A stretch of DNA of 64,000 nt, taken from assembly GCA_024655825.1 (NCBI GenBank), contig JANLFJ010000009.1, positions 1 to 64,000 of the forward strand, read 5' to 3'. Position 1 is the stretch's first letter. The number at the start of each line of letters is the position of its first letter. A model generated the notes under the pieces. That model was not told where the DNA came from and searched no databases. It worked only from the letters and a program-made list of their open reading frames with translations. This stretch comes from Peptococcaceae bacterium. Lineage in GTDB: Bacteria; Bacillota; Peptococcia; DRI-13; PHAD01. Of the stretch, positions 1 to 64,000 are shown piece after piece. The translations under genes were made by a program, and so were the position numbers.

Positions 1-275
1 CCTTTTTGGTATTATCTGGGTCTGTTTTAAAAATATTTTTTGATTATGCTTTGGTGTTATTTTCCATCAACTGCATAACTCCTGTGTTAATAAATCCTGC
101 ATATCAAGGAAAAGGCATTGGAAAAGAGTTAGTTAGATTGTTATCCCAAAAATACAAGGAGTATTTAAGGATTGTGCTTATAGCTTATGAAAAAGAAACG
201 GAATTCTATAGACGCTGTGGATTTGAAGTTGGAGTGGAAAAGGTACCTATGTTTATTACTTCTTTGTGGACATAA
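1..275 (+). CDS. GNAT N-acetyltransferase, C-terminal part (5' end outside window)
   Basis: This is the tail of a GCN5-related acetyltransferase, which moves an acetyl group from acetyl-CoA to an amine; the substrate is unknown. The acetyl-CoA loop is visible as QGKGIGKEL, followed by a helix and the usual C-terminal FYRRCGFEVG segment ending before the stop. The true start lies upstream of the window, so the TTG at base 6 is only a reading artefact. Residues before the acetyl-CoA loop align poorly with what I expect of the family, so an upstream frameshift is possible. Its base composition is AT-rich, like the other genes up to 2500 and unlike the core that follows. The family call is fairly safe; intactness is not known. 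Confidence 0.7.
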   Translation, partial: FLVLSGSVLKIFFDYALVLFSINCITPVLINPAYQGKGIGKELVRLLSQKYKEYLRIVLIAYEKETEFYRRCGFEVGVEKVPMFITSLWT

Positions 276-507
276 TTAATATAAGAAGTAGGGTTTTGAT
301 ATCACAGAATGGTATCAGAAAGTTTTATTTAGGGGCTGACGTCCTGTCAGCCTCTAGTCTTCGAAGGCGCGCGACTATTACATAACACCACATTCACGCT
401 ATCGGGCTTCGGCCTGCGAGGGTAAGGTCATAACGGAGAAGGGCTTTGCCTCAGCCACATCGTCTCAGTAAGTCCAGGTATGACTAGACTTCGGCGACGT
501 CGTGAAT

Positions 508-563
508 GCGCCCCGATAATCGGACATCGCTCGCTGCGCTCGCTCGTCCGATTATCGGGGCGC
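508..563. repeat. 18-bp perfect inverted repeat
   Basis: The arm GCGCCCCGATAATCGGAC at 508-525 is exactly complementary to 546-563. The 20-nt loop is itself a near palindrome of the CGCTCGC type. There is no T-tract after it, so it does not look like a simple terminator. Confidence 0.9.
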
Positions 564-571
564 GGGCTTCG

Positions 572-624
572 CCTGCTGATAGGCTCGCTCGCGCAAAGCG
601 CTCGCGACATCGCCTATCAGCAGG
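572..624. repeat. 13-bp perfect inverted repeat
   Basis: CCTGCTGATAGGC at 572-584 pairs exactly with 612-624. Its loop (585-611) again carries CGCTCGCG-type palindromes like the loop of the 18-bp repeat just upstream, so the two hairpins look like diverged copies of one design. Confidence 0.88.
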
Positions 625-631
625 TTTACGG

Positions 632-655
632 ACACCCCTTCGCCAAGTGCAAGCA
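632..655 (+). repeat. copy A of a 24-nt repeat
   Basis: A 24-nt stretch beginning ACACCCCTTCGCCAAG recurs at 2243-2266 with two C/T differences. Both copies lie in the same orientation and bracket the toxin-antitoxin, transposase remnant and methyltransferase genes. Copy A sits inside the palindrome block. Confidence 0.85.
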
Positions 656-735
656 CTAGGGCTCAGGGCGTCGTAAACCCGCGCCCCGTTAAGCGCAATG
701 TTCTTTAATAGTAAAAGAAAAGACCCAATATTGGG

Positions 736-960
736 TCAGATTTTGCTCCAGAATTCATTTTCAGATATTTTAAGTTGCTTATCTAGAATTCTTTTCCATA
801 GGTTTCTGGGGATTTCTTTAGCAATAGCATGACTGATTTTTATTCTGAGAACGGAGCCATCGGCTAAAACCTTTTCATAGTACCAATGATCTGTATTTCT
901 TATAAGAACCCAACCGTTTTTATCACAGTATCTTTTTAGGTCTCCAAATTTAGGTGGCAT
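736..960 (-). CDS. HicA-like mRNA interferase toxin
   Basis: The 74-residue protein has the compact double-stranded-RNA-binding-like fold pattern of HicA toxins: it starts MPPKFGDLKRY, then a GWVLIRN strand, a DHWYYEK segment whose His fits the catalytic His of the family, and an IPRNLWKRIL helix. HicA proteins cut mRNA when free of their antitoxin. Its ATG lies inside the last codons of the gene upstream, an 11-nt overlap, which is the usual arrangement of a co-translated toxin and antitoxin. The partner is not a typical HicB but a Phd-like protein, so the pairing is unusual. The C-terminus is about ten residues longer than many HicA proteins. Confidence 0.7.
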   Translation of the reverse strand: MPPKFGDLKRYCDKNGWVLIRNTDHWYYEKVLADGSVLRIKISHAIAKEIPRNLWKRILDKQLKISENEFWSKI

Positions 961-1387
961 TGTCCAGCTCTAGTAATTGACGAATTTCTTCATCAGTTTC
1001 ACATAGTAGGACACGTAAGACATAAGGGAAATGAGATTTACGGTTGGGTGCGTTCAAGAATAATTGTGATCTCTGTATATAATCTGAGGCATAGATTTTC
1101 AGATCATCAACTAGACCACTGATAGCTTCATCTAAATTTGAACCATTTGAATAAAGCTCTAGGTCATCCAAAGCAAGTGTTATAGATGAATCATCTTCTT
1201 TAATAATCTCAGGCTTCAAGCTAAAATTAGACAATAACATTTTCTGTTGGTCAACTCGAAGAACCATTACTTCTTCTGACTTTTTTCGTTTAATTATAGC
1301 TGGTTTATACATATTGAAAACCTGATCATACAAAGAAGAGAACTCTTTGCGGGCATCGGTTAGGTTTAATTCATATAACATAGTCAT
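950..1387 (-). CDS. Phd/YefM-like antitoxin partner of the HicA-like toxin
   Basis: The N-terminal 50 residues (ELNLTDARKEFSSLYDQV, then KPAIIKRKKSEEVMVL) match the Phd/YefM antitoxin pattern, which binds DNA and autoregulates its own operon. The remaining ~90 residues form an acidic helical region expected to neutralise the toxin; I recall a family of long Phd-like antitoxins of this shape. A GGAGG site lies 3 nt before the ATG at 1387 and 9 nt before an in-frame ATG at 1381, so either may be used; a GTG at 1399 overlaps the ribosome site and is unlikely. The gene is first in the pair and overlaps the toxin by 11 nt. Confidence 0.65.
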   Translation of the reverse strand: MTMLYELNLTDARKEFSSLYDQVFNMYKPAIIKRKKSEEVMVLRVDQQKMLLSNFSLKPEIIKEDDSSITLALDDLELYSNGSNLDEAISGLVDDLKIYASDYIQRSQLFLNAPNRKSHFPYVLRVLLCETDEEIRQLLELDNAT

Positions 1388-1528
1388 ACACCTCCTCACC
1401 TCCTATACTACAACAATATGCACAATCTGTACAGATAGAACATTTATAGTATGGGTTGAAGGGGATAAATTATAATGATACCAGAAAACGAGACAGACAA
1501 GATGGGTCAAATAAGTTAGAATAGAACT

Positions 1529-1633
1529 ATGGACAAGAGAAGGAATTTTACACCGGAACAAAAAGCAAAAATCGTGATTGAAGTCTTGCGGGAAGAAAAA
1601 ACACTGAATGAGATTGCTGCAGAGCATGAAGAT
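1529..1633 (+). mobile_element. 5' remnant of an IS3-family orfA transposase
   Basis: The reading frame opens with MDKRRNFTPEQKAKIVIEVL and EKTLNEIAAEHE, the N-terminal helix-turn-helix of IS3-group OrfA proteins. Homology stops after about 34 residues; the frame then runs on without a stop into the start of the next gene. No orfB, no right end and no clear terminal repeats were found. It is therefore a relic, and the long open frame across 1529-2263 should not be read as one fusion protein. Confidence 0.75.
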
Positions 1634-1681
1634 TGTTGTTGGCACAGTTATAAGGAATCTAGAAATCATAGGAGGTACAAA

Positions 1682-2263
1682 ATGAGAGAACTTAAAGCAA
1701 AAATGTTTAACAAAAAAGCATCAGACCCGAAAAATAAACCTGCTCATATTATAGAAGCCATAGGATTGAAATATGCGGATATTATCGCTGATATAGGTGC
1801 AGGTGGAGGTTATTTTTCACTAAGATTTGCTGAAATAGTGGGCGAAAAAGGTAAAGTTTACGCTGTTGATACAAATAAAGAGTTTTTGGAATTCATCAAA
1901 AACAGTGCTAAGAAAAAAGGGCTAAAAAACATAATTACACTCCTTATAACTGAAGATAAAATGGATTTACCTGAAGAAAGCTTAGATTTCATATTTATGC
2001 GTAATGTCACCCACCATATACCAAATCGTGTGAAGTATTTTAAGAATCTAAGAATGTTTTTGAAATCTAATGGCAGGATAATCATAATAGAGTACAAAAA
2101 AGGCAAACCTTTCACTTTTCGCGGGATGTTTGGGCACTATGTTCCCAAGGATACTATCGTACGAGAAATGGGAGAGGCGGGATATGTATTGGAAAAAGAA
2201 TTTGATTTTTTACCAGAGCAAAATTTTACAGTTTACTTAAACACACCCCTTCGCCAAGCGTAA
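1682..2263 (+). CDS. class I SAM-dependent methyltransferase
   Basis: The 193-residue product carries the class I motif I, IADIGAGGGYFSLRFAE, an acidic motif II (KVYAVDTN), and a motif IV region DFIFMRNVTHHIPN. It therefore transfers a methyl group from S-adenosylmethionine to an unknown acceptor; a UbiE/metalloid type is possible but not shown. The ATG is chosen because GGAGG stands 7 nt upstream; the open frame before it is transposase remnant. The last six codons and the stop come from copy B of the 24-nt repeat, so the native C-terminus may have been replaced. Base composition is AT-rich like its neighbours, which suggests acquisition. Confidence 0.75.
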   Translation: MRELKAKMFNKKASDPKNKPAHIIEAIGLKYADIIADIGAGGGYFSLRFAEIVGEKGKVYAVDTNKEFLEFIKNSAKKKGLKNIITLLITEDKMDLPEESLDFIFMRNVTHHIPNRVKYFKNLRMFLKSNGRIIIIEYKKGKPFTFRGMFGHYVPKDTIVREMGEAGYVLEKEFDFLPEQNFTVYLNTPLRQA

Positions 2264-2266
2264 GCA
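2243..2266 (+). repeat. copy B of the 24-nt repeat, encoding the methyltransferase C-terminus
   Basis: This copy matches 632-655 at 22 of 24 positions. It supplies codons for TPLRQA and the TAA stop of the methyltransferase. Just after it stands CCGTTATCC, loosely like a recombination core. Confidence 0.85.
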
Positions 2267-2307
2267 TGAACCGTTATCCGAAATGGCTTTACTCGATCGA
2301 ACAGTGA

Positions 2308-2463
2308 ATGCTTTTGATATCTGAATCATTGAAAGCTGCATATCCTGGAGGGTTAATTGGAGCTATTCATTTTAAGAATGCGAGCAACTCTGATTTTAGT
2401 CCAAGGCTAGAAAAAGAGAAGGAAGAACTTGAAAATGCTTTAAGAACTAAATCGATATGTTAA
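2308..2463 (+). pseudogene. N-terminal fragment of a B3/B4 tRNA-binding domain protein
   Basis: The 51-codon frame begins MLLISESLKAAYPGGLIGAI and continues with a charged helix, which resembles the start of stand-alone B3/B4-domain proteins (related to the PheRS beta chain) that normally run past 200 residues. It stops early and lacks a ribosome site. Directly after it, another frame (2450-2515, ending VSPDAILETQEIYKI) looks like the C-terminal end of a different protein, perhaps a WYL regulator, but this is weak. Together the stretch up to 2540 looks like degraded gene fragments. Confidence 0.5.
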
Positions 2464-2551
2464 AGTTGTTTCACCGGATGCAATATTAGAAACACAGGAA
2501 ATATATAAAATCTAAACCAGTTTTATTTAGCTGCTGCGAGGAGTGAGATTA

Positions 2552-3772
2552 TTGAAATACGTGGTAATTGTGCCTGACGGGATGGCTGATTATCCTGTCC
2601 TCGAATTGGGGGGGCGCACTCCCCTGGAAGCCGCAAATACGCCGGCCTTTGACCGCCTGGCAGAGGCCGGGGAAGTCGGCATGGTCAAGACAATCCCCGA
2701 GGGGATGGCGCCGGGAAGCGACACGGCCAACCTGGCGGTAATGGGCTATGATCCCCGGGTGTATTATTTCGGCCGTTCTCCTTTTGAAGCGATCAGCATG
2801 GGCTTGAACCTTGCGGATACCGATGCGGTTTTCCGCTGCAACGTGGTGACGCTCTCAGAAGACGAGCCGTACGGCGAAAAGACCATGCTGGACCACAGTT
2901 CCGACGAGATTTCCACGGAGGAAGCAAGGGAACTGCTCGAAACCGTCAATCAACACCTGCGGACCGAAGAAATGACTTTTTACCCCGGGGTGAGCTACCG
3001 GCACATCCTCGTCTGGAACAATGCCCCGTTTGATTTCCGGTTTACCCCTCCCCATGACATCATCGGCCGAAAGATAAAGGAATACCTGCCTGCCGGCCCT
3101 TATGGCAGTCTTTTCCTCGGCATGATGGAAAAAAGCAGCAAGTTTTTAAAAGACCATCCCGTCAATATCAGGCGGAAGGAGCGCGGGTTAAAACCCGCCA
3201 ACTCCATCTGGATCTGGGGCGAAGGCAAAAAACCGCGGCTGCCGAATTTTTTTGAGAAATACGGGTTAAACGGTTCGGTTATCTCTGCGGTTGACCTCAT
3301 CAAGGGGATCGGGATTTGCGCTGGCCTGGAGCCGATAGAGGTGGAAGGGGCTACGGGCAACTTCCATACCAACTACGAGGGCAAAGCCCGGGCGGCCCTC
3401 GACGCGCTGCAAAACGGCCGGGACCTGGTTTACATCCATATTGAGGCGCCCGACGAGTGCGGGCACCGCTATGAAATCGAAAACAAGGTCAAATCCATTG
3501 AGGCGATCGACGCCAGGATCGTCAAGCCCATTACCGCTGAACTCGAAGCAGGGGGAGAGGAATACGCGGTCCTGCTCCTGCCTGATCACCCAACCCCGCT
3601 GAGACTGCGGACCCACACGGCTGAACCGGTTCCCTTTTTGATTTACAGAAGCGGCGACAAAAAAGACGGACGCGGACAGATTTATAACGAAGCGTCGGCG
3701 GCGGCCGCAGGCCGCTATATCGAGGAGGGGCACAAGCTGATGGATTACTTTGTAGGGAAACTCCCGTGGTGA
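2552..3772 (+). CDS. apgM: cofactor-independent phosphoglycerate mutase, ApgM family
   Basis: The 406-residue protein belongs to the archaeal-type, 2,3-bisphosphoglycerate-independent mutases of the alkaline phosphatase superfamily, which interconvert 3- and 2-phosphoglycerate with two metal ions. The metal Asp near residue 9 (VPDGMAD), the phosphorylated Ser near 56 (APGSDTANLAVMGYDP), HIEAPDECGH and LLPDHPTPLR are all present. The TTG at 2552 is chosen because GAGGAG stands 8 nt before it; the GTG at 2543 overlaps that site. Some bacterial members of this family were proposed to act as homoserine kinase, so that role stays open; no threonine genes are nearby. It is the first core gene after the accessory patch, and a double hairpin ends it. 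Confidence 0.88.
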   Translation: MKYVVIVPDGMADYPVLELGGRTPLEAANTPAFDRLAEAGEVGMVKTIPEGMAPGSDTANLAVMGYDPRVYYFGRSPFEAISMGLNLADTDAVFRCNVVTLSEDEPYGEKTMLDHSSDEISTEEARELLETVNQHLRTEEMTFYPGVSYRHILVWNNAPFDFRFTPPHDIIGRKIKEYLPAGPYGSLFLGMMEKSSKFLKDHPVNIRRKERGLKPANSIWIWGEGKKPRLPNFFEKYGLNGSVISAVDLIKGIGICAGLEPIEVEGATGNFHTNYEGKARAALDALQNGRDLVYIHIEAPDECGHRYEIENKVKSIEAIDARIVKPITAELEAGGEEYAVLLLPDHPTPLRLRTHTAEPVPFLIYRSGDKKDGRGQIYNEASAAAAGRYIEEGHKLMDYFVGKLPW

Positions 3773-3813
3773 TATTTATTGGTAATAGTAGCAAAACAAA
3801 CAGCGCAGCAAAA

Positions 3814-3870
3814 AGGCTGTCGGCGGTTGGCCGACAGCCTGGGCCGGCATTTTACCGGCTTTTTTCTTTT
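3814..3870. terminator. double-hairpin terminator between apgM and the symporter
   Basis: An 11-bp perfect stem (3814-3824 with 3830-3840) is followed by GCCGG/CCGGC (3843-3847 with 3855-3859) and a T-rich tract. It lies between converging genes and ends apgM; the leftward symporter may use the first stem. Confidence 0.8.
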
Positions 3871-3875
3871 CCGCG

Positions 3876-5498
3876 TTACTCTTCCGGCAAGGCTTTGGCG
3901 CCGGAAACGGGGGTCAAAAGTTTTTTATAGAAGGCCTCTTCCACCGGCGATGTCAGGAGGCTTACCACTACCATGGTCAATGCCGAAAGGGGCAGGGAAA
4001 TGACGATGGGATCGACCACTGTCCAGGGGAAGCCGGCCAGGGTAGCCTTCCCCGTTAGGGCTTTGCTGATGCCGAGTCCCGCTGCCCCTTTGGCATAAAC
4101 GAAGGTCAGCCAAAAGAGGCTGCTGAGGGAGCCTATCACCATGCTGGCGATGGCCCCGGCAGTGGTAGCCCGCGGCCAGTATAAAGCGGCAGCATAGGCG
4201 GGAAGGAAGCTGGCGGCGCAAACGCCGAAAAAAATGGAAGTGGCTACGGCGATTATGCCGGCCGGAAGGCGGAAAGTGAGCCAGACTGTTATGATCATGG
4301 CTGCGGCCAGACCCAGCCTGTTTATCAACAACGAGTGCTTTACGGACCTGGACTTTGAACCGGCGTACAGGTCGCGGCTTAAAGAGGTGCCTATCACATG
4401 GAATTGCCCGCTTAAGGTGGACATGGCCGCTGCCATCAGCGTCAGGGTAAACAGGTAGGTAAACCAGGACGGCATGGCGGAATTGATGAACAGGGGTATG
4501 ATCCGGTCGACATTAGGGGCGTTGGTGGCGGGGTCAATGGAAGCCGTAAGCGCGATCTTGCCCGTGGTTTGAGCGAAATAGGCATTGGAAAGGGAACCCA
4601 CGACGAAAGCCACTCCCGTCATCATCAGGATGAATATACCGCCCACTACTACGGCCCGGTTTAATTCCCGGGGCGCTTTTACCGTCAGGTAGCGGACGAT
4701 TAACTGGGGCTGGGCCAGGACCCCGATTCCCACACCCATTACCAGGGTTGATACAACCACCCACCAGTATTCCGAACCCAGAGCGGGCATGCTGGTCCAG
4801 CCCAGGTGGCCTTTCTGCGCCAGGCTGGCGGGAACCTGCGAGGACAGGGCTGTCAGAGCCTTGTGGGCCGTAAGAATCCCGCCCAGTTTGGCATAAGTCA
4901 TCACCAATAGAAGCGACATGCCGATAAACATGATGCTTCCCTGGAGTGCGTCTGTGTAAACAACGCCTTTCAGCCCGCCGGTTATCACATAGGCGGCGAC
5001 GAACAGGGCGAAGACCCACACCGCCAGTTCGTAATTTATGTTGAGGGTTTGCTCCAGGAACCTGCTGCCGCCGATCATTACCGCCGCGGCATACAGGGGC
5101 ATGGCGCAGGTCACAACAACCGCCGCGTAGCGCTGGATGAAGTCTGATTGATAGCGGCGTCCCAGGAATTCAGGAAAGGTATGGGCATCCAGGTTGCGTC
5201 CCAGGATGAGGGTCCGCTTGCCGAAAAAGACGAAGGCCAGGAAGATGCCGACAAAGATGTTGGCGAAAGTCAGCCAGAGCAGGCTCATGCCGTACATCCC
5301 GGCGGTTCCTCCGAAGCCGACGATGGCCGACGTGCTGATGAAGGTCGAACCATAGGCCAGGGCCATCAGGTACGGGTGCACGTTGCCGCCCGCAATGAGA
5401 TAATCCTTGTCGGACCTGGTCCGCCGGTAGGCTATGTAGCCGAGTATCGCCACGGCCAGAAGATAAATAACGACTATTGCTATTAGCTTGACGTTCAC
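3876..5498 (-). CDS. sodium:solute symporter (SSS family)
   Basis: The 540-residue membrane protein has about 13 hydrophobic segments and the sodium:solute symporter signature region (YVITGGLKGVVYTDALQG). It takes up a small organic solute with sodium across the cytoplasmic membrane. Members transport acetate, proline, pantothenate or other solutes, and the substrate cannot be read from the sequence. Upstream is a 35-residue peptide gene and, before that, two T-boxes whose specifiers read UUC by alignment. That would tie expression to uncharged tRNA-Phe, so an aromatic amino acid or a precursor is a reasonable guess. A GGAGT site precedes the ATG. Confidence 0.85.
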   Translation of the reverse strand: MNVKLIAIVVIYLLAVAILGYIAYRRTRSDKDYLIAGGNVHPYLMALAYGSTFISTSAIVGFGGTAGMYGMSLLWLTFANIFVGIFLAFVFFGKRTLILGRNLDAHTFPEFLGRRYQSDFIQRYAAVVVTCAMPLYAAAVMIGGSRFLEQTLNINYELAVWVFALFVAAYVITGGLKGVVYTDALQGSIMFIGMSLLLVMTYAKLGGILTAHKALTALSSQVPASLAQKGHLGWTSMPALGSEYWWVVVSTLVMGVGIGVLAQPQLIVRYLTVKAPRELNRAVVVGGIFILMMTGVAFVVGSLSNAYFAQTTGKIALTASIDPATNAPNVDRIIPLFINSAMPSWFTYLFTLTLMAAAMSTLSGQFHVIGTSLSRDLYAGSKSRSVKHSLLINRLGLAAAMIITVWLTFRLPAGIIAVATSIFFGVCAASFLPAYAAALYWPRATTAGAIASMVIGSLSSLFWLTFVYAKGAAGLGISKALTGKATLAGFPWTVVDPIVISLPLSALTMVVVSLLTSPVEEAFYKKLLTPVSGAKALPEE

Positions 5499-5531
5499 GA
5501 AAATTCACTCCTTTTTTTAAATATTTGATTG

Positions 5532-5639
5532 TTAATCATTGCTGTTCCATTTGACCACGCCGTAAACCACGCACAGCACCGCCGAGAGAACGGAAAGCAG
5601 GTAAGCCAGCCAGATTTGGGGATCGGGTATGCCCAACAT
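5532..5639 (-). CDS. symporter small accessory protein (35 aa)
   Basis: This tiny gene encodes MLGIPDPQIWLAYLLSVL, then a second hydrophobic stretch ending KWNSND: a single membrane span with a short charged tail. Peptides of this shape are annotated next to SSS symporters as small accessory proteins. It sits 33 nt before the symporter in the same direction. The ATG at 5639 has GGAGG 8 nt upstream; an ATG at 5645 is only 2 nt from that site. It probably assists assembly or stability of the transporter, by analogy only. Confidence 0.75.
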   Translation of the reverse strand: MLGIPDPQIWLAYLLSVLSAVLCVVYGVVKWNSND

Positions 5640-5659
5640 ATTCATCACCTCCCTGTCTA

Positions 5660-5960
5660 AAAAAATGCAAAAGGCTTTCCATCCTGCGAGGACGAAAAGC
5701 CTTGTTTTCCGCGGTACCACCTCTCTTGACCGGAACTTATCCGGACCGCTCAGCAGGGCACAGGGCGAGAAGCCTTTATACCCCCCTTCCTGGTAACGGT
5801 GGAAGTTCCGTGGGGCCTACTTTCCGACTTCTTGGTCAGTTTCAGCCGCCGGCTCCGGAGAGAACTTCGGCCGGGCAGACCATGAGGGAACTTGCAGTCA
5901 GCGATTCCCTCTCCCTGGAAGGCTGTTGCCGGCGTACTTTGCTCCGTCATTGCCGTTTAT
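5660..5960 (-). promoter_or_regulatory. T-box leader, proximal of two, probable Phe (UUC)
   Basis: Read leftward, stem I begins at GACGGAGC, the apical GGGAGAGGGAA loop follows, and the T-box core GTGGTACCGCGG is the complement of 5709-5720. The terminator pairs 5690-5703 with 5671-5684 and ends in a T-tract. Aligned with the Ile and Leu T-boxes of this window, the specifier is UUC at 5864-5862. Uncharged tRNA-Phe would favour the antiterminator and symporter transcription. Confidence 0.9.
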
Positions 5961-6002
5961 ATTCTCTTTTTGTTTTAATATTTTAATAGTTTTAAAAACG
6001 CC

Positions 6003-6300
6003 TAAAACAAAAAACTTCTCAGTCCTTTAGGGACGAGAAGCCATGCTTCCGCGGTACCACCCTGGTTGGTCTGGCGTGAGACCCTCTCGGCGACGCACGG
6101 GACCGGATCACTCGGTCTCAGCCGGTGCGCCCTTCCCGATAACGGTGGAAGGCCCGGGCAAACCTACTTGCTGCGCGCGCAGTTTCAGCCGCCGGCTCCG
6201 GAGGGAACTTCGACCGTCTTCCGCCCGGGAAGGCTTTCAGTCAGCGGCCTTCCCTCCCTGGGGGTTTCGAACGGCGTACTTTTCTCCGTCATTGCCTTGA
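6003..6300 (-). promoter_or_regulatory. T-box leader, distal of two, probable Phe (UUC)
   Basis: A second complete T-box lies directly upstream of the first: stem I from GACGGAGAAAAGTACG, T-box core as the complement of 6049-6060, and its own terminator at 6013-6040. The specifier region CGAAGTTCC matches that of the proximal copy, with UUC at 6207-6205. Two decisions in series would give a steeper response to charging of one tRNA. Confidence 0.9.
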
Positions 6301-6310
6301 TATTATTGTT

Positions 6311-6339
6311 AATATATCATATGCCGCCTGCAAAAACAA
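6311..6339 (-). promoter_or_regulatory. sigma-A-type promoter of the symporter leader
   Basis: Leftward reading gives TTGTTT (6339-6334), a 17-bp spacer and TATATT (6316-6311), about 15 nt before the distal T-box begins. Confidence 0.6.
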
Positions 6340-6418
6340 GTGCCTGATCCGGTTTTTTTATGACGTTTATTGTCTTTCACCGCCTTCAGCGGTGCAATCA
6401 ATTATCGTTAAGTATGTT

Positions 6419-7411
6419 TCAACGATCAAATATGCATTCATAATGCGTGAACACCAGGTCCAGCCCACAGTCGGCGCCGGTAACCAGGGAACGGTTGCCG
6501 ATCCTGTTTAAGGCGGGAACGGGGCTGTCACCCAAGTGCAGGCAGCGGTATAATGCCAGGCACAGTTCTTCGGCTTCAAGCGCCGCAGCCAAAAACATCT
6601 CCGGGAACGATAAGGTGAATGGGGTTGAGTTGTCCCAGGGCAGTCGCCAGGGGCGGCGTTGAAGATTTAAACAATCGAGTTCGCTGTCAATGCTGGTTGG
6701 GTAGACCATGCTCGAAATGAGCGGGGGGCGGCCCAAGAGTTTTTCCACAAAAATAAGCAGGGGCCTTTTCAGGCCGGTCCGGTCCCGCAGCGCGGCCTGG
6801 GCGGTTGCCATGTCCCTGGCGGCGCGGGAAACCTGTTCCGCGCTTACTCTAATGCCGTAAGTGTTTTGTAAGGCAACCCGGTACAGCCTTCCGATCGATT
6901 GGGCTTCTCCGGTATTTAAGGAAATAAGATTGTGGACCTTCAAATCTGCCGGTTTTTGGGCCAACAACCTTTCAAGCATCAGGACATCGGCGGCTGTTTC
7001 AAACAGGCGGTGACGGCAGACGTGCCTGGCGTCGGGATTTTCGCCCGGACGGGCAAAGCCTGTCCGGTAATAAACGTAAGGGTGAGCATGGCAGTCAAGG
7101 GAATAATGGCAGGCATAACCGCAAAGATAAGCGGTAAGGAGTTCCCTTTCCCTGCCATTTTGTTGCATAATATAACTGACGGCATTTGCAAAAAAGGCGT
7201 TCACTTTTTCCAAGTGCAGCATGTCCCCGGTTTTGTTGAGGCCGCGGTTTGCCGTCCAGGGCCAGGCACGGTAATAAAAGAAGATGTCCGGTCCCTGAGT
7301 TCCAAGGTTGAAAACCTGCCTGTTTCCGGCAATCAGCTCCCGCAGAGGTTCGTCTTTCAGGTTTTGGAGCACCTGGTGGCCGCAGAGGTAATGGGTAATA
7401 AAACCAGGCAC
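6419..7411 (-). CDS. zinc-dependent phospholipase C family protein
   Basis: The 330-residue protein opens MPGFITHYLCGHQVL and contains NLGTQGPDIFFYY and CGYACHYSLDCHAHPYVYY, the His/Asp pattern of the zinc-dependent phospholipase C family, which binds metal ions for phosphoester cleavage. Many members in Clostridia have no tested substrate. There is no clear signal peptide, so it is probably cytoplasmic. The start is a GTG with only a weak AAAGGATC site 10 nt upstream. It is transcribed away from the UMF1 transporter that starts 79 nt to its right, and the two share a short divergent promoter region. Confidence 0.75.
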   Translation of the reverse strand: MPGFITHYLCGHQVLQNLKDEPLRELIAGNRQVFNLGTQGPDIFFYYRAWPWTANRGLNKTGDMLHLEKVNAFFANAVSYIMQQNGRERELLTAYLCGYACHYSLDCHAHPYVYYRTGFARPGENPDARHVCRHRLFETAADVLMLERLLAQKPADLKVHNLISLNTGEAQSIGRLYRVALQNTYGIRVSAEQVSRAARDMATAQAALRDRTGLKRPLLIFVEKLLGRPPLISSMVYPTSIDSELDCLNLQRRPWRLPWDNSTPFTLSFPEMFLAAALEAEELCLALYRCLHLGDSPVPALNRIGNRSLVTGADCGLDLVFTHYECIFDR

Positions 7412-7489
7412 GGGTTTCAGATCCTTTCTTTCGGATGAAGTTTAGAACGCGGAAATGCCTTACGGCGGCGAAGGAGGGCAGCAAACAGC

Positions 7490-8746
7490 ATGTTGAAGAG
7501 GCTCACCATACAGGAAAAGAGCTGGGTCATGTACGACTGGGCCAACTCGGCATACTCCGCAATCATTACGGCTTCTATTCTTCCCATCTTTTTCAAATCC
7601 ATGGCCAGGGACGCCGGATTAAGCCCGTATACGGCCGACGCTTACTGGGGCTATGCAACTTCACTAGCCACCCTGCTGGTTGCGCTATGCGCCCCGGTGC
7701 TGGGCGCACTGGGGGACTACCGAAATATGAAGATGCGGCTGTTTAAAATCTTTTTCGTCATAGCAGTAATATCAACGGCCGCGCTGGCTGCAGCCCAGCA
7801 GTGGTTCCACATCCTCGTCCTGTATGCGGTGACCATTACCGGTTTTGCCGGGGCCAACCTGTTTTATGATGCTTTCCTTGTTGATGTTACCACGGAGGAC
7901 AGGATGGACATGATTTCCACATATGGGTTTGCCCTTGGTTATATCGGTGGAAGCACTATCCCTTTTATTATTTCCATCGCCCTGATCATGTTCGGCCCGC
8001 AAATCGGAATTCCTGCCGCTGCGGCGACCAGGTTTTCGTTTTTTTTGACAGCCCTGTGGTGGACAGTGTTCTCCATACCCATGCTGAAAAACGTCAAACA
8101 GGTCTACTTCATTGAGCCCGCTTTGAACATGGTACTCGGCAGTTTCGGGAGATTGCTGCAGACATTCAGGAATATCAGGCGGTACCGGCATGTTTTCCTG
8201 TTCCTGGCGGCCTACTTTTTTTATATCGACGGGGTCAACACCATAATCAACATGGCTGCCGTTTACGGGGACAGCGTTGGCCTGAGCAGCGCGACTCTCC
8301 TCCTGGCACTCCTCGTTACCCAGGTCGTGGCCTTCCCTTTTGCCATTATTTACGGCGCCCTGGCCAGGGTATTCGGGGCCAAAAAAATGATTTTGGCGGG
8401 GACTTTGGTCTATTTGCTGGTCTGCGTGCTTGGTTACCGTATGAAAACCGCCTTTGATTTCTGGGTGCTGGCCCTGCTGGTGGCTACTTCCCAAGGCGGC
8501 ATGCAGGCGCTTTCGCGCTCATTTTTCGGCAGGATGGTGCCGAAGGAAAACTCCAACGAGTTTTTCGGTTTTTACGATATTATCGGCAAATTCGCGGCGG
8601 TTATGGGGCCGGCGCTTTACGGCCTTTTCAGCCAGTTGATGGGTCATTCGCGCTACGGTGTCCTGAGCGTGATGGTTTTGTTCCTGCTCGGCGGGGGAAT
8701 CTTCCTTTTTGTTCCGCTGCAGCAGCCGTCCGGCACTGATTTGTAA
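7490..8746 (+). CDS. MFS transporter, UMF1 (Atg22-like) family
   Basis: The 418-residue protein has 12 or so hydrophobic segments and the family opening SWVMYDWANSAYSAIITASILP. Atg22-like members export amino acids from the yeast vacuole; bacterial UMF1 members are mostly untested. The middle motif GALGDYRNMKMRLFK fits the MFS loop 2-3 position. GGAGGG stands 9 nt before the ATG. Divergent from the phospholipase-like gene. The gene downstream begins 50 nt later and may be cotranscribed, as no terminator is visible between them. Confidence 0.82.
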   Translation: MLKRLTIQEKSWVMYDWANSAYSAIITASILPIFFKSMARDAGLSPYTADAYWGYATSLATLLVALCAPVLGALGDYRNMKMRLFKIFFVIAVISTAALAAAQQWFHILVLYAVTITGFAGANLFYDAFLVDVTTEDRMDMISTYGFALGYIGGSTIPFIISIALIMFGPQIGIPAAAATRFSFFLTALWWTVFSIPMLKNVKQVYFIEPALNMVLGSFGRLLQTFRNIRRYRHVFLFLAAYFFYIDGVNTIINMAAVYGDSVGLSSATLLLALLVTQVVAFPFAIIYGALARVFGAKKMILAGTLVYLLVCVLGYRMKTAFDFWVLALLVATSQGGMQALSRSFFGRMVPKENSNEFFGFYDIIGKFAAVMGPALYGLFSQLMGHSRYGVLSVMVLFLLGGGIFLFVPLQQPSGTDL

Positions 8747-8796
8747 TCGCTCGTTTTTTAAAATCGTTTTTATCAAGTTTTACCTTTAAACTAAAA

Positions 8797-11784
8797 ATGG
8801 ATACTAAACGTGAGAAGAGAGGGATGGTTACGGAACACGCCGGCGATTTTAAAGCGCAGATCACCAGATTTCATGACCTGATGAAATTCAGGGTCACGGA
8901 AATACTGCTTGTCTCTACCCCGTATGACGGTTTTGTCCTGGAGGAAGACGGCAGACTTTCCGAAAGGATTTATAACGAATACTTTGACCTGAGCATTTAT
9001 TTCGTACCGAGAATCCACAGGGTTTCCTGCGGCCTTGAAGCCCTGGAGGTCCTGCGGGAAAAAACCTACCACCTGGTGATAACCATGTCCCGCATCAGCG
9101 ACATGAGCCCTTTTGAGCTCGCCGGGAGAATAAAAGAACTATACCCGGAATTGCCCGTCGTCATGCTGTCTTACGAGAGGCTGTCTGCGGAAATGATCGC
9201 CCGGGTAAGAGAGAGCAAGGCCATCGACAGGGTCTTTTACTGGACGGGCGACAGCAAGATCCTGGTTGCCACCATCAAGTATGTTGAAGACCGGCAAAAT
9301 GTTGAAGAGGACTGCAGGCAGGGCGTTCAGGTAATCCTTGTTGTGGAAGACTCCCCTGTTTACTACTCGCAGTTTCTTCCCATCATCTATACGGAAATTA
9401 TGAAGCAGACGCGGTATTTGGTATCACATGCCGTAAACAGCAGCCACAGGCTTCTCAGGGTCCGGGCCAGGCCCAAGATCCTTTTAGCCGAAACCTACGA
9501 AGAAGCGGTGTCGATCATCGAAAAATACAAGCATAACCTGCTTGGCGTTATTTCCGACGTGAGATTTCCCCGGGGCGGAGAAATCAACCCCACGGCGGGA
9601 ATTGAGTTAGCCCGGAAAGTCAGGGAAACGCTCCCGGACATTCCTTTCCTGCTGCAGTCGGAAGAAAAGGAAAACGAAGAAATAGCGCGCCGGCTGCAAG
9701 TGACTTACCTGGACAAGAACACCCCCGCTCTCCTTTTGGAACTGCGCGCATACATCATGGACAGTTACGGTTTTGGGGCCTTTGAGTTCAAAAATAAGGA
9801 GGGAGAGGTGATCGGGGTCGCCACGGACATAACGCACCTGGAAAAACTTGTGGCGGAGGTCCCCGATGATGTTCTGTATTACCATGCGAGCAATAACCAT
9901 TTTTCCAGGTGGTTCAGGGCCCGTACCGAATTTGAAACGGCAGAAGAACTGAGACGGCTTGATGCAAAAAGCTTTTCCAGCACTGCGGAGATCAGGGAAC
10001 AAATCCTGGAAATTATCAGGAACTTTTTCAAGAGATACCAGTCGGGCGTCATCCTTGATTTTGGCCTTTCCAAAATGGATATGGAAAATGCGTTTATCAA
10101 GCTCGGCAGCGGTTCTCTGGGAGGGAAAGCCAGGGGCATAGCTTTTTTCAACTCCCTGCTGTCCGAAGCGCGCCTGGATGAAAAGTACCCGGGCGTGAAG
10201 ATAAAAACCCCGCGCTCCTTTGTAGTCTGCAGCGAGGTTTTTGAGCAGTTCATCGAAGACAACGAGCTGAACGATTTTCTCGCCGCTTCAAGCAGCGAAG
10301 AGGAAATAGCCAAAAAATTCCTGGCTTCAGAGCTGACAAGAGAAATAAAGAATAACCTGCTAACCCTGATCCGCAATGCCGGGTATCCTTTGGCCGTCAG
10401 GTCGTCAAGCCTTCTTGAGGATTCGCAGGTGCTGCCTTTTGCCGGGATTTATAAGACGTATATCCTGCCTAACAACCACCGCAGCACAAGAGTCAGGTTC
10501 AAACAGGTCTCCGATGCGGTCAAACTGATTTATGCATCGGTTTTTTACGACTCGCCCAGACAATATGCCAGGAATGCGGATATCCGCATTGAGGAAGAAA
10601 GAATGGCCGTTTTGATCCAGGAACTGGTTGGAGAACAGTACGGGGACCTGTACTATCCCGTTGTTTCCGGTGTGGCCCAGTCGTATAATTTTTATCCGTA
10701 TTCTCACCTGAAACCTGAAGACGGTATGGCCAGTCTCGCCCTGGGTTTCGGGAGGATGATAGTCGAAGGGGGTCAGGTATACCGTTTTTCTCCTGCCTAT
10801 CCTAGGATGAACCCTCCGTATGCAAACCCGGGCGAATTTTTAAAAAAGTCACAGTCCATGTTTTATGCACTGAACCTGAAAAAGTCTTCGAGCGCCCAAC
10901 TGAACCCGGATGACAGCTGCAACTACGAAAAGCACCCTCTTTCCAGGGCTGAAGAAGACCGCACTCTTGAATACGTGGGGAGCACATATTCACCGGAAAA
11001 TGACTGCATTTTTGATCACTTGCACATCAACGGTCCCAGGCTGGTAACGTTTTCTCCCATCCTCAAACACGGCCTGTTCCCCCTGGCGGAGATCATCAAG
11101 GACTTGTTCGAACTGGGTAAAAGCTCTTTCGGTTCGGAAGTCGAAATCGAATTTGCCGTGAACATACCGAAAGATAAAACAAAGCCCAAAGAATTTTACT
11201 TCCTGCAAATCAGGCCGATGGTCGTGGGGAGAGAGCCCGTCCAGGTGAAAATCGAGTCCCCCGGCGGCGACCGCAGTATGCTGTGTGTTAGCAGGCACAC
11301 TATTGGAAACGGCGTGTTTCAAAACATTCACGATCTGATTTTTATAGACCCGAACCTGTTCGAACTTGAAAAAACCGTTCAAATAGCCGCCGAAATCGGT
11401 GAACTCAATAAAGTGTTGTCTGAGGAAAAGCGCAAATGCATACTCATCGGGTTCGGGAGAATGGGCACCGCCGACCGCTGGCTCGGCATCCCCCTGGCCT
11501 GGTCTCAAATGTCGCAGGCCCGCGTGGTGGTTGAAGCGGACAGGATTGACCTGCAGTCCGAACCCTCGCTGGGCAGCCACTTTTATCACAACCTGATCTC
11601 TCTTAACATGGGATATCTTCATGTCCAACACGACGGCGGCGCCGAGGAACGGATAGACTGGGACTGGCTTTTAGCCCAGCCGGTTTGCAGGCGGACGAAT
11701 TATGTGAGGCTGATCAGAAGCGACAGACCCTTTATAACGATAATTGACGGCAAGAGTTCCACGGGGATAATTATGAAATCATGA
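8797..11784 (+). CDS. tandem-receiver protein with PEP synthase-like ATP-grasp domain
   Basis: The 995-residue protein joins signalling and phosphotransfer modules. Residues ~34-165 are a degenerate receiver domain lacking the acidic pair and Asp. Residues ~178-320 are a second receiver with E184/D185, phosphoacceptor D254 and K307. Residues ~435-870 resemble the PEP synthase/PPDK nucleotide-binding domain: GSGSLGGKARG at 438-448, AVRSSSLLEDS at 533-543 and FAGIY after it. The His swivel and the PEP/pyruvate domains are absent, so it is not a normal PEP synthase. Such proteins occur without known function. The start is uncertain: the ATG used has no ribosome site, and an ATG at 8824 touches AGAGGG. 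A good terminator follows. Confidence 0.75.
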   Translation: MDTKREKRGMVTEHAGDFKAQITRFHDLMKFRVTEILLVSTPYDGFVLEEDGRLSERIYNEYFDLSIYFVPRIHRVSCGLEALEVLREKTYHLVITMSRISDMSPFELAGRIKELYPELPVVMLSYERLSAEMIARVRESKAIDRVFYWTGDSKILVATIKYVEDRQNVEEDCRQGVQVILVVEDSPVYYSQFLPIIYTEIMKQTRYLVSHAVNSSHRLLRVRARPKILLAETYEEAVSIIEKYKHNLLGVISDVRFPRGGEINPTAGIELARKVRETLPDIPFLLQSEEKENEEIARRLQVTYLDKNTPALLLELRAYIMDSYGFGAFEFKNKEGEVIGVATDITHLEKLVAEVPDDVLYYHASNNHFSRWFRARTEFETAEELRRLDAKSFSSTAEIREQILEIIRNFFKRYQSGVILDFGLSKMDMENAFIKLGSGSLGGKARGIAFFNSLLSEARLDEKYPGVKIKTPRSFVVCSEVFEQFIEDNELNDFLAASSSEEEIAKKFLASELTREIKNNLLTLIRNAGYPLAVRSSSLLEDSQVLPFAGIYKTYILPNNHRSTRVRFKQVSDAVKLIYASVFYDSPRQYARNADIRIEEERMAVLIQELVGEQYGDLYYPVVSGVAQSYNFYPYSHLKPEDGMASLALGFGRMIVEGGQVYRFSPAYPRMNPPYANPGEFLKKSQSMFYALNLKKSSSAQLNPDDSCNYEKHPLSRAEEDRTLEYVGSTYSPENDCIFDHLHINGPRLVTFSPILKHGLFPLAEIIKDLFELGKSSFGSEVEIEFAVNIPKDKTKPKEFYFLQIRPMVVGREPVQVKIESPGGDRSMLCVSRHTIGNGVFQNIHDLIFIDPNLFELEKTVQIAAEIGELNKVLSEEKRKCILIGFGRMGTADRWLGIPLAWSQMSQARVVVEADRIDLQSEPSLGSHFYHNLISLNMGYLHVQHDGGAEERIDWDWLLAQPVCRRTNYVRLIRSDRPFITIIDGKSSTGIIMKS

Positions 11785-11801
11785 GCTTAGCGTGAACGGC
11801 A

Positions 11802-11830
11802 AGGGTCTCCCTGATTGGGAGGCCCTTTTT
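11802..11830 (+). terminator. rho-independent terminator
   Basis: A 10-bp stem (11802-11811 with 11817-11826, one G-T pair) is followed by TTTTT, 18 nt after the preceding stop. Confidence 0.85.
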
Positions 11831-11888
11831 ATGGAATGAGCAAAAATGTAAAATAAAAAGTATACAGTATACATAATACAAAAAAGCT

Positions 11889-11897
11889 GGTATAATA
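11889..11897 (+). promoter_or_regulatory. extended -10 promoter of gdhA
   Basis: TGGTATAAT forms an extended -10 element 62 nt before the gdhA start; no good -35 is seen. A GTATACAGTATAC palindrome lies at 11860-11872, where an operator could sit. Confidence 0.5.
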
Positions 11898-11937
11898 TTC
11901 TTGAACCTCCAAGTACATATTTAATGGGGGAGAATGA

Positions 11938-13296
<1,359 letters not shown>

Positions 13297-13327
13297 AATT
13301 TATAATTTATGTGCAGCTAAAATGTAT

Positions 13328-13372
13328 AACCCTTTGCAGTTCTCCTTATTTAGGAGGCGCAAAGGGTTTTTT
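13328..13372 (+). terminator. gdhA terminator
   Basis: AACCCTTTGC at 13328-13337 pairs with 13359-13368, an inner CTCCT/AGGAG extends the stem, and a T-run follows. Confidence 0.92.
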
Positions 13373-13383
13373 GTATTTAATCC

Positions 13384-13412
13384 TTGACAGTATTACGAGA
13401 TGATAATATAAT
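13384..13412 (+). promoter_or_regulatory. consensus sigma-A promoter of the flavoprotein pair
   Basis: TTGACA (13384-13389), a 17-bp spacer and TATAAT (13407-13412) make a perfect-consensus promoter 46 nt before the first start codon. Confidence 0.88.
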
Positions 13413-13457
13413 GAATCGCCACCTGATTTATATTCTGTATAGAATGGAGGCGCTATT

Positions 13458-14009
13458 TTGAAGCCGGTAATACTTGAGGCATTTGAAAATGAGAATTTTA
13501 TTGGGAATACTTTAAAAAGATTGTTTGAACAAAAAGGTCAAGAATATTTCTACTTTAAGCTCAAGGATATGAACATACTACCATGCAGGTCTTGTGGTAT
13601 TTGCAGTATAAAAACTCCTGGCAAATGTATTGTAGTAGATGACGACATGCCTGTAATATTAAAGGCCGTAGCCTCAAGCAGTATGTTGATCATGATCACC
13701 CCGATAGTGTTTGGAGGATATTCCTCACAACTGAAAAAAGCCGTTGACAAATTTATGTTGCTGGCTACCCCTTTATACAGCGGCAAGGGCGGCCGCCTGC
13801 TCCACCTTCCCCGCTATGGCCACAAATCACTGCTGGGTATAGGTGTAACGAAAAACAACTCCCGGTTTCAGGAAGATAGTTTTAGAAAACTGGTTGCCCA
13901 TAATGCTTTAAACCTGCAATACGCAAACAGTACTCTTGTGTTTAAACCATCTGACGAAACAGCCAAAATAAAACGCGACATAGAGCTTGCCCTTAAGGAG
14001 GGAAAATAG
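13458..14009 (+). CDS. flavodoxin-fold NAD(P)H-dependent oxidoreductase with Cys motif
   Basis: The 183-residue protein resembles NAD(P)H-dependent FMN reductases of the iron-sulfur flavoprotein type. It carries PCRSCGICSIKTPGKC, four cysteines with CX2CX2CX7C-like spacing, where Isf-type proteins bind a [4Fe-4S] cluster, and the flavodoxin-like segment ITPIVFGGYSSQLKKAVDK. The N-terminal phosphate loop of FMN is weak (EAFENENFIGNTLKR). The start is a TTG with GGAGG 9 nt upstream. It shares an operon with the next flavoprotein (2-nt gap) under a consensus promoter. A role in electron transfer or oxidative defence is plausible but not shown. Confidence 0.72.
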   Translation: MKPVILEAFENENFIGNTLKRLFEQKGQEYFYFKLKDMNILPCRSCGICSIKTPGKCIVVDDDMPVILKAVASSSMLIMITPIVFGGYSSQLKKAVDKFMLLATPLYSGKGGRLLHLPRYGHKSLLGIGVTKNNSRFQEDSFRKLVAHNALNLQYANSTLVFKPSDETAKIKRDIELALKEGK

Positions 14010-14011
14010 AG

Positions 14012-14683
14012 ATGAACGGACAAAGACTTCTCATACTGAATGGAAGCCCTCGTAGACAAGGGACCTCCTACAGCTTTGCCCGCACAATAAAAAAACTTGC
14101 TGAAGATGCGGGTAATCAAGCTGAAATTAGACATGTCATTGATTATTTTGATGGGCAAAAAAGCTTAAACGATTTGAAATATCATATTGCGGAAAGCGAT
14201 ATAATAGCCCTTGTGGCGCCTTTATATGCAGACACACTTCCCTATCCTGATATTTGGTGCCTGGAAAAATTGGCCGCTGAATACAGCAGTGAACTTAGCG
14301 GCAAGATGTTTTTTGCAGTTGGCCAGTGCGGTTTTCCGGATATAACCCGTCTCGAGCCAATGATTGACGCATGCAGGTTCTTTGCCGAAGAGACGGGAAT
14401 GATATGGCGGGGTGGTTTAGCTTATGGCGGAGGGGCAATAATAAACGGGGCATTGCTGGAGAATTTGGGCAAGAAAGGAAAGAAAATCACTTCTGCCTTT
14501 AAGCTTGCCCTGGGAGATGTCATTCAAGGCAAAATGATTTCCGCCCGGGCACAGGATTTGTTGACAGTAAGAATTCCCAGAATTCTATACCGGCCGTTGG
14601 CTGCCTATTTAAACCATAAGATAAAAAAGGATGCGCTAAAGCATGGGATTACCGATGTTTCCAGAAAGGTTTACCTTGAATAA
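14012..14683 (+). CDS. flavodoxin family NAD(P)H-dependent oxidoreductase
   Basis: The 223-residue product opens with LLILNGSPRRQGTSYSFAR, the FMN phosphate-binding loop of NAD(P)H-dependent FMN reductases, followed by the aromatic loop APLYADTLPYPDIW. Unlike its upstream partner it lacks the four-Cys motif, so the two may work as a pair, one holding flavin and the other also a cluster. GGAGGG lies 9 nt before the ATG, inside the end of the upstream gene. The C-terminal basic helix (YLNHKIKKDALKHG) is not part of the minimal fold. The substrate is unknown. Confidence 0.75.
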   Translation: MNGQRLLILNGSPRRQGTSYSFARTIKKLAEDAGNQAEIRHVIDYFDGQKSLNDLKYHIAESDIIALVAPLYADTLPYPDIWCLEKLAAEYSSELSGKMFFAVGQCGFPDITRLEPMIDACRFFAEETGMIWRGGLAYGGGAIINGALLENLGKKGKKITSAFKLALGDVIQGKMISARAQDLLTVRIPRILYRPLAAYLNHKIKKDALKHGITDVSRKVYLE

Positions 14684-14803
14684 CCCGTATTTACCATATG
14701 CTAAATACGATGAAAATTAAATCAAAAAGTATATTATGGAGGTAATAAAGAGGTATTGGCGAAGTAATGTTCAGAATAGACTTGAGTGCTTAGGAGATAC
14801 CGC

Positions 14804-16420
14804 ATGTTAAGAGTAACCGGACTTAAGCTGTCACTAGAAGAGGATATTAAACGGCTGCCTTATATGATTGCCCGCAAGTTAAGAATAAAGTCAGCCGATA
14901 TCCTTGACTGGTATGTTTTTAAACAGTCAATAGACGCCCGTGACCGCAGGATGATTTATTTTGTTTATACGGTGGATGTTGTGGTTAAAAATGAGGCATA
15001 CCTCATCAGCAAAATAAACGATCCGGGCGTATCCTTTACACCTCCTCTGCGGTATGAGTTTGCGCAAACGGGCAGTGAAAAACTGAAAGACCCGCCAGTG
15101 GTTATAGGGACTGGTCCATCAGGGCTTTTTGCCGGGCTTCTTTTGGCCCAGATGGGATACCAGCCCCTTATTTTAGAGCGGGGAGACAATGTGGAGACCA
15201 GGGCGGAAAAGGTCCGGCGTTTCTGGGAGACGGGCTGCCTGGACGGGGAGTCCAATGTCCAGTTTGGGGAAGGCGGGGCAGGGACTTTTTCCGACGGCAA
15301 GCTTACCACGCTGATTAAAGACAAAGAGAGACGCTGCCGCAAGGTATTGGAAGAATTGGTCCAGGCCGGAGCGCCGGCTTCTATCCTTTACTCGTTTAAG
15401 CCGCATATCGGTACGGATGTTTTGCAGCGCGTGGTAAAAAATTTGCGCGGCCGCATTCGCGAGCTGGGGGGACAGGTCCTTTTCCGGTCGCGCGTAACAG
15501 ACCTTATAGTAAACAGCGGCCGGATTGACGGGGTAGTGGTAAACGGCCGGGACCGTATAAACTGCCAAGCCGTTGTTTTGGCTACCGGGCACAGCGCGCG
15601 GGATGTTTTCAGGATGCTTTATGAAAAAGGGGTTAAGCTGCAGCCCAAACCGTTTTCTATCGGGGTCAGGATAGAACATCACCAGGAGGTCATCGACCGG
15701 GCGCAGTACAGGGAATTTGCCGGCCATCCCCGGTTGGGAGCCGCCGAATACAAGCTGGCCTACCACTCGCCGTCAGGCCGCTCCGCTTACACCTTCTGCA
15801 TGTGCCCGGGAGGAACGGTGGTGGCTGCAGCTTCCGAGCACGGCTATCTTGTCACCAACGGCATGAGCGAGCACGCCCGGGACGGCCGCAATGCCAACAG
15901 CGCCCTGCTGGTAGGTGTTACACCGCAGGATTTCCCGGGTGACCACCCGCTGTCGGGGGTCGAATTCCAGCGCAGGTGGGAAAAAGCGGCCTTCTTGTTG
16001 GGGGGAGGAGGCTACCTTGCTCCCGCGCAGCTGTTATCCGATTTTTTGGAGGGAAGAGTTTCCACGGTTCTCGGCTCCGTTAAGCCCACCTATCCCCGCG
16101 GCGTTACGTTGGCCGATCTTGCGGAGTGCTTGCCTTCTTATGTGACGGAGACGCTTCGCGAAGCGATTAGCGAATTTGGAAGGAAACTCCAAGGTTTCGC
16201 CGCGGCTGATGCCGTCCTGACCGGGGTTGAGACCCGCAGCTCGTCGCCGGTAAGGATTGCCCGGCAAGATGATTTCCAGGCCTGCTTTTCCGGGCTATAC
16301 CCGGCTGGAGAAGGTGCGGGATACGCTGGCGGTATAGTATCCGCGGCCGTGGACGGGCTGCGGGTTGGGGAAGCCCTAGCCAGAAGGTTTAAACCGCTAC
16401 AGGCCGGTATTACGGGCTAA
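14804..16420 (+). CDS. NAD(P)/FAD-dependent oxidoreductase (COG2509-like)
   Basis: The 538-residue protein has a small N-terminal domain (to ~90), then the FAD Rossmann motif VVIGTGPSGLFAGLLLAQMG, the segment ESNVQFGEGGAGTFSDGKL typical of this uncharacterised dehydrogenase family, a second ATGHSARD motif and the C-terminal FAD contact GEGAGYAGGIVSAAVDGL. It binds FAD tightly and probably uses NAD(P)H; the substrate is unknown. GGAG lies 7 nt before the ATG at 14804, whereas the upstream GTG (14786) precedes that site and is rejected. About 120 nt separate it from the flavoprotein pair, so it may be a separate unit. Confidence 0.82.
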   Translation: MLRVTGLKLSLEEDIKRLPYMIARKLRIKSADILDWYVFKQSIDARDRRMIYFVYTVDVVVKNEAYLISKINDPGVSFTPPLRYEFAQTGSEKLKDPPVVIGTGPSGLFAGLLLAQMGYQPLILERGDNVETRAEKVRRFWETGCLDGESNVQFGEGGAGTFSDGKLTTLIKDKERRCRKVLEELVQAGAPASILYSFKPHIGTDVLQRVVKNLRGRIRELGGQVLFRSRVTDLIVNSGRIDGVVVNGRDRINCQAVVLATGHSARDVFRMLYEKGVKLQPKPFSIGVRIEHHQEVIDRAQYREFAGHPRLGAAEYKLAYHSPSGRSAYTFCMCPGGTVVAAASEHGYLVTNGMSEHARDGRNANSALLVGVTPQDFPGDHPLSGVEFQRRWEKAAFLLGGGGYLAPAQLLSDFLEGRVSTVLGSVKPTYPRGVTLADLAECLPSYVTETLREAISEFGRKLQGFAAADAVLTGVETRSSSPVRIARQDDFQACFSGLYPAGEGAGYAGGIVSAAVDGLRVGEALARRFKPLQAGITG

Positions 16421-16616
16421 AGGTTTTTATTCTAAACCTTGCTTTGCCGTAATAAATATTTAAACAAGCCCCAATTGTACGTGCATGTTGATATATTATT
16501 TACGCTAATCTATAATTAACTTAAATTAAATTATTAACTGCCGTAATTCAATCCTGGGACAAATCAGTTCTGTTATTTGTTTTCCTAAATAGCCCAAAAA
16601 GGCGGGGGAGAATTAT

Positions 16617-18635
16617 ATGAATAGCAAGAATATAATGTCATTTATGGACATTAAATTGGCCTGGGAAAAATACCTTCAATCCGGCGAAGTGATCCATGAC
16701 ATGATTAAACAGCCGATTGTCGAGTCGTGGAAAAGGAGCAACGAGGCCAGCGTCAACCCGTTTGACGGGGTATGCAGGTATGTCCTGGAACACCGGCAGC
16801 TGAAGGAGGTTAAGGAACGGAACAGCGAACTGCTGCAAACGGTTAAACCGCTGATGGAATACTGTTATGACCTTATTAAAGAGACCGGCGTTATCTTTGT
16901 GCTGATCGACGAGCAGGGTTACATCATGGAAAGTTTTGGCGACGCAAACGTGCTTGAAGATGCGAAAAGGATCAACTTTATCCAGGGAGCGACCTGGACG
17001 GAGAACCAGGTGGGAACCAACGCCATAGGGACTTCGCTGCAAATCAAGAAACCGATAAATGTCACCGGCGCCGAGCATTACTGCCAAAAACACCATCCCT
17101 GGACATGTTCCGCCGCTCCAATACTTGATCCGGCGGGAAAATTACTGGGAATAATTGATATTTCCGGCCCGGCGCGCACCTTTCACAAAAACGCGCTCGG
17201 CCTTGCGGCGGGAATCGCCAATACGGCCATGACGAAACTTATACTTAAAAAAAAGGGACAGGAGATGTCCCAGGTCGACAAACGGTTTTCCCTGCTGTTC
17301 AATAATGTTTCGGACGGCATTATCGAAGTCGATGCCCGGGGAGTGATTAAACGGGTCAATCCGGCTGTCAACAGGCTGTTTAAAATGACTTCCCAGGAAA
17401 TGATCGGGAGGCCTGTTGAAGAATTGTTTGGCTGGGATATTCCCCCCATCATGTCCCTATTGAAAGGAAAACGCCTGGATTGCGAGTGCTCTTGGCCGGC
17501 GAAAAACGAAAGCAAGAAGTTTTTGCTGTGCGGCGAGTCTATAATTGACGCAGCTGGCGCCGTGGCGGGCGGAATTATCATTTTTAAACGCCTGGATGAA
17601 CAGAAGGTGCTCGTTAAGAGGGCCGAGTCAGCAACTCGCAAAGATACTTCTTACCATTTCGCGGATATTAAAGGGGACAGCCCGGCTATTGTTGAAGCCG
17701 TGCAAATTGCCAGGCTTGCGGCCAGGAGCTTCTCCAACGTGCTGCTCCAAGGCGAGTGCGGGACCGGGAAAGAGATTTTTGCCCAGGCAATCCACAACGA
17801 AAGCGCAAGGAAAGAGGGACCGTTTATCGCTGTAAACTGTGGAGCCATCCCCAGGGATTTGATCGGTTCGGAACTGTTCGGATACGAAGAAGGGGCGTTC
17901 ACCGGGGCCAGGCGAGGCGGCCGGGCAGGCAAGTTTGAAATAGCTTCGGGCGGGACTTTGTTTCTTGACGAGGTCGGCGATATGCCCTTTGAACAGCAGG
18001 TAGCCCTGCTGAGAGTGCTGCAGGAAAAGAAAGTCGTCAGGATCGGCGGCCACAGGGAGATTCCCGTCGATGTAAGGGTAATATGCGCGACCAACAGGAA
18101 CCTTTCGGCTGAGGTTGTTAAAGGCAACTTCCGGCAGGACCTGTATTACCGTTTAAACGTGATAACCATAAACATCCCGCCGCTGCGGGAACGCAGGGAG
18201 GATATCATCCTTCTTTTCCACCATTTTTTGAAAAAACACGAATCGGCGCGGGGCTGGAGCTTCGAAATCGAGCCGCAGGTTTTCGACTACCTCCAAAAAT
18301 ACCATTGGCCCGGCAATGTCCGTGAATTGGAGAATGTGGTGGAAAGGCTGATAAACCTGACGCAGGACAGGAAGATCAAAGCCGGCAGCTTGCCCGCTGA
18401 AATCCGGTTCCCGCGGGAGTTTTTACCACGCGATGCTGCTGTGGAGATTCCTGTTTTTGACAGCTATCCCGTAGATAGGAAGGGGAGGAAACGGGAGAAC
18501 GCCAAACTAGAGCAGCAGAAAATCATTTACGTGCTGAACAGGCATCACGGCAATGTCAGCAAGGCCGCCAGCGAACTGGGAGTATCCCGCAATACCCTGT
18601 ACCGAAAAATGCGGCTTTATAATATAAACAATTAG
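16617..18635 (+). CDS. sigma-54-dependent activator, AcoR-like, with GAF and PAS
   Basis: The 672-residue regulator has an AcoR-type GAF sensor (~90-215, with [12 protein letters not shown] and CSAAPILD), a PAS domain (~226-335), a AAA+ module with Walker A GECGTGKE (389-396), the sigma-54 contact loop GAFTGA (436-441) and Walker B LFLDEVGD, and a Fis-type helix-turn-helix ending [14 protein letters not shown]. It would open sigma-54 promoters using ATP. Walker A has Cys where Ser is common. GGGGGAG stands 6 nt before the ATG. Three matching promoters lie downstream, and the acetoin-type dehydrogenase operon is the obvious target. It differs from the second activator by the extra PAS domain. 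Confidence 0.92.
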   Translation: MNSKNIMSFMDIKLAWEKYLQSGEVIHDMIKQPIVESWKRSNEASVNPFDGVCRYVLEHRQLKEVKERNSELLQTVKPLMEYCYDLIKETGVIFVLIDEQGYIMESFGDANVLEDAKRINFIQGATWTENQVGTNAIGTSLQIKKPINVTGAEHYCQKHHPWTCSAAPILDPAGKLLGIIDISGPARTFHKNALGLAAGIANTAMTKLILKKKGQEMSQVDKRFSLLFNNVSDGIIEVDARGVIKRVNPAVNRLFKMTSQEMIGRPVEELFGWDIPPIMSLLKGKRLDCECSWPAKNESKKFLLCGESIIDAAGAVAGGIIIFKRLDEQKVLVKRAESATRKDTSYHFADIKGDSPAIVEAVQIARLAARSFSNVLLQGECGTGKEIFAQAIHNESARKEGPFIAVNCGAIPRDLIGSELFGYEEGAFTGARRGGRAGKFEIASGGTLFLDEVGDMPFEQQVALLRVLQEKKVVRIGGHREIPVDVRVICATNRNLSAEVVKGNFRQDLYYRLNVITINIPPLRERREDIILLFHHFLKKHESARGWSFEIEPQVFDYLQKYHWPGNVRELENVVERLINLTQDRKIKAGSLPAEIRFPREFLPRDAAVEIPVFDSYPVDRKGRKRENAKLEQQKIIYVLNRHHGNVSKAASELGVSRNTLYRKMRLYNINN

Positions 18636-18672
18636 ATTCACTTGCCGCTGTTATCCAAATATGTCCTTGATT

Positions 18673-18722
18673 TGTAACATGCTGTCACGAACTTCAGCAT
18701 TATTGGGACAATACTTTTTACC
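18673..18722. promoter_or_regulatory. putative enhancer (UAS) for the DUF1097 promoter
   Basis: The left half TGTAACATGCTGTCA (18673-18687) matches the half-sites upstream of the two other sigma-54 promoters. The right half (18706-18722, GGACAATACTTTTTACC) is degenerate but sits at the same 18-nt distance. It lies 55 nt before the -24 element. Confidence 0.5.
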
Positions 18723-18744
18723 GTGCCGGGAAGCAGAACAGCAG

Positions 18745-18774
18745 ACCACCCTGTGAAAACAGGGCGGTTTTGTT
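18745..18774 (+). terminator. terminator of the first activator gene
   Basis: ACCACCCTGT pairs with ACAGGGCGGT (one mismatch) around a GAAA loop, followed by a short T-tract. It ends immediately before the sigma-54 promoter. Confidence 0.7.
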
Positions 18775-18775
18775 A

Positions 18776-18791
18776 TGGCACAGATTTTGCA
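18776..18791 (+). promoter_or_regulatory. sigma-54 promoter of the DUF1097 gene
   Basis: TGGCAC-N5-TTGCA matches the -24/-12 consensus with the required GG-N10-GC spacing. It lies 123 nt before the start codon. Confidence 0.85.
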
Positions 18792-18913
18792 ATTCTAGAA
18801 CATGTGTGCCGGCAATTTAAAACTGAATCAAAAGGGGGGGTCAAGCAGTGGTGTTTATTAAACTGCCGGCAAAAGGAAGAGTAAAATATTTTGGATAAGG
18901 AAGGGAGAGTAAT

Positions 18914-19372
18914 ATGAAACTGTTTCCTATTTCGCTTTCCATCGGTATTCTGGCCGGTTTGTGGACTTATCTCTCTATCGCTTTTGGCCTGCTTACCTGG
19001 CCGGCTTTTGTCGGGTGGGCTATTTATTTTTACCTGGGAGGCACCAAAGAAGCCCTGGGCAAAGCCATACCTCCCATGATTGTCGGCCTGGGCCTGGGCT
19101 ACCTGACTTCATTGGCCTATGCAGGGCTGAACGGCGACGCGTTGATCCTTTCAGGGCTGGTGGTAATCCTTGCTTTCCTCATGACTTACATGATGAATAT
19201 ACCCCTTCTGGCAGCGGCCCCGGCGGCCTTTCAGGGCTGCGCGGTCTTTTTCGGTGTCGGCGACCCGATTAAGGCGGGAATACCTTTTATCATCGGGCTG
19301 CTTCTCGGTTATGTTTCGGCGGTCATCCCCGATGTTTTGATGTCCGCCTCAAAGAAAAAGGAGGCAATGTGA
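18914..19372 (+). CDS. DUF1097 family membrane protein
   Basis: The 152-residue protein is almost wholly hydrophobic, with five or so membrane segments and conserved small-residue stretches (YLGGTKEALGKAIPPMIVGLGLGYL). It belongs, by recognition, to the DUF1097 inner-membrane family, whose members lack a proven function. A sigma-54 promoter precedes it and two sigma-54 activators flank it, so it is expected to be expressed with the acetoin-type system and may transport a substrate or product; that is inference. AAGGGAG lies 5 nt before the ATG. Confidence 0.75.
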   Translation: MKLFPISLSIGILAGLWTYLSIAFGLLTWPAFVGWAIYFYLGGTKEALGKAIPPMIVGLGLGYLTSLAYAGLNGDALILSGLVVILAFLMTYMMNIPLLAAAPAAFQGCAVFFGVGDPIKAGIPFIIGLLLGYVSAVIPDVLMSASKKKEAM

Positions 19373-19385
19373 GACCTTCGTCTGT

Positions 19386-19435
19386 TGTAACATAAGTGTC
19401 ATGGCAATTTGTGTAATGGTGACACTTTTGTTACA
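19386..19435. promoter_or_regulatory. enhancer-like inverted repeat (UAS) for the second activator gene
   Basis: TGTAACATAAGTGTCA (19386-19401) and TGACACTTTTGTTACA (19420-19435) are inverted copies differing at one position, 18 nt apart. The repeat lies 75 nt before a -24/-12 promoter and matches the repeat before the dehydrogenase operon. The absence of a T-run argues against a terminator. Confidence 0.75.
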
Positions 19436-19508
19436 TTTAAGCTTGCGTTAGGCGAAAGAAAATGGCGGTACGGCAAGGCTAAGCCGCCTTTTTTTATTTA
19501 TATAAAAA

Positions 19509-19524
19509 TGGCATAACATTTGCA
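19509..19524 (+). promoter_or_regulatory. sigma-54 promoter of the second activator gene
   Basis: TGGCAT-N5-TTGCA with GG-N10-GC spacing stands 57 nt before the start codon. It implies that this activator gene is itself under sigma-54 control. Confidence 0.8.
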
Positions 19525-19580
19525 ATTAAGAAATTCATAATAACAAATCTTATAAAAACCACACGCGGGGTGCTGAACAA

Positions 19581-21305
19581 ATGGCTTTTAATCAGGTTCC
19601 TTTCTTTAACAGTATAAGATCGGCCTGGGATGCTTTTGTCACATACGGTGAACCACCCAGCCACACGGTCCGGCCGGAAATTATCGACTCATGGCTCCGG
19701 TGCCGGCAGGCGGGAGTCGACCCGGAGAACGGCTGCTGCAGCCGTATTCTGAGTTCCACGGAATTAAAAGAGATACTGTTGAAAAACTGGGATTTGATAC
19801 ACATAGCCAAACCCTTCATGAACCGTCTTTATAAATATTTCCAGGGATCGGGTTTTATTGTTGTTCTGGTCGATAAGGATGGTTACATAATGGAAAGCTT
19901 TGGCGATCCGAAGGCTCTTGAAAGCGCGAAAGAGATCAATTTCATCCGGGGAGCCAGGTGGTTGGAAAACGAGGTGGGAACAAATGCCATCGGGACGGCC
20001 CTGGTATTGAAAAAGCCGATCCAGGTTACAGGTCCGGAGCATTACTGCAGGAAGCACCATACCTGGACTTGTTCCGCTGCGCCCATTTTTGATTTAAACA
20101 ACCAGGTGGCAGGGGTACTGGATATTTCAGGCAGCGCCGATGAAACCCATCTTCACACCCTCGGCATGGCGGTCGCGGCGGTTGAAGCGATTACCAGGCA
20201 GCTCAGGATCGAACAGGACCGCAAACAGGGATTGACCGGCGGCCTGAACAATAGAGCGGGTGGAGAGCTCGCCGCTGCCGGAAATTCCGAAAGCCAGGCC
20301 CGTGTTTTCAGCGGCGGCAATAAGTTATATAAGTTTAGTGACATCATATGCAGCAGCCCGGCGCTGAAGGAAAGCGTGCACGTAGCCTCGCTTGCTGCCG
20401 GCTGTATGTCCAACGTGCTTTTGCAAGGTGAGAGCGGGACAGGGAAGGAGCTTTTCGCTCAGGCCATTCACAGCGCCAGCTGCAGGAAAAACGGGCCGTT
20501 TATTGCCGTGAACTGCGGGGCCATACCCAGGGAACTGATTGCCAGCGAGTTATTCGGGTATGAGGAAGGGGCTTTTACCGGCGCAAGGAAGGGTGGAAAA
20601 CCAGGAAAATTTGAACTTGCCCGCGGAGGAACTTTGTTTCTGGACGAGATTGGAGAAATGCCGCTCGAACAGCAGGTAGCACTTTTGCGGGTCCTGCAGG
20701 AAAAGAAAATTTACCGGATCGGCAGCGACAGAGCAATAGACGTCGATGTCCGCATCATCTGCGCGACAAACAAAAATATCCTGGAGGAAGTGGGTAAAGG
20801 CGCCTTCCGGCAGGATCTTTACTACCGGCTGAACGTGATTTCGATTACCCTTCCTTCGCTGCGCGAGCGCAGGGAAGACATAGTTTTATTGTTTAATCAT
20901 TTCTTGAAGCAGATAAGCCGGGGAAAGGAGTATTACGTGGAGCCGGAGGTTTATGAACAGGTGGAGCGGTATGATTGGCCGGGCAATGTCCGCGAGCTGC
21001 AGAACACGGTGGAGAGGTTGGTGAATTTGGTCCAGGGGCCGATCATCAGTCTCTCCCACCTGCCCCCGGAGATCTGCGGCGCAGCCGGCGCGCAGTTGGA
21101 ACCAGCGCCTTCCCTGGCTGAACAGGTTATGGGCGAAAGAAGCAGCAGGACGGAAAGAAAACGCAGGGCTGCGGAAAAAGAGCGCCAGAAAATCGTTTTT
21201 TTGCTGGACAGGTATGGAGGGAATGTCACCTGGACTGCCCGCGAGCTGGGCCTTTCGCGCAACACTCTTTATCGAAAAATGCGTTTGTACGGGATAAAGA
21301 ACTGA
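19581..21305 (+). CDS. sigma-54-dependent activator, AcoR-like, GAF type
   Basis: The 574-residue protein is a close relative of the activator encoded 3 kb upstream but has no PAS domain. It has an AcoR-type GAF sensor (~80-210, [20 protein letters not shown]), a ~40-residue linker, a AAA+ domain with GESGTGKE (293-300), GAFTGA (340-345) and LFLDEIGE, and a Fis-type C-terminus [14 protein letters not shown]. It would activate the dehydrogenase operon that starts 250 nt downstream. Its own gene has a sigma-54 promoter and enhancer, so the two activators may form a cascade or an autoregulatory loop. No strong ribosome site is seen; GGGG stands 10 nt before the ATG. Confidence 0.92.
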
Positions 21306-21307
21306 TT

Positions 21308-21356
21308 TGTACCAAAACTGTCATCGATTGAGACAGCGGGTGACAGGAGCGGTACA
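21308..21356. promoter_or_regulatory. enhancer-like inverted repeat (UAS) for the dehydrogenase operon
   Basis: TGTACCAAAACTGTCA (21308-21323) and TGACAGGAGCGGTACA (21341-21356) share inverted TGTACC and CTGTCA blocks with a variable middle, 17 nt apart. The repeat lies 110 nt before the -24 element. Confidence 0.72.
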
Positions 21357-21463
21357 CCGGCTGAGATGTTTCCTTTTAGTCCCTGCTGCTGATGAGGAAG
21401 AGAAACGAACCAAATCTCGCTTGGGTTAAGGTCTGGGCTTGTTTTCCCCGGTTTGCGGGAGTC

Positions 21464-21480
21464 TTGGCATAATACTTGCT
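21464..21480 (+). promoter_or_regulatory. sigma-54 promoter of the acetoin-type dehydrogenase operon
   Basis: TTGGCAT-N5-TTGCT has GG at 21466-21467 and GC at 21478-21479, the required 10-bp gap. It stands about 75 nt before the first gene of the operon. Confidence 0.85.
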
Positions 21481-21552
21481 GTACATACTGGTGATGGACT
21501 TATACGAGTCCGCTCTTCATATTTGCCAAAAAAAGGGGAAGGAGGTGAAGGC

Positions 21553-21930
21553 GTGGGCTATGAGCGGTTTGTTATAGAATTTGGCACCGGGGCCGACCTG
21601 CACGGGGAAGATGTGACCAAAGCCGCGCAAAGAGCGGTTAAAGATGCCGTTTCGCACAGCTGTCTTTGCGGCTTGGTCGATATTTTTGGGTACAGCGATC
21701 CCAACAAGATGCACATTGAGGTGAAAATCGGCTGTCCCTACCCGGAAAGAGTGAACAAGGAAGAAGTCCTCAAAATGCTTCCTTTCGGGACGGCCAACCT
21801 GGAAGTGGTAGCGGGAGGACTGCTGGCTCCGGGGTTAAAGCTTCCCGCTCTCGGGGAGGGCGACAGGGTTGTGCTTGCGCTGGCCGCCCTTACGGTTTAC
21901 GTCGATACCGGAGGAATAAAAAAGAGCTAA
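21553..21930 (+). CDS. Lin0512 family protein
   Basis: The 125-residue protein begins MGYERFVIEFGTGADLHGED, followed by TKAAQRAVKDAVSHSCLCGL, the signature of the Lin0512 family, small conserved proteins without a proven role. The HGEDVTKAA and SHSCLCGL segments hold conserved His and Cys residues that could bind a metal or cofactor; this is a guess. GGAGGTG stands 5 nt before the GTG used, while an upstream frame crosses the promoter region. It is the first gene of the dehydrogenase operon, 22 nt before acoA, which suggests a role with that enzyme or its substrate. Confidence 0.78.
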   Translation: MGYERFVIEFGTGADLHGEDVTKAAQRAVKDAVSHSCLCGLVDIFGYSDPNKMHIEVKIGCPYPERVNKEEVLKMLPFGTANLEVVAGGLLAPGLKLPALGEGDRVVLALAALTVYVDTGGIKKS

Positions 21931-21952
21931 AGGAGAAAAGGAGGAGACATTG

Positions 21953-22915
21953 ATGGAAATCACCAAGGAAAAACTGCTCGGCTTTTACAAAACAATGGTC
22001 ACGATCAGAAAATTTGAAGAAAAGGCTTGCGAGCTGTTCGCCGCAGGCAAGCTCCCCGGTTTTGTCCACCTCTATATCGGGGAGGAAGCCGTGGCGACAG
22101 GAGTTTGCGCCAATTTGACGGACAAAGATTTTATTACCAGCACTCACCGTGGGCACGGGCACCTGATTGCCAAAGGCGGCAAACTGGACCTGATGATGGC
22201 TGAACTTTTCGGGAAGGCCACTGGCTACTGCAAGGGGAAAGGCGGTTCCATGCATATTGCCGATGTCGATCTGGGCATTTTGGGCGCCAACGGTATTGTG
22301 GGCGCGGGACAGCCGATAGCTACCGGCGCGGCGTTTGCCTGCAAGTACAAAAAGAGCGATGCCGTAGCGGTGTGTTTCCACGGCGACGGCGCATCAAACC
22401 GCGGGACTTTTCACGAATCTTTGAACATGGCCGCTATTTTCAAGCTGCCGGTCGTTTTTGTGTGCGAAAACAACATGTACGGCATATCCATTTCCCAGAA
22501 ATACCATATGAACGTGAGCGACATTTCCGATCGCGCAGCGGCTTACGGCATTCCCGGGGTGACGGTGGACGGCAATGACGTGGTAGCCGTTTACGAGGCT
22601 GCCGCCGAAGCAATTCAGCGGGCCAGGAAAGGTGACGGTCCCAGCCTCATCGAGTGCAAGACATGGAGACAGAAGGGACATTTTGAAGGCGATCCCCAGA
22701 GTTACAAGAAACCGGAGGAACAGGCGGAGTGGCTGCAGAAAGACCCCATACCCAGGCTGGAGAAGAAACTCCTGGAGCTGAAATATGCCACCAAGGCGGA
22801 CCTCGATAAAATTCAGGGAGAAACAGCCCAAAAAATTGAAGCCGCGGTCAAATTCGCCCAGAACAGTCCCGACCCCTCTCCGGAAGACGTGCTGACCGAT
22901 GTTCTCGCAGGTTAG
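21953..22915 (+). CDS. acoA: acetoin-type dehydrogenase E1 component, alpha subunit
   Basis: The 320-residue protein is a thiamine-diphosphate E1 alpha subunit. The TDP motif starts at GDGASNRGTFHESLNMAAIF (144-163) and closes with CENN (171-174); STHRGHGHLI and GKGGSMHIAD are active-site segments. With AcoB it cleaves acetoin to acetaldehyde and passes the acetyl group to lipoyl-AcoC. A related 2-oxoacid specificity cannot be ruled out, but acoX and AcoR-type regulators favour acetoin. GGAGGAG stands 7 nt before the ATG at 21953; the TTG just before it is less likely. Confidence 0.9.
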   Translation: MEITKEKLLGFYKTMVTIRKFEEKACELFAAGKLPGFVHLYIGEEAVATGVCANLTDKDFITSTHRGHGHLIAKGGKLDLMMAELFGKATGYCKGKGGSMHIADVDLGILGANGIVGAGQPIATGAAFACKYKKSDAVAVCFHGDGASNRGTFHESLNMAAIFKLPVVFVCENNMYGISISQKYHMNVSDISDRAAAYGIPGVTVDGNDVVAVYEAAAEAIQRARKGDGPSLIECKTWRQKGHFEGDPQSYKKPEEQAEWLQKDPIPRLEKKLLELKYATKADLDKIQGETAQKIEAAVKFAQNSPDPSPEDVLTDVLAG

Positions 22916-22939
22916 ATTATTTTGAAAGGGTGAGAAAAA

Positions 22940-23908
22940 ATGAAGATGACTTATGCTGAAGCCATGAGAGATGGCCTGCGTGTGGAAATGAAAAGAGACC
23001 CCAATGTCTATTTGGCCGGTGAAGACGTCGGTCCCTTCGGCGGATGTTTCGGCCAGGTCGCCGGGCTTTACCAGGAGTTCGGTCCCGGCCGGATAGTGGA
23101 TACGCCGATCAGCGAAACGGCGATTGTCGGGCACGCCGTGGGCGCTGCTGCGGCAGGACTGCGGCCCGTGGTGGAAATCATGTTTATGGATTTCATGGGC
23201 GTGTGCATGGACGAGATCTTGAATCAGGCCGCCAAGATGCGCTATATGTTCGGCGGTAAGGCCAAACTTCCCATGGTTATCCGGACGCCGTGCGGCGGCG
23301 GTTTGGGTGCTGCGGCCCAGCATTCCCAGTGCCTGGAAGCATTGTTTACGCACATCCCCGGCATCAAAGTGGTAATGCCGGCTGAACCTGCCGACGCCAA
23401 AGGGTTGATGGCGGCAGCCATCCGTGACGACAACCCCGTGATTTATGTCGAGCACAAAATGCTTCTCGGGGTGCAAGGTGAAGTGCCGGAAGGCGAATTC
23501 GTCGTGCCGATTGGCCAAGCGGCGGTTAAACGGCCAGGGTCCGATGTGACGATAGTGGCCTGGTCGGGAATGGTGCCCAAGGCCGCGGCTGCCGCGGAAA
23601 CCCTGGCCGGGGAAGAGATCAGCGCCGAGGTCATTGACCTTCGCACGCTCACACCGCTGGACAAAGACTGCATTTTGAAGTCGGTAGGCAAGACTGGCAG
23701 GCTGGTGATCGTGCACGAGGCCAACCTGACCGGCGGGTTTGGAGGAGAAATAGCGGCCATTGTTGCCGATGAAGGTTTTGACCTTCTGAATGCTCCCATC
23801 AAACGGGTAACGGCTCCGGATACCCCGGTTCCTTTCGCCACCGTGCTGGAAAAAGCTTACCTGCCCAGTGAAGAAAAGATCGTCAGGGCGGTAAAGGAAC
23901 TGTTTTAA
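22940..23908 (+). CDS. acoB: acetoin-type dehydrogenase E1 component, beta subunit
   Basis: The 322-residue protein has the transketolase-like pyrimidine domain (VYLAGEDVGPFGGCFGQ, then GRIVDTPISETAIVGHAVGAA) and the C-terminal domain (VTIVAWSGMVPKAAAAAE, VHEANLTGGFGGE) of E1 beta subunits. It forms the alpha2beta2 E1 with AcoA. The glutamate of the ETAIVG segment fits the TDP-activating residue. GAAAGGGTG precedes the ATG. The gene follows acoA by 24 nt and ends before a hairpin that may lower expression of the later genes. Confidence 0.92.
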   Translation: MKMTYAEAMRDGLRVEMKRDPNVYLAGEDVGPFGGCFGQVAGLYQEFGPGRIVDTPISETAIVGHAVGAAAAGLRPVVEIMFMDFMGVCMDEILNQAAKMRYMFGGKAKLPMVIRTPCGGGLGAAAQHSQCLEALFTHIPGIKVVMPAEPADAKGLMAAAIRDDNPVIYVEHKMLLGVQGEVPEGEFVVPIGQAAVKRPGSDVTIVAWSGMVPKAAAAAETLAGEEISAEVIDLRTLTPLDKDCILKSVGKTGRLVIVHEANLTGGFGGEIAAIVADEGFDLLNAPIKRVTAPDTPVPFATVLEKAYLPSEEKIVRAVKELF

Positions 23909-23918
23909 AGACGAAGGC

Positions 23919-23945
23919 GGTGGGCAGGCCCTGACACTGCCCACC
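23919..23945 (+). terminator. intra-operon stem-loop between acoB and acoX
   Basis: GGTGGGCAG pairs exactly with CTGCCCACC across a 9-nt loop. A weak T-tract follows, so it may partly stop transcription or protect the 3' end of the acoAB message. Confidence 0.6.
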
Positions 23946-24021
23946 ATCTTTTCCCGGTCCGGTCTGGTATGTATTGAAAAGAGTTTGCCTGTTGTTTATT
24001 CTTAACTCAAGGAGGAAAAGA

Positions 24022-25041
24022 ATGCCTACGGTTGGGATTATCGCCAATCCTGCTTCGGGGAAAGACATTCGCCGGCTTGTGGCTTACGGCACAGTTTTCG
24101 ACAACCTGGAAAAAGTGAATATCGTTCGCCGGATCTTGCTTGGTCTGGCTGCGGCAGGGGTGAACAGGGCAGTGTACATGCCCGATTATTTTGGGATTGT
24201 CCCGAAAGCGGTTGAGGGACTGTACAGCGAACACCGCCTGTCTATGGAAATAGTTCCGGCTGACATCAGGCTTACCGGCACTCAGGTCGATTCGTACGAG
24301 GCCGCTCTGGAGATGGGGAGGTGGGCGGCAGGTTGCATAATCACGCTGGGCGGCGACGGGACAAACCGCATGGTGGCCAAGGGCTGCGGAGATACGCCCC
24401 TCCTTCCTGTTTCCACCGGCACAAACAACGTTTTTCCCCGGATGGTTGAGGGCACTATAGCCGGGCTGGCCGCCGGCGCGGTGGCTTGCGGCAAAGCAGG
24501 CGGCCCACAGGTGCTGAACCCCAGCAAAAAGCTGGTCATTTATAAAAACGGGGAACCCGTCGATATTGCCCTGATCGATGCCGTCGTTCTCAAGGACAAA
24601 TTCATCGGTTCCCGGGCCATGTGGGAAGTAGACAGCCTGCGGCAGGCAGTCGTCACCAGGGGCGAAGCGCATAACATCGGGATTGCCTCTATTGCCGGCA
24701 ACCTTGCGCCGGTCGGCGTAACGGAAAAAAAGGGGATGGTTCTGGAATTCGATCCGGAGAAGAAAGACGTGCTGGCGCCTATCGCGCCCGGCCTGATCGT
24801 GCCTGTGGGCATCAAGCGTTTTCGCTTGCTGGAAGTCGGCGAGCGGGTGGAGGTCGACTGTCGGCCATGCATCATTGCCCTGGATGGAGAAAGGGAAGTG
24901 GAACTGAAAGAAAGCGATGAGGCGTACATTGAACTGACCTTTGACGGGCCCAGGGTGGTGGATGTCAAGGCGGCTTTGAAAACGGCAGTAGAAAACAATT
25001 ATTCCCGCTGCCGGGCGAGGGCGATTTTGGGGTCAGAATAA
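24022..25041 (+). CDS. acoX: AcoX, ATP-NAD kinase-like acetoin operon protein
   Basis: The 339-residue protein begins MPTVGIIANPASGKDIRRLV and has TLGGDGTNRMVAKGCGDTPL, the NAD kinase-type nucleotide-binding motif GGDGT. AcoX proteins are encoded in acetoin operons; their role is not settled, and an NAD kinase-like or regulatory activity is assumed from the fold. GGAGG stands 7 nt before the ATG at 24022, so the frame open upstream is not coding. Its presence is the best sign that the operon handles acetoin and not pyruvate or branched-chain oxoacids. Confidence 0.88.
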   Translation: MPTVGIIANPASGKDIRRLVAYGTVFDNLEKVNIVRRILLGLAAAGVNRAVYMPDYFGIVPKAVEGLYSEHRLSMEIVPADIRLTGTQVDSYEAALEMGRWAAGCIITLGGDGTNRMVAKGCGDTPLLPVSTGTNNVFPRMVEGTIAGLAAGAVACGKAGGPQVLNPSKKLVIYKNGEPVDIALIDAVVLKDKFIGSRAMWEVDSLRQAVVTRGEAHNIGIASIAGNLAPVGVTEKKGMVLEFDPEKKDVLAPIAPGLIVPVGIKRFRLLEVGERVEVDCRPCIIALDGEREVELKESDEAYIELTFDGPRVVDVKAALKTAVENNYSRCRARAILGSE

Positions 25042-25056
25042 AGGAGTGAACGAGAC

Positions 25057-26208
25057 ATGTTTGAGATCAGGATGCCCAAGATGGGACTGACCATGACCAC
25101 GGGTACTGTGGTTAAATGGCACAAGAAGGAAGGCGATCCAGTAAAAAAAGGCGAGGAGATCCTTGATATTTCCACCGAAAAGATCACCAATACAGTGGAA
25201 GCCCCGGCGGATGGGGTTTTAATAAAGATCATCGCGCCGGAAGGGACAGAACTTCCTATCGGCGGTTTGCTCGGCCTGATTGGCTCGCCCGGAGAGAAGG
25301 CCGGGGAGGAGATTTCCGGCGGGATAAAGGAAGCGGGAGGCGGCGAAAGGATCAAGATCACTCCTGCCGCCGCAAAGCTGGCCAGGGAAATGGGCGTCGA
25401 TTGCACACTGCTGGCCGGTACCGGGCCGGGCGGGAGAATAACCAGGGAGGACGTGGAAAAGGCCGCCGCTCAAGTCCGCTCCGTCCAGGCGCCGTCAGAG
25501 GGCGGGGATAAAAAGCCGGTTTCCGGCGAGTTCATTCCCTATACGGGCATGCGCAAGGCGATCGGCGACAATATGAGCCGCAGCTGGGCTACGGCTCCCA
25601 AGGTAACGCACCATGTTTCGGTTGATGTTTCCAGGCTGCTGGAACTGCGTAAAATGATCAACGAGGACCTTGACGAGATGAGCAGGGTTTCGATCACCGA
25701 CCTGTTGATAAAAATTGCGGCCAAGGCGCTGGAAATGAAGCCGTCGATCAATGTGTCGCTTGAGGGCGGCAGCATTAAGCTGTTCAAAGATATTAACATC
25801 GGGGTGGCTGTGGCCCTGGAGAATGGCCTGGTGGTTCCGGTCGTCAAGAACGCCGGCAAGAAAAGCCTGCTTCAGGTAAGCGCCAAGGTCAGGGAACTGG
25901 CGCAAAAAGCCAGGGAAAACAGGCTCAGCCTGGAGGAGATGAGCGGCGGCACCTTTACCATTACCAATCTTGGCGCTTACGGGTCGGTGGACTTTTTCAC
26001 CCCGATCATCAACCAGCCGGAATCGGCTATCCTGGGAGTAGGAAGGGTAGTGCAGGCTCCGGCGGTTATCGAGGGGCAGGTAGTGCCGCGGCCCATGATG
26101 GGGCTTTCGCTTGCTTTCGACCATCGTGTCATTGACGGGGCGCCGGCCGCGGAATTCCTGGCGGTATTGATCAAAATGATTGAAAGACCGCTGGCGGCAA
26201 TTCTATGA
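25057..26208 (+). CDS. acoC: acetoin-type dehydrogenase E2, dihydrolipoamide acetyltransferase
   Basis: The 383-residue E2 has one lipoyl domain with the lipoylated Lys at DISTEKITN (K42), a peripheral-subunit-binding domain (~98-135, ITPAAAKLAREMGVD and GPGGRITREDVEKA) and the catalytic acyltransferase domain ending DHRVIDGAPAAEF (H356, D360). It takes the acetyl group from E1 and gives acetyl-CoA. The single lipoyl domain and full binding domain resemble pyruvate-type E2, while classic Gram-negative AcoC may carry an alpha/beta hydrolase instead. GGAGTG stands 8 nt before the ATG. Confidence 0.9.
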   Translation: MFEIRMPKMGLTMTTGTVVKWHKKEGDPVKKGEEILDISTEKITNTVEAPADGVLIKIIAPEGTELPIGGLLGLIGSPGEKAGEEISGGIKEAGGGERIKITPAAAKLAREMGVDCTLLAGTGPGGRITREDVEKAAAQVRSVQAPSEGGDKKPVSGEFIPYTGMRKAIGDNMSRSWATAPKVTHHVSVDVSRLLELRKMINEDLDEMSRVSITDLLIKIAAKALEMKPSINVSLEGGSIKLFKDINIGVAVALENGLVVPVVKNAGKKSLLQVSAKVRELAQKARENRLSLEEMSGGTFTITNLGAYGSVDFFTPIINQPESAILGVGRVVQAPAVIEGQVVPRPMMGLSLAFDHRVIDGAPAAEFLAVLIKMIERPLAAIL

Positions 26209-26280
26209 GACAGCGTCCTGAAAACAAAAGAACAGTATGTATATTCTAATATATAATATTAAAGAAAGGGTTGATTTGAA

Positions 26281-26580
26281 ATGTTGAAGGCTGCGTTCAT
26301 GTTTGTAGCGCCGGAGTCGTCTCCGGAAAAACACCGGGCGGTGGTTAAAACCCCCGCGGTGGAATTGACCGTAGTCGGTGTTAAGGATTACAGCGAGGCG
26401 GCCAGGACCGCCGCGCAGCTGGCGGATGACGGCAATGTCGCCATCGAGCTGTGCGCCGGTTTCGGCGTGGAAGGAACGGCTATAGTGAAGAAAGCGGTCA
26501 GGAACAAAGCCGTGGTCGGCGCGGTCCGTTTTGACAATCACCCGGGGCTTGAATTCAAAAGCGGGGACGACCTATTCTAA
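26281..26580 (+). CDS. DUF6506-like small protein in the acetoin operon
   Basis: The 99-residue protein begins MLKAAFMFVAPESSPEKHRA and ends GAVRFDNHPGLEFKSGDDLF. I recognise it as a DUF6506-type protein of unknown function; the call rests on memory of the pattern. It has no membrane segment. The IELCAGFGVEGTAIVKKAV stretch alternates strand and helix, suggesting a small alpha/beta fold. It lies between the E2 and E3 genes in the same direction, with AAAGGG 9 nt before the ATG. A role in substrate handling or enzyme maintenance is possible but unproven. Confidence 0.6.
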   Translation: MLKAAFMFVAPESSPEKHRAVVKTPAVELTVVGVKDYSEAARTAAQLADDGNVAIELCAGFGVEGTAIVKKAVRNKAVVGAVRFDNHPGLEFKSGDDLF

Positions 26581-26604
26581 CAATGGACAAAGGAGCAGGA
26601 TTGG

Positions 26605-28005
26605 ATGAAGAAACGCGTTGTTGTAATCGGCGGCGGTCCGGGCGGCTATGTGGCCGCCATAAGGGCGGCGCAGCTGGGAGCCGAAACACACCTTGTTGAG
26701 TCTGACAGGCTTGGCGGAACGTGCCTGAATGTAGGTTGCATACCCACGAAAGCGCTTTTGCATACGGCCGGGCTGTTCAGGGCGGTAAAGGAAGGGGCCA
26801 GGCACGGCCTGGCGGTTGACGGGGCCAGGATTGAATGGCCTGTGCTGATGAACCACAAAGAACAGGTTGTTAATCGCCTGGTGAAGGGAGTTGCCGGTCT
26901 TTTGACCGCCAACAAGGTCGGCGTTCACCAGGGGCGCGCCGTATTGCAGGATAGCCGCACGGTAAAAATCGAAGGAGAAAAAAGCACATCCCTTACGGCG
27001 GACATTATCGTGCTGGCGGTGGGTTCTTTGCCTGTGCGGCTTGAGTTTCCCGGGGCGGAACTCCCGGGAGTGATTGACAGCACCGCCGCCTTGAGCCTGC
27101 CCAAAGCGCCCTCGTCGTTGATTATAGTCGGCGGCGGCGTAATCGGAGCCGAATTTGCGGCCCTGTTCAGTTCCCTGGGAGCTAAAGTTGCGGTGGTCGA
27201 AATGCTGCCCCGCATCCTGGCGCCGATGGACGGCCAGCTTACGGCGGTAATCGAGAAAGAATTGAAGAAAATGGGCGTCAAAATTTTAACGGGAGCAAGG
27301 CTTGCCGGGGTAAAGCAAGACGGCGATAAGCTTTCGGCCCGGGTGATAATTGAAAACAAAGAAGAAACGCTGGAAGGAGAAAAAGTGCTTGTGGCTGTAG
27401 GCCGCCGCTCCAACACCGCCGGTTTGGGACTGGAGGAGCTTGGCATCGGCCTGGAAAAGGGAGCGGTCGCTGTCGATGATAACTTTGAGACAAGCGTACC
27501 GGGCGTTTACGCCATCGGCGACTGCAATGGCCGGGTGATGCTGGCCCATGCCGCTTCCGCCCAGGGGACAGCCGCTGTTGAACACGCGCTGGGTCACCGC
27601 GCAAGGTACAACCCCCAGGCAATACCTTCCTGTCTTTACACCAGCCCGGAGGCCGCGGCCGTCGGATTGACCGAGGAAGAAGCCGGAAGGCGAGGCTTGG
27701 ACTACCGGGTTGGTTTGTTCCCGCTGGCCGGCAACGGCAAATCGCTTATTGAGGGGTGTGAAAACGGCCTGGTGAAGATAATAGCCGGGGCAAGGCACGG
27801 GGAAATCCTGGGAGCGCACATTGTCGGGCCAAGGGCCACGGATTTGATTGGAGAAATGGCGCTGGCAATGAACCTGGAGGCGACAGTGGATGAGCTGGTG
27901 GCCACGGTCCATGCTCATCCCACCGTCAGCGAAGCGCTGGCCGAAGCGGCCCTGGCCTTCAGCGGCAAGGCGATCCACTGGCCGCCGGGTTTAAAGGTTA
28001 AATAA
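26605..28005 (+). CDS. lpdA: dihydrolipoyl dehydrogenase (E3)
   Basis: The 466-residue flavoprotein reoxidises the dihydrolipoyl group of AcoC and reduces NAD+. The FAD motif IGGGPGGYVAAIRAAQLG, the redox pair C40/C45 in GGTCLNVGC, the NAD motif IVGGGVIGAEFAALFSSLG, YAIGDC and the His-Glu dyad near H438/E443 in HPTVSEALAEAAL are all present. It is the last gene of the operon and converges on ilvA with 2 nt between stops. No separate terminator is visible, so readthrough into antisense of ilvA is possible. Its place in the operon supports a dedicated E3. Confidence 0.95.
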   Translation: MKKRVVVIGGGPGGYVAAIRAAQLGAETHLVESDRLGGTCLNVGCIPTKALLHTAGLFRAVKEGARHGLAVDGARIEWPVLMNHKEQVVNRLVKGVAGLLTANKVGVHQGRAVLQDSRTVKIEGEKSTSLTADIIVLAVGSLPVRLEFPGAELPGVIDSTAALSLPKAPSSLIIVGGGVIGAEFAALFSSLGAKVAVVEMLPRILAPMDGQLTAVIEKELKKMGVKILTGARLAGVKQDGDKLSARVIIENKEETLEGEKVLVAVGRRSNTAGLGLEELGIGLEKGAVAVDDNFETSVPGVYAIGDCNGRVMLAHAASAQGTAAVEHALGHRARYNPQAIPSCLYTSPEAAAVGLTEEEAGRRGLDYRVGLFPLAGNGKSLIEGCENGLVKIIAGARHGEILGAHIVGPRATDLIGEMALAMNLEATVDELVATVHAHPTVSEALAEAALAFSGKAIHWPPGLKVK

Positions 28006-28007
28006 GG

Positions 28008-29255
28008 TTAAATAAAGAGCCCGAACAGGTAGGGATGCTGGTTGACCGGCATGTACTGGATGCCTTTCCTGTTTAAATTCTGGATGAGGATTTCGTAGTC
28101 TTCCTTTTTGTTGAGCTCCACCCCCACCAGGGCGGGGCCTTTTTCTTTATTGTTGACCTTGGTGTATTCGAAATGGGTAATATCGTCGGTGGGGCCGAGA
28201 ACTTCGGTGACAAACTCGCGCAGCGCTCCGGGACGCTGGGGAAAATTGACGATGAAGTAGTGTTTGAGCCCTTCCGCCAGGAGCGATTTTTCCTTGATTT
28301 CGGCGGTGCGTTCAATATCGTTGTTGCCCCCGCTGACGATGCAGACGACGTTTTTCCCCCTGATCTGCTCCCGGTAAAAATCAAGGGCGGCCACGGGCAG
28401 GGCTCCTGCAGGCTCGACAATGATGGCGCTGTCATTGTACATTTCCAGGATTTTGGTGCATACTTTCCCTTCCGGCACCAGGACTATATCGTCGAGTATT
28501 TTTTTGCAGATGTTGAAAGTGAGTTCTCCCACTCTCTTCACGGCAGCGCCGTCAACGAACTTGTCGATGTCCTCCAGGGTGATTATTTCATTTTTTTCCA
28601 GCGATCTCTTCATGGCGCAGGCCCCTTCCGGTTCCACGCCGATTATTTTCGTGCGGGGACTGATGCCTTTAATATAGGTTCCCACCCCGGAAACCAGGCC
28701 GCCGCCGCCGATGGCGGCAAAAACATAGTCAATCTCCTCTTCCATATCGTTCATTATTTCGATGCCGATGGTTCCCTGCCCGGCAATGACGCCGTAATCG
28801 TCAAACGGGTGTACGAAGACCTTGTTTTCCCGTTCCGCGTAAGCCCTCGCTTCGCTGGAAGAATCGTCAAAAGTGTCGCCGGTGAGCACAATGTTTACAT
28901 ATTGGCCGCCGAAGCGTTCGACCTGGCATACTTTTTGCCTGGGGGTGGTCACCGGCATAAAGATTGTGCCGGGAACCTGCAGGGCTTTGCAAGAATAAGC
29001 AACCCCCTGGGCATGGTTTCCGGCGCTGGCGCAGACCACCCCGGCGTTCAGGGATTCTTCGGCAATCGACCGCATCAGGTTGTAGGCCCCTCTTATTTTA
29101 AAAGACCTGACCACCTGCAAGTCCTCGCGCTTCAGGAAGACGCCGCACCCGTACTTCTCCGAAAGGATCTCGCTTTTCTGCAAAGGCGTTTTGTTGATTG
29201 TCCCCTTAAGGACCTGTCCGGCCTTGATTATTTCGGCAATGGTTAGTTTGTTCAT
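28008..29255 (-). CDS. ilvA: threonine ammonia-lyase (dehydratase)
   Basis: The 415-residue PLP enzyme turns threonine into 2-oxobutyrate, the first step to isoleucine. FKIRGAYNLM holds the PLP Lys, ASAGNHAQGVAYS and AIGGGGLVSGVGTYIKG form the phosphate-binding and catalytic core, and a C-terminal ACT-like domain (~335-410, RPGALREFVTEVLGPTDDI) offers an allosteric site. The single short regulatory domain resembles the TdcB/Bacillus-like form and not the double-domain E. coli IlvA. An Ile T-box upstream shows a biosynthetic role. The ATG at 29255 is used because the upstream GTG overlaps GGAG. The other isoleucine genes lie 28 kb away. Confidence 0.92.
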   Translation of the reverse strand: MNKLTIAEIIKAGQVLKGTINKTPLQKSEILSEKYGCGVFLKREDLQVVRSFKIRGAYNLMRSIAEESLNAGVVCASAGNHAQGVAYSCKALQVPGTIFMPVTTPRQKVCQVERFGGQYVNIVLTGDTFDDSSSEARAYAERENKVFVHPFDDYGVIAGQGTIGIEIMNDMEEEIDYVFAAIGGGGLVSGVGTYIKGISPRTKIIGVEPEGACAMKRSLEKNEIITLEDIDKFVDGAAVKRVGELTFNICKKILDDIVLVPEGKVCTKILEMYNDSAIIVEPAGALPVAALDFYREQIRGKNVVCIVSGGNNDIERTAEIKEKSLLAEGLKHYFIVNFPQRPGALREFVTEVLGPTDDITHFEYTKVNNKEKGPALVGVELNKKEDYEILIQNLNRKGIQYMPVNQHPYLFGLFI

Positions 29256-29294
29256 TAATAAGCACACTCCTTATCCTTGATGAATATGCAGGTG

Positions 29295-29620
29295 TAATAA
29301 AAAACCTCTCCTCCCCGGGGTTGATTCCCTTAACCCTAGGGACGAGAGGTTTTCCCGTCGTACCACCCTAATTCTCCACTGGTTCGCACCAATGGACTCG
29401 ACGAGTCGCAAGCTCTGAGAGCTTTTAAACTCCGGTCCGGTAACGGGGACCTCGCCCGTTTTCACGGGCTGCCGGCATCGCTTACTGGCATGATCGCCGT
29501 TTTCAGCTAGCAGTTCAGGAGTGATCATTGCATACCGTTTTGCTGCCGGTTCTCAGCGCAAGCCGGTTCTCTGTAAGCAAAGTTCGGGCATCTTTCTCTC
29601 CGTCGGAACTTTTCTCGTAT
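29295..29620 (-). promoter_or_regulatory. T-box leader of ilvA, Ile (AUC) specifier
   Basis: Leftward reading shows stem I from CCGACGGAGAGAAAG, the apical AACCGGC repeats, the specifier AUC followed by A at 29525-29523, and the core GGTGGTACGACGG (complement around 29354-29367). The terminator pairs the stretches at 29344-29351 and 29303-29310 and ends in a T-tract. The core differs from the usual ACCGCGG. Uncharged tRNA-Ile would raise ilvA expression. Confidence 0.88.
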
Positions 29621-29637
29621 GAATTTTATTAGTCACT

Positions 29638-29666
29638 ATCATAAAGAAGGAAAAGCGAAATGTCAA
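29638..29666 (-). promoter_or_regulatory. sigma-A promoter of the ilvA leader
   Basis: Read leftward: TTGACA (29666-29661), a 17-bp spacer and TATGAT (29643-29638), 18 nt before the T-box starts. Confidence 0.8.
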
Positions 29667-29670
29667 TCAC

Positions 29671-29696
29671 TTAATCATTGTTTTTAATCATTGTTT
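29671..29696. repeat. 13-bp tandem duplication upstream of the ilvA promoter
   Basis: TTAATCATTGTTT occurs twice in perfect tandem. Read leftward it ends 4 nt before the -35 element, where an UP element or operator would sit. Confidence 0.75.
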
Positions 29697-29719
29697 TTCT
29701 GCTTGCTTTTGTTTTTTAC

Positions 29720-29728
29720 TGGTATAAT
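29720..29728 (+). promoter_or_regulatory. extended -10 promoter of pfkA
   Basis: TGGTATAAT, an extended -10, stands 80 nt before the pfkA start, divergent from the ilvA promoter. No clear -35 is seen. Confidence 0.55.
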
Positions 29729-29808
29729 AAGCTTAAATATATGCCTGCCGGATCAAGTAAATAATAAAGCGGGATTGTTTTTATTAAACTATGAAGGGAG
29801 GTCTGTTA

Positions 29809-30771
29809 ATGGTTAAGAGGATCGGGATCCTGACCAGCGGAGGCGACGCTCCGGGCATGAACGCGGCGATTAGGGCGGTGGTGCGTACGGCGATTTACCA
29901 CCGCCTGGATGTTATCGGGATAAAGAGGGGTTACTGCGGTTTAATAAACGGGGAGTATACCAGAATGAACCTGGGCTCTGTGGCCGACATCATTCACCGG
30001 GGCGGCACCGTCCTGGGAACGGCCCGCTGCGAAGAGTTTTACAGGGAAGAGGGCCGCCACACCGCCCTTGAAAAAATGCGTGAAGCCGGCATCGACGGCC
30101 TTGTCGCGATCGGCGGCGATGGTACGTTCCGGGGGGCGGTAAGGCTTAACGAGATGGGAATGCCGACCATCGGGGTCCCCGGCACCATAGACAACGACAT
30201 ACCGTGCACCGACAGGACCATCGGCTTCGATACGGTGGTGAATACCGTCACTGACGCAATCAATAAAATAAGGGATACGGCCACCTCCCACGAGCGGATT
30301 TTCATCATCGAGGTTATGGGCAGGAATTCAGGGTGCATAGCCCTGGCTGCGGGGTTGGCCGGCGGGGCTGAATCAATCCTTATCCCGGAAATACCGTTGG
30401 ATTTGAATGCGGTCGTGGAGAACATCAAGCGGGGAAAGGCCAGGGGAAAACGGCACAGCATCATCATCCTGGCCGAGGGAGTCGCCCACAGCCTGGAGAT
30501 CACCGAGGAGATCAGGAGATTGACGGGGATGGACACGCGCCTGACTATCCTGGGTTACCTGCAGCGCGGGGGCAGCCCCACTGCTCAGGACCGCATCCTG
30601 GCGAGCCGCATGGGAGCCGAGGCTGTCCGCCTCTTAATGCGCGGGGAAAAGAGCAAGATGGTGGCCGCCGAAGGCGACCAAGTAAAGGGCATTGATCTGG
30701 AGTGGGTCTTGAGCCAGACGAAGGAAATAAATTACGAAGATTACCGCCTGGCGGGAGTCCTTTCGATCTAG
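29809..30771 (+). CDS. pfkA: ATP-dependent 6-phosphofructokinase
   Basis: The 320-residue length matches bacterial PfkA, the enzyme that commits fructose-6-phosphate to glycolysis. Seen are the ATP loop [25 protein letters not shown], the substrate/catalytic segment [19 protein letters not shown] (catalytic Asp in TIDND), [11 protein letters not shown] and [20 protein letters not shown] stands 8 nt before the ATG at 29809; the ATG 18 nt earlier precedes that site. It begins a unit with the helicase gene, and it complements the glycogen and phosphoglycerate mutase genes of the window. Confidence 0.95.
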
Positions 30772-30802
30772 AAACCGGAAACCGGGCAAAGGAGAATATT
30801 TC

Positions 30803-32035
30803 ATGACGGAAGCACGGAACTTTGTTTCCTTGGGGATCAGGCCGGAGTTTCAAGAAATACTGGCCCTCCAAAATATTATCGTGCCGACAGAAGTACAGGC
30901 TAGAACCATACCCGCGATCCTTGCGGGGCGCAACCTTGTTGTCCAATCGCCGACAGGGACCGGCAAAACACTGGCTTATTTGCTTCCTCTTATGGAAAAA
31001 ATCAGTATTGGAGGCAGGTATCTAGAAGTTCTGGTTCTCGCTCCCTCACGGGAACTTGCCGTCCAGGTGGTTGGGGTCGCGCGTGAACTGGCCGGGGAGC
31101 GGTTTAAAGCGGTCGCGCTTATCGGGGGAGCCAGCCAGGCCCGCCAGCTGGATGTCCTCAAGGAGAAGCCGCAAATAGCCGTAGGAACACCCGGCCGTGT
31201 GCTTGACCTCCTGAAAAAACGGAAGATTAACGCCCAGGCGGTGCGCGCCGTGGTGGTCGATGAGGCCGATAAGATGCTTTCCGCGGGGTTTATGAAGGAT
31301 GTGGCGGCGATCTTGAAGGCGACCCTAAAAACGAGGCAGGTACTCTTTTTTTCAGCCACCATTTCCCGGGAAATAATTGAAAAAGCTCCCGGATTGATGC
31401 AGGAGCCGGAATTTATTATTATCGACAGCGGCGGCCGCATCCCGGCCTCTATCAGGCACCTTTACGTCATGTGCGACGGGACCAGGAGAACGGAAACTCT
31501 TTCCCGGCTGCTCAATTCTTTTCGACCCCGGAAATCACTGGTCTTTATCCAGCACAGCGAAGGGACGGGGCCTCTGGCCGGCCGGTTGCAGGAACTGGGA
31601 TTTGCGGCGGCGGCACTTCACAGTGAACTTTCGCCGCTTCACCGCCGGGACGTGCTGCGGGCCTTTCGCCGGGGAAAGGCCGCGGTGCTGGTGACGACAG
31701 ATCTTTTGGCCAGGGGTATGGATGTTGAAAACATCGAATTCGTTTTCAATTATGACCTCCCGCCGGACGAGGAATTTTACCTTCACCGCGCCGGGCGCAC
31801 GGGCCGGGCAGGGAACCTCGGCACAGTTGTCACGCTGGTGGAAGAGAGACAGAAATTTGTAATCGCCAAGTTTGAAAAATACCTGAGAAGAAGATTTATC
31901 CAGGTTGGCCTTGATCGGGAAAACAGGGTTTTTGAGATCAAGTACCGGCATAAGAACAACAACTCTTCCCAAATGCGGCCGGGGGACAAGAAGGAAAATC
32001 CGAAGAAAGGCGGGTCCGGAGCGCTGGATGGATAA
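30803..32035 (+). CDS. DEAD-box ATP-dependent RNA helicase
   Basis: The 410-residue protein has motif Q-like VPTEVQARTIPAIL, Walker A PTGTGKT (50-56), Ib TPGRVLDLL, DEAD in VVDEADKML, SAT in FFSATI, and the second RecA domain with LVTTDLLARGMDVENI and HRAGRTGRAG. It unwinds short RNA duplexes, probably in ribosome assembly or RNA decay. The C-terminal tail (~380-410) is basic and low in complexity. AAAGGAG lies 8 nt before the ATG. The next gene overlaps its end by 8 nt. It lacks the long extra domain of DbpA, so a narrower name is not justified. Confidence 0.9.
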   Translation: MTEARNFVSLGIRPEFQEILALQNIIVPTEVQARTIPAILAGRNLVVQSPTGTGKTLAYLLPLMEKISIGGRYLEVLVLAPSRELAVQVVGVARELAGERFKAVALIGGASQARQLDVLKEKPQIAVGTPGRVLDLLKKRKINAQAVRAVVVDEADKMLSAGFMKDVAAILKATLKTRQVLFFSATISREIIEKAPGLMQEPEFIIIDSGGRIPASIRHLYVMCDGTRRTETLSRLLNSFRPRKSLVFIQHSEGTGPLAGRLQELGFAAAALHSELSPLHRRDVLRAFRRGKAAVLVTTDLLARGMDVENIEFVFNYDLPPDEEFYLHRAGRTGRAGNLGTVVTLVEERQKFVIAKFEKYLRRRFIQVGLDRENRVFEIKYRHKNNNSSQMRPGDKKENPKKGGSGALDG

Positions 32036-32264
32036 AAAAAAGCTCAAAGACATCGTTTTGATGGCCCTGGGATGGTTTTTTCTCTTGCTTGGCGTGGTTG
32101 GCCTGTTTTTGCCCGTACTGCAGGGAATCCTCTTCATAATAATCGGCCTGTACTTTCTTTCAAAAAAGTCACGCTGGGCCAAGAACTTGCTGTTCAGGTT
32201 TAAATCCAGGTACCCGGCGGTTTATGAAAGATTGAAGGAGCTGAAACGCAAGCTCAAGCGTTAA
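32028..32264 (+). CDS. small membrane protein, DUF454/PGPGW-like
   Basis: The 78-residue product has the pattern ALGWFFLLLGVVGLFLPVLQ then FIIIGLYFLSKKS, two close membrane spans around a Pro turn, as in DUF454 or PGPGW proteins of unknown function. A basic tail rich in Lys and Arg follows and should face the cytoplasm. The ATG overlaps the helicase gene by 8 nt and has GGAG 7 nt upstream, so it is translationally coupled. The family call is by pattern only. Confidence 0.65.
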   Translation: MDKKKLKDIVLMALGWFFLLLGVVGLFLPVLQGILFIIIGLYFLSKKSRWAKNLLFRFKSRYPAVYERLKELKRKLKR

Positions 32265-32324
32265 AGGCAAACGAGAATGGCCTTATCTGTCCTGCTCATT
32301 ATATGCTAAACTGTCTCTTTTAAT

Positions 32325-32374
32325 ATGGTCACCGGTTTAATATATTAAAAATAAATATCAATACAGGTAACCAT
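32325..32374. repeat. 9-bp inverted repeat upstream of pdxS
   Basis: ATGGTCACC (32325-32333) and GGTAACCAT (32366-32374) are inverted with one mismatch across an AT-rich 32-nt spacer. They lie 36 nt before pdxS and could be an operator; no regulator gene is near. Confidence 0.4.
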
Positions 32375-32409
32375 ACTAATGAAGAGAATGATTTGCGGGG
32401 GTAGGAACA

Positions 32410-33288
32410 ATGAATGAGCGGTATGAATTAAACAAAAATTTGGCCCAGATGCTAAAAGGCGGAGTAATCATGGATGTGACCAGCGCCAAGGAAGCGGAAA
32501 TCGCCCAGGAGGCGGGGGCGGTCGCCGTGATGGCCCTGGAGAGGGTGCCTGCCGATATCAGAAAACAGGGCGGCGTGGCCAGGATGTCGGATCCTAAGGT
32601 TATTAAAGAAATCAAAAACGCGGTTACGATTCCCGTTATGGCCAAGGTTAGAATTGGTCATTTCGTAGAGGCCCAAATCCTTGAAGCGCTGGGAATTGAC
32701 TATATTGATGAAAGCGAGGTTTTAACCCCAGCTGATGAAATGTACCATATCGACAAGCATAGTTTTAGAATTCCTTTCGTTTGCGGCGCAAAAAACTTGG
32801 GAGAAGCCTTAAGAAGGATTGGCGAGGGAGCCGCCATGATCAGGACCAAGGGAGAGGCTGGTACGGGAAATATAGTCGAAGCCGTAAGGCACATGAGAAC
32901 CATCATGTCGGAAATAAGGAGACTTAAAAACCTTCCCCCAGAGGAACTGATGACTGCGGCAAAAGAAATGGCTGCTCCCTATGATTTGGTGGTAAGAGTG
33001 GCTGAAGAGGGCAGGCTGCCGGTGGTAAATTTTGCAGCAGGCGGAATAGCAACTCCGGCTGATGCCGCTTTGATGATGCAGTTAGGCAGTGAGGGAGTGT
33101 TTGTCGGTTCTGGAATTTTCAAATCTTCCGATCCTAAAAAAAGAGCCAGGGCTATAGTCAAAGCAACCACGTACTACGACCGGCCTGAAATTATTGCCGA
33201 AGTGTCGGAAGACCTGGGCGAAGCCATGCCCGGCATGGAAATATCCCAGATATCACCTGAAAAAATCCTTTCCACCAGGGGATGGTAA
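32410..33288 (+). CDS. pdxS: pyridoxal 5'-phosphate synthase, lyase subunit
   Basis: The 292-residue PdxS makes PLP from ribose 5-phosphate, glyceraldehyde 3-phosphate and ammonia delivered by PdxT. The fold is a (beta/alpha)8 barrel; [31 protein letters not shown]-type opening segments are split here as seen at ~20-50, the catalytic lysines fit MAKVRIGHF and RTKGEAGTG, and [15 protein letters not shown] is the phosphate-binding part. Twelve PdxS form the core of the complex. pdxT follows with 2 nt between its GTG and this stop. Several PLP enzymes in the window (ilvA, glgP) need the product. Confidence 0.96.
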
Positions 33289-33290
33289 TA

Positions 33291-33914
33291 GTGATCAATA
33301 TCGGCGTTCTCGCCATGCAGGGTTCTGTTAACGAACATCTCCGCATGCTGTCGAGAATCCGGGGAATAAACCCATGCGAAGTAAGGCTTGAGTCTGATTT
33401 GGAAATGGTATCCGGCTTGATACTGCCCGGCGGCGAAAGCACTACTATCGGCAGGCTGCTTAAAGATTCCGGGTTGGACGAAAAAATAATAAAAAGGGCT
33501 CATGAAGGGATGCCTCTTTGGGGCACTTGCGCAGGCATGATTCTCCTGGCTAAAGAAATAGTGAACGAGAATTACTTCCATTTGGGATTGATGGATATAG
33601 TGGTGAGGAGAAATGCCTATGGGGGACAATTGAACAGTTTTATTTCGAAAATGAAAGTCCCGCAAGTCTCTAACGATGTTATTCCCCTGGTCTTTATCAG
33701 GGCTCCCTGGGTGGAGCGGGTAGGCGGGAACGTTAAAGTCCTGGCTAAATTCAATGGCAGGATAATTGCGGTACAACAGAATAACCTGCTGGCTACTTCG
33801 TTTCATCCCGAATTAACTGGCGATCTTTCTTTTCACCAGTATTTTGTTAAAATTGTTGAAAGATATAAGCAAGACAAAAAGGCTGCTCTACAGCTGCCTT
33901 TTTGTGGGGGATAG
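33291..33914 (+). CDS. pdxT: pyridoxal 5'-phosphate synthase, glutaminase subunit
   Basis: The 207-residue class I glutaminase supplies ammonia to PdxS. GGESTTIGRLL, the nucleophile Cys in WGTCAGMIL and the His-Glu pair in SFHPELTGD form the triad with the family's spacing. The GTG at 33291 gives the usual N-terminus MINIGVLAMQG; an ATG at 33282 overlaps pdxS and adds three residues, so it is less likely. The last ~15 residues (KKAALQLPFCGG) extend beyond most PdxT proteins. It is coupled to pdxS. Confidence 0.94.
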   Translation: MINIGVLAMQGSVNEHLRMLSRIRGINPCEVRLESDLEMVSGLILPGGESTTIGRLLKDSGLDEKIIKRAHEGMPLWGTCAGMILLAKEIVNENYFHLGLMDIVVRRNAYGGQLNSFISKMKVPQVSNDVIPLVFIRAPWVERVGGNVKVLAKFNGRIIAVQQNNLLATSFHPELTGDLSFHQYFVKIVERYKQDKKAALQLPFCGG

Positions 33915-33936
33915 AGTTAGCTTGAAAGGGGAAAGG

Positions 33937-34347
33937 ATGAGCAATGAAATGAATAAAATAGCAAAATTTTTTGAAAGAGACAGGTTCGCTGCTTTTGCCG
34001 GGATAAGGCTTGTTGAGGTTGAGCCGGGCCGCGCAGTAGCCGAGATGGAAATTTCGGATAATCATTTGAATGCCGTAGATGTTGTTCAGGGCGGCGCAAT
34101 ATTCACCCTGGCGGATTTTGCCTTTGCGGCCGCTTCAAATTCGCACGGGCAGGTTGCGCTGGCAATTAACGCCAACATATCGTATTTTCACCCGGCCAGG
34201 GGGCAAAAACTGACTGCTGAAGCTAAGGAGGTTTCAGCGAGCAACAAGCTGGCCAGCTATAACGTCGATGTATTTGATGATGATAAGAAGCTGGTGGCCA
34301 GGTTTAGCGGGATGGTCTACCGGAAGAAGGACCGGATCGAATTTTGA
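33937..34347 (+). CDS. PaaI family hotdog-fold thioesterase
   Basis: The 136-residue protein has the hotdog pattern: FAAFAGIRLVEVEPGRAVAEMEI, then HLNAVDVVQGGAIFTLADFAFAAA-like segments with the HxN..V.GG.I..L.D active-site helix, and a C-terminal MVYRKKD strand. PaaI-type enzymes hydrolyse acyl-CoA thioesters, often phenylacetyl-type; the substrate here is unknown. GGGG stands 6 nt before the ATG at 33937; the upstream open frame overlaps pdxT and is not coding. It follows pdxT by 22 nt and may share its message. Confidence 0.8.
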   Translation: MSNEMNKIAKFFERDRFAAFAGIRLVEVEPGRAVAEMEISDNHLNAVDVVQGGAIFTLADFAFAAASNSHGQVALAINANISYFHPARGQKLTAEAKEVSASNKLASYNVDVFDDDKKLVARFSGMVYRKKDRIEF

Positions 34348-34722
34348 AAAAAAACTAATCCAAGGGAGGTCTGAGCAATATGCTGGATATTTTGCTGAAA
34401 AGAAGGAGCATAAGAGAATATCATAGGACTGCAAGGATTTGACAGCGATGAAATAAACAACGGCAGCCATTGCACCGCTGGCCAGAAGGCCAAGTACATC
34501 CCCCATCAGCAGGCTTAAAACGGCCAACGCAGCCAGAGCACCTGAAAAATAGGTGGCTTGTTTTATGGCTTCCCGGAAATGATCTCCTGTTTTGGCTTGG
34601 GATGCAGCTGCTCCACTCGCGGCCGGTGGGGCGTAGGGGCCGGATTTTATTCTTGCACCACAGGAAGAACAGAAGGAATCGCTTTGCTCCACTTTGTTTC
34701 CGCATTGTTCGCAGTAAGGCAT
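34234..34722 (-). pseudogene. zinc-ribbon membrane protein, 3' end lost
   Basis: The leftward frame starts MPYCEQCGNKVEQSDSFCSS, a double CxxC zinc ribbon, then an Ala-rich linker and hydrophobic segments (YFSGALAALAVLSLLMGDVL, LLASGAMAAVVYFIAVK). After about residue 97 it reads the antisense of the nitroreductase stub and thioesterase, so the last ~65 residues are not native. It is the last of three leftward genes that all carry zinc ribbons. Whether the truncated product works is unknown. Confidence 0.6.
34380..34442 (+). pseudogene. 5' stub of a nitroreductase gene
   Basis: After a good GGGAGG site, an ATG starts MLDILLKRRSIREYHR, the typical N-terminus of nitroreductases with their FMN-contact Arg-Arg-Ser-Ile-Arg. 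The frame ends after 20 codons and the rest of the gene (about 150 codons) is missing. The sequence right after it belongs to a gene on the other strand, so a deletion or inversion joined the two near 34430. Confidence 0.7.
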
Positions 34723-34745
34723 ATTAGCGCCTCCTTGTTATCGTG

Positions 34746-35276
34746 CTATTTAACGGGTGTTCCGCAGTTGGAACAGAACTTGGCGTTTTCAGCATAGGTT
34801 GCTCCGCAGTTGCGGCATATGTTGGCCGGTTGTTCAACTCCGCCGGTAGGCGCCGGTTCGCCACACGCGCCGCAAAATTTCGCTTGAGGGTTAAGGGCAG
34901 TCCCGCATTTTGCGCAAGGATTGCCGGCGTAAAAGGCGCCGCCGGACTGAATTGCCGGCGCAGCGTAAAGGAATGATTCCATGGTTTCCAGGAGACGGTT
35001 TATTTCACGCCGCGACTGGCCGTAATCAATCACCTGCCCCCTGCTTTTGCTCTCAATGCTGATCGCGGTTTTTCCCGGTTCAAGCTCTGTCAGCCTGATG
35101 CTCATCGCGACTCCGAAGGGACATAGGACAGATACGCCGCTCTTGGTTTCCAGCACTCCCTGTTTCTGGTCGCTTGACTGCACAGTCCAGTTCAGTTTGC
35201 TGCAAGCTTGGGTTATTGCCTCCCAAGACTTGTCCAGCGGTGCGGAGTATGTTCTTGTTTCATGTTTGACTGACAT
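34746..35276 (-). CDS. protein with two C-terminal zinc ribbons
   Basis: The 176-residue protein has an N-terminal ~110-residue alpha/beta part (SWEAITQACSKLNWTVQSSD, then QGVLETKSGVSVLCPFGVAM) that I do not recognise, followed by two zinc ribbons: CAKCGTALNPQAKFCGACG and CRNCGATYAENAKFCSNCG. The N-terminal part could be a membrane-associated or SRPBCC-like fold; this is a guess. GGAG stands 8 nt before the ATG at 35276. It lies between the truncated zinc-ribbon gene and the peptidase gene, in the same direction with short gaps. Confidence 0.7.
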   Translation of the reverse strand: MSVKHETRTYSAPLDKSWEAITQACSKLNWTVQSSDQKQGVLETKSGVSVLCPFGVAMSIRLTELEPGKTAISIESKSRGQVIDYGQSRREINRLLETMESFLYAAPAIQSGGAFYAGNPCAKCGTALNPQAKFCGACGEPAPTGGVEQPANICRNCGATYAENAKFCSNCGTPVK

Positions 35277-35289
35277 TCCCACAACTCCT

Positions 35290-35979
35290 TTATTTTTTTA
35301 TTTTAATGCCGCACCCGGCACAAAACTGGGCATCGGCATTTATTCTTTGGCCGCAGTTGACGCAGAACAGGGGTGGTTGTTGACCGGCTTGACTGCCGGG
35401 GGTAGGCTTGCCGCTTATAATATCGAGGTACTCGCTGGTGTCCATCCATTTCAAAAGCTCGGCGGAACGCATCACCGTCCAGGGATGGTTTTGGCTGGCA
35501 ATGACCAGGAATTTGGCGATGCGGTCAAGCGTATCATAGTCATAGCCTTCAAATTCCCGGGACTGCTGGATGAATTCTTCAACGACAAGGGAGTTATAAT
35601 ACTTGAGCGGTACTCCGGCCATCTTTATGAAAGCGCTGACAGCATCATCGATACTTTGACAGGTAAGTAGTCCCGCCCGATCGGCTGTAAATTCCGACAT
35701 CCTGGCCCAATGCAGCAGCGCCAGTTGCAATCCGGCCGAAAACAGCTCTCCGACGCCCAGGGTGGCTTTGCCTATTATCTCGCCCAGGATGGGGATGACC
35801 TTGGCCATCTGGTGATAAAGTACGTGCCTGCTTTTTATATGTCCCAGCTCATGCCCGATAATAAAAAGAAGCTCGTTGCGGTTCATCAGGTCAACGCAGC
35901 CGGAGAAGAGAACAACGAGAGGCTTTTCAACACCCATGGTCATGGCGTTGATCTGGTAGTCCCATTTGAATTGAACCAT
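35290..35979 (-). CDS. M48-like metallopeptidase with C-terminal zinc ribbon, N-terminally short
   Basis: The 229-residue protein has the zinc-protease motif HELGH (IIGHELGHIKSRHVLYHQM) and the downstream FTADRAGL glutamate helix of M48 peptidases. A zinc ribbon, CVNCGQRINADAQFCAGCG, closes it. Family members usually have 60-100 more residues, and often membrane segments, before INAMTMGVEKPLVVL. Here the frame opens at MVQFKWDYQ without a visible ribosome site, and an inverted repeat lies just upstream. It may be a truncated gene. It is the first of the three zinc-ribbon genes. Confidence 0.68.
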   Translation of the reverse strand: MVQFKWDYQINAMTMGVEKPLVVLFSGCVDLMNRNELLFIIGHELGHIKSRHVLYHQMAKVIPILGEIIGKATLGVGELFSAGLQLALLHWARMSEFTADRAGLLTCQSIDDAVSAFIKMAGVPLKYYNSLVVEEFIQQSREFEGYDYDTLDRIAKFLVIASQNHPWTVMRSAELLKWMDTSEYLDIISGKPTPGSQAGQQPPLFCVNCGQRINADAQFCAGCGIKIKK

Positions 35980-35992
35980 GGTTATTCATTAA

Positions 35993-36028
35993 GGAAATAT
36001 TGTCCCCGGGGTCCAGATCAATATTTCC
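35993..36028. repeat. 9-bp perfect inverted repeat with CCCCGGGG loop
   Basis: GGAAATATT (35993-36001) pairs with AATATTTCC (36020-36028). It lies directly upstream of the shortened peptidase gene. Confidence 0.7.
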
Positions 36029-36045
36029 GCAGATAAAAACGAGGG

Positions 36046-36081
36046 GAAGACGCGCGAAATAATAGCGTTAAGCGCGTCTTC
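36046..36081. terminator. 10-bp perfect stem-loop before glgB
   Basis: GAAGACGCGC (36046-36055) pairs with GCGCGTCTTC (36072-36081), with TTAATTTT after it on the + strand. No gene on that strand ends here, so it may be the terminator of a lost gene or an attenuator of the glycogen operon. Confidence 0.55.
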
Positions 36082-36151
36082 TTAATTTTCCGGGAGGCGC
36101 TAAATTTTACGGGCATTTGGGCGTTTGGGCGGGTTTAGCGAGGATGTTTTC

Positions 36152-38101
36152 GTGGCAAGATATATGGATGTAAACAAAAACTTATGGCTGTTGAAAGGCA
36201 GGACAGGAAGAATGACCCCTGGCTATCCCACACCTCACGACAGGTACTTGTTTCACCAGGGCACCCTGTATAAGAGTTACCAAATGATGGGAGCCCACTT
36301 GCGGGAAGAGGGCGGCAAAAAAGGCGTGCGTTTCACCGTGTGGGCGCCCAACGCCCGCTCGGTCGGCGTGGCAGGAGACTTTAACCGGTGGGACGGCGAA
36401 AGGCATGCCATGCAAAAGGTTGAGGAATCAGGGCTTTGGACTATTTTCATTCCCGGGCTGGGAGAAGGAGAGAAATACAAATACCAGATCATGACCCATT
36501 ACGGCGAATCGCTGCTGAAAGCCGACCCCTATGCCTTTTATGCCGAACTGCGGCCAAGGTCGGCCTCCATAGTATACAGCCTGGAGGGCTACGAATGGCA
36601 CGACCGGGAATGGCTGGAACGCCGGCAACAACAGGCCGTGTATGACCAGCCGGTCAATATCTACGAGGTTCATTTGGGTTCCTGGAAACAAAAAAAGGAC
36701 GGGTCGTTTTACACGTACAGGGAACTGGCCCATGAGCTGGTCGATTATGCCGCGGAAATGGGTTACACCCACCTGCAGGTCCTTCCTATAATGGAGCACC
36801 CTTATGACGGTTCTTGGGGTTACCAGACAACGGGTTACTATGCCGTGACCAGCCGTTACGGCACTCCCCACGACTTCATGTACTTTATCGACTGCTGCCA
36901 CCAGCGGGGTCTGGGCGTAATCCTGGACTGGGTCCCCGCTCATTTCTGCCGGGACGGGCACGGCCTGATCAACTTTGACGGCACCCGCCTTTACGAGGCT
37001 GAAGAGCTTTACGGTTGGGGCACCCTGCGCTTCGATTACGGCAGGCCGGAGGTGATGAGCTTTCTCATTTCCAATGCCGTCTTCTGGTTTGATGTGTTTC
37101 ACGTGGACGGATTGAGGGTGGACGCCGTGGCGAGCATGCTGTACCTGGACTACGGCAAGGAGCCCGGGCAGTGGATACCAAACAGGTACGGGGGAAACGG
37201 CAACCTGGAAGCGATAGCCTTTCTCAAAAAGCTTAACGAAACAGTGTTCTCTTATTTCCCCAATGTCATGATGGTGGCGGAAGAATCCACGGAATGGCCT
37301 TTCGTAACTGGTCCCACGTATATCGGTGGGCTGGGATTCAATTACAAGTGGAACATGGGGTGGATGAACGACGTGCTTGTCTACATGCAAAAGGACCCGA
37401 TTTACCGGTCCTGGCACCACGACCTGCTCACCTTCTCCTTTCTTTACGCTTTTTCGGAGAATTTCATATTGCCCATGTCCCATGACGAAGTTGTTCACGG
37501 AAAAAGGTCGTTGATTGAAAAAATGCCGGGCGATTACTGGCAAAAATTTGCCAATTTGCGCGTTTTCCTCGGTTATATGATGTCCCATCCAGGCAAAAAG
37601 CTGCTCTTTATGGGTGGGGAGTTTGCCCAGTTTATTGAATGGCGGTATTACGAGGGACTGGAATGGAATCTCCTGGATTTCGAGATGCACAGAAAATTCC
37701 ATCACTATGTTAAAAGCCTGAACCTGCTGTACCGGGAACGCAGGGCCCTTTGGGAACAGGACCACGGGTGGGAAGGTTTCGAGTGGATTGATTGCCATAA
37801 CAACTCGCAAAGCATCATCCTGTTCAGGAGAAAGGGAAAAAAGCGAGAAGACGACCTGCTGGTTCTATGCAATTTTACCCCCCAGTACTACGAAGGTTTC
37901 CGCATCGGAGTACCAGCTGACGGGTTTTATGAAGAGATTTTTAACAGCGACCTGGAACATTATGGCGGTTCGGGCAAAAAGAATTCCGGCCGGTTGAAGG
38001 CTGAAAAAATTCCTTGGCATAGCCGGCCCCATTCCCTGGAAATCAAAGTTCCGCCGCTGGCTTTTGTCCTCTTTAAAAAGGTTGGCGAAAATAAAAATTG
38101 A
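36152..38101 (+). CDS. glgB: 1,4-alpha-glucan branching enzyme
   Basis: The 649-residue GH13 enzyme makes alpha-1,6 branches in glycogen. It has an N-terminal CBM48 domain (VRFTVWAPNARSVGVAGDFN), then the catalytic barrel with VHLGSW, QTTGYYAVTSRYG, nucleophile Asp in VDGLRVDAVASML, acid Glu in VAEESTEW and LPMSHDEVVHG. The GTG at 36152 has GAGG 8 nt upstream; the earlier TTG (36125) has none. It opens the glycogen cluster and precedes glgP by 52 nt. The short N-terminal part resembles the compact Bacillus-type and not the longer E. coli form. Confidence 0.95.
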   Translation: MARYMDVNKNLWLLKGRTGRMTPGYPTPHDRYLFHQGTLYKSYQMMGAHLREEGGKKGVRFTVWAPNARSVGVAGDFNRWDGERHAMQKVEESGLWTIFIPGLGEGEKYKYQIMTHYGESLLKADPYAFYAELRPRSASIVYSLEGYEWHDREWLERRQQQAVYDQPVNIYEVHLGSWKQKKDGSFYTYRELAHELVDYAAEMGYTHLQVLPIMEHPYDGSWGYQTTGYYAVTSRYGTPHDFMYFIDCCHQRGLGVILDWVPAHFCRDGHGLINFDGTRLYEAEELYGWGTLRFDYGRPEVMSFLISNAVFWFDVFHVDGLRVDAVASMLYLDYGKEPGQWIPNRYGGNGNLEAIAFLKKLNETVFSYFPNVMMVAEESTEWPFVTGPTYIGGLGFNYKWNMGWMNDVLVYMQKDPIYRSWHHDLLTFSFLYAFSENFILPMSHDEVVHGKRSLIEKMPGDYWQKFANLRVFLGYMMSHPGKKLLFMGGEFAQFIEWRYYEGLEWNLLDFEMHRKFHHYVKSLNLLYRERRALWEQDHGWEGFEWIDCHNNSQSIILFRRKGKKREDDLLVLCNFTPQYYEGFRIGVPADGFYEEIFNSDLEHYGGSGKKNSGRLKAEKIPWHSRPHSLEIKVPPLAFVLFKKVGENKN

Positions 38102-38153
38102 CACCTCTGGGGAACAATAAAAATACTAGCTGTTTCACGAGCGAGGGTTGATA

Positions 38154-40598
38154 ATGCTGGCAGACGCAGGTGGTTTTAAAAAAAAATTCAAGGAAAGGTT
38201 TCTTTCTTTATACGGCAAGGACTTTACGCAGGGCAGCCCAATCCAGCATTTCATGACGCTGGCCAGCATGGTCCGCGATGAGATTAGCAGGAATCTGCAT
38301 GAAACTGGGCAAATCTATGGCCGCAGCCGGGAGAAAAAAATGTATTATTTTTCCATCGAATTCTTACCCGGCCGTTTTCTCATGACTTATCTTCATTACC
38401 TGGGCGTCAAGGAGACGGTGGAAAAAGGGCTTGCGGAACTAGGAATAAGCCTGGACATAATTAAAGACCAGGAACAGGACCCCGGTCTTGGGAACGGGGG
38501 GTTGGGCAGGCTGGCTTCCGCTTTTCTCGATTCACTGGCTTCATTGGGCATGCCGGGATTTGGCTGCGGCATCCGCTACCGCTACGGCCTTTTTGAACAA
38601 AAAATTGTCAACAAGGAACAGGTGGAATTGCCCGACAACTGGCTGCAGGACGGCTGCCCCTGGGAATACCGGAGGCCGGAAGAGGCTGAAACAGTGAAAT
38701 TCGGCGGTCATGTCAGTATTCACTTCCATAACGGCAAGCCTTTTTTCATCCATGAAAACTACGAGTCAATAAGGGCTGTCCCGTATGACATCCCCATTCT
38801 CGGCTACCGCAACAATGCGGCCAATGTGCTGCGCATCTGGAGCGCGGAAGCGGAAAACATCGATTTCGAATTTCACACCTTTTCGCGCGGGGAGTACGCC
38901 CGGGCCTTCGCTGACAAAATATACGCGGAATCTATCTCCCAGGTGCTTTATCCCGACGACAGCACTTTTGAGGGCAGAAAACTTCGTTTGAAACAGTCCT
39001 ACTTTTTTGTTTCGGCCGGGCTCCAGAGCATCGTCCGCCAGTTTAAAAAAGAAAAGGGCAGGATGAAAAACTTTCATGAAAAAATTGCGGTCCATATCAA
39101 CGATACCCATCCCGCTGTGGCTGTCGCCGAACTGATGAGGATACTTCTCGACGAGGAAGGCATGGAGTGGGATGAAGCCTGGTTGATAACGACGCGCACG
39201 ATTTCCTATACCAACCATACACTCCTTCCCGAGGCCCTGGAGAGATGGCCGGTCGACCTTTTTCGGGAGCTCCTGCCGCGCATTTACATGATAGTGGAAG
39301 AAATCAATAACAGGCTGTGCCGCGAGGTGACGAATAAAGCTGAAAGGCCGCTGGAAATACTGAGGGACGTAGCGATCATCGGAGACGGCTGCATCAAAAT
39401 GGCTAACCTGGCTATTGTGGGGAGCCACAGTGTCAACGGTGTCGCCAGGCTGCACACACAAATACTGAAAAACCGGGTAATGAACAGTTTTAACGAGCTT
39501 TACCCGGGCAAGTTTAACAACAAGACGAACGGCATTACCCACAGGCGCTGGCTGTTAGTGACCAATCCCTGGTTGAACGAGTTTTTGCTGGAAACCATCG
39601 GGACGGGGTGGCTTAATGACCCCAACGAACTGGAAAAGCTTGCGGCTTTCGTGGATGAACCTGCCGCCCAGGAAGGGATTGAAAGGGTAAAACTGCGCAA
39701 CAAGGAAAGGCTGGCCAGGTTTATACAGGAAAAATACGGCGTTACCGTTGATCCACATTCTATTTTCGATATTCATATAAAGAGGATTCACATGTACAAA
39801 AGGCAGCTTCTTAATGCCTTTCATATCTTGGACCTCTACAACCGCCTGCGAGAAAAGCCCGATCTGGACATTGTCCCGCGGACGTTCATCTTTGGCGGGA
39901 AAGCGGCTCCCGCTTATTTCCTGGCCAAGCGCGTCATCAAGCTCATCAATACGATGGCCGACCTGATCAACCATGACCAAAGGATTAAAGAAAAAATAAA
40001 AATCGTTTTCCTGGAAAACTACAATGTTTCTCTGGCCGAACTCGCTTTTCCCGCCGCTGATGTAAGCGAACAGATTTCCACCGCCAGCAGGGAAGCTTCA
40101 GGCACCGGCAACATGAAATTCATGATGAACGGGGCGGTAACTATTGGGACCATGGACGGGGCCAACATCGAGATTATGGAGCGGGTGGGACCGGATAATT
40201 TCATTGTCTTTGGACTGACGGCGGAGGAGGTTTTGAATTATTACGCCTTTGGCGGGTACAGCGCTTGGGAGATTTACTGCGAGGACACCAGGGTCAAAAA
40301 GATCTGCGACCAGCTGGTGAACGGTTTTCTTCCGGGAGGCTTTCAGGCAATATTTGATTACCTGTTTCACCACAATGACGAGTTCTTTGTCTTGAAGGAT
40401 TTTGCTTCTTACGTGGATGCCCAAAACAGGCTTATGGAAAAATTTAAGGATAAACAGAATTGGAGCAGGATGCGCCTGCAAAACATCGCTCATTCCGGTT
40501 TCTTTTCCAGCGACAGGACGATCAGCGAATATGCGCAGGAAATCTGGAAAATAAAACCTGTCATGGCGAAGAAAGCGTTTAACCCCTTAAAAAAATAA
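38154..40598 (+). CDS. glgP: glycogen/starch phosphorylase
   Basis: The 814-residue PLP enzyme releases glucose 1-phosphate from glycogen. Early [23 protein letters not shown] is the conserved active-site entrance, THRRWLL and [13 protein letters not shown] contact the substrate, and [19 protein letters not shown] carries the Lys that binds PLP. Length fits the classic ~800-residue phosphorylases. The ATG at 38154 has GAGG 7 nt upstream; the TTG just before it is not favoured. It works against glgA and links stored glucose to pgi and the phosphosugar mutase nearby. Confidence 0.96.
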
Positions 40599-40611
40599 AA
40601 AGGAGAATGAA

Positions 40612-41859
40612 ATGATGCCGACTAAAGAATGCATTGCCATGCTCTTGGCGGGAGGACAGGGAAGCCGCCTGAGGGTTCTCACCAAGAACCTTGCCAAACC
40701 CGCTGTTCCGTTTGGAGGCCAGTACCGAATCATTGATTTCAGCCTCAGCAACTGCGCCAATTCGGGGATTGACACTGTGGGTGTACTGACCCAGTATAAA
40801 CCGCAGCTTCTTAATTCTTACATCGGGACGGGGAGTTCCTGGGACCTCTTTTGCCGTAACGGAGGGGTTACGATCCTGCCGCCTTATGTGGGCGAGGACG
40901 GGGGACACTGGTACCGCGGTACGGCGCATGCCGTTTACCAGAACCTTGATTTCATAGACAAATACAGGCCTGAACATGTTTTAATCCTGTCGGGCGATCA
41001 CATATATAAGATGGATTACTCCCAGTTGATAAAATATCATAAAGAAAAAAACGCCGATATCACCATTGCGGTGATTGAGGTGCCCTGGGATGAGGCCGGG
41101 CGCTTCGGGATCATGAGCATGAACGAAGAAGGGGAGATTACCGAATTCGAAGAAAAACCGCGCTGCCCCAAAAGCAACCTTGCTTCCATGGGTGTGTACG
41201 TTTTTAAAACGGAAGTTCTCAAGTACAACCTGATCAGGGATGCCGCAGACCCCGCTTCGGATAACGATTTCGGCAAAAATGTCATACCCAGGATGCTTAA
41301 AGAAAAACAAAAAATGTTCGCCTATCCCTTCCAGGGATACTGGAGGGATGTCGGCACCATCGACAGCTACTGGCTGGCCAGCATGGACATTCTTGACGAT
41401 AAAGCCCCGCTTGATATATTTGATTCCTCCTGGGCGATTTATTCCGTCATCTCGCCCCAGCCGCCCCATTTTCTGGCCGGTTCGGCCAGGGTCAAGAATT
41501 CCATGGTTTCCGACGGCTGTTTTATTTACGGGGAAGTGGAAAACTCCATTCTTTTTCCGGGAGTGACTGTAGCCAGGGAAACGAGAATAAGGGACTCCAT
41601 CGTCATGTCAAATGTCAGGATTGAAAGCAACGTTTTGATTGAAAGGGCTATCATCGGCGAAAACACCGTGGTGGGAGAAGGATCCATTATCGGCGGGGAA
41701 TTCAGCGGCGACGAACAGTCCAGCTTTCGCAGCTTCACGGGTGATTTGCGGATAACCGTGGTGGAAGAGCACCTCACCCTGCCGCCCAATACGCGCATCG
41801 GGGTCGTTTTACGGATGAAAAGAGCGGAAAGCAAGCTCAGCGGGGTAGCCGGGGTATAA
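40612..41859 (+). CDS. glgC: glucose-1-phosphate adenylyltransferase
   Basis: The 415-residue enzyme makes ADP-glucose for glycogen synthesis. It has the nucleotide motif [40 protein letters not shown] (glucose 1-phosphate Lys) and a left-handed beta-helix C-terminus with hexad repeats such as [24 protein letters not shown] stands 6 nt before the ATG. glgD follows after 13 nt; in Firmicutes GlgC is catalytic and GlgD tunes it. The C-terminus ends after [11 protein letters not shown]. Confidence 0.95.
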
Positions 41860-41872
41860 GGGACGTAAGGCG

Positions 41873-42994
41873 ATGAAAAATGTGATGGGGATTATTCACC
41901 ATGTGAAAAATGAAGGGAATTTAAAAGAAATCACCCGCCAGCGCTGCCTGGCCGCTGTTCCTTTTGGAGGCAGGTATCGCCTGGTGGACTTTGCGCTCTC
42001 CAATATGGTCAACGCAGGCATGCGCAACATCGGGATAGTTACGTCAATCAACATGAGGTCTCTTCTTGACCACCTTGGAAGCGGCAGGGAGTGGGGTCTT
42101 GATAAAAAGCAGGAAGGGCTTTTTATCTTGCCGGCTGCTCATGCCGGGGAAAGCAAAAACGCACGCAAAGTTGACCTGGAAGACATGCACGTCAACCTTG
42201 ATTATTTAAAGCGCAGCCGTCAAAAATTTGTCGTTGTTTCGGGCAGCAACATGGTCTGCAACATCGATTTCAAGCGCATCTTTCTCTTTCACCAGGAAAT
42301 GCAGTCCGACCTTACGCTGGTTTATAAAGAGGATTACCCGTTTGGCGGTGATGACCTTGAAGGCAACGTGTTCCTGGAAACCGGGCCCGGCGGGAGAGTG
42401 CTGGCGGTTCGCGGCAGGCCTGCTGTTAAAAAGAGGCACAGGGTTTCCATGGACATTTACTTGCTGAGCAAGGAACTGCTGGTCCAAATAGTGGAACACT
42501 GCGCCGCTGCGGGCAAGTGGGACCTGGTGAAAGATATTATTGCCGGCAGTATAAAAGAACTAAGGGTTTACGGGTATGAGCACCGGGGATACCTGGCCAT
42601 CATCAATTCCCTGGGCGGTTACCTGCGCCGCCACCTGGAGCTGTTAAATCCCGAAATCTGGCAGGAACTGTTTTTCCGGCACGGAACAATTTATACGAAA
42701 CTTAAAGACGGCCCGCCCACCAAATACTTTGAGAATTCCGAGGTTCGTAACACCCTGGTCGCCAATGGGTGTAAAATAGAAGGTAAAGTTGAAAACAGCA
42801 TACTTTACCGCGGGGTTAGAATAGCGAGGGGAGCGGTGGTCAAAAACAGCGTGGTCATGCCCAAGGCGGAAATTGAAGAAGAAGCTGTACTGGACGGTGT
42901 GATTCTTGACAAGAACGTTCGCGTGAGAAAAGGAGCCCGGCTCCTGGGGGACCAGAACAGGCCCTTGGTCGTGCCTAAGAATGCCCTGGTTTGA
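41873..42994 (+). CDS. glgD: GlgD subunit of glucose-1-phosphate adenylyltransferase
   Basis: The 373-residue protein resembles GlgC (FGGRYRLVDFALSNMVNAGMRNIGI) but lacks the catalytic nucleotide motif GGxGxRL at its start, where it has IIHHVKNEGNLKEITRQR. That is the GlgD pattern: a poorly active partner that raises GlgC activity in a mixed tetramer. The C-terminal beta-helix (ENSILYRGVRIARGAVVKNS) remains. It lies in operon between glgC and glgA with short gaps. The pairing is typical of Bacillus and clostridial glycogen loci. Confidence 0.92.
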   Translation: MKNVMGIIHHVKNEGNLKEITRQRCLAAVPFGGRYRLVDFALSNMVNAGMRNIGIVTSINMRSLLDHLGSGREWGLDKKQEGLFILPAAHAGESKNARKVDLEDMHVNLDYLKRSRQKFVVVSGSNMVCNIDFKRIFLFHQEMQSDLTLVYKEDYPFGGDDLEGNVFLETGPGGRVLAVRGRPAVKKRHRVSMDIYLLSKELLVQIVEHCAAAGKWDLVKDIIAGSIKELRVYGYEHRGYLAIINSLGGYLRRHLELLNPEIWQELFFRHGTIYTKLKDGPPTKYFENSEVRNTLVANGCKIEGKVENSILYRGVRIARGAVVKNSVVMPKAEIEEEAVLDGVILDKNVRVRKGARLLGDQNRPLVVPKNALV

Positions 42995-43015
42995 AAAACG
43001 GAGAGGAGCATGGTG

Positions 43016-44473
43016 ATGAAGGTTTTGTTTGCGGCTTCCGAAGCGTCGCCTTTTGCCAGGACCGGAGGGTTGGGAGAAGTTGTGGGGAGTTTGCCCAAGG
43101 CTTTGAACCGGCTTGGCGCCGACGCGCGGGTGATCATACCCAAGTATGGGACGATTGCGGCGGAGTATAAAAAAAACATGAAGAATATCGGGAATGTTAC
43201 CGTGCCCGTAGCTTGGCGCCGTCAGTATTGCGGCGTTGAAAAACTGGAGCGGGAAGAGGCAACCTATTATTTTCTGGATAATGAATATTATTTTAACAGG
43301 GAAAACATTTATGGTTATTACGACGAAGCGGAAAGGTTTTCCTTTTTTTGCCGGGGTGTGGTGGAAACACTAAAAATCCTTGATTTTTCGCCCGAAATCA
43401 TTCACTGCCACGACTGGCAGGCTGCTTTGATCCCGCTTTTTTGGAGAGAGTTTTGCTCCGGCCAACAAGGGCATGCCCCGGTGAAGACGGTTTTTACGAT
43501 TCATAACCTTAAGTACCAGGGAGTATTCACCCACTGGATACTTCACAACATCCTGGGTTTGGGCGACGAGTACTTTACTCCTGACAGGCTTGAATATTAT
43601 GGAAAAGTAAACATCTTAAAAGCGGGAATTGTTTTTAGCAACAGCCTTACTACTGTCAGCAGGACATACGCGGAGGAAATAAAATATCCCTTTTTTGGGG
43701 AAGGCCTGGATGGGCTGATCAGGGCCCATGAACATAAACTGCGCGGCATCTTAAACGGGCTGGATTACAATGACTATGATCCGGAAATGGATTATAATAT
43801 TTATGTAAATTACAACCAAAACCCGGATTTTAAGCAGGAAAACAAGGCGAAACTGCAGGAAGAACTCGCCCTGCCGGTGAACAAAAATATCCCTTTGCTG
43901 GGGGTCGTTACCCGCTTGACTGTCCAGAAGGGCCTAGATTTGCTGATACATATTCTTGACGAACTGCTGGAGCTTGACGTTCAACTGGTGGTCTTGGGCG
44001 CGGGCGAGGAAAAATATGAGCAGTTTTTTTCCGAGAAAGCTTCGTGCTGCCCGCAAAAATGCCGTACCGTTTTAAAGTTCGATGAAGTCCTGGCCCGTAA
44101 AATATATGCGGCTTCCGACCTGTTTTTGATGCCGTCTCTTTTTGAACCGTGCGGCTTGAGCCAGTTAATAGCCCTTCGTTACGGAGCGCTTCCCGTGGTA
44201 AGAGAGACGGGCGGGCTGAAGGACACGGTTAGGCCTTACAATGAAAAAACGGGTGAAGGGAACGGCTTTACCTTTGCCAATTATAACGCCCATGAATTAC
44301 TGTTTACCATCAAAAGGGCCCTTTTACTTTACCGTGAGCGAGAAACCTGGAACAGGCTGGTAGCCAACGCCTTGCAATCAGATTACAGCTGGGAGAAATC
44401 GGCGCGCGAGTATTATTCCTTGTACCGGGAACTGGCAGCAAAGCCGGTTTTGAAAGAGGGGGCTGTCGTTTAA
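43016..44473 (+). CDS. glgA: glycogen synthase
   Basis: The 485-residue GT5 enzyme adds glucose from ADP-glucose to glycogen. HCHDWQAALIPLFWRE, FTIHNLKYQGVF, the GILNGLDYNDYDPEMD loop and the C-terminal FEPCGLSQLIALRYGALPVVRETGGLKDTV are conserved. The N-terminal KXGGL motif is changed: residue 15 is Arg (FARTGGLGE) where Lys is the rule and contacts ADP-glucose. The ATG at 43016 has GAGGAG 7 nt upstream; two earlier starts sit on that site. The stop is adjacent to the next gene. Confidence 0.93.
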   Translation: MKVLFAASEASPFARTGGLGEVVGSLPKALNRLGADARVIIPKYGTIAAEYKKNMKNIGNVTVPVAWRRQYCGVEKLEREEATYYFLDNEYYFNRENIYGYYDEAERFSFFCRGVVETLKILDFSPEIIHCHDWQAALIPLFWREFCSGQQGHAPVKTVFTIHNLKYQGVFTHWILHNILGLGDEYFTPDRLEYYGKVNILKAGIVFSNSLTTVSRTYAEEIKYPFFGEGLDGLIRAHEHKLRGILNGLDYNDYDPEMDYNIYVNYNQNPDFKQENKAKLQEELALPVNKNIPLLGVVTRLTVQKGLDLLIHILDELLELDVQLVVLGAGEEKYEQFFSEKASCCPQKCRTVLKFDEVLARKIYAASDLFLMPSLFEPCGLSQLIALRYGALPVVRETGGLKDTVRPYNEKTGEGNGFTFANYNAHELLFTIKRALLLYRERETWNRLVANALQSDYSWEKSAREYYSLYRELAAKPVLKEGAVV

Positions 44474-46393
44474 ATGGACTGGATTGTGCACGATTCTCAG
44501 GATGCTTTTTACCGCAGTCCCTTTGGAGCTGTGCCGTGCGGCAGCCGGGTCAGGCTGCGTTTAATGGTGCATTCCAAGGAAACAGTCGATTCAGCTAATG
44601 TGCGTTTGTGGAAAGAAGGCAGCGAGATAAACCTTGAAATGAGGCCAATCCAGCACAAAGAAGGGATGCGGGTCTATGAGGCCGAATTCGAGGCTTCGGC
44701 GGAACCGGGCCTTCTCTGGTACTATTTCTATGTAGTCAGGGGAAACAGCGTCTATTATTACGGAAATAATCACCAGCGCCTGGGGGGCAAAGGGGTCATC
44801 CAGGAACAGCCGCCCCCGTCCTACCAGGTCACTGTTTACAGTGCCGGTTTTACTGTTCCCGCCTGGTTCAAGGAAACGGTCTTGTACCAGATCTATGTGG
44901 ACCGCTTCTTTAACGGGCGTGAAGACGGGCGCGTCTTAAACCCCAGGAAAGGCAGCCTCATCCACGGTTCCTGGGACGATACCCCGCTTTATGTCAGGGA
45001 CCCGGGAGACCACGGCATCAGGCGCTGGACATTTTTTGGCGGCAACCTGGAAGGGGTGATCAAGAAGCTCCCCTATTTACAAGACCTGGGAATAGGAGCG
45101 CTTTACCTCAATCCCATTTTCGATTCCCCCAGCAACCACAAGTACGATACGGGAGACTACCTGAACATAGATCCCATGTACGGGGACAACGAGACCTTTC
45201 GCCTGCTGTGCGAGAAAGCGAAAGAATACGGCATAAGAGTCATCCTTGACGGGGTTTTCAGCCACACCGGCAGCGACAGCATCTATTTCAACAAGGAAGG
45301 CAATTATCCCGGTTTGGGCGCCTACCAGTCAAAAGAGTCCCCGTACTACAGATGGTTTCGTTTTATCGAGTATCCTCACACCTATGAATCCTGGTGGGGG
45401 ATTGACACCCTTCCCAATGTCGAGGAAATGGAACCCTCCTACCAGGAATTCATCATTGACGGCGAGAACAGCGTGGTAAAATACTGGATGAAAATGGGAG
45501 CAGCGGGCTGGAGATTGGATGTCGCCGACGAATTGCCGGACAAATTTATCAAGAAACTGCGCCGGACCATGAAAAGGCTTGATCCTGAATCCGTGCTCAT
45601 TGGCGAGGTATGGGAAGACGCCTCCAACAAGGTGAGTTACGGGCATAGCCGGGCCTTCCTGTGGGGCGAGGAGCTCGATTCCGTGATGAACTACCCCTTT
45701 CGTCGGCATTTGCTGGATTTCATACTGGGCAAAAAAGACGCGCTCCAGTTTCACCGGCAAATGATGAGCCTTTACGAAAACTATCCCCGGGAAGCTTTTT
45801 TCGCCTCGATGAACCTGGTGGGGAGCCACGACGTGGCCCGCATCCTGACTTTGCTGGGCGAAGGGGCCCCGGGAGAGCACCTTGGCGAAATAGAAAAAGA
45901 GAAGGCCAGGCTTTCGCCTCAAAAAAAGGCACTCGGCCTGGCCAGGCTCAGGCTTGTGTCCGCCATTCAAATGACCTTTCCCGGCGTTCCCTGTCTTTAC
46001 TACGGTGATGAAGCCGGGATGGAAGGTTATGCCGATCCTTATAACCGGGGTCCGTACCCGTGGGGAAGAGAAGAACAGGGGTTGCTTGAATGGTACAGGA
46101 AAATCATAGCGCTGCGCAACAATCACCAGGCCCTGAAGGCTGGTGACTGGTTTTTACTCGCCGCCGAAGGGGATGTCTACGGCTACCTGCGGCAAAAAGG
46201 AAGCGAGCGGATCGCCGTTTTCGTCAACAGGAACGTGAAAGATGAGGCAGCAGTACTTGCGGATATGAACAGGTGGGGTGAAGGCGCCTGGCAGGATTTG
46301 CTTGACCAACACGGGAAGCTGGTGGTGGAAAAAAGCAGGACGGAAGTGCGCCTTTCACCCCTGGAAGCGAAAATTTTTTTAAAAAATGACTGA
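44474..46393 (+). CDS. alpha-amylase family glycosidase (GH13, neopullulanase-like)
   Basis: The 639-residue protein has an N-terminal immunoglobulin-like domain (~1-125, CBM34-like) and a GH13 barrel: YLNPIFDSPSNHKYDTGDY, VILDGVFSHTG, nucleophile in GWRLDVADEL, acid Glu in LIGEVWEDA and VGSHDVAR. There is no signal peptide, so it acts in the cytoplasm, trimming maltodextrins or limit dextrins. Neopullulanase/cyclomaltodextrinase types share this layout; the exact specificity is not readable. Its ATG follows the glgA stop with no gap, and malQ overlaps or follows, so it belongs to the glycogen operon. Confidence 0.88.
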   Translation: MDWIVHDSQDAFYRSPFGAVPCGSRVRLRLMVHSKETVDSANVRLWKEGSEINLEMRPIQHKEGMRVYEAEFEASAEPGLLWYYFYVVRGNSVYYYGNNHQRLGGKGVIQEQPPPSYQVTVYSAGFTVPAWFKETVLYQIYVDRFFNGREDGRVLNPRKGSLIHGSWDDTPLYVRDPGDHGIRRWTFFGGNLEGVIKKLPYLQDLGIGALYLNPIFDSPSNHKYDTGDYLNIDPMYGDNETFRLLCEKAKEYGIRVILDGVFSHTGSDSIYFNKEGNYPGLGAYQSKESPYYRWFRFIEYPHTYESWWGIDTLPNVEEMEPSYQEFIIDGENSVVKYWMKMGAAGWRLDVADELPDKFIKKLRRTMKRLDPESVLIGEVWEDASNKVSYGHSRAFLWGEELDSVMNYPFRRHLLDFILGKKDALQFHRQMMSLYENYPREAFFASMNLVGSHDVARILTLLGEGAPGEHLGEIEKEKARLSPQKKALGLARLRLVSAIQMTFPGVPCLYYGDEAGMEGYADPYNRGPYPWGREEQGLLEWYRKIIALRNNHQALKAGDWFLLAAEGDVYGYLRQKGSERIAVFVNRNVKDEAAVLADMNRWGEGAWQDLLDQHGKLVVEKSRTEVRLSPLEAKIFLKND

Positions 46394-46508
46394 CCGGAAG
46401 GATTACTTAATCAGGTTAAACGGCCTGCCGGATGTGAAGAATCAGACATACCGGCATATCGGAAAACAGCAAGCGGTGGCAACAGCCGGCGACGCAGGAG
46501 GTATTTGC

Positions 46509-47975
46509 TTGAAATTAGACAGGGCAAGCGGTATTCTGCTTCATCCCACTTCTTTACCTTCCGCCTACGGGATCGGTGAACTGGGTAAAGAGGCTTTTTC
46601 CTTTGTTGATTTCCTTGCCGGTTGCGGGCAAAAAATATGGCAGGTGCTGCCGCTGAATCCGGTCGGATTCGGTTATTCACCGTATCAATCATTTTCGGCC
46701 TTTGCCGGCAACCACCTTTTGATCAGCATCGATATGCTCCTGGAAGAAGGACTGCTGGACGAAAAGGAAGTTGAACCCATACCCGAATTCGCGGGGCAGG
46801 GTGTGGACTACCCCGTGGTGCTCAAGTATAAGTATTCGCTTTTTTTGAAGGCGTACTTGAAGGCCAGAACCCTGCCGCGCCGCAAAAGCTACAGCGATTT
46901 TGTGCAAAAAAATCACTACTGGCTCTATGATTATGCTTTCTTTATGGCTTTAAAGGAATATTTCAACGGCCTGCCCTGGAACCAGTGGGAGCCGGGGATC
47001 GCTTTCCGCAAACCGGAGGCGCTGGAGCGTTACGGGGAGATGCTGGCCGACAAGATAGAATTCCACTGTTTTTTGCAGCACTTGTTTTTCAGCCAGTGGG
47101 CTTCGCTAAAGAGGTATGCGGCGGAAAAAGGCATTCGCCTCGTCGGCGACCTTCCCCTGTTTATATCATATGACAGCGCCGATGTCTGGGTTTATCCCCA
47201 CCTGTTTGAACTGGATAGGGAGGGGTACCCGGCCAGGGTTGCCGGCGTGCCGCCGGACTATTTCAGCAAAACAGGCCAGAGGTGGGGAAATCCTCATTAC
47301 CGCTGGAAGGAGATGGCGCGCGATGATTATTACTGGTGGCGCGAAAGGTTTAAGACCATTCTTGGGCTGGTAGACGCGGTCCGCCTTGACCATTTTCGCG
47401 GTTTTGAGGCCTACTGGGAGATACCCGGCAGCGAGCCGACGGCGGAAAACGGGAAGTGGGTAAAAGGGCCGGGAAGAAAATTTTTTGCCGCCGTGGAAAA
47501 ACACCTGGGAAAACTGCCCTTGATTGCCGAGGACCTTGGGTTTATCACGCCGGCGGTTATAGAACTGAGGGACGCTTTTGAGCTTCCGGGCATGAGAGTT
47601 TTGCAGTTTACATATGAAGAAAACATCGATTCCTGCCGGCAGAACCCAAATACCGTTTATTATACCGGCACTCACGACAACGATACCCTGTGGGGATGGT
47701 ATAAGGATGTCGTGCTGTCGGGGCTGAAAAGCAGGGCCGGGCAGGGTGAAGACGCCCGCAGTATTTGCTGGGAGTTTATCGAAATAGTCCTGCAGAGCGC
47801 CTGCAGCTGGGCAGTTATCCCCCTGCAGGACGTTCTCGGCCTGGACAGCTGGGCCAGGATGAATACACCGGGCACAGTGGGAGGAAATAACTGGCGCTGG
47901 CGCTTTCTTCAGGAAGACCTGACCTGGGATACAGGAAAAAGGCTTGCCCAATTGACCGGGAAACACGGCAGGTAA
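46509..47975 (+). CDS. malQ: 4-alpha-glucanotransferase
   Basis: The 488-residue GH77 enzyme transfers maltosyl units between glucan chains. The opening RASGILLHPTSLPSAYGIGELG, the PYQSFSAFAGNHLLISID loop, VRLDHFRGFEAYWEIP (catalytic Asp), IAEDLGFITP (acid Glu) and TGTHDNDTLWGWY are all present. The TTG at 46509 has GGAGG 7 nt upstream and gives the family N-terminus; an ATG at 46386, overlapping the upstream stop, would add 41 unrelated residues. The product feeds chains to GlgP. The gene precedes pgi by 33 nt. Confidence 0.93.
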   Translation: MKLDRASGILLHPTSLPSAYGIGELGKEAFSFVDFLAGCGQKIWQVLPLNPVGFGYSPYQSFSAFAGNHLLISIDMLLEEGLLDEKEVEPIPEFAGQGVDYPVVLKYKYSLFLKAYLKARTLPRRKSYSDFVQKNHYWLYDYAFFMALKEYFNGLPWNQWEPGIAFRKPEALERYGEMLADKIEFHCFLQHLFFSQWASLKRYAAEKGIRLVGDLPLFISYDSADVWVYPHLFELDREGYPARVAGVPPDYFSKTGQRWGNPHYRWKEMARDDYYWWRERFKTILGLVDAVRLDHFRGFEAYWEIPGSEPTAENGKWVKGPGRKFFAAVEKHLGKLPLIAEDLGFITPAVIELRDAFELPGMRVLQFTYEENIDSCRQNPNTVYYTGTHDNDTLWGWYKDVVLSGLKSRAGQGEDARSICWEFIEIVLQSACSWAVIPLQDVLGLDSWARMNTPGTVGGNNWRWRFLQEDLTWDTGKRLAQLTGKHGR

Positions 47976-48008
47976 GAGCCCGAAAGATAAAAGGAGGTAA
48001 AACAGTTT

Positions 48009-49595
48009 ATGATGGATAAACATAGCGGCTGGAAACGTTTCCAAGAATACTGTTTTTGCTACCCGGAAATCGGCTTGAGTCTTGACCTCAGCCGGATGTT
48101 TTTTCCGGACGGTTTTATCAACGAGATGGAACCGGCCTTCAAGAAAGCCTTTCATGAAATGGCCGCGCTGGAAGCGGGAGCCATTTCCAACCCTGACGAA
48201 AACAGGATGGTCGGGCATTACTGGTTAAGGGACCCCCGGCTGGCCCCTTCCCGGGAGATTTCCTGCGAAATTGAGGGTAATACCCGGGAAATCAAGCGGT
48301 TTGCAAGTGAAGTGGGGCAAGGGGTTATCCGGCCGGGTAAAGAAAGAATTTTTAGGAACTTTGTCCTGATCGGCATCGGCGGCTCGGCTCTCGGCCCGCA
48401 GCTTCTGGCAGATGCCCTGTGGGATGGAGGGTTCCTCAAACCTTATTTTCTGGACAACACGGATGCCGACGGTATTGACCTTCTTCTCAAAAAACTGCGG
48501 GATAAACTGGAAGAAACCCTGGTCCTTGTCGTTTCAAAAAGCGGCGGCACCGTGGAAACATATAACGGGATGCTGGAAATCCGGCATGCGTACCTGGAAA
48601 AAGGCCTTGATTTCGCCAAGCACGCCGTTGCCGTAACCATGGCGGGCAGCAAGCTTGACCAGCTGGCCAGCGGGGAGGGATGGTTGGCCCGTTTCCCTCT
48701 TTGGGACTGGGTCGGGGGGAGATTTTCCATTACTTCGACGGTTGGACTCCTGCCGGCGGCGCTGCTGGGCATCGACATCGACTCTTTCCTGGAGGGGGCG
48801 AGGCTCTGCGACAGGGTAACACGCAAGCCTGACGTTTGTTCAAACCCGGCCGCGCTTTTGGCCGCCATGTGGTATTACGCCGCGGATGGCCGCGGGAAAA
48901 GGGACATGGTTGTTCTCCCATACAAGGACCGCCTGCAGTACCTGGCCAGGTACTTGCAGCAGCTGGTGATGGAATCTTTGGGAAAAGAACTTGACCGCGG
49001 CGGGGTGAGGGTTAACCAGGGATTGACGGTGTACGGCAACAAAGGCTCGACTGACCAGCACGCTTACGTGCAGCAGCTTTTGGACGGCGTAAACAATTTT
49101 TTTGTGACCTTTATAGAAGTGCTTTCCGATAACCGGAAGAAGCACGTTGTTATCGAGAAAAACGTTACCAGCGGCGACTACCTCCGGGCTTTCCTGCTGG
49201 GGACAAGACAGGCCCTGACCAGGAAGGGCAGGGAATCGATAACCATCACCATCAAGAAAGCGGATCCTTTTCATCTCGGTGCTTTGCTCGCCGTTTTCGA
49301 GAGGACGGTGGGATTTTACGCCAGCCTGGTCAACGTCAACGCTTACCACCAGCCGGGTGTCGAGCTGGGCAAAAAAGGGGCCGGCGTGGTTATTGAAATG
49401 CTGATCAAAATATATTCCTACCTTCATGAAAAGCCGGGAGAAGCCAGAACCGTTGGGGAAATTGCGCAGGCCATCGGTTTCCCCTTTGAAGAAGAAACAG
49501 TCTACAAGATACTGGAATTCCTTGCGGCCCAGGAGGAACGGGGCATTAAAAAAACTCCCGGAGACGGCCTTTTTGATTGCGGTTATTTCGTGTAA
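48009..49595 (+). CDS. pgi: glucose-6-phosphate isomerase with C-terminal extension
   Basis: The 528-residue enzyme converts glucose 6-phosphate and fructose 6-phosphate. IGIGGSALGPQLLADAL, SKSGGTVETYNG, WVGGRFSITSTVG and GNKGSTDQHAYVQQLL are SIS-fold and active-site segments; the HQPGVELGKK helix is also present. The last ~70 residues (GEARTVGEIAQAIGFPFEEE, then VYKILEFLAAQEERGI) look like a small winged-helix domain not found in most Pgi; similar lengths occur in cyanobacterial-type enzymes. GGAGGT stands 10 nt before the ATG. The 3' end overlaps the convergent mutase gene by 13 nt. Confidence 0.92.
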   Translation: MMDKHSGWKRFQEYCFCYPEIGLSLDLSRMFFPDGFINEMEPAFKKAFHEMAALEAGAISNPDENRMVGHYWLRDPRLAPSREISCEIEGNTREIKRFASEVGQGVIRPGKERIFRNFVLIGIGGSALGPQLLADALWDGGFLKPYFLDNTDADGIDLLLKKLRDKLEETLVLVVSKSGGTVETYNGMLEIRHAYLEKGLDFAKHAVAVTMAGSKLDQLASGEGWLARFPLWDWVGGRFSITSTVGLLPAALLGIDIDSFLEGARLCDRVTRKPDVCSNPAALLAAMWYYAADGRGKRDMVVLPYKDRLQYLARYLQQLVMESLGKELDRGGVRVNQGLTVYGNKGSTDQHAYVQQLLDGVNNFFVTFIEVLSDNRKKHVVIEKNVTSGDYLRAFLLGTRQALTRKGRESITITIKKADPFHLGALLAVFERTVGFYASLVNVNAYHQPGVELGKKGAGVVIEMLIKIYSYLHEKPGEARTVGEIAQAIGFPFEEETVYKILEFLAAQEERGIKKTPGDGLFDCGYFV

Positions 49596-51319
49596 TGCTT
49601 GATGAAACTGGAGAATGAAGCTGCCAGCCCTTGCAGGCGTTCCTGGGCGGCCTGTGCGGATTCCCCTCGCGTGGCCAGGTATATTTTCAGCTTCGGCTCG
49701 GTGCCGGACGGTCTTACACAGCACCACGACCCTTCATCCAAGACATAATAAAGCACATTGGAAACAGGCAGGTTCAAGGGTTTTTCTTTTCCAGAGGGAA
49801 GGCTCTTTTCTTTACCTGTCAGGTAATCCCTTACGGCCTGGACGCCGTAGGCTGCAAGGAAATCCGGCGTTTTCCGGCGCAGGGTGTCCATGATCAGGGC
49901 GATCTGGTTTTGGCCTTCTCTCCCGGCCAGGTTGATGTTAATCAGGGCTTCCCGATAATATCCGAACTCCGCAAAGAGCTGCTGGAGCCGTTTGTATAGG
50001 TTTAAGCCTCTTTTTTTATGATACAGCGCCATTTCCGCAATGACCAGGGCTGTTTGTATGGCGTCCTTATCCCGCACATGCTGGCCTACAAGGTAGCCGT
50101 AGCTTTCTTCGTAGCCAAAAAGGAAGGTGTATTCCCCCGATTCTTCGAATTCGGCTATTTTTTCGCCGATGTACTTAAAGCCGGTTAAAACGTCAACGTG
50201 CTTGACGCCGTATTTGGCCGCGATTTTTGCGCCCATTTCGGAAGTAACGATGGTTTTGACAATCACTCCGTTGTGGGGGATAGTGCCTTGCTGCCGGCGG
50301 GCTTGCAGCAGGTAGTCGATTAACAGCGCTCCCGTCTGGTTGCCTGTCAAATGCTGGTAGCGGCCCTCCTCGTTTTTGACGACCAGCCCGATCCTGTCGG
50401 CGTCGGGGTCGGTTACCAGGATAACGTCGGCATGCAGTTCGCCCGCCGTGCAGATGGCCAGGCTGCAGGCCGCTTCTTCTTCAGGATTGGGATAAACCAC
50501 GGTGGGAAACTCCGGGTCGGCTGCGGCCTGCTGTTGAACAACGTTAAGGCCGGTAAAACCGCATTGTTCGAACAGCCTGGTCAGGGGGACCAGTCCTGTG
50601 CCGTGCAGCGGCGAGTAAACCACTTTTAATTCGTGTGCGGATTCTTTGACCATTTCTTTGTTGAGAATGAGTTTTTCGGTCTCGGCCAGGTATTTATCAA
50701 GAATTTCATCGCCGAGCCAGACCAGCAGATTTTTATCTTCGGCTTCTTTTTGATCGGCGATCTCGATGGCAAAGACATCCTCGATTTTTTCTATTTCTGT
50801 AGTGATTTTTTCGGCCAGTTCATCCGTTACCTGGCCGCCCAGCCGGTTGTATACCTTGTAACCGTTGTACTCCTTGGGATTGTGGCTGGCAGTGATGACA
50901 ATGCCGGCGGCAGCCTTAAGTTCACGAACGGCAAAAGAAAGGAGCGGGGTTGGAGTGATTTCTTCAAAGACCAAGGCCTTAATCCCGTTTTTGGCCAGGA
51001 CCAGCGCCGCTTCCCGGGCAAAATCCCTCGACTTGCGGCGCGAATCGTAAGCGATCACGACGCTGTTTTTTCCGGGGCTGTCCGCGCCGTGGAGGTAGTT
51101 GGCCAGGCCCTGGGTAGCTTTCCGGACGGTGTATATGTTGATCCGGTTGGGGCCGGCTCCCATAAGACCCCGCATCCCTCCCGTGCCGAATTCCAGTCCC
51201 TTATAAAAGCGTTCCTGGATGGCCTCCTTTTCGTTTTCTATGGCGGCCAGCTCGTTTTTCAGGTCGGGGCAGTTGACGTTTTCTTTCCACAGGTGGTAGT
51301 GTCTTTCAAAATCAATCAT
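49583..51319 (-). CDS. pgcA: alpha-phosphoglucomutase/phosphomannomutase
   Basis: The 578-residue protein belongs to the alpha-D-phosphohexomutases. The active-site Ser is in VITASHNPKEYNGYKVY (S145), the metal loop is VTDPDADRIGLVV, the sugar loop GYEESYGYLVG, and the C-terminal phosphate loop RPSGTEPKLKIYL. It joins glucose 1-phosphate from GlgP to glucose 6-phosphate for Pgi. The length is that of PgcA-type enzymes. It runs against pgi and overlaps it by 13 nt. GGAGGAG precedes its ATG. Mannose specificity is possible. Confidence 0.92.
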   Translation of the reverse strand: MIDFERHYHLWKENVNCPDLKNELAAIENEKEAIQERFYKGLEFGTGGMRGLMGAGPNRINIYTVRKATQGLANYLHGADSPGKNSVVIAYDSRRKSRDFAREAALVLAKNGIKALVFEEITPTPLLSFAVRELKAAAGIVITASHNPKEYNGYKVYNRLGGQVTDELAEKITTEIEKIEDVFAIEIADQKEAEDKNLLVWLGDEILDKYLAETEKLILNKEMVKESAHELKVVYSPLHGTGLVPLTRLFEQCGFTGLNVVQQQAAADPEFPTVVYPNPEEEAACSLAICTAGELHADVILVTDPDADRIGLVVKNEEGRYQHLTGNQTGALLIDYLLQARRQQGTIPHNGVIVKTIVTSEMGAKIAAKYGVKHVDVLTGFKYIGEKIAEFEESGEYTFLFGYEESYGYLVGQHVRDKDAIQTALVIAEMALYHKKRGLNLYKRLQQLFAEFGYYREALININLAGREGQNQIALIMDTLRRKTPDFLAAYGVQAVRDYLTGKEKSLPSGKEKPLNLPVSNVLYYVLDEGSWCCVRPSGTEPKLKIYLATRGESAQAAQERLQGLAASFSSFIKHYTK

Positions 51320-51370
51320 TATACATCTCCTCCTTTATCCATGGTATAATAAAATGCTGTTTATTGGAAA

Positions 51371-51414
51371 GCAAAAAGAAAAAATAGCCGGCGGCTTTTT
51401 ATCCCCCAGCTATT
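51371..51414 (-). terminator. terminator of the hsp20 gene
   Basis: Leftward reading gives AATAGC (51414-51409) paired with GCTATT (51388-51383) plus inner GC pairs, then a T-rich run. It lies 25 nt after the hsp20 stop and before the mutase gene. Confidence 0.6.
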
Positions 51415-51438
51415 GATAAAGTCGAAACGAAGGCGGGA

Positions 51439-51867
51439 TTACTGGATTTCCAGCTTTTTGCCTTTAATTTGAGCGGGCTTTGCCCTGGGGGCTGTAACGG
51501 TTAATATACCGTCCCTGTATTCCGCCCGCGCCTTCTCTGGTTCGATTTCTACGGGCAGGGGTATGGAGCGTGAAAACGCCCCGTAATACCTTTCGGACCT
51601 GTAGATCTCTTCGTCCTTAAACTCGGCGTCTTTCCTCATTTGGCCCGATAGCCTGATGGAATTCTCGTCAACGTAAATGTTCAGGTCTTCCCTGGATACC
51701 CCCGGGAGGTCCGCTTTGATGATAATCTCTCCGGCGGTCTGGTACACGTCGATTTTTGGCGAAACGCCGCCATAAAGATGCCGGAAAGGGGAACGTTCCC
51801 AAAAGGTTCCCAGGTCCTTTGACAGGTAATCCAGTTCGCGGAAGGGATTCCATTCCACGAGATTCAT
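51439..51867 (-). CDS. Hsp20/alpha-crystallin family small heat shock protein
   Basis: The 142-residue chaperone begins MNLVEWNPFRELDYLSKDLG and has the alpha-crystallin domain (~40-130): KIDVYQTAGEIIIKADLPGV, SIRLSGQMR, AFSRSIPLPVEIEPEKARAE and YRDGILTVTAPRAK, the conserved A/GxLTVxxP motif. A C-terminal IxI-like tail is weak. It binds unfolded proteins as large oligomers in the cytoplasm. GGAGTGG precedes the ATG. It is divergent from glnS; a TATACT box lies leftward near 51900. No CIRCE operator was seen. Confidence 0.92.
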   Translation of the reverse strand: MNLVEWNPFRELDYLSKDLGTFWERSPFRHLYGGVSPKIDVYQTAGEIIIKADLPGVSREDLNIYVDENSIRLSGQMRKDAEFKDEEIYRSERYYGAFSRSIPLPVEIEPEKARAEYRDGILTVTAPRAKPAQIKGKKLEIQ

Positions 51868-52028
51868 AAAAAACCACTCCTTTTTTTAGCATTTCAGTAG
51901 TATAATCCCCTTTTGAAAAGTCGTTTATTCCCAATTTTATGTTATAATCAGGGGCATAAAAGATATAATATAAGATAACAACGACGGGCAAATGACGGAA
52001 ACACGAACCGCGCAGGGGGGAAGATAGA

Positions 52029-53756
52029 ATGCTTAACTTTATCCAGAATATTATTAATGAGGATATGAAAACGAACAGGTACGGCGGTCGCGTCCATACC
52101 CGCTTTCCACCCGAACCAAACGGGTATCTTCATATAGGCCATGCCAAATCCATTTGCCTGAACTTTGGAATAGCTGCGGCGAACGGCGGGCTCTGCAACC
52201 TGCGCTTTGACGACACCAATCCCAGCAAGGAAGAGGTTGAGTATGTCGAGTCAATCAAGAGGGATGTCAGGTGGCTGGGCTTTGATTGGGGGGACAGGCT
52301 TTATTTCGCCTCGGATTATTTTGATCAGATGTACGAGTATGCCGTTCAACTGATCAAAAAGGGCAAGGCTTATGTTTGCGATTTAAGCCCCCGGGAAATA
52401 AAAGAATACCGGGGCACACTGACCGAACCCGGTAAAAATAGTCCCTATCGCGAGAGGACGGTTGAAGAAAACCTCGATCTGTTTGCCAGGATGAAAAAGG
52501 GGGAATTTCCAGAGGGTTCCCGTGTTTTGCGGGCTAAAATAGACATGGCTTCACCAAATCTCAACATGAGAGACCCCGTCCTTTACCGCATCATCAAGGC
52601 CTCCCACCACAGGACGGGTGATAAGTGGTGCATCTATCCCATGTACGATTATGCACACCCTATATCCGACTCCATAGAAGGAATAACCCATTCCATATGC
52701 ACGCTGGAGTTTGAGGACCACAGGCCGCTCTACGACTGGGTCCTTGATGCCCTGGAAATCCACCATCCCCAGCAGATTGAATTTGCCCGCTTAAACCTGA
52801 CCGGCACGGTGATGAGCAAAAGGAAATTACGGCAGCTGGTGGAGGAAGGTTACGTCGACGGCTGGGACGACCCGCGCATGCCCACCATTTCAGGGCTGCG
52901 CAGGCGCGGGTACACTCCCCAGGCCATCCGGGATTTCTGTGAGCGTATCGGGGTGGCCAGGAGCAACAGCCTGGTGGACAGATCGATTCTTGAACACTGC
53001 GTCCGGGAAGATCTGAATTGCCGGGCTCCCCGCGTCATGGCCGTGCTTCGCCCGCTCAAGCTGGTTATTGAAAACTATCCTGCAGGCCGGGTGGAATGGC
53101 TGGACGCGGAGAATAACCCGGAAAACCCGGCGATGGGCTTCCGGAAAATACCATTTACCTGCGAACTGTACATTGAACGGGAAGATTTCATGGAGAACGC
53201 TCCCCGGAAGTATTTCCGCCTGACTCCGGAGCAAGAGGTTCGCCTGAAACATGCCTATATCATCAAGTGCGAGAAGGTGATTAAAGACAGCAGGACCGGC
53301 GAGATTTTGGAGGTTCGCTGCACGTATGACCCGCAGTCAAAAAGCGGCTCTGACGGCAGCGGGCGTAAGGTAAAGGGTACGATCCACTGGGTTTCCGCCG
53401 CTTATGCGGTGCCGGCGGAAGTGCGCCTTTATGACAGCCTGCTTATGGATGACCAGGTCGAAGCGGAAAACGAGGAAGACGACGTTTCTGATTTTATTTC
53501 CAAACTGAACCCCAATTCCCTGGTCAGGCTGACTGGATGCCTGGTTGAACCGGGGCTTACCGGCGCTGAGCCCGGCGCGAGTTACCAGTTTTTGAGGCAG
53601 GGATATTTTTGCCGGGACACCGGCAGTCATCCAGGCGAGAAGCTGGTGTTCAACAGGATTGTATCGCTGCGTGACAGCTGGGCTAAGATTGAAAAGAGTT
53701 TTACCGGATCAAATCGAGAAAATGGTGAAGAATGCGCGCAGTCAGGCCCCAGATGA
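52029..53756 (+). CDS. glnS: glutaminyl-tRNA synthetase
   Basis: The 575-residue class I synthetase charges tRNA-Gln directly. [17 protein letters not shown] is the HIGH signature (35-38), [11 protein letters not shown] follows, and [10 protein letters not shown] is the KMSKS counterpart; the C-terminal anticodon-binding beta-barrels are present (FFRL-type segment [20 protein letters not shown]). Most Firmicutes lack GlnRS and make Gln-tRNA through GatCAB, so the gene may have been acquired. The last ~12 codons run into the convergent Nudix gene, a 56-nt overlap. TATAAT at ~51945 is a likely -10. Confidence 0.93.
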
Positions 53757-54333
53757 TGTATTTTTCGTATTCGTAAAAATAGACGGGGTACTCGCCGGTT
53801 CTCCAGGGATAATTTTTCCCACCCGGTACCAGGTGATAAGGGAAATCCGCATCCAGTTCCATTCTGACACGCACCATTTTAACCAGGGGCTGCATTTTTA
53901 GGAGAGATTCAAGGGGAACAAAAAATATTTCCTCTACTTCCGCGGGATCGGGGCGCAGGACGGCATCCTTGTCGATAAAAGCGGCGTAAGGATGAATTTT
54001 AAGCTGGTGATGCGTCCAGAGAACGTCGAGGGCCCCTGCCGTCTTGATGCTTGTTTTCTTGATCCCCAGTTCTTCCGAGGCTTCCCTTATGGCAGTGTCG
54101 CGGGGGCTTTTGTCGCCGGGCTCTTTCTGGCCGCCGGGGAAGCATATTTCACCGGGCTGGCCTTTCAGGCTCTGCGAGCGCACTTCAAACAAAAGGGATA
54201 ATTCTCCCCGGTACATCATCAAGGGCAGCAGGACCGCGTATTCGGAATAACCCTGGTCGTCGAGCACACCCGGCTTTCTCAGCCGGAGCGCATTGATGAC
54301 GTTTTCAATTGAAGGGCTTTTTGAACCAGGCAA
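53701..54333 (-). CDS. Nudix hydrolase, CoA pyrophosphatase-like
   Basis: The 210-residue protein holds the Nudix box: [20 protein letters not shown] then [11 protein letters not shown], matching GX5EX7REUXEEXGU. The upstream [22 protein letters not shown] with its LLTxRS-like helper motif resembles CoA diphosphatases, which split CoA to phosphopantetheine and 3',5'-ADP. Other nucleoside diphosphate substrates remain possible. It converges on glnS and overlaps its 3' end by 56 nt, so the two messages are antisense to each other there. Confidence 0.85.
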
Positions 54334-54511
54334 GCGTTATTCATTCCTTTCCGTAATTCTATTCTATTATTCTACCAGAATATCACTGTTTGATCTCAGA
54401 AAGCATTCCACAACAGCAACTTTTTTTCAAGGTTTAATGAAAAAATAGGAATAAAATTTGATGAAATCAAGAATGCTAATGACTGAGTAAAACAGTGAAG
54501 GAGTTGATTAA

Positions 54512-54724
54512 ATGGATACCTTGGCGCTTGTCCTGGTTATTATCGGAGCTTTAAACTGGGGACTCATTGGTTTATTCAAGTTTGACCTGGTGGCAGCTAT
54601 TTTTGGAGGGCAAACCGCCCTCTTGAGCAGGATCGTTTATTCGCTGGTCGGGCTGGCCGGGCTGTATTCCATCACTTTTCTTACCGGGAACCGCCTGGGA
54701 GAACGGGTGCGCCGCAAGCAGTAA
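54512..54724 (+). CDS. DUF378 family membrane protein
   Basis: The 70-residue protein starts MDTLALVLVIIGALNWGLIG and has a second span LLSRIVYSLVGLAGLYSITF, with a basic tail RLGERVRRKQ. This is the DUF378 (YuzA-like) pattern, a two-span membrane protein without known function. AAGGAG stands 10 nt before the ATG. It is a single-gene unit ended by a very strong terminator. Confidence 0.85.
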   Translation: MDTLALVLVIIGALNWGLIGLFKFDLVAAIFGGQTALLSRIVYSLVGLAGLYSITFLTGNRLGERVRRKQ

Positions 54725-54764
54725 ACAGGAAGCCATTTCTTAAAACATACTCCCCAAACATGAA

Positions 54765-54820
54765 GAAATCGCAAATCGCCTGGTTGAATTGGCCTTGAGG
54801 TTTGCGATTTCTTTTTTTTT
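54765..54820 (+). terminator. strong terminator after the DUF378 gene
   Basis: GAAATCGCAAA (54765-54775) pairs exactly with TTTGCGATTTC (54801-54811), followed by nine T. Confidence 0.92.
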
Positions 54821-55000
54821 ATGGAAGAGCAATCCCAGCGGGGGTGGCCGGGATTGCATTATTTGGATTCAATTTGCGCCGATGGTCATGGCAGGAATTT
54901 TTCCGATTAACGCGTATAATAACAAGTGACAAGGGGAAGGCCCTGTTAAAGCGCCTGTCCGGCCCGGGAATATTGCGGGCCGGCGGAAGGAAGTGCTTTC

Positions 55001-55753
55001 ATGAGGCGTTGCAAGCAGGATACAATGTCATTGAGCGGGCACCTGGAAGAACTGCGCAGACGGTTGATTTTCTGCACGGTTGCCGTGCTGGGCGCCGCGG
55101 TGCTCGGGTTTGCCTTTGTGGATAAACTGCGTTGGATTTTGACCAGACCCGCCGGAAACCTGGAATTGGTTTTCATCTCGCCCCCGGAAGCCCTGATGGC
55201 CAATTTTCGTCTGGCGTTCATCGCCGGCTTAATTCTTGCCATGCCGTTTGTTCTCTACCAGTTCATGGCTTTTGTTCTGCCCGCGCTGTATAAACATGAA
55301 AAAAAAGTGATTATCCCTGTCGTTTTCATGATGGTGCTGTTTTTCTTCCTGGGGGCAGCGTTCGCTTATTTCATCGCCTTTCCCCTGACCATCCGCTTTT
55401 TGATGAAATTTTCATCGGACGCCGTTTCGCCCATGTTTACCATCTCCAAATACTTGACCTTCGCCACCACGTTTATCTTCGCCTTTGGCCTCGTATTTCA
55501 GATGCCGCTGGTCTTTTATGCCCTGGGCCGCCTCCGGGTGGTAAACGCCCGCTTTTTACGCACCTACAGGAAACATGCCCTGCTCCTGGTGCTGGTCATC
55601 TCCGCCCTGCTCACCCCGCCTGACGTCTTGTCCCAGCTGATGATGGCCGTACCGCTGATGCTGCTCTACGAGCTGGGGATAATGCTGGTTGTGTTAAGCC
55701 AGGGAAAAGCAGAAAGAGGACAAAAGGAGCGGAATAATCGCCTGATGTCATAA
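55001..55753 (+). CDS. tatC: twin-arginine translocase subunit TatC
   Basis: The 250-residue protein has the TatC opening MSLSGHLEELRRRLIFC, which with the cytoplasmic loops binds twin-arginine signals, six membrane spans, and the conserved loops LYQFMAFVLPALYKHEKK and LTPPDVLSQLMMAVPLMLLYELG. TatC is the receptor for folded export substrates together with TatA. No tatA gene is in this window, so it must lie elsewhere. An in-frame ATG at MSLSGHL (nine codons in) is an alternative start. GGAAGG-type sequence precedes the chosen ATG. Confidence 0.93.
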   Translation: MRRCKQDTMSLSGHLEELRRRLIFCTVAVLGAAVLGFAFVDKLRWILTRPAGNLELVFISPPEALMANFRLAFIAGLILAMPFVLYQFMAFVLPALYKHEKKVIIPVVFMMVLFFFLGAAFAYFIAFPLTIRFLMKFSSDAVSPMFTISKYLTFATTFIFAFGLVFQMPLVFYALGRLRVVNARFLRTYRKHALLLVLVISALLTPPDVLSQLMMAVPLMLLYELGIMLVVLSQGKAERGQKERNNRLMS

Positions 55754-55827
55754 AGCGTCCGTTTTCTCAAAGGTGATGGAATAAATTGCCTGCAAGGCGC
55801 AAATATTGTTACGAGGAGTGAAAAGAA

Positions 55828-56469
55828 ATGCAAACACCTAAACAATGGTATTGCGAAACCGTGGGGCAGAAAGTGGTGGAAGCGCTCCGCAAAAACAATT
55901 TCAATGCCGACTATGCGGCCACGAAAGAAGAAGCCAGGCAGAAAGTGCTCTCCCTGGTAGGCGACAGCCGCAGCATTGGCATCGGCGGTTCCGTAACCAT
56001 CAAAGAGCTGGGGGTGATCGAGCAGCTGGCAAAAGAAGGGAAAGAAATCCTGGACCACACTCTCCCGAATCTAAAACCGGAAGAAAGCCTGGCCATCCGT
56101 CATAAACAGCTGACCTGCGACTGCTTTCTTTGCAGCACCAATGCCGTAACCCTGGACGGCCAGCTGGTCAATGTGGACGGCACGGGAAACCGCGTCGGGG
56201 CGATGGGATTTGGGCCGGGGAAGGTGATCGTTGTGGCCGGGATCAATAAAGCGGTCAAAGACCTCCAGGCCGCCCTGGAAAGAATCGAAACCCGGGCCGC
56301 GCCGCTGAACAATAAACGGTTAAACAGGCCCAACCCCTGCACGCAGAGCGGCGTTTGCCTGGACTGCGCCAGCAGCACCCGCATCTGCAACATTACGACG
56401 ATAATAAGAAGAAAGCCGCCCTTGACGAATATCAACGTGATTGTTGTCGGGGAAGAGCTCGGATATTAG
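55828..56469 (+). CDS. LUD domain (lactate utilisation-like) protein
   Basis: The 213-residue protein has the LUD/DUF162 pattern: IGIGGSVTIKELGVIEQL, TCDCFLCSTNAVTLDGQLVNVDGTGNRVGAMGFGPGKVIVVAG, with the C-terminal NPCTQSGVCLDCASSTRICN, a Cys-rich group. LutC-type proteins aid lactate oxidation, but this single-domain family also occurs without lut partners, as here. The Cys cluster could bind a metal or an iron-sulfur centre. GAGGAG stands 9 nt before the ATG. It lies between tatC and the BCAA operon. Confidence 0.82.
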   Translation: MQTPKQWYCETVGQKVVEALRKNNFNADYAATKEEARQKVLSLVGDSRSIGIGGSVTIKELGVIEQLAKEGKEILDHTLPNLKPEESLAIRHKQLTCDCFLCSTNAVTLDGQLVNVDGTGNRVGAMGFGPGKVIVVAGINKAVKDLQAALERIETRAAPLNNKRLNRPNPCTQSGVCLDCASSTRICNITTIIRRKPPLTNINVIVVGEELGY

Positions 56470-56484
56470 CGGGAATAATGACCA

Positions 56485-56510
56485 ATTCGAAAAAAACATT
56501 CGAAAAAAAG
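56485..56510. repeat. 13-bp tandem repeat upstream of the ilvD promoter
   Basis: ATTCGAAAAAAA plus one base occurs twice in tandem, ending 3 nt before the -35 TTGACA. The A-tracts are 13 bp apart, as would suit an UP element. Confidence 0.75.
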
Positions 56511-56513
56511 TTG

Positions 56514-56543
56514 TTGACAATGGAAGCTTGCCCGTACTATACT
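56514..56543 (+). promoter_or_regulatory. sigma-A promoter of the ilv-leu operon
   Basis: TTGACA (56514-56519), an 18-bp spacer and TATACT (56538-56543) stand about 45 nt before the T-box. Confidence 0.85.
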
Positions 56544-56588
56544 TATAAATAACATTTATCTTTTGGAAATTGAATGTTTTCAAGGTAA

Positions 56589-56850
56589 AGGCGATGAAGG
56601 GAAGCTGTTATAGGAGAAAGTACGTCCCAGAGAGCCGGGGTGCTGGAAACCGGCACGTATGATATAACAACCTCGTCCCCTGGAGCCGTTTGCTCGAAAC
56701 ATCGCCAGTAGGGCAAGCCGGCGGCAGCCGTTAAGATGCGCGAATGAAGGTGACTTCCTTAGATGATATGGAGGTAAATGGGGTGGTACCGCGAGATTCC
56801 TCTCGTCCCTAACAGCCGTAAGGCTTAAGGGGTGAGGGGTTTTTTATTTA
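56589..56850 (+). promoter_or_regulatory. T-box leader of the ilv-leu operon, Leu (CUC) specifier
   Basis: The basal helix GGCGATG/CATCGCC (56590-56596 with 56700-56706), AGTA-like loop E, apical GGTGCTGGAAACCGGC and specifier CUC followed by G (56672-56674) are present. GGGTGGTACCGCGAG at 56781 is the T-box core, and the terminator ends in a T-run near 56840. Uncharged tRNA-Leu would permit readthrough. Confidence 0.92.
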
Positions 56851-56891
56851 AACAAAAATATTAAACCGTCATTTTTTATAAAACGATTGAA

Positions 56892-57062
56892 GTGTACCTA
56901 GGGTTCCAGCCGCCTGTTGGTTGGCCGGATGCTGCCGGCTGAAACGCGGTGATTGCGACCGAGCGGTACAGACAGATTTATTGAGAATCTGCTACACCGT
57001 GAGGATAAAAGACTCGAGCGGCAAGTTCTAATCGCCTGAACATGCTCGCTCGGATTTTTATA
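56892..57062 (+). promoter_or_regulatory. ykkC-class riboswitch, probably ppGpp type
   Basis: GTGTACCTAGGGTTCCAGC, GACCGAGCGGTACA and GAGGATAAAAGACTCGAG match the conserved blocks of the ykkC class, in order and spacing. A helix with GCTCGCTCGG and then ATTTTTAT gives a terminator that can compete with CCGAGCG of the aptamer. Position before ilvD, behind a Leu T-box, favours the ppGpp subtype (2a) over guanidine or PRPP; that is inference from context. Confidence 0.8.
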
Positions 57063-57115
57063 ATCATTCGTCACCGCAGGTATTATTTCCAAAAATAAAC
57101 ACGGAGGGATCGAAA

Positions 57116-58780
57116 ATGAAAAGCAGTTTAATCAAAGACGGGCCGACGAAAGCTCCTCACCGCTCTTTGTTGAAAGCGCTGGGCGTCACCGACGCCGAGA
57201 TGAAGAGACCGTTTGTCGGCATTGTTAACTCTCACAACGAATTTATTCCCGGGCACCAGCACCTGCGGGAAATCGGCGAGAACGTCAAAGCGGGAGTTCG
57301 TTACGGCGGGGGTGTCCCCTTCGAGTTTTCCACAATTGGGGTCTGTGACGGGATTGCCATGAACCACCTGGGCATGAAGTATTCCCTGGCCAGCAGGGAA
57401 CTTATCGCGGATTCCGTGGAAACCATGATCATGGCGCACCCCATGGATGCTCTTGTTTTTGTCACCAACTGCGACAAAATTGTGCCGGGGATGATGATGG
57501 CGGCTGCCCGGTTGAATATCCCCAGCATTTTTATCAGCGGCGGGCCCATGCAGGCCGGCTGGTATAAAGGCGAACGAATAGCCTTGAGCAATCTTTTTGA
57601 AGCGGTGGGCAGGCACAGCCAGGGCAAAATGAGCGATGAGGAACTGGCGGAAATGGAAACGGCGGCTTGTCCAGGATGCGGCTCATGCGCCGGCATGTAC
57701 ACCGCCAATTCCATGAACTGCCTGACGGAAGCGCTGGGCATGGCCCTGCCCGGCAACGGGACGATCCCGGCCGTCCGTGCAGCCAGGCGCCGCCTGGCCA
57801 AAATGACCGGGGAAAGGATCATGGAACTTTTAAAAATGAACTTAAGGCCGAGGGACATTCTGACAGAGGCTGCTTTTGTGAACGCCATGCGAACCGATAT
57901 GGCCCTGGGCTGTTCCACTAACACGGTCTTGCACCTGACGGCGATTGCCCATGAAGCGGGCGTTAAGCTTGACCTGGATATGATTGACAAGATCAGCCGC
58001 AGCACGCCGCAGCTGTGCAAATTGAGCCCCGCAGGACCCACTTTTATCGAGGACCTGGATTCGGAGGGCGGGATTATGGCCGTGATGAAGGAATTGTCAA
58101 AAGCCGGCCTTATCGATACGGGAGTGAAGACAACAGCCGGCGCGAACCTCGAGGAAATCCTGCAAAAGGCGCAGCCGGCCAGGGGAGAGGTCATCAGGAC
58201 CCTGGATAACCCGTTCCGCAAGGATGGCGGGATAGCTGTCCTCAAAGGCAACCTGGCCCCTGAAGGGGCTGTTGTCAAGCAGGGAGCCGTGGCGGAGAAC
58301 ATGATGGTCCACCGGGGACCGGCCAGGGTTTACGACAGCGAGGAGGAGGCCACCGCCGCTATCCTGGGAGGATCTATCAAAAAGGGAGACGTGGTGGTGA
58401 TACGCTATGAGGGGCCCAGGGGTGGGCCGGGGATGAGAGAGATGCTTACTCCCACCTCCGCGCTGGCGGGTATGGGACTGGATTCTTGCGTAGCCTTTAT
58501 CACAGACGGCAGGTTCTCCGGGGCCACCAGGGGAGCCTCCATCGGCCACGTGTCGCCTGAAGCGGCGGCAGGGGGGGTGATTGCCCTGATTAAAGAGGGC
58601 GACATAATTAGTATTGACATACCCAACCGGAGTCTGGAGCTTTTAGTGGATAGCGGAGAGATTGAACAGCGTAAAAAAGCCTGGGCCGGTCCACCTGACA
58701 GGGGTTTGCAGGGATATTTGAAGCGCTACGCAAATAAAGTTACTTCTGCCGCCCAGGGAGCTGTCTTCTTTCCGGAATAA
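57116..58780 (+). CDS. ilvD: dihydroxy-acid dehydratase
   Basis: The 554-residue iron-sulfur enzyme makes 2-oxo acids for valine, leucine and isoleucine. Cluster cysteines lie in [20 protein letters not shown] and [19 protein letters not shown]; the C-terminal [21 protein letters not shown] segment is conserved. CGGAGG stands 9 nt before the ATG. It is the first gene after the T-box and riboswitch and is separated from ilvB by 31 nt. Length matches the usual ~555 residues. The oxygen-sensitive cluster suits an anaerobe. Confidence 0.95.
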
Positions 58781-58811
58781 ATTGTAAATATTCCGGAGGT
58801 GTTGTATTGAC

Positions 58812-60515
58812 ATGAATGGCGCAGAATACCTGGTCAAATTTTTTGAAAACAAAAATGTCGACATAATCTTTGGTTATCCCGGCGGTAAGGTGATTTTCCT
58901 CTATGATGTGCTGGCCCGCTCTTCCATCAAGCACATTCTGACCCGTCACGAACAGGGAGCCGTGCATGCCGCCGACGGCTACGCCCGTGTTACCGGCAGG
59001 CCGGGAGTGTGCTTTGCCACTTCGGGTCCCGGGGCCACCAATCTGGTGACGGGGATTGCCAATGCTTACCTGGATTCGGTTCCCCTGATCGCCGTTACAG
59101 GCCAGGTGGGGCTTTCCGATATTGGAAGGGACTCTTTCCAGGAAGCGGATATAATCGGGATTACGATGCCCATTACCAAACACAGCTATATGGTGAAAGA
59201 ACTGGAAAAACTGCCGGCCGTAATGGAAGAAGCCTGGAACGTGGCCACTACGGGCCGGCCCGGGCCGGTGCTGGTGGATATACCAAGCGACATTTTTTCA
59301 GGGTCTGTTGATTTTTCGACCGTGCAAAAGAAAATTGCGACAAGAAAGGTCCCGTTGAAAAACGGCCTGGATGAGCAGCTGCAAAAAGTGGTGGATGCGC
59401 TGAAAAATTCAAAGAGACCGCTTTTGCTGGCCGGCGGCGGCATCATCGCCAGCCAGGCCTGGGACCAGTTGAAGGACCTGAAAGACTATCTCCAAATCCC
59501 GGTGGTCACCACTCTAATGGGCAAGGGAGCCATACCGGAAAAGGAGGAAGGGGTCCTGGGGATGGTTGGAATGCACGGGAAACCTTTTGCCAACCTGGCC
59601 CTCAGTTCCTGCGACCTGCTTTTGGGTATTGGGGCCCGTTTTAGTGACCGGATAACCGGTAAACCTGAAAAATTCTTGCCGGATACCGTTATTGTCCATG
59701 TGGACATTGATCCTGCCGAGCTCTGCAAGAATGTGAGAACTGAAATCCCGGTCGTTTGCGATGCCGGAAAATTTTTAACGGAGCTTTTAGGAAGACTGAA
59801 GAAAGAAAAAGTCCGCCTGCGGCTGAACGAATGGCATAGACAGATTGCTGAATGGAGGCAGAAGTACCCGCTCACTTATGAAAAAAACGGTTCTTTGAAA
59901 CCCCAGTCGATAATTGAGGAAGTCGCCCGCATCGTCGGCGACAGGGCCATCGTGGTCACCGACGTGGGTCAACACCAGATGTTTGTGGCCCAGTATTATC
60001 CGATCGGCGGGATCAGAAACTTCGTTTCTTCAGGCGGTCTTGGAACGATGGGCTTCGGACTGCCTGCCGCGATAGGGGCCGCTTTTGGACGGCCGGGGGA
60101 GATTGTGCTCCTGTTTAGCGGCGACGGAAGCATCCAGATGAATATTCAGGAGCTTGCAACTCTCGCCCAGCACCAACTGCCGGTAAAGATCTTTATCATG
60201 AACAACTCGTGTCTCGGCATGGTCCGCCAGTGGCAGGAGCTGTTCTTCGGCAAGCGCTACGCGCACACCATTTTTACCAGCAACCCTGATTTTGTCGGCC
60301 TGGCCGGGGCGTACGGCATAAAAGCCCTGAGAATCAGCAGGCCTGAGGAAATAAAGGGCGCGGTTATCCAGGCCGTTCGCACTCCCGGCCCGGTGCTGGT
60401 TGAATGTGCCGTGGACCAGGAAGAAAATGTTTTTCCGATAATTCCACCTGGGGGGAGCCCCCATGAGATGCTTGGGAGGTGGCAGGGTGAGACACACGTT
60501 AGCCGTATTGGTTGA
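58812..60515 (+). CDS. ilvB: acetolactate synthase large subunit, first copy
   Basis: The 567-residue TDP enzyme condenses two pyruvates, or pyruvate with 2-oxobutyrate. The TDP Glu is in RHEQGAVHAADGYAR, and the binding motif runs from GDGSIQMNIQELATLAQ to MNN. MVRQWQELFFGKRYAHTI keeps the Trp of the classic active site. ilvN overlaps its end, so this is the copy paired with the regulatory subunit. A second large subunit follows ilvC. GGAGGTG is 12-13 nt before the ATG. Confidence 0.95.
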   Translation: MNGAEYLVKFFENKNVDIIFGYPGGKVIFLYDVLARSSIKHILTRHEQGAVHAADGYARVTGRPGVCFATSGPGATNLVTGIANAYLDSVPLIAVTGQVGLSDIGRDSFQEADIIGITMPITKHSYMVKELEKLPAVMEEAWNVATTGRPGPVLVDIPSDIFSGSVDFSTVQKKIATRKVPLKNGLDEQLQKVVDALKNSKRPLLLAGGGIIASQAWDQLKDLKDYLQIPVVTTLMGKGAIPEKEEGVLGMVGMHGKPFANLALSSCDLLLGIGARFSDRITGKPEKFLPDTVIVHVDIDPAELCKNVRTEIPVVCDAGKFLTELLGRLKKEKVRLRLNEWHRQIAEWRQKYPLTYEKNGSLKPQSIIEEVARIVGDRAIVVTDVGQHQMFVAQYYPIGGIRNFVSSGGLGTMGFGLPAAIGAAFGRPGEIVLLFSGDGSIQMNIQELATLAQHQLPVKIFIMNNSCLGMVRQWQELFFGKRYAHTIFTSNPDFVGLAGAYGIKALRISRPEEIKGAVIQAVRTPGPVLVECAVDQEENVFPIIPPGGSPHEMLGRWQGETHVSRIG

Positions 60516-60966
60516 GAACCAGCCCGGGGTTTTGTCGCACGTGGCCGGGCTGTTTTCCCGCCGCGGTTACAACATAGAGAGCCTCGCGGTGGGACAGACG
60601 GAAGACCCGAGCGTTTCCCGGATAACACTGGTGGTGGAGGGAGACGAAAAGGTGATCGAGCAGGTCAGCAAACAGTTGAACAAGCAGGTGGAGGTTATCA
60701 AGGTCAATGACATTACGAACGAGGAAACCGTCGACAGGCAGCTGCTTTTGCTGAAAGTGGCGGCAGATACGGCCGTTCGCCAGGAAATCATGCAGATAGT
60801 GGAGATTTTCAGGTGCCGTATCGTGGATATTGGACGCCGTTCCCTGATCGTGGAGGCCACCGGCGACGAGGAAAAAATCGAAGCCATTATCAAATCGCTG
60901 CGGCCGTTCGGTATCCAGGAGCTGGTACGCACAGGGAAAGTGGCGATGGTCAGGGGTGCGAAGTGA
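60487..60966 (+). CDS. ilvN: acetolactate synthase small (regulatory) subunit
   Basis: The 159-residue subunit binds valine for feedback control and raises the activity of IlvB. It begins with an ACT domain (TLAVLVENQPGVLSHVAGLF, then SRRGYNIESLAVGQTEDPSVSR-like segments) and has a second C-terminal domain from about residue 85. The GTG at 60487 has GGAGG about 8 nt upstream and overlaps ilvB by 29 nt, so translation is coupled. The upstream open frame adds eight unrelated residues. Confidence 0.94.
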   Translation: MRHTLAVLVENQPGVLSHVAGLFSRRGYNIESLAVGQTEDPSVSRITLVVEGDEKVIEQVSKQLNKQVEVIKVNDITNEETVDRQLLLLKVAADTAVRQEIMQIVEIFRCRIVDIGRRSLIVEATGDEEKIEAIIKSLRPFGIQELVRTGKVAMVRGAK

Positions 60967-61050
60967 CTGTATACCCCGCGCCCCGTACCCTTTACCTGAA
61001 CATAGAAGAAGTAAATTTCATTTTTAAATTAAGGGAGGAAATGAATCGTT

Positions 61051-62049
61051 ATGGCCAAGATGTTTTATGATCAGGATGCAAACTTGAGTTATCTTGAGGG
61101 GAAGAAGGTGGCCGTAATAGGTTACGGCAGCCAGGGCCACGCGCAGGCCCAGAATTTAAAGGACAGCGGCGTTGACGTAATCGTCGGATTGCGCAAGGGG
61201 AGTTCATCCTGGGCCAAGGCGGAGGCTGACGGGATCGGGGTTTACACGGTGGCGGAGGCTGCCGAAAAGGCCGACATCATTCAAATACTGCTGCCGGACG
61301 AAAAGCACCCTGAGGTATACAACAACGAGATATTGCCGGGCTTGAAGCCGGGTAAAGCCCTGGTTTTTTCGCACGGGTTCAACATCCACTTCGGCACGAT
61401 TAAGCCGCCTGGCGACATCGATGTCTTTATGGTTGCGCCCAAGGGACCCGGGCACCTGGTGAGGAGGCTGTACAAAGAAGGAATCGGCATCCCCGGCCTG
61501 GTGGCCGTGCACCAGGACGCCACCGGCAAGGCGATGGACCTGGCCCTTGCCTACGCCAAGGGGATTGGCTGCACAAGGGCGGGGACACTGCTCACCACCT
61601 TCAAGGAAGAGACCGAGACCGATTTGTTCGGGGAACAGTGCGTGTTGTGCGGCGGCCTGACCGAGCTGATCAGGGCCGGGTTCGATACCCTGGTGGAAGC
61701 CGGTTACCAGCCGGAGTCCGCTTACTTTGAGGTTTGCCATGAATTGAAACTCATCATTGACCTGATTTACGAGGGCGGCATCGCCGGCATGCGGTATTCC
61801 ATCAGCGATACGGCGGAGTACGGGGACATGATGATTGGACCGCGGATAATCACCGAGGAGACAAGAAAGGAAATGAAGAAGGTGTTAAAAGAAATCCAGA
61901 ACGGTTCCTTTGCTAAGGAGTGGATCCTGGAAAACCAGGCCGGCAGGCCCCGTTTCAATGCTCAAAAAAGAATTGATGAACAACACCTGGTGGAGATTGT
62001 GGGGAAAGAACTGAGAAGCCATATGCCTTGGCTGAAAAAGATAAAATAA
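61051..62049 (+). CDS. ilvC: ketol-acid reductoisomerase
   Basis: The 332-residue class I enzyme isomerises and reduces acetolactate with NADPH and magnesium. The Rossmann loop [16 protein letters not shown], the cofactor loop [16 protein letters not shown] (whose Arg and Ser residues suit NADPH), [14 protein letters not shown] and the metal-binding [16 protein letters not shown] and ISDTAEYGD are seen. GGGAGG is 12 nt before the ATG, farther than usual. It stands between ilvN and the second ilvB. Confidence 0.96.
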
Positions 62050-62071
62050 CGGTTTTTGGAGGTGTTAATAT

Positions 62072-63757
62072 ATGCTGCCGGGTGCGGAGATCCTCATAAA
62101 ATGCCTGGAAAAAGAGGATGTGAACCTCATCTTCGGTTATCCGGGAGGAGCTGCCCTGGACATCTTTGACGCCCTGGAAAAGTCACGGCAGATCAGGCAC
62201 GTTCTCGTTCGCCACGAGCAGGGAGCGGCCCATGCCGCCAACGGTTATGCCAGGGCAAGCGGTAAAGTAGGGGTATGTATCGCCACTTCGGGACCCGGAG
62301 CAACAAATCTGGTAACCGGTATCGCCACTGCGTACATGGACTCTGTACCTCTGGTGGTTATCACCGGGCAGGTCCCTACTTCGATGATTGGGACGGATGC
62401 CTTTCAAGAAGTCGATATTACCGGAATAACGGACCCGATCACCAAACATAACTACCTGGTCAAGGATGCCCGCGACATACCCCGCATTGTCCAAGAGGCG
62501 TTTTATATCGCCGGAAGCGGGCGGCCGGGGCCGGTGCTTATCGATCTGCCCAAGGATGTGGCGGGATGCCGCATCGAGCCCCCGGAAGAAAAACCGGTGG
62601 ATTTGCGCGGCTATAAACCCAAAGTGACCGGCCATGCCGGACAGATCAAACAGATCAGCGAGCTCTTGCAGGAGGCGAAACGCCCGCTTATCTGCGCCGG
62701 TGGCGGGGTCATCAGCGCCGGCGCTTCGAAAGAATTGATCGAACTGGCGCAAACGCTTCAGGCTCCCGTGGTCAACACCCTCATGGGCGTGGGCAGCATT
62801 CCCTTGTCGCACCCGCTGGCCCTGGGGATGCTGGGCACGTACGGCCTGGCCCAGGCCAACCTGGCTGTGCAGGCCTGCGATTTGTTCCTGGCGCTGGGGA
62901 TGCGCTTTACCGACAGGGTTACAGGCAATGTGGCCAAGTTCGCTCCTGAGGCCAAGATCGTTCATATCGATATAGATACGGCGGAAATAGGTAAAAATGT
63001 GCGGGTTGATGTTCCCCTGGTCGGCGACCTCAAGATTGTTCTCAACCAGCTCAACAGCCGGCTGCAAAAGAAAAAAAACCCGGAATGGGCGGCAAAGATA
63101 GCCCAAATCAGGGAAAATTGCCGGATGATGAGGGAAATGAACCCCGAAAAAGACGGGGCGGAGTGCATTTCGCCGCGTGATGTCATGACCCTGCTGAACG
63201 AAAAACTGCCGCCGTCCTCCATAGTAACCACCGATGTCGGCCAGCACCAGATCTGGGCCGCCCAGATGTACCGCGCAGGAAAACCGCGCACCTTTATCAG
63301 TTCGGGCGGCCTGGGTACGATGGGCTATGGAATCCCGGCCGCCGTGGGAGCCCAGCTGGCCTGCCCTGATTGCCCGGTGGTGGTGATCACCGGGGACGGC
63401 AGCTTTCAGATGGGTCTGCCGGAATTGGGAACTGCCTATGAACAGGATTTGCCGTTGAAGATTATTGTTTTTAACAACCAGGCGCTGGGCATGGTGAAGC
63501 AGCTGCAAGACCATTACTGCGGGGGCAGGCATGTTGCTGTACACTTCAGCAAGTTGCCCGATTTTCACCACTTGGCTTTGGCCTACCGGGCTTTAAGCCT
63601 TAAAGCAACGAATAAAGACGAGCTTGCGGACAAAATGACCCGGTTTTTAGAGCATGAGGGGCTGGCCATTATGGAAATTGCCGTTTCGTGCCGGGATAAT
63701 GTTTATCCTATGGTCCTGGCCGGCTGCGGCCTTGACGAACTGGTAGGATTGGAATAA
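62072..63757 (+). CDS. ilvB: acetolactate synthase large subunit, second copy
   Basis: The 561-residue protein is a full AHAS large subunit: [20 protein letters not shown] with the TDP Glu, [39 protein letters not shown] and the closing FNN. It differs from the first copy in the active-site loop, where [16 protein letters not shown] has Leu for the usual Trp of MVRQWQ. It has no small subunit of its own next to it. GGAGGT is 8 nt before the ATG. It precedes leuA, so it may favour a different 2-oxo acid or use the shared IlvN. Confidence 0.93.
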
Positions 63758-63775
63758 GGGGGGTTAGAATTAAAA

Positions 63776-64000
63776 ATGATTGATAACGAAAAAAGGGTGT
63801 TCATCTTTGATACGACCTTGCGGGATGGAGAACAGTCGCCGGGTGTCAGTTTAAACATTGACGAAAAACTGGCCATCGCGTACCAGCTGGCCCGTTTAGG
63901 GGTGGATGTCATCGAAGCGGGTTTTCCCATCACCTCAACCGGCGACTTTGAGGCGGTAAGCCGGATTGCCAAGGAAGTGGAAGGCCCGGTCATTGCCGGT
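63776..64000 (+). CDS. leuA: 2-isopropylmalate synthase, N-terminal part (runs off the window)
   Basis: The 75 visible residues start [20 protein letters not shown], then [18 protein letters not shown] and [21 protein letters not shown], the metal- and substrate-binding start of the HMGL-like TIM barrel. The enzyme condenses 2-oxoisovalerate with acetyl-CoA, the first step to leucine. A GGGGGG run is 12 nt before the ATG. Its place at the end of the visible operon fits the Leu T-box. Citramalate synthase is less likely but cannot be ruled out from the N-terminus. Confidence 0.88.

Follow-up and report, generated by a model that had tools for sequence, protein, structure and literature searches.

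The window analyzed here is a 64,000-nucleotide stretch from Peptococcaceae bacterium (GenBank assembly GCA_024655825.1, contig JANLFJ010000009.1, positions 1 to 64,000 of the forward strand). On its minus strand, a strand that the initial annotation left unstated, two T-box leaders precede two genes. The T-box transcribed first (T-box A) lies at positions 6026 to 6301, and the one transcribed second (T-box B) lies at positions 5685 to 5959. They are followed by a gene with a good ribosome binding site for a 35-amino-acid symporter small accessory protein (5532 to 5639, minus strand; NCBIfam NF045580, 75 bits against a cutoff of 35, E value of 3e-21) and by a gene for a 540-amino-acid sodium:solute symporter (SSS) (3876 to 5498, minus strand). 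Since the next gene (2543 to 3772) is on the plus strand, the transcription unit ends after the symporter, which is its last gene. A promoter scan gave just two weak sites, of which one was located upstream on the correct strand (6429 to 6401), and none was found between T-boxes A and B.

Both T-boxes matched the Rfam covariance model RF00230 end to end (model positions 1 to 219), with 86.6 bits (E value of 2.1e-17) for A and 91.4 bits (E value of 1.3e-18) for B, and both narrowly missed the gathering score of 93 bits. The T-boxes of pheST, valS, and metG in the same genome were likewise below 93 bits (91.5, 83.4, and 81.2 bits, respectively), indicating that this threshold is strict for the genome. 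Because of these scores, a default Rfam scan of the window shows only the Leu T-box at 56585. T-box A contains stem I, a stem II region with the F-box CCGUUA, stem III, and the antiterminator, and T-box B is also complete. In both of them we observed a competing terminator hairpin with a terminal T run, namely, terminator A at positions 6003 to 6040 (minus strand; predicted fold of -19.9 kcal/mol), which was recognized in the sequence, and terminator B at positions 5671 to 5703 (minus strand; predicted fold of -23.5 kcal/mol), which has a 15-pair stem and then a T-rich tail. A simple terminator scan detected terminator B and missed terminator A. These full-length matches, each with its own hairpin and T run, confirm the initial description of two complete T-boxes lying head to tail with separate terminators. 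The two leaders share 72.5% identity over 262 aligned bases. In a leader tree, which was examined for a recent duplication of A and B, they paired weakly (90/72) and adjoined the second T-box of another genome, G077.

The specifier read in the Rfam columns is UUC in both T-boxes, at positions 6205 to 6207 in A (loop GAA-G-UUC-C) and 5862 to 5864 in B (loop GAA-G-UUC-U), both on the minus strand. We calibrated these columns using those T-boxes of the window's genome for which the amino acid is clear from the gene that follows. The window's own Ile T-box (ilvA) and Leu T-box (ilvD) gave AUC and CUC, and the others gave UCC (serA), ACC (thrS), GUC (valS), AUG (metG), GGC (glyQ), and UUC (pheST); that is, the columns were correct in all eight calibrating T-boxes. 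The genome has 14 T-box matches, and the specifier readings leave out those of leuS (L013, 30.5 bits) and ileS (L014, a 34-base match). Furthermore, UUC was found in 15 of 15 distinct T-boxes from leaders of orthologous symporters aligned to the Rfam model (L022, L019, L099, L021, L097, L100A, L100B, L104, L106, L112, L113, L117, L118, L122, and L123), where L019, which is identical to L101, was counted once. Outside the model alignments, L103 and L017 read UUC by eye, and the T-box of L016 is cut through by the contig end.

The base following the specifier is not a purine in the window (C in A and U in B), and a one-base shift would turn UUC into GUU or UCY. Both facts would fit a misread specifier frame, with the T-boxes sensing tRNA-Val (GUU) or tRNA-Ser (UCC/UCU). 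We consider such a misreading extremely improbable and rejected the GUU and UCY specifiers on several grounds. The standard columns that give UUC here give GUC for valS and UCC for serA, so that the Val specifier named as an alternative in the initial annotation was not borne out by the T-box model. Besides, UUC alone stays constant across the orthologous leaders and both flanking bases vary: the 3' base is A in L100A, L113, and L123, G in L104, L117, L118, and L122, and C or U in the remainder, and the 5' base, which a shifted frame would include, is U in L123 (model) and A in L017 (by eye). The acceptor ends point the same way. The UGGU of the antiterminator, at positions 6056 to 6059 in A and 5716 to 5719 in B (minus strand), is complementary to the ACCA end of tRNA-Phe (GAA), as the serA T-box carries UGGC opposite the GCCA of tRNA-Ser and the thrS and glyQ T-boxes carry UGGA opposite the UCCA of their tRNAs. 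A T-box sensing tRNA-Ser would require UGGC; this comparison rules out Ser but not Val, because tRNA-Val also ends in ACCA. As for Val, the anticodons among the 25 tRNA loci scanned, a part of the genome, are CAC, UAC, and GAC, none of which is fully complementary to GUU. According to PMC7583486, a purine after the specifier is preferred because of stacking, and our readings agree that it is a preference and no strict rule. UUC is reported to be by far the favored Phe specifier, UUU accounting for 1% of the Phe cases in an example from Bacillales (PMC7778990). Thus, the proposed Phe specifier is well supported by the sequences for both T-boxes.

In the leader of ilvD (56585 to 57022, plus strand), we also observed a sub-threshold match to the Guanidine-I riboswitch at positions 56887 to 57022 (40.9 bits, E value of 7e-4), located after the Leu (CUC) T-box. 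The ykkC-type riboswitches at such ilv-leader positions are presumably of the ppGpp-binding subtype, which would place a T-box and a ppGpp switch in series.

The symporter belongs to the SSS family, with 190.3 bits for TIGR00813 (cutoff of 184) and 182.8 bits for PF00474 (cutoff of 22.8). None of the substrate-specific (equivalog) families reached its cutoff; for the PutP proline symporter family, TIGR02121, the score was 174.7 bits against 515.5. The protein has family membership (TIGR00813 and PF00474) in common with PutP, PanF, ActP, and MctC and scores below all of their equivalog cutoffs. Naming the symporter after one of these families was therefore rejected, and the PDB matches, to distantly related transporters of sugars, vitamins, and iodide, are uninformative on the substrate.

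More can be learned from the other genes under Phe T-boxes in the window's genome. Other UUC T-boxes precede pheST (L005), aroF-pheA (L011, with the identity of both genes confirmed), and a gene for a PaaK-like phenylacetate-CoA ligase (L002), and the specifier loop of the last, GAA-G-UUC-U, is identical to that of T-box B. The ligase scored 619.8 bits, slightly below the equivalog cutoff of 646.3. It is encoded in a cluster (L128, positions 790 to 9300 of contig G000:C13) together with a sigma-54 regulator and, upstream of paaK, an aldehyde:ferredoxin oxidoreductase-like gene, a ferredoxin, a chorismate mutase/DAHP synthase, and an acyl-CoA dehydrogenase; possibly, this cluster represents a whole aryl-acid module. 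The symporter and PaaK genes are on separate contigs, and the genome has two PaaK-class genes. Elsewhere in the genome (L131, G000:C7), iorA begins 35 bases behind leuS and is followed by iorB. Because of this short distance, the genes of the indolepyruvate-type oxidoreductase (IOR) may share a transcript with leuS, downstream of its weak T-box (L013). Among symporter-bearing genomes and their relatives, a UUC T-box was present within 700 bases upstream in 11 of 58 PaaK loci, five of these 11 having been read in the Rfam columns.

Taken together, these features lead us to propose, as the reading that we moderately favor, that two serial T-boxes for tRNA-Phe gate the accessory protein and a symporter that is most likely a phenylacetate importer feeding Phe salvage. 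When tRNA-Phe is charged, each leader would fold into its terminator. When Phe is short, uncharged tRNA-Phe (anticodon GAA) would pair with UUC and UGGU and stabilize the antiterminator in A and subsequently, with the help of another tRNA molecule, that in B. We infer an AND logic, in which A and B must both antiterminate before the accessory protein and symporter genes are transcribed; the operon would then be on only at a real Phe shortage, with a sharper threshold than a single T-box would give. In such serial gates the two readthrough probabilities would multiply, giving less leakage and a sharper response, and this expectation from the layout agrees with the account of tandem T-boxes in PMC12452182. 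The imported phenylacetate would be converted to phenylacetyl-CoA by the PaaK-like ligase, which has its own Phe T-box and would respond to the same signal. The IOR would then form phenylpyruvate, the last Phe precursor, from phenylacetyl-CoA by reductive carboxylation, and transamination would yield Phe. There are precedents for this direction: rumen microbes are cited in PMC7356843 as making Phe from phenylacetate, and a biosynthetic role has been suggested in PMC13285125 for a Bacteroides IOR encoded beside an arylacetate-CoA ligase. The step from a Phe T-box to phenylacetate comes entirely from genomic context.

We examined this context in other genomes. Among 398 genomes of the phylum, 36 encode the symporter (E value of ≤1e-100), and 80 symporter loci were taken from named genomes of many phyla. 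In a FastTree tree of 120 proteins, 109 formed one clade with a support of 100. PaaK, ACT, IorA, or IorB was encoded within 1.5 to 2.5 kb in 34 of 103 clade loci, and the linkage was distributed over Bacteroidota (17 of 17), Actinomycetota (3 of 3), Pseudomonadota (4 of 5), Fibrobacterota (1 of 1), Planctomycetota (3 of 9), Spirochaetota (2 of 12), Bacillota (4 of 42), and others (0 of 14). Three actinomycetotal loci (L030, L033, and L043) have the order IorA-IorB-ACT-SSS-PaaK, genomes G091 and G129 have the order T-box-SSS-EamA-PaaK-ACT, and prephenate dehydratase is encoded farther along in some symporter clusters of Bacteroidota. As a control, we inspected other SSS loci of the same genomes, of which 8 of 22 were also near PaaK or IorA. 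The clade therefore showed no excess of linkage over other SSS genes (34 of 103 versus 8 of 22; p of 0.8), and we rejected PaaK linkage as a unique feature of the clade: such linkage recurs in several SSS groups and does not distinguish this one. Five of the eight linked control loci (L231, L232, L233, L235, and L248) belong to a neighboring SSS group with approximately 28 to 29% identity, and PaaK-class genes adjoin the SSS gene in all five.

Co-occurrence was also analyzed at the genome level. Of 27 genomes with the symporter, 26 encode PaaK, compared with 38 of 57 relatives that lack the symporter (E value of ≤1e-100; p of 0.002, uncorrected for kinship). Full-length IorA was not enriched with the symporter (20 of 27 genomes versus 27 of 31 without it; p of 0.3), and we rejected its co-occurrence as support. 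Seven symporter genomes had no strong IorA match and would need another oxidoreductase; one genome scored as lacking IorA, G001, has IorA pieces beside another SSS gene. At two of the symporter loci we noted further RNA elements. A cobalamin riboswitch (120.9 bits) lies at positions 1601 to 1773 of L097 (minus strand), divergent from the symporter leader, and a piece of a group II intron (139.1 bits) lies at positions 3303 to 3475 of L017 in G005 (minus strand), where it follows the symporter gene or overlaps its end.

In the initial annotation, phenylalanine or a related compound was the suggested cargo, and of the two, the data favor a related compound, given a PaaK under a Phe T-box and orthologous symporters encoded beside PaaK, ACT, and IorAB. 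It is rather unlikely, though consistent with a Phe specifier, that the symporter imports Phe itself and that both T-boxes tune the uptake of the amino acid that they sense. This is the usual relation for T-box transporters: Wels 2008 inferred substrates in this manner and listed an NSS transporter under a Phe T-box (PMC2494555). Moreover, a catabolic cluster degrading Phe would also carry IorAB, PaaK, and ACT. However, the symporter occurs with PaaK and ACT but without IOR in L061, L070, and L078, where import of an acid for the ligase is the simpler explanation, and a Phe T-box on PaaK makes sense only if phenylacetate is a source of Phe. We regard as improbable a broader importer of arylacetates or 2-oxo acids (indoleacetate, 4-hydroxyphenylacetate, and phenylpyruvate) for which phenylacetate is just one substrate. 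The two PaaK-like ligases per cluster in L030, L033, and several Bacteroidota loci are in line with such breadth, as are the two PaaK-class genes of the window's genome; on the other hand, all leader T-boxes read in the clade are UUC, whereas a broad importer would be expected to show some Tyr or Trp specifiers. Phenylacetate thus remains the substrate that we prefer.

The doubling of the switch is found beyond the window, in two forms. The full tandem was seen again in G077 (L100). In addition, many leaders combine a single specifier stem with two antiterminator-terminator units, which are 106 to 119 bases apart. These leaders precede the symporter (L021 from Desulforamulus aeronauticus, L022, L023, L097, L102, L103, L104, L105, L106, L107, L111, L112, and L114), PaaK (L148 and L169), and, in the window's genome, aroF-pheA (L011, listed with L129, G000:C2). 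By eye, the second unit has a stem III region and an antiterminator and lacks stem I and the F-box hairpin. Consensus folding of the second units recovered only the antiterminator, with eight pairs, three of which were changed on both sides. As a single stem I serves two units, one bound tRNA would have to rescue transcription twice. Among the classes described in PMC12452182 are full tandems and adjacent aptamers with one platform, and an arrangement of one sensor with two platforms fits neither of these. It is less usual than tandem T-boxes, which are a known kind. We see roughly even chances that many Bacillota possess a Phe starvation T-box regulon that includes an aryl-acid salvage arm, consisting of an Na+-dependent phenylacetate symporter and PaaK, with the switch doubled either as a full tandem (the window and G077) or as one stem I with two units.

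Neither tandem T-boxes nor T-box-controlled transporters are new; the interesting and testable part is a salvage arm for aryl acids under Phe control. The tandem of the window resembles those described in PMC12452182 for Bacillota (trp, ilv-leu, and thrS), in which two complete T-boxes of the same specificity, each with a Rho-independent terminator, precede one transcription unit, but it couples Phe to an SSS symporter, and the main text of that paper contains none of the words "symporter," "phenyl," and "pheA." Similarly, we used the specifier for inferring the cargo, as was done for the T-box transporters of Wels 2008, whereas the SSS family is absent from the transporter table of that paper (ABC, APC, DAACS, LIVCS, MFS, NHAC, and NSS; PMC2494555). 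The closest functional parallel is with arylacetate-CoA ligase/IOR systems (PMC13285125 and PMC7356843), which have a PaaK-like ligase and IorAB and with which orthologous symporters are clustered; unlike in the systems as described there, the ligase and symporter reported here, known from their sequences, are under Phe T-boxes.

A T-box specifier names the scarce amino acid and not necessarily the transported compound, and this caution applies to the present symporter as well. With that in mind, our analysis proposes a substrate that can be tested for a widespread clade of symporters, unclaimed by substrate-specific NCBIfam models, and ties the clade to Phe starvation. Besides, the leaders with one stem I would be well suited, as a clean natural test, for learning if a single bound tRNA can act twice. 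More broadly, the shared control suggests that anaerobes may treat phenylacetate as a regulated source of Phe, governed by the tRNA signal that also controls the synthesis and charging of Phe.
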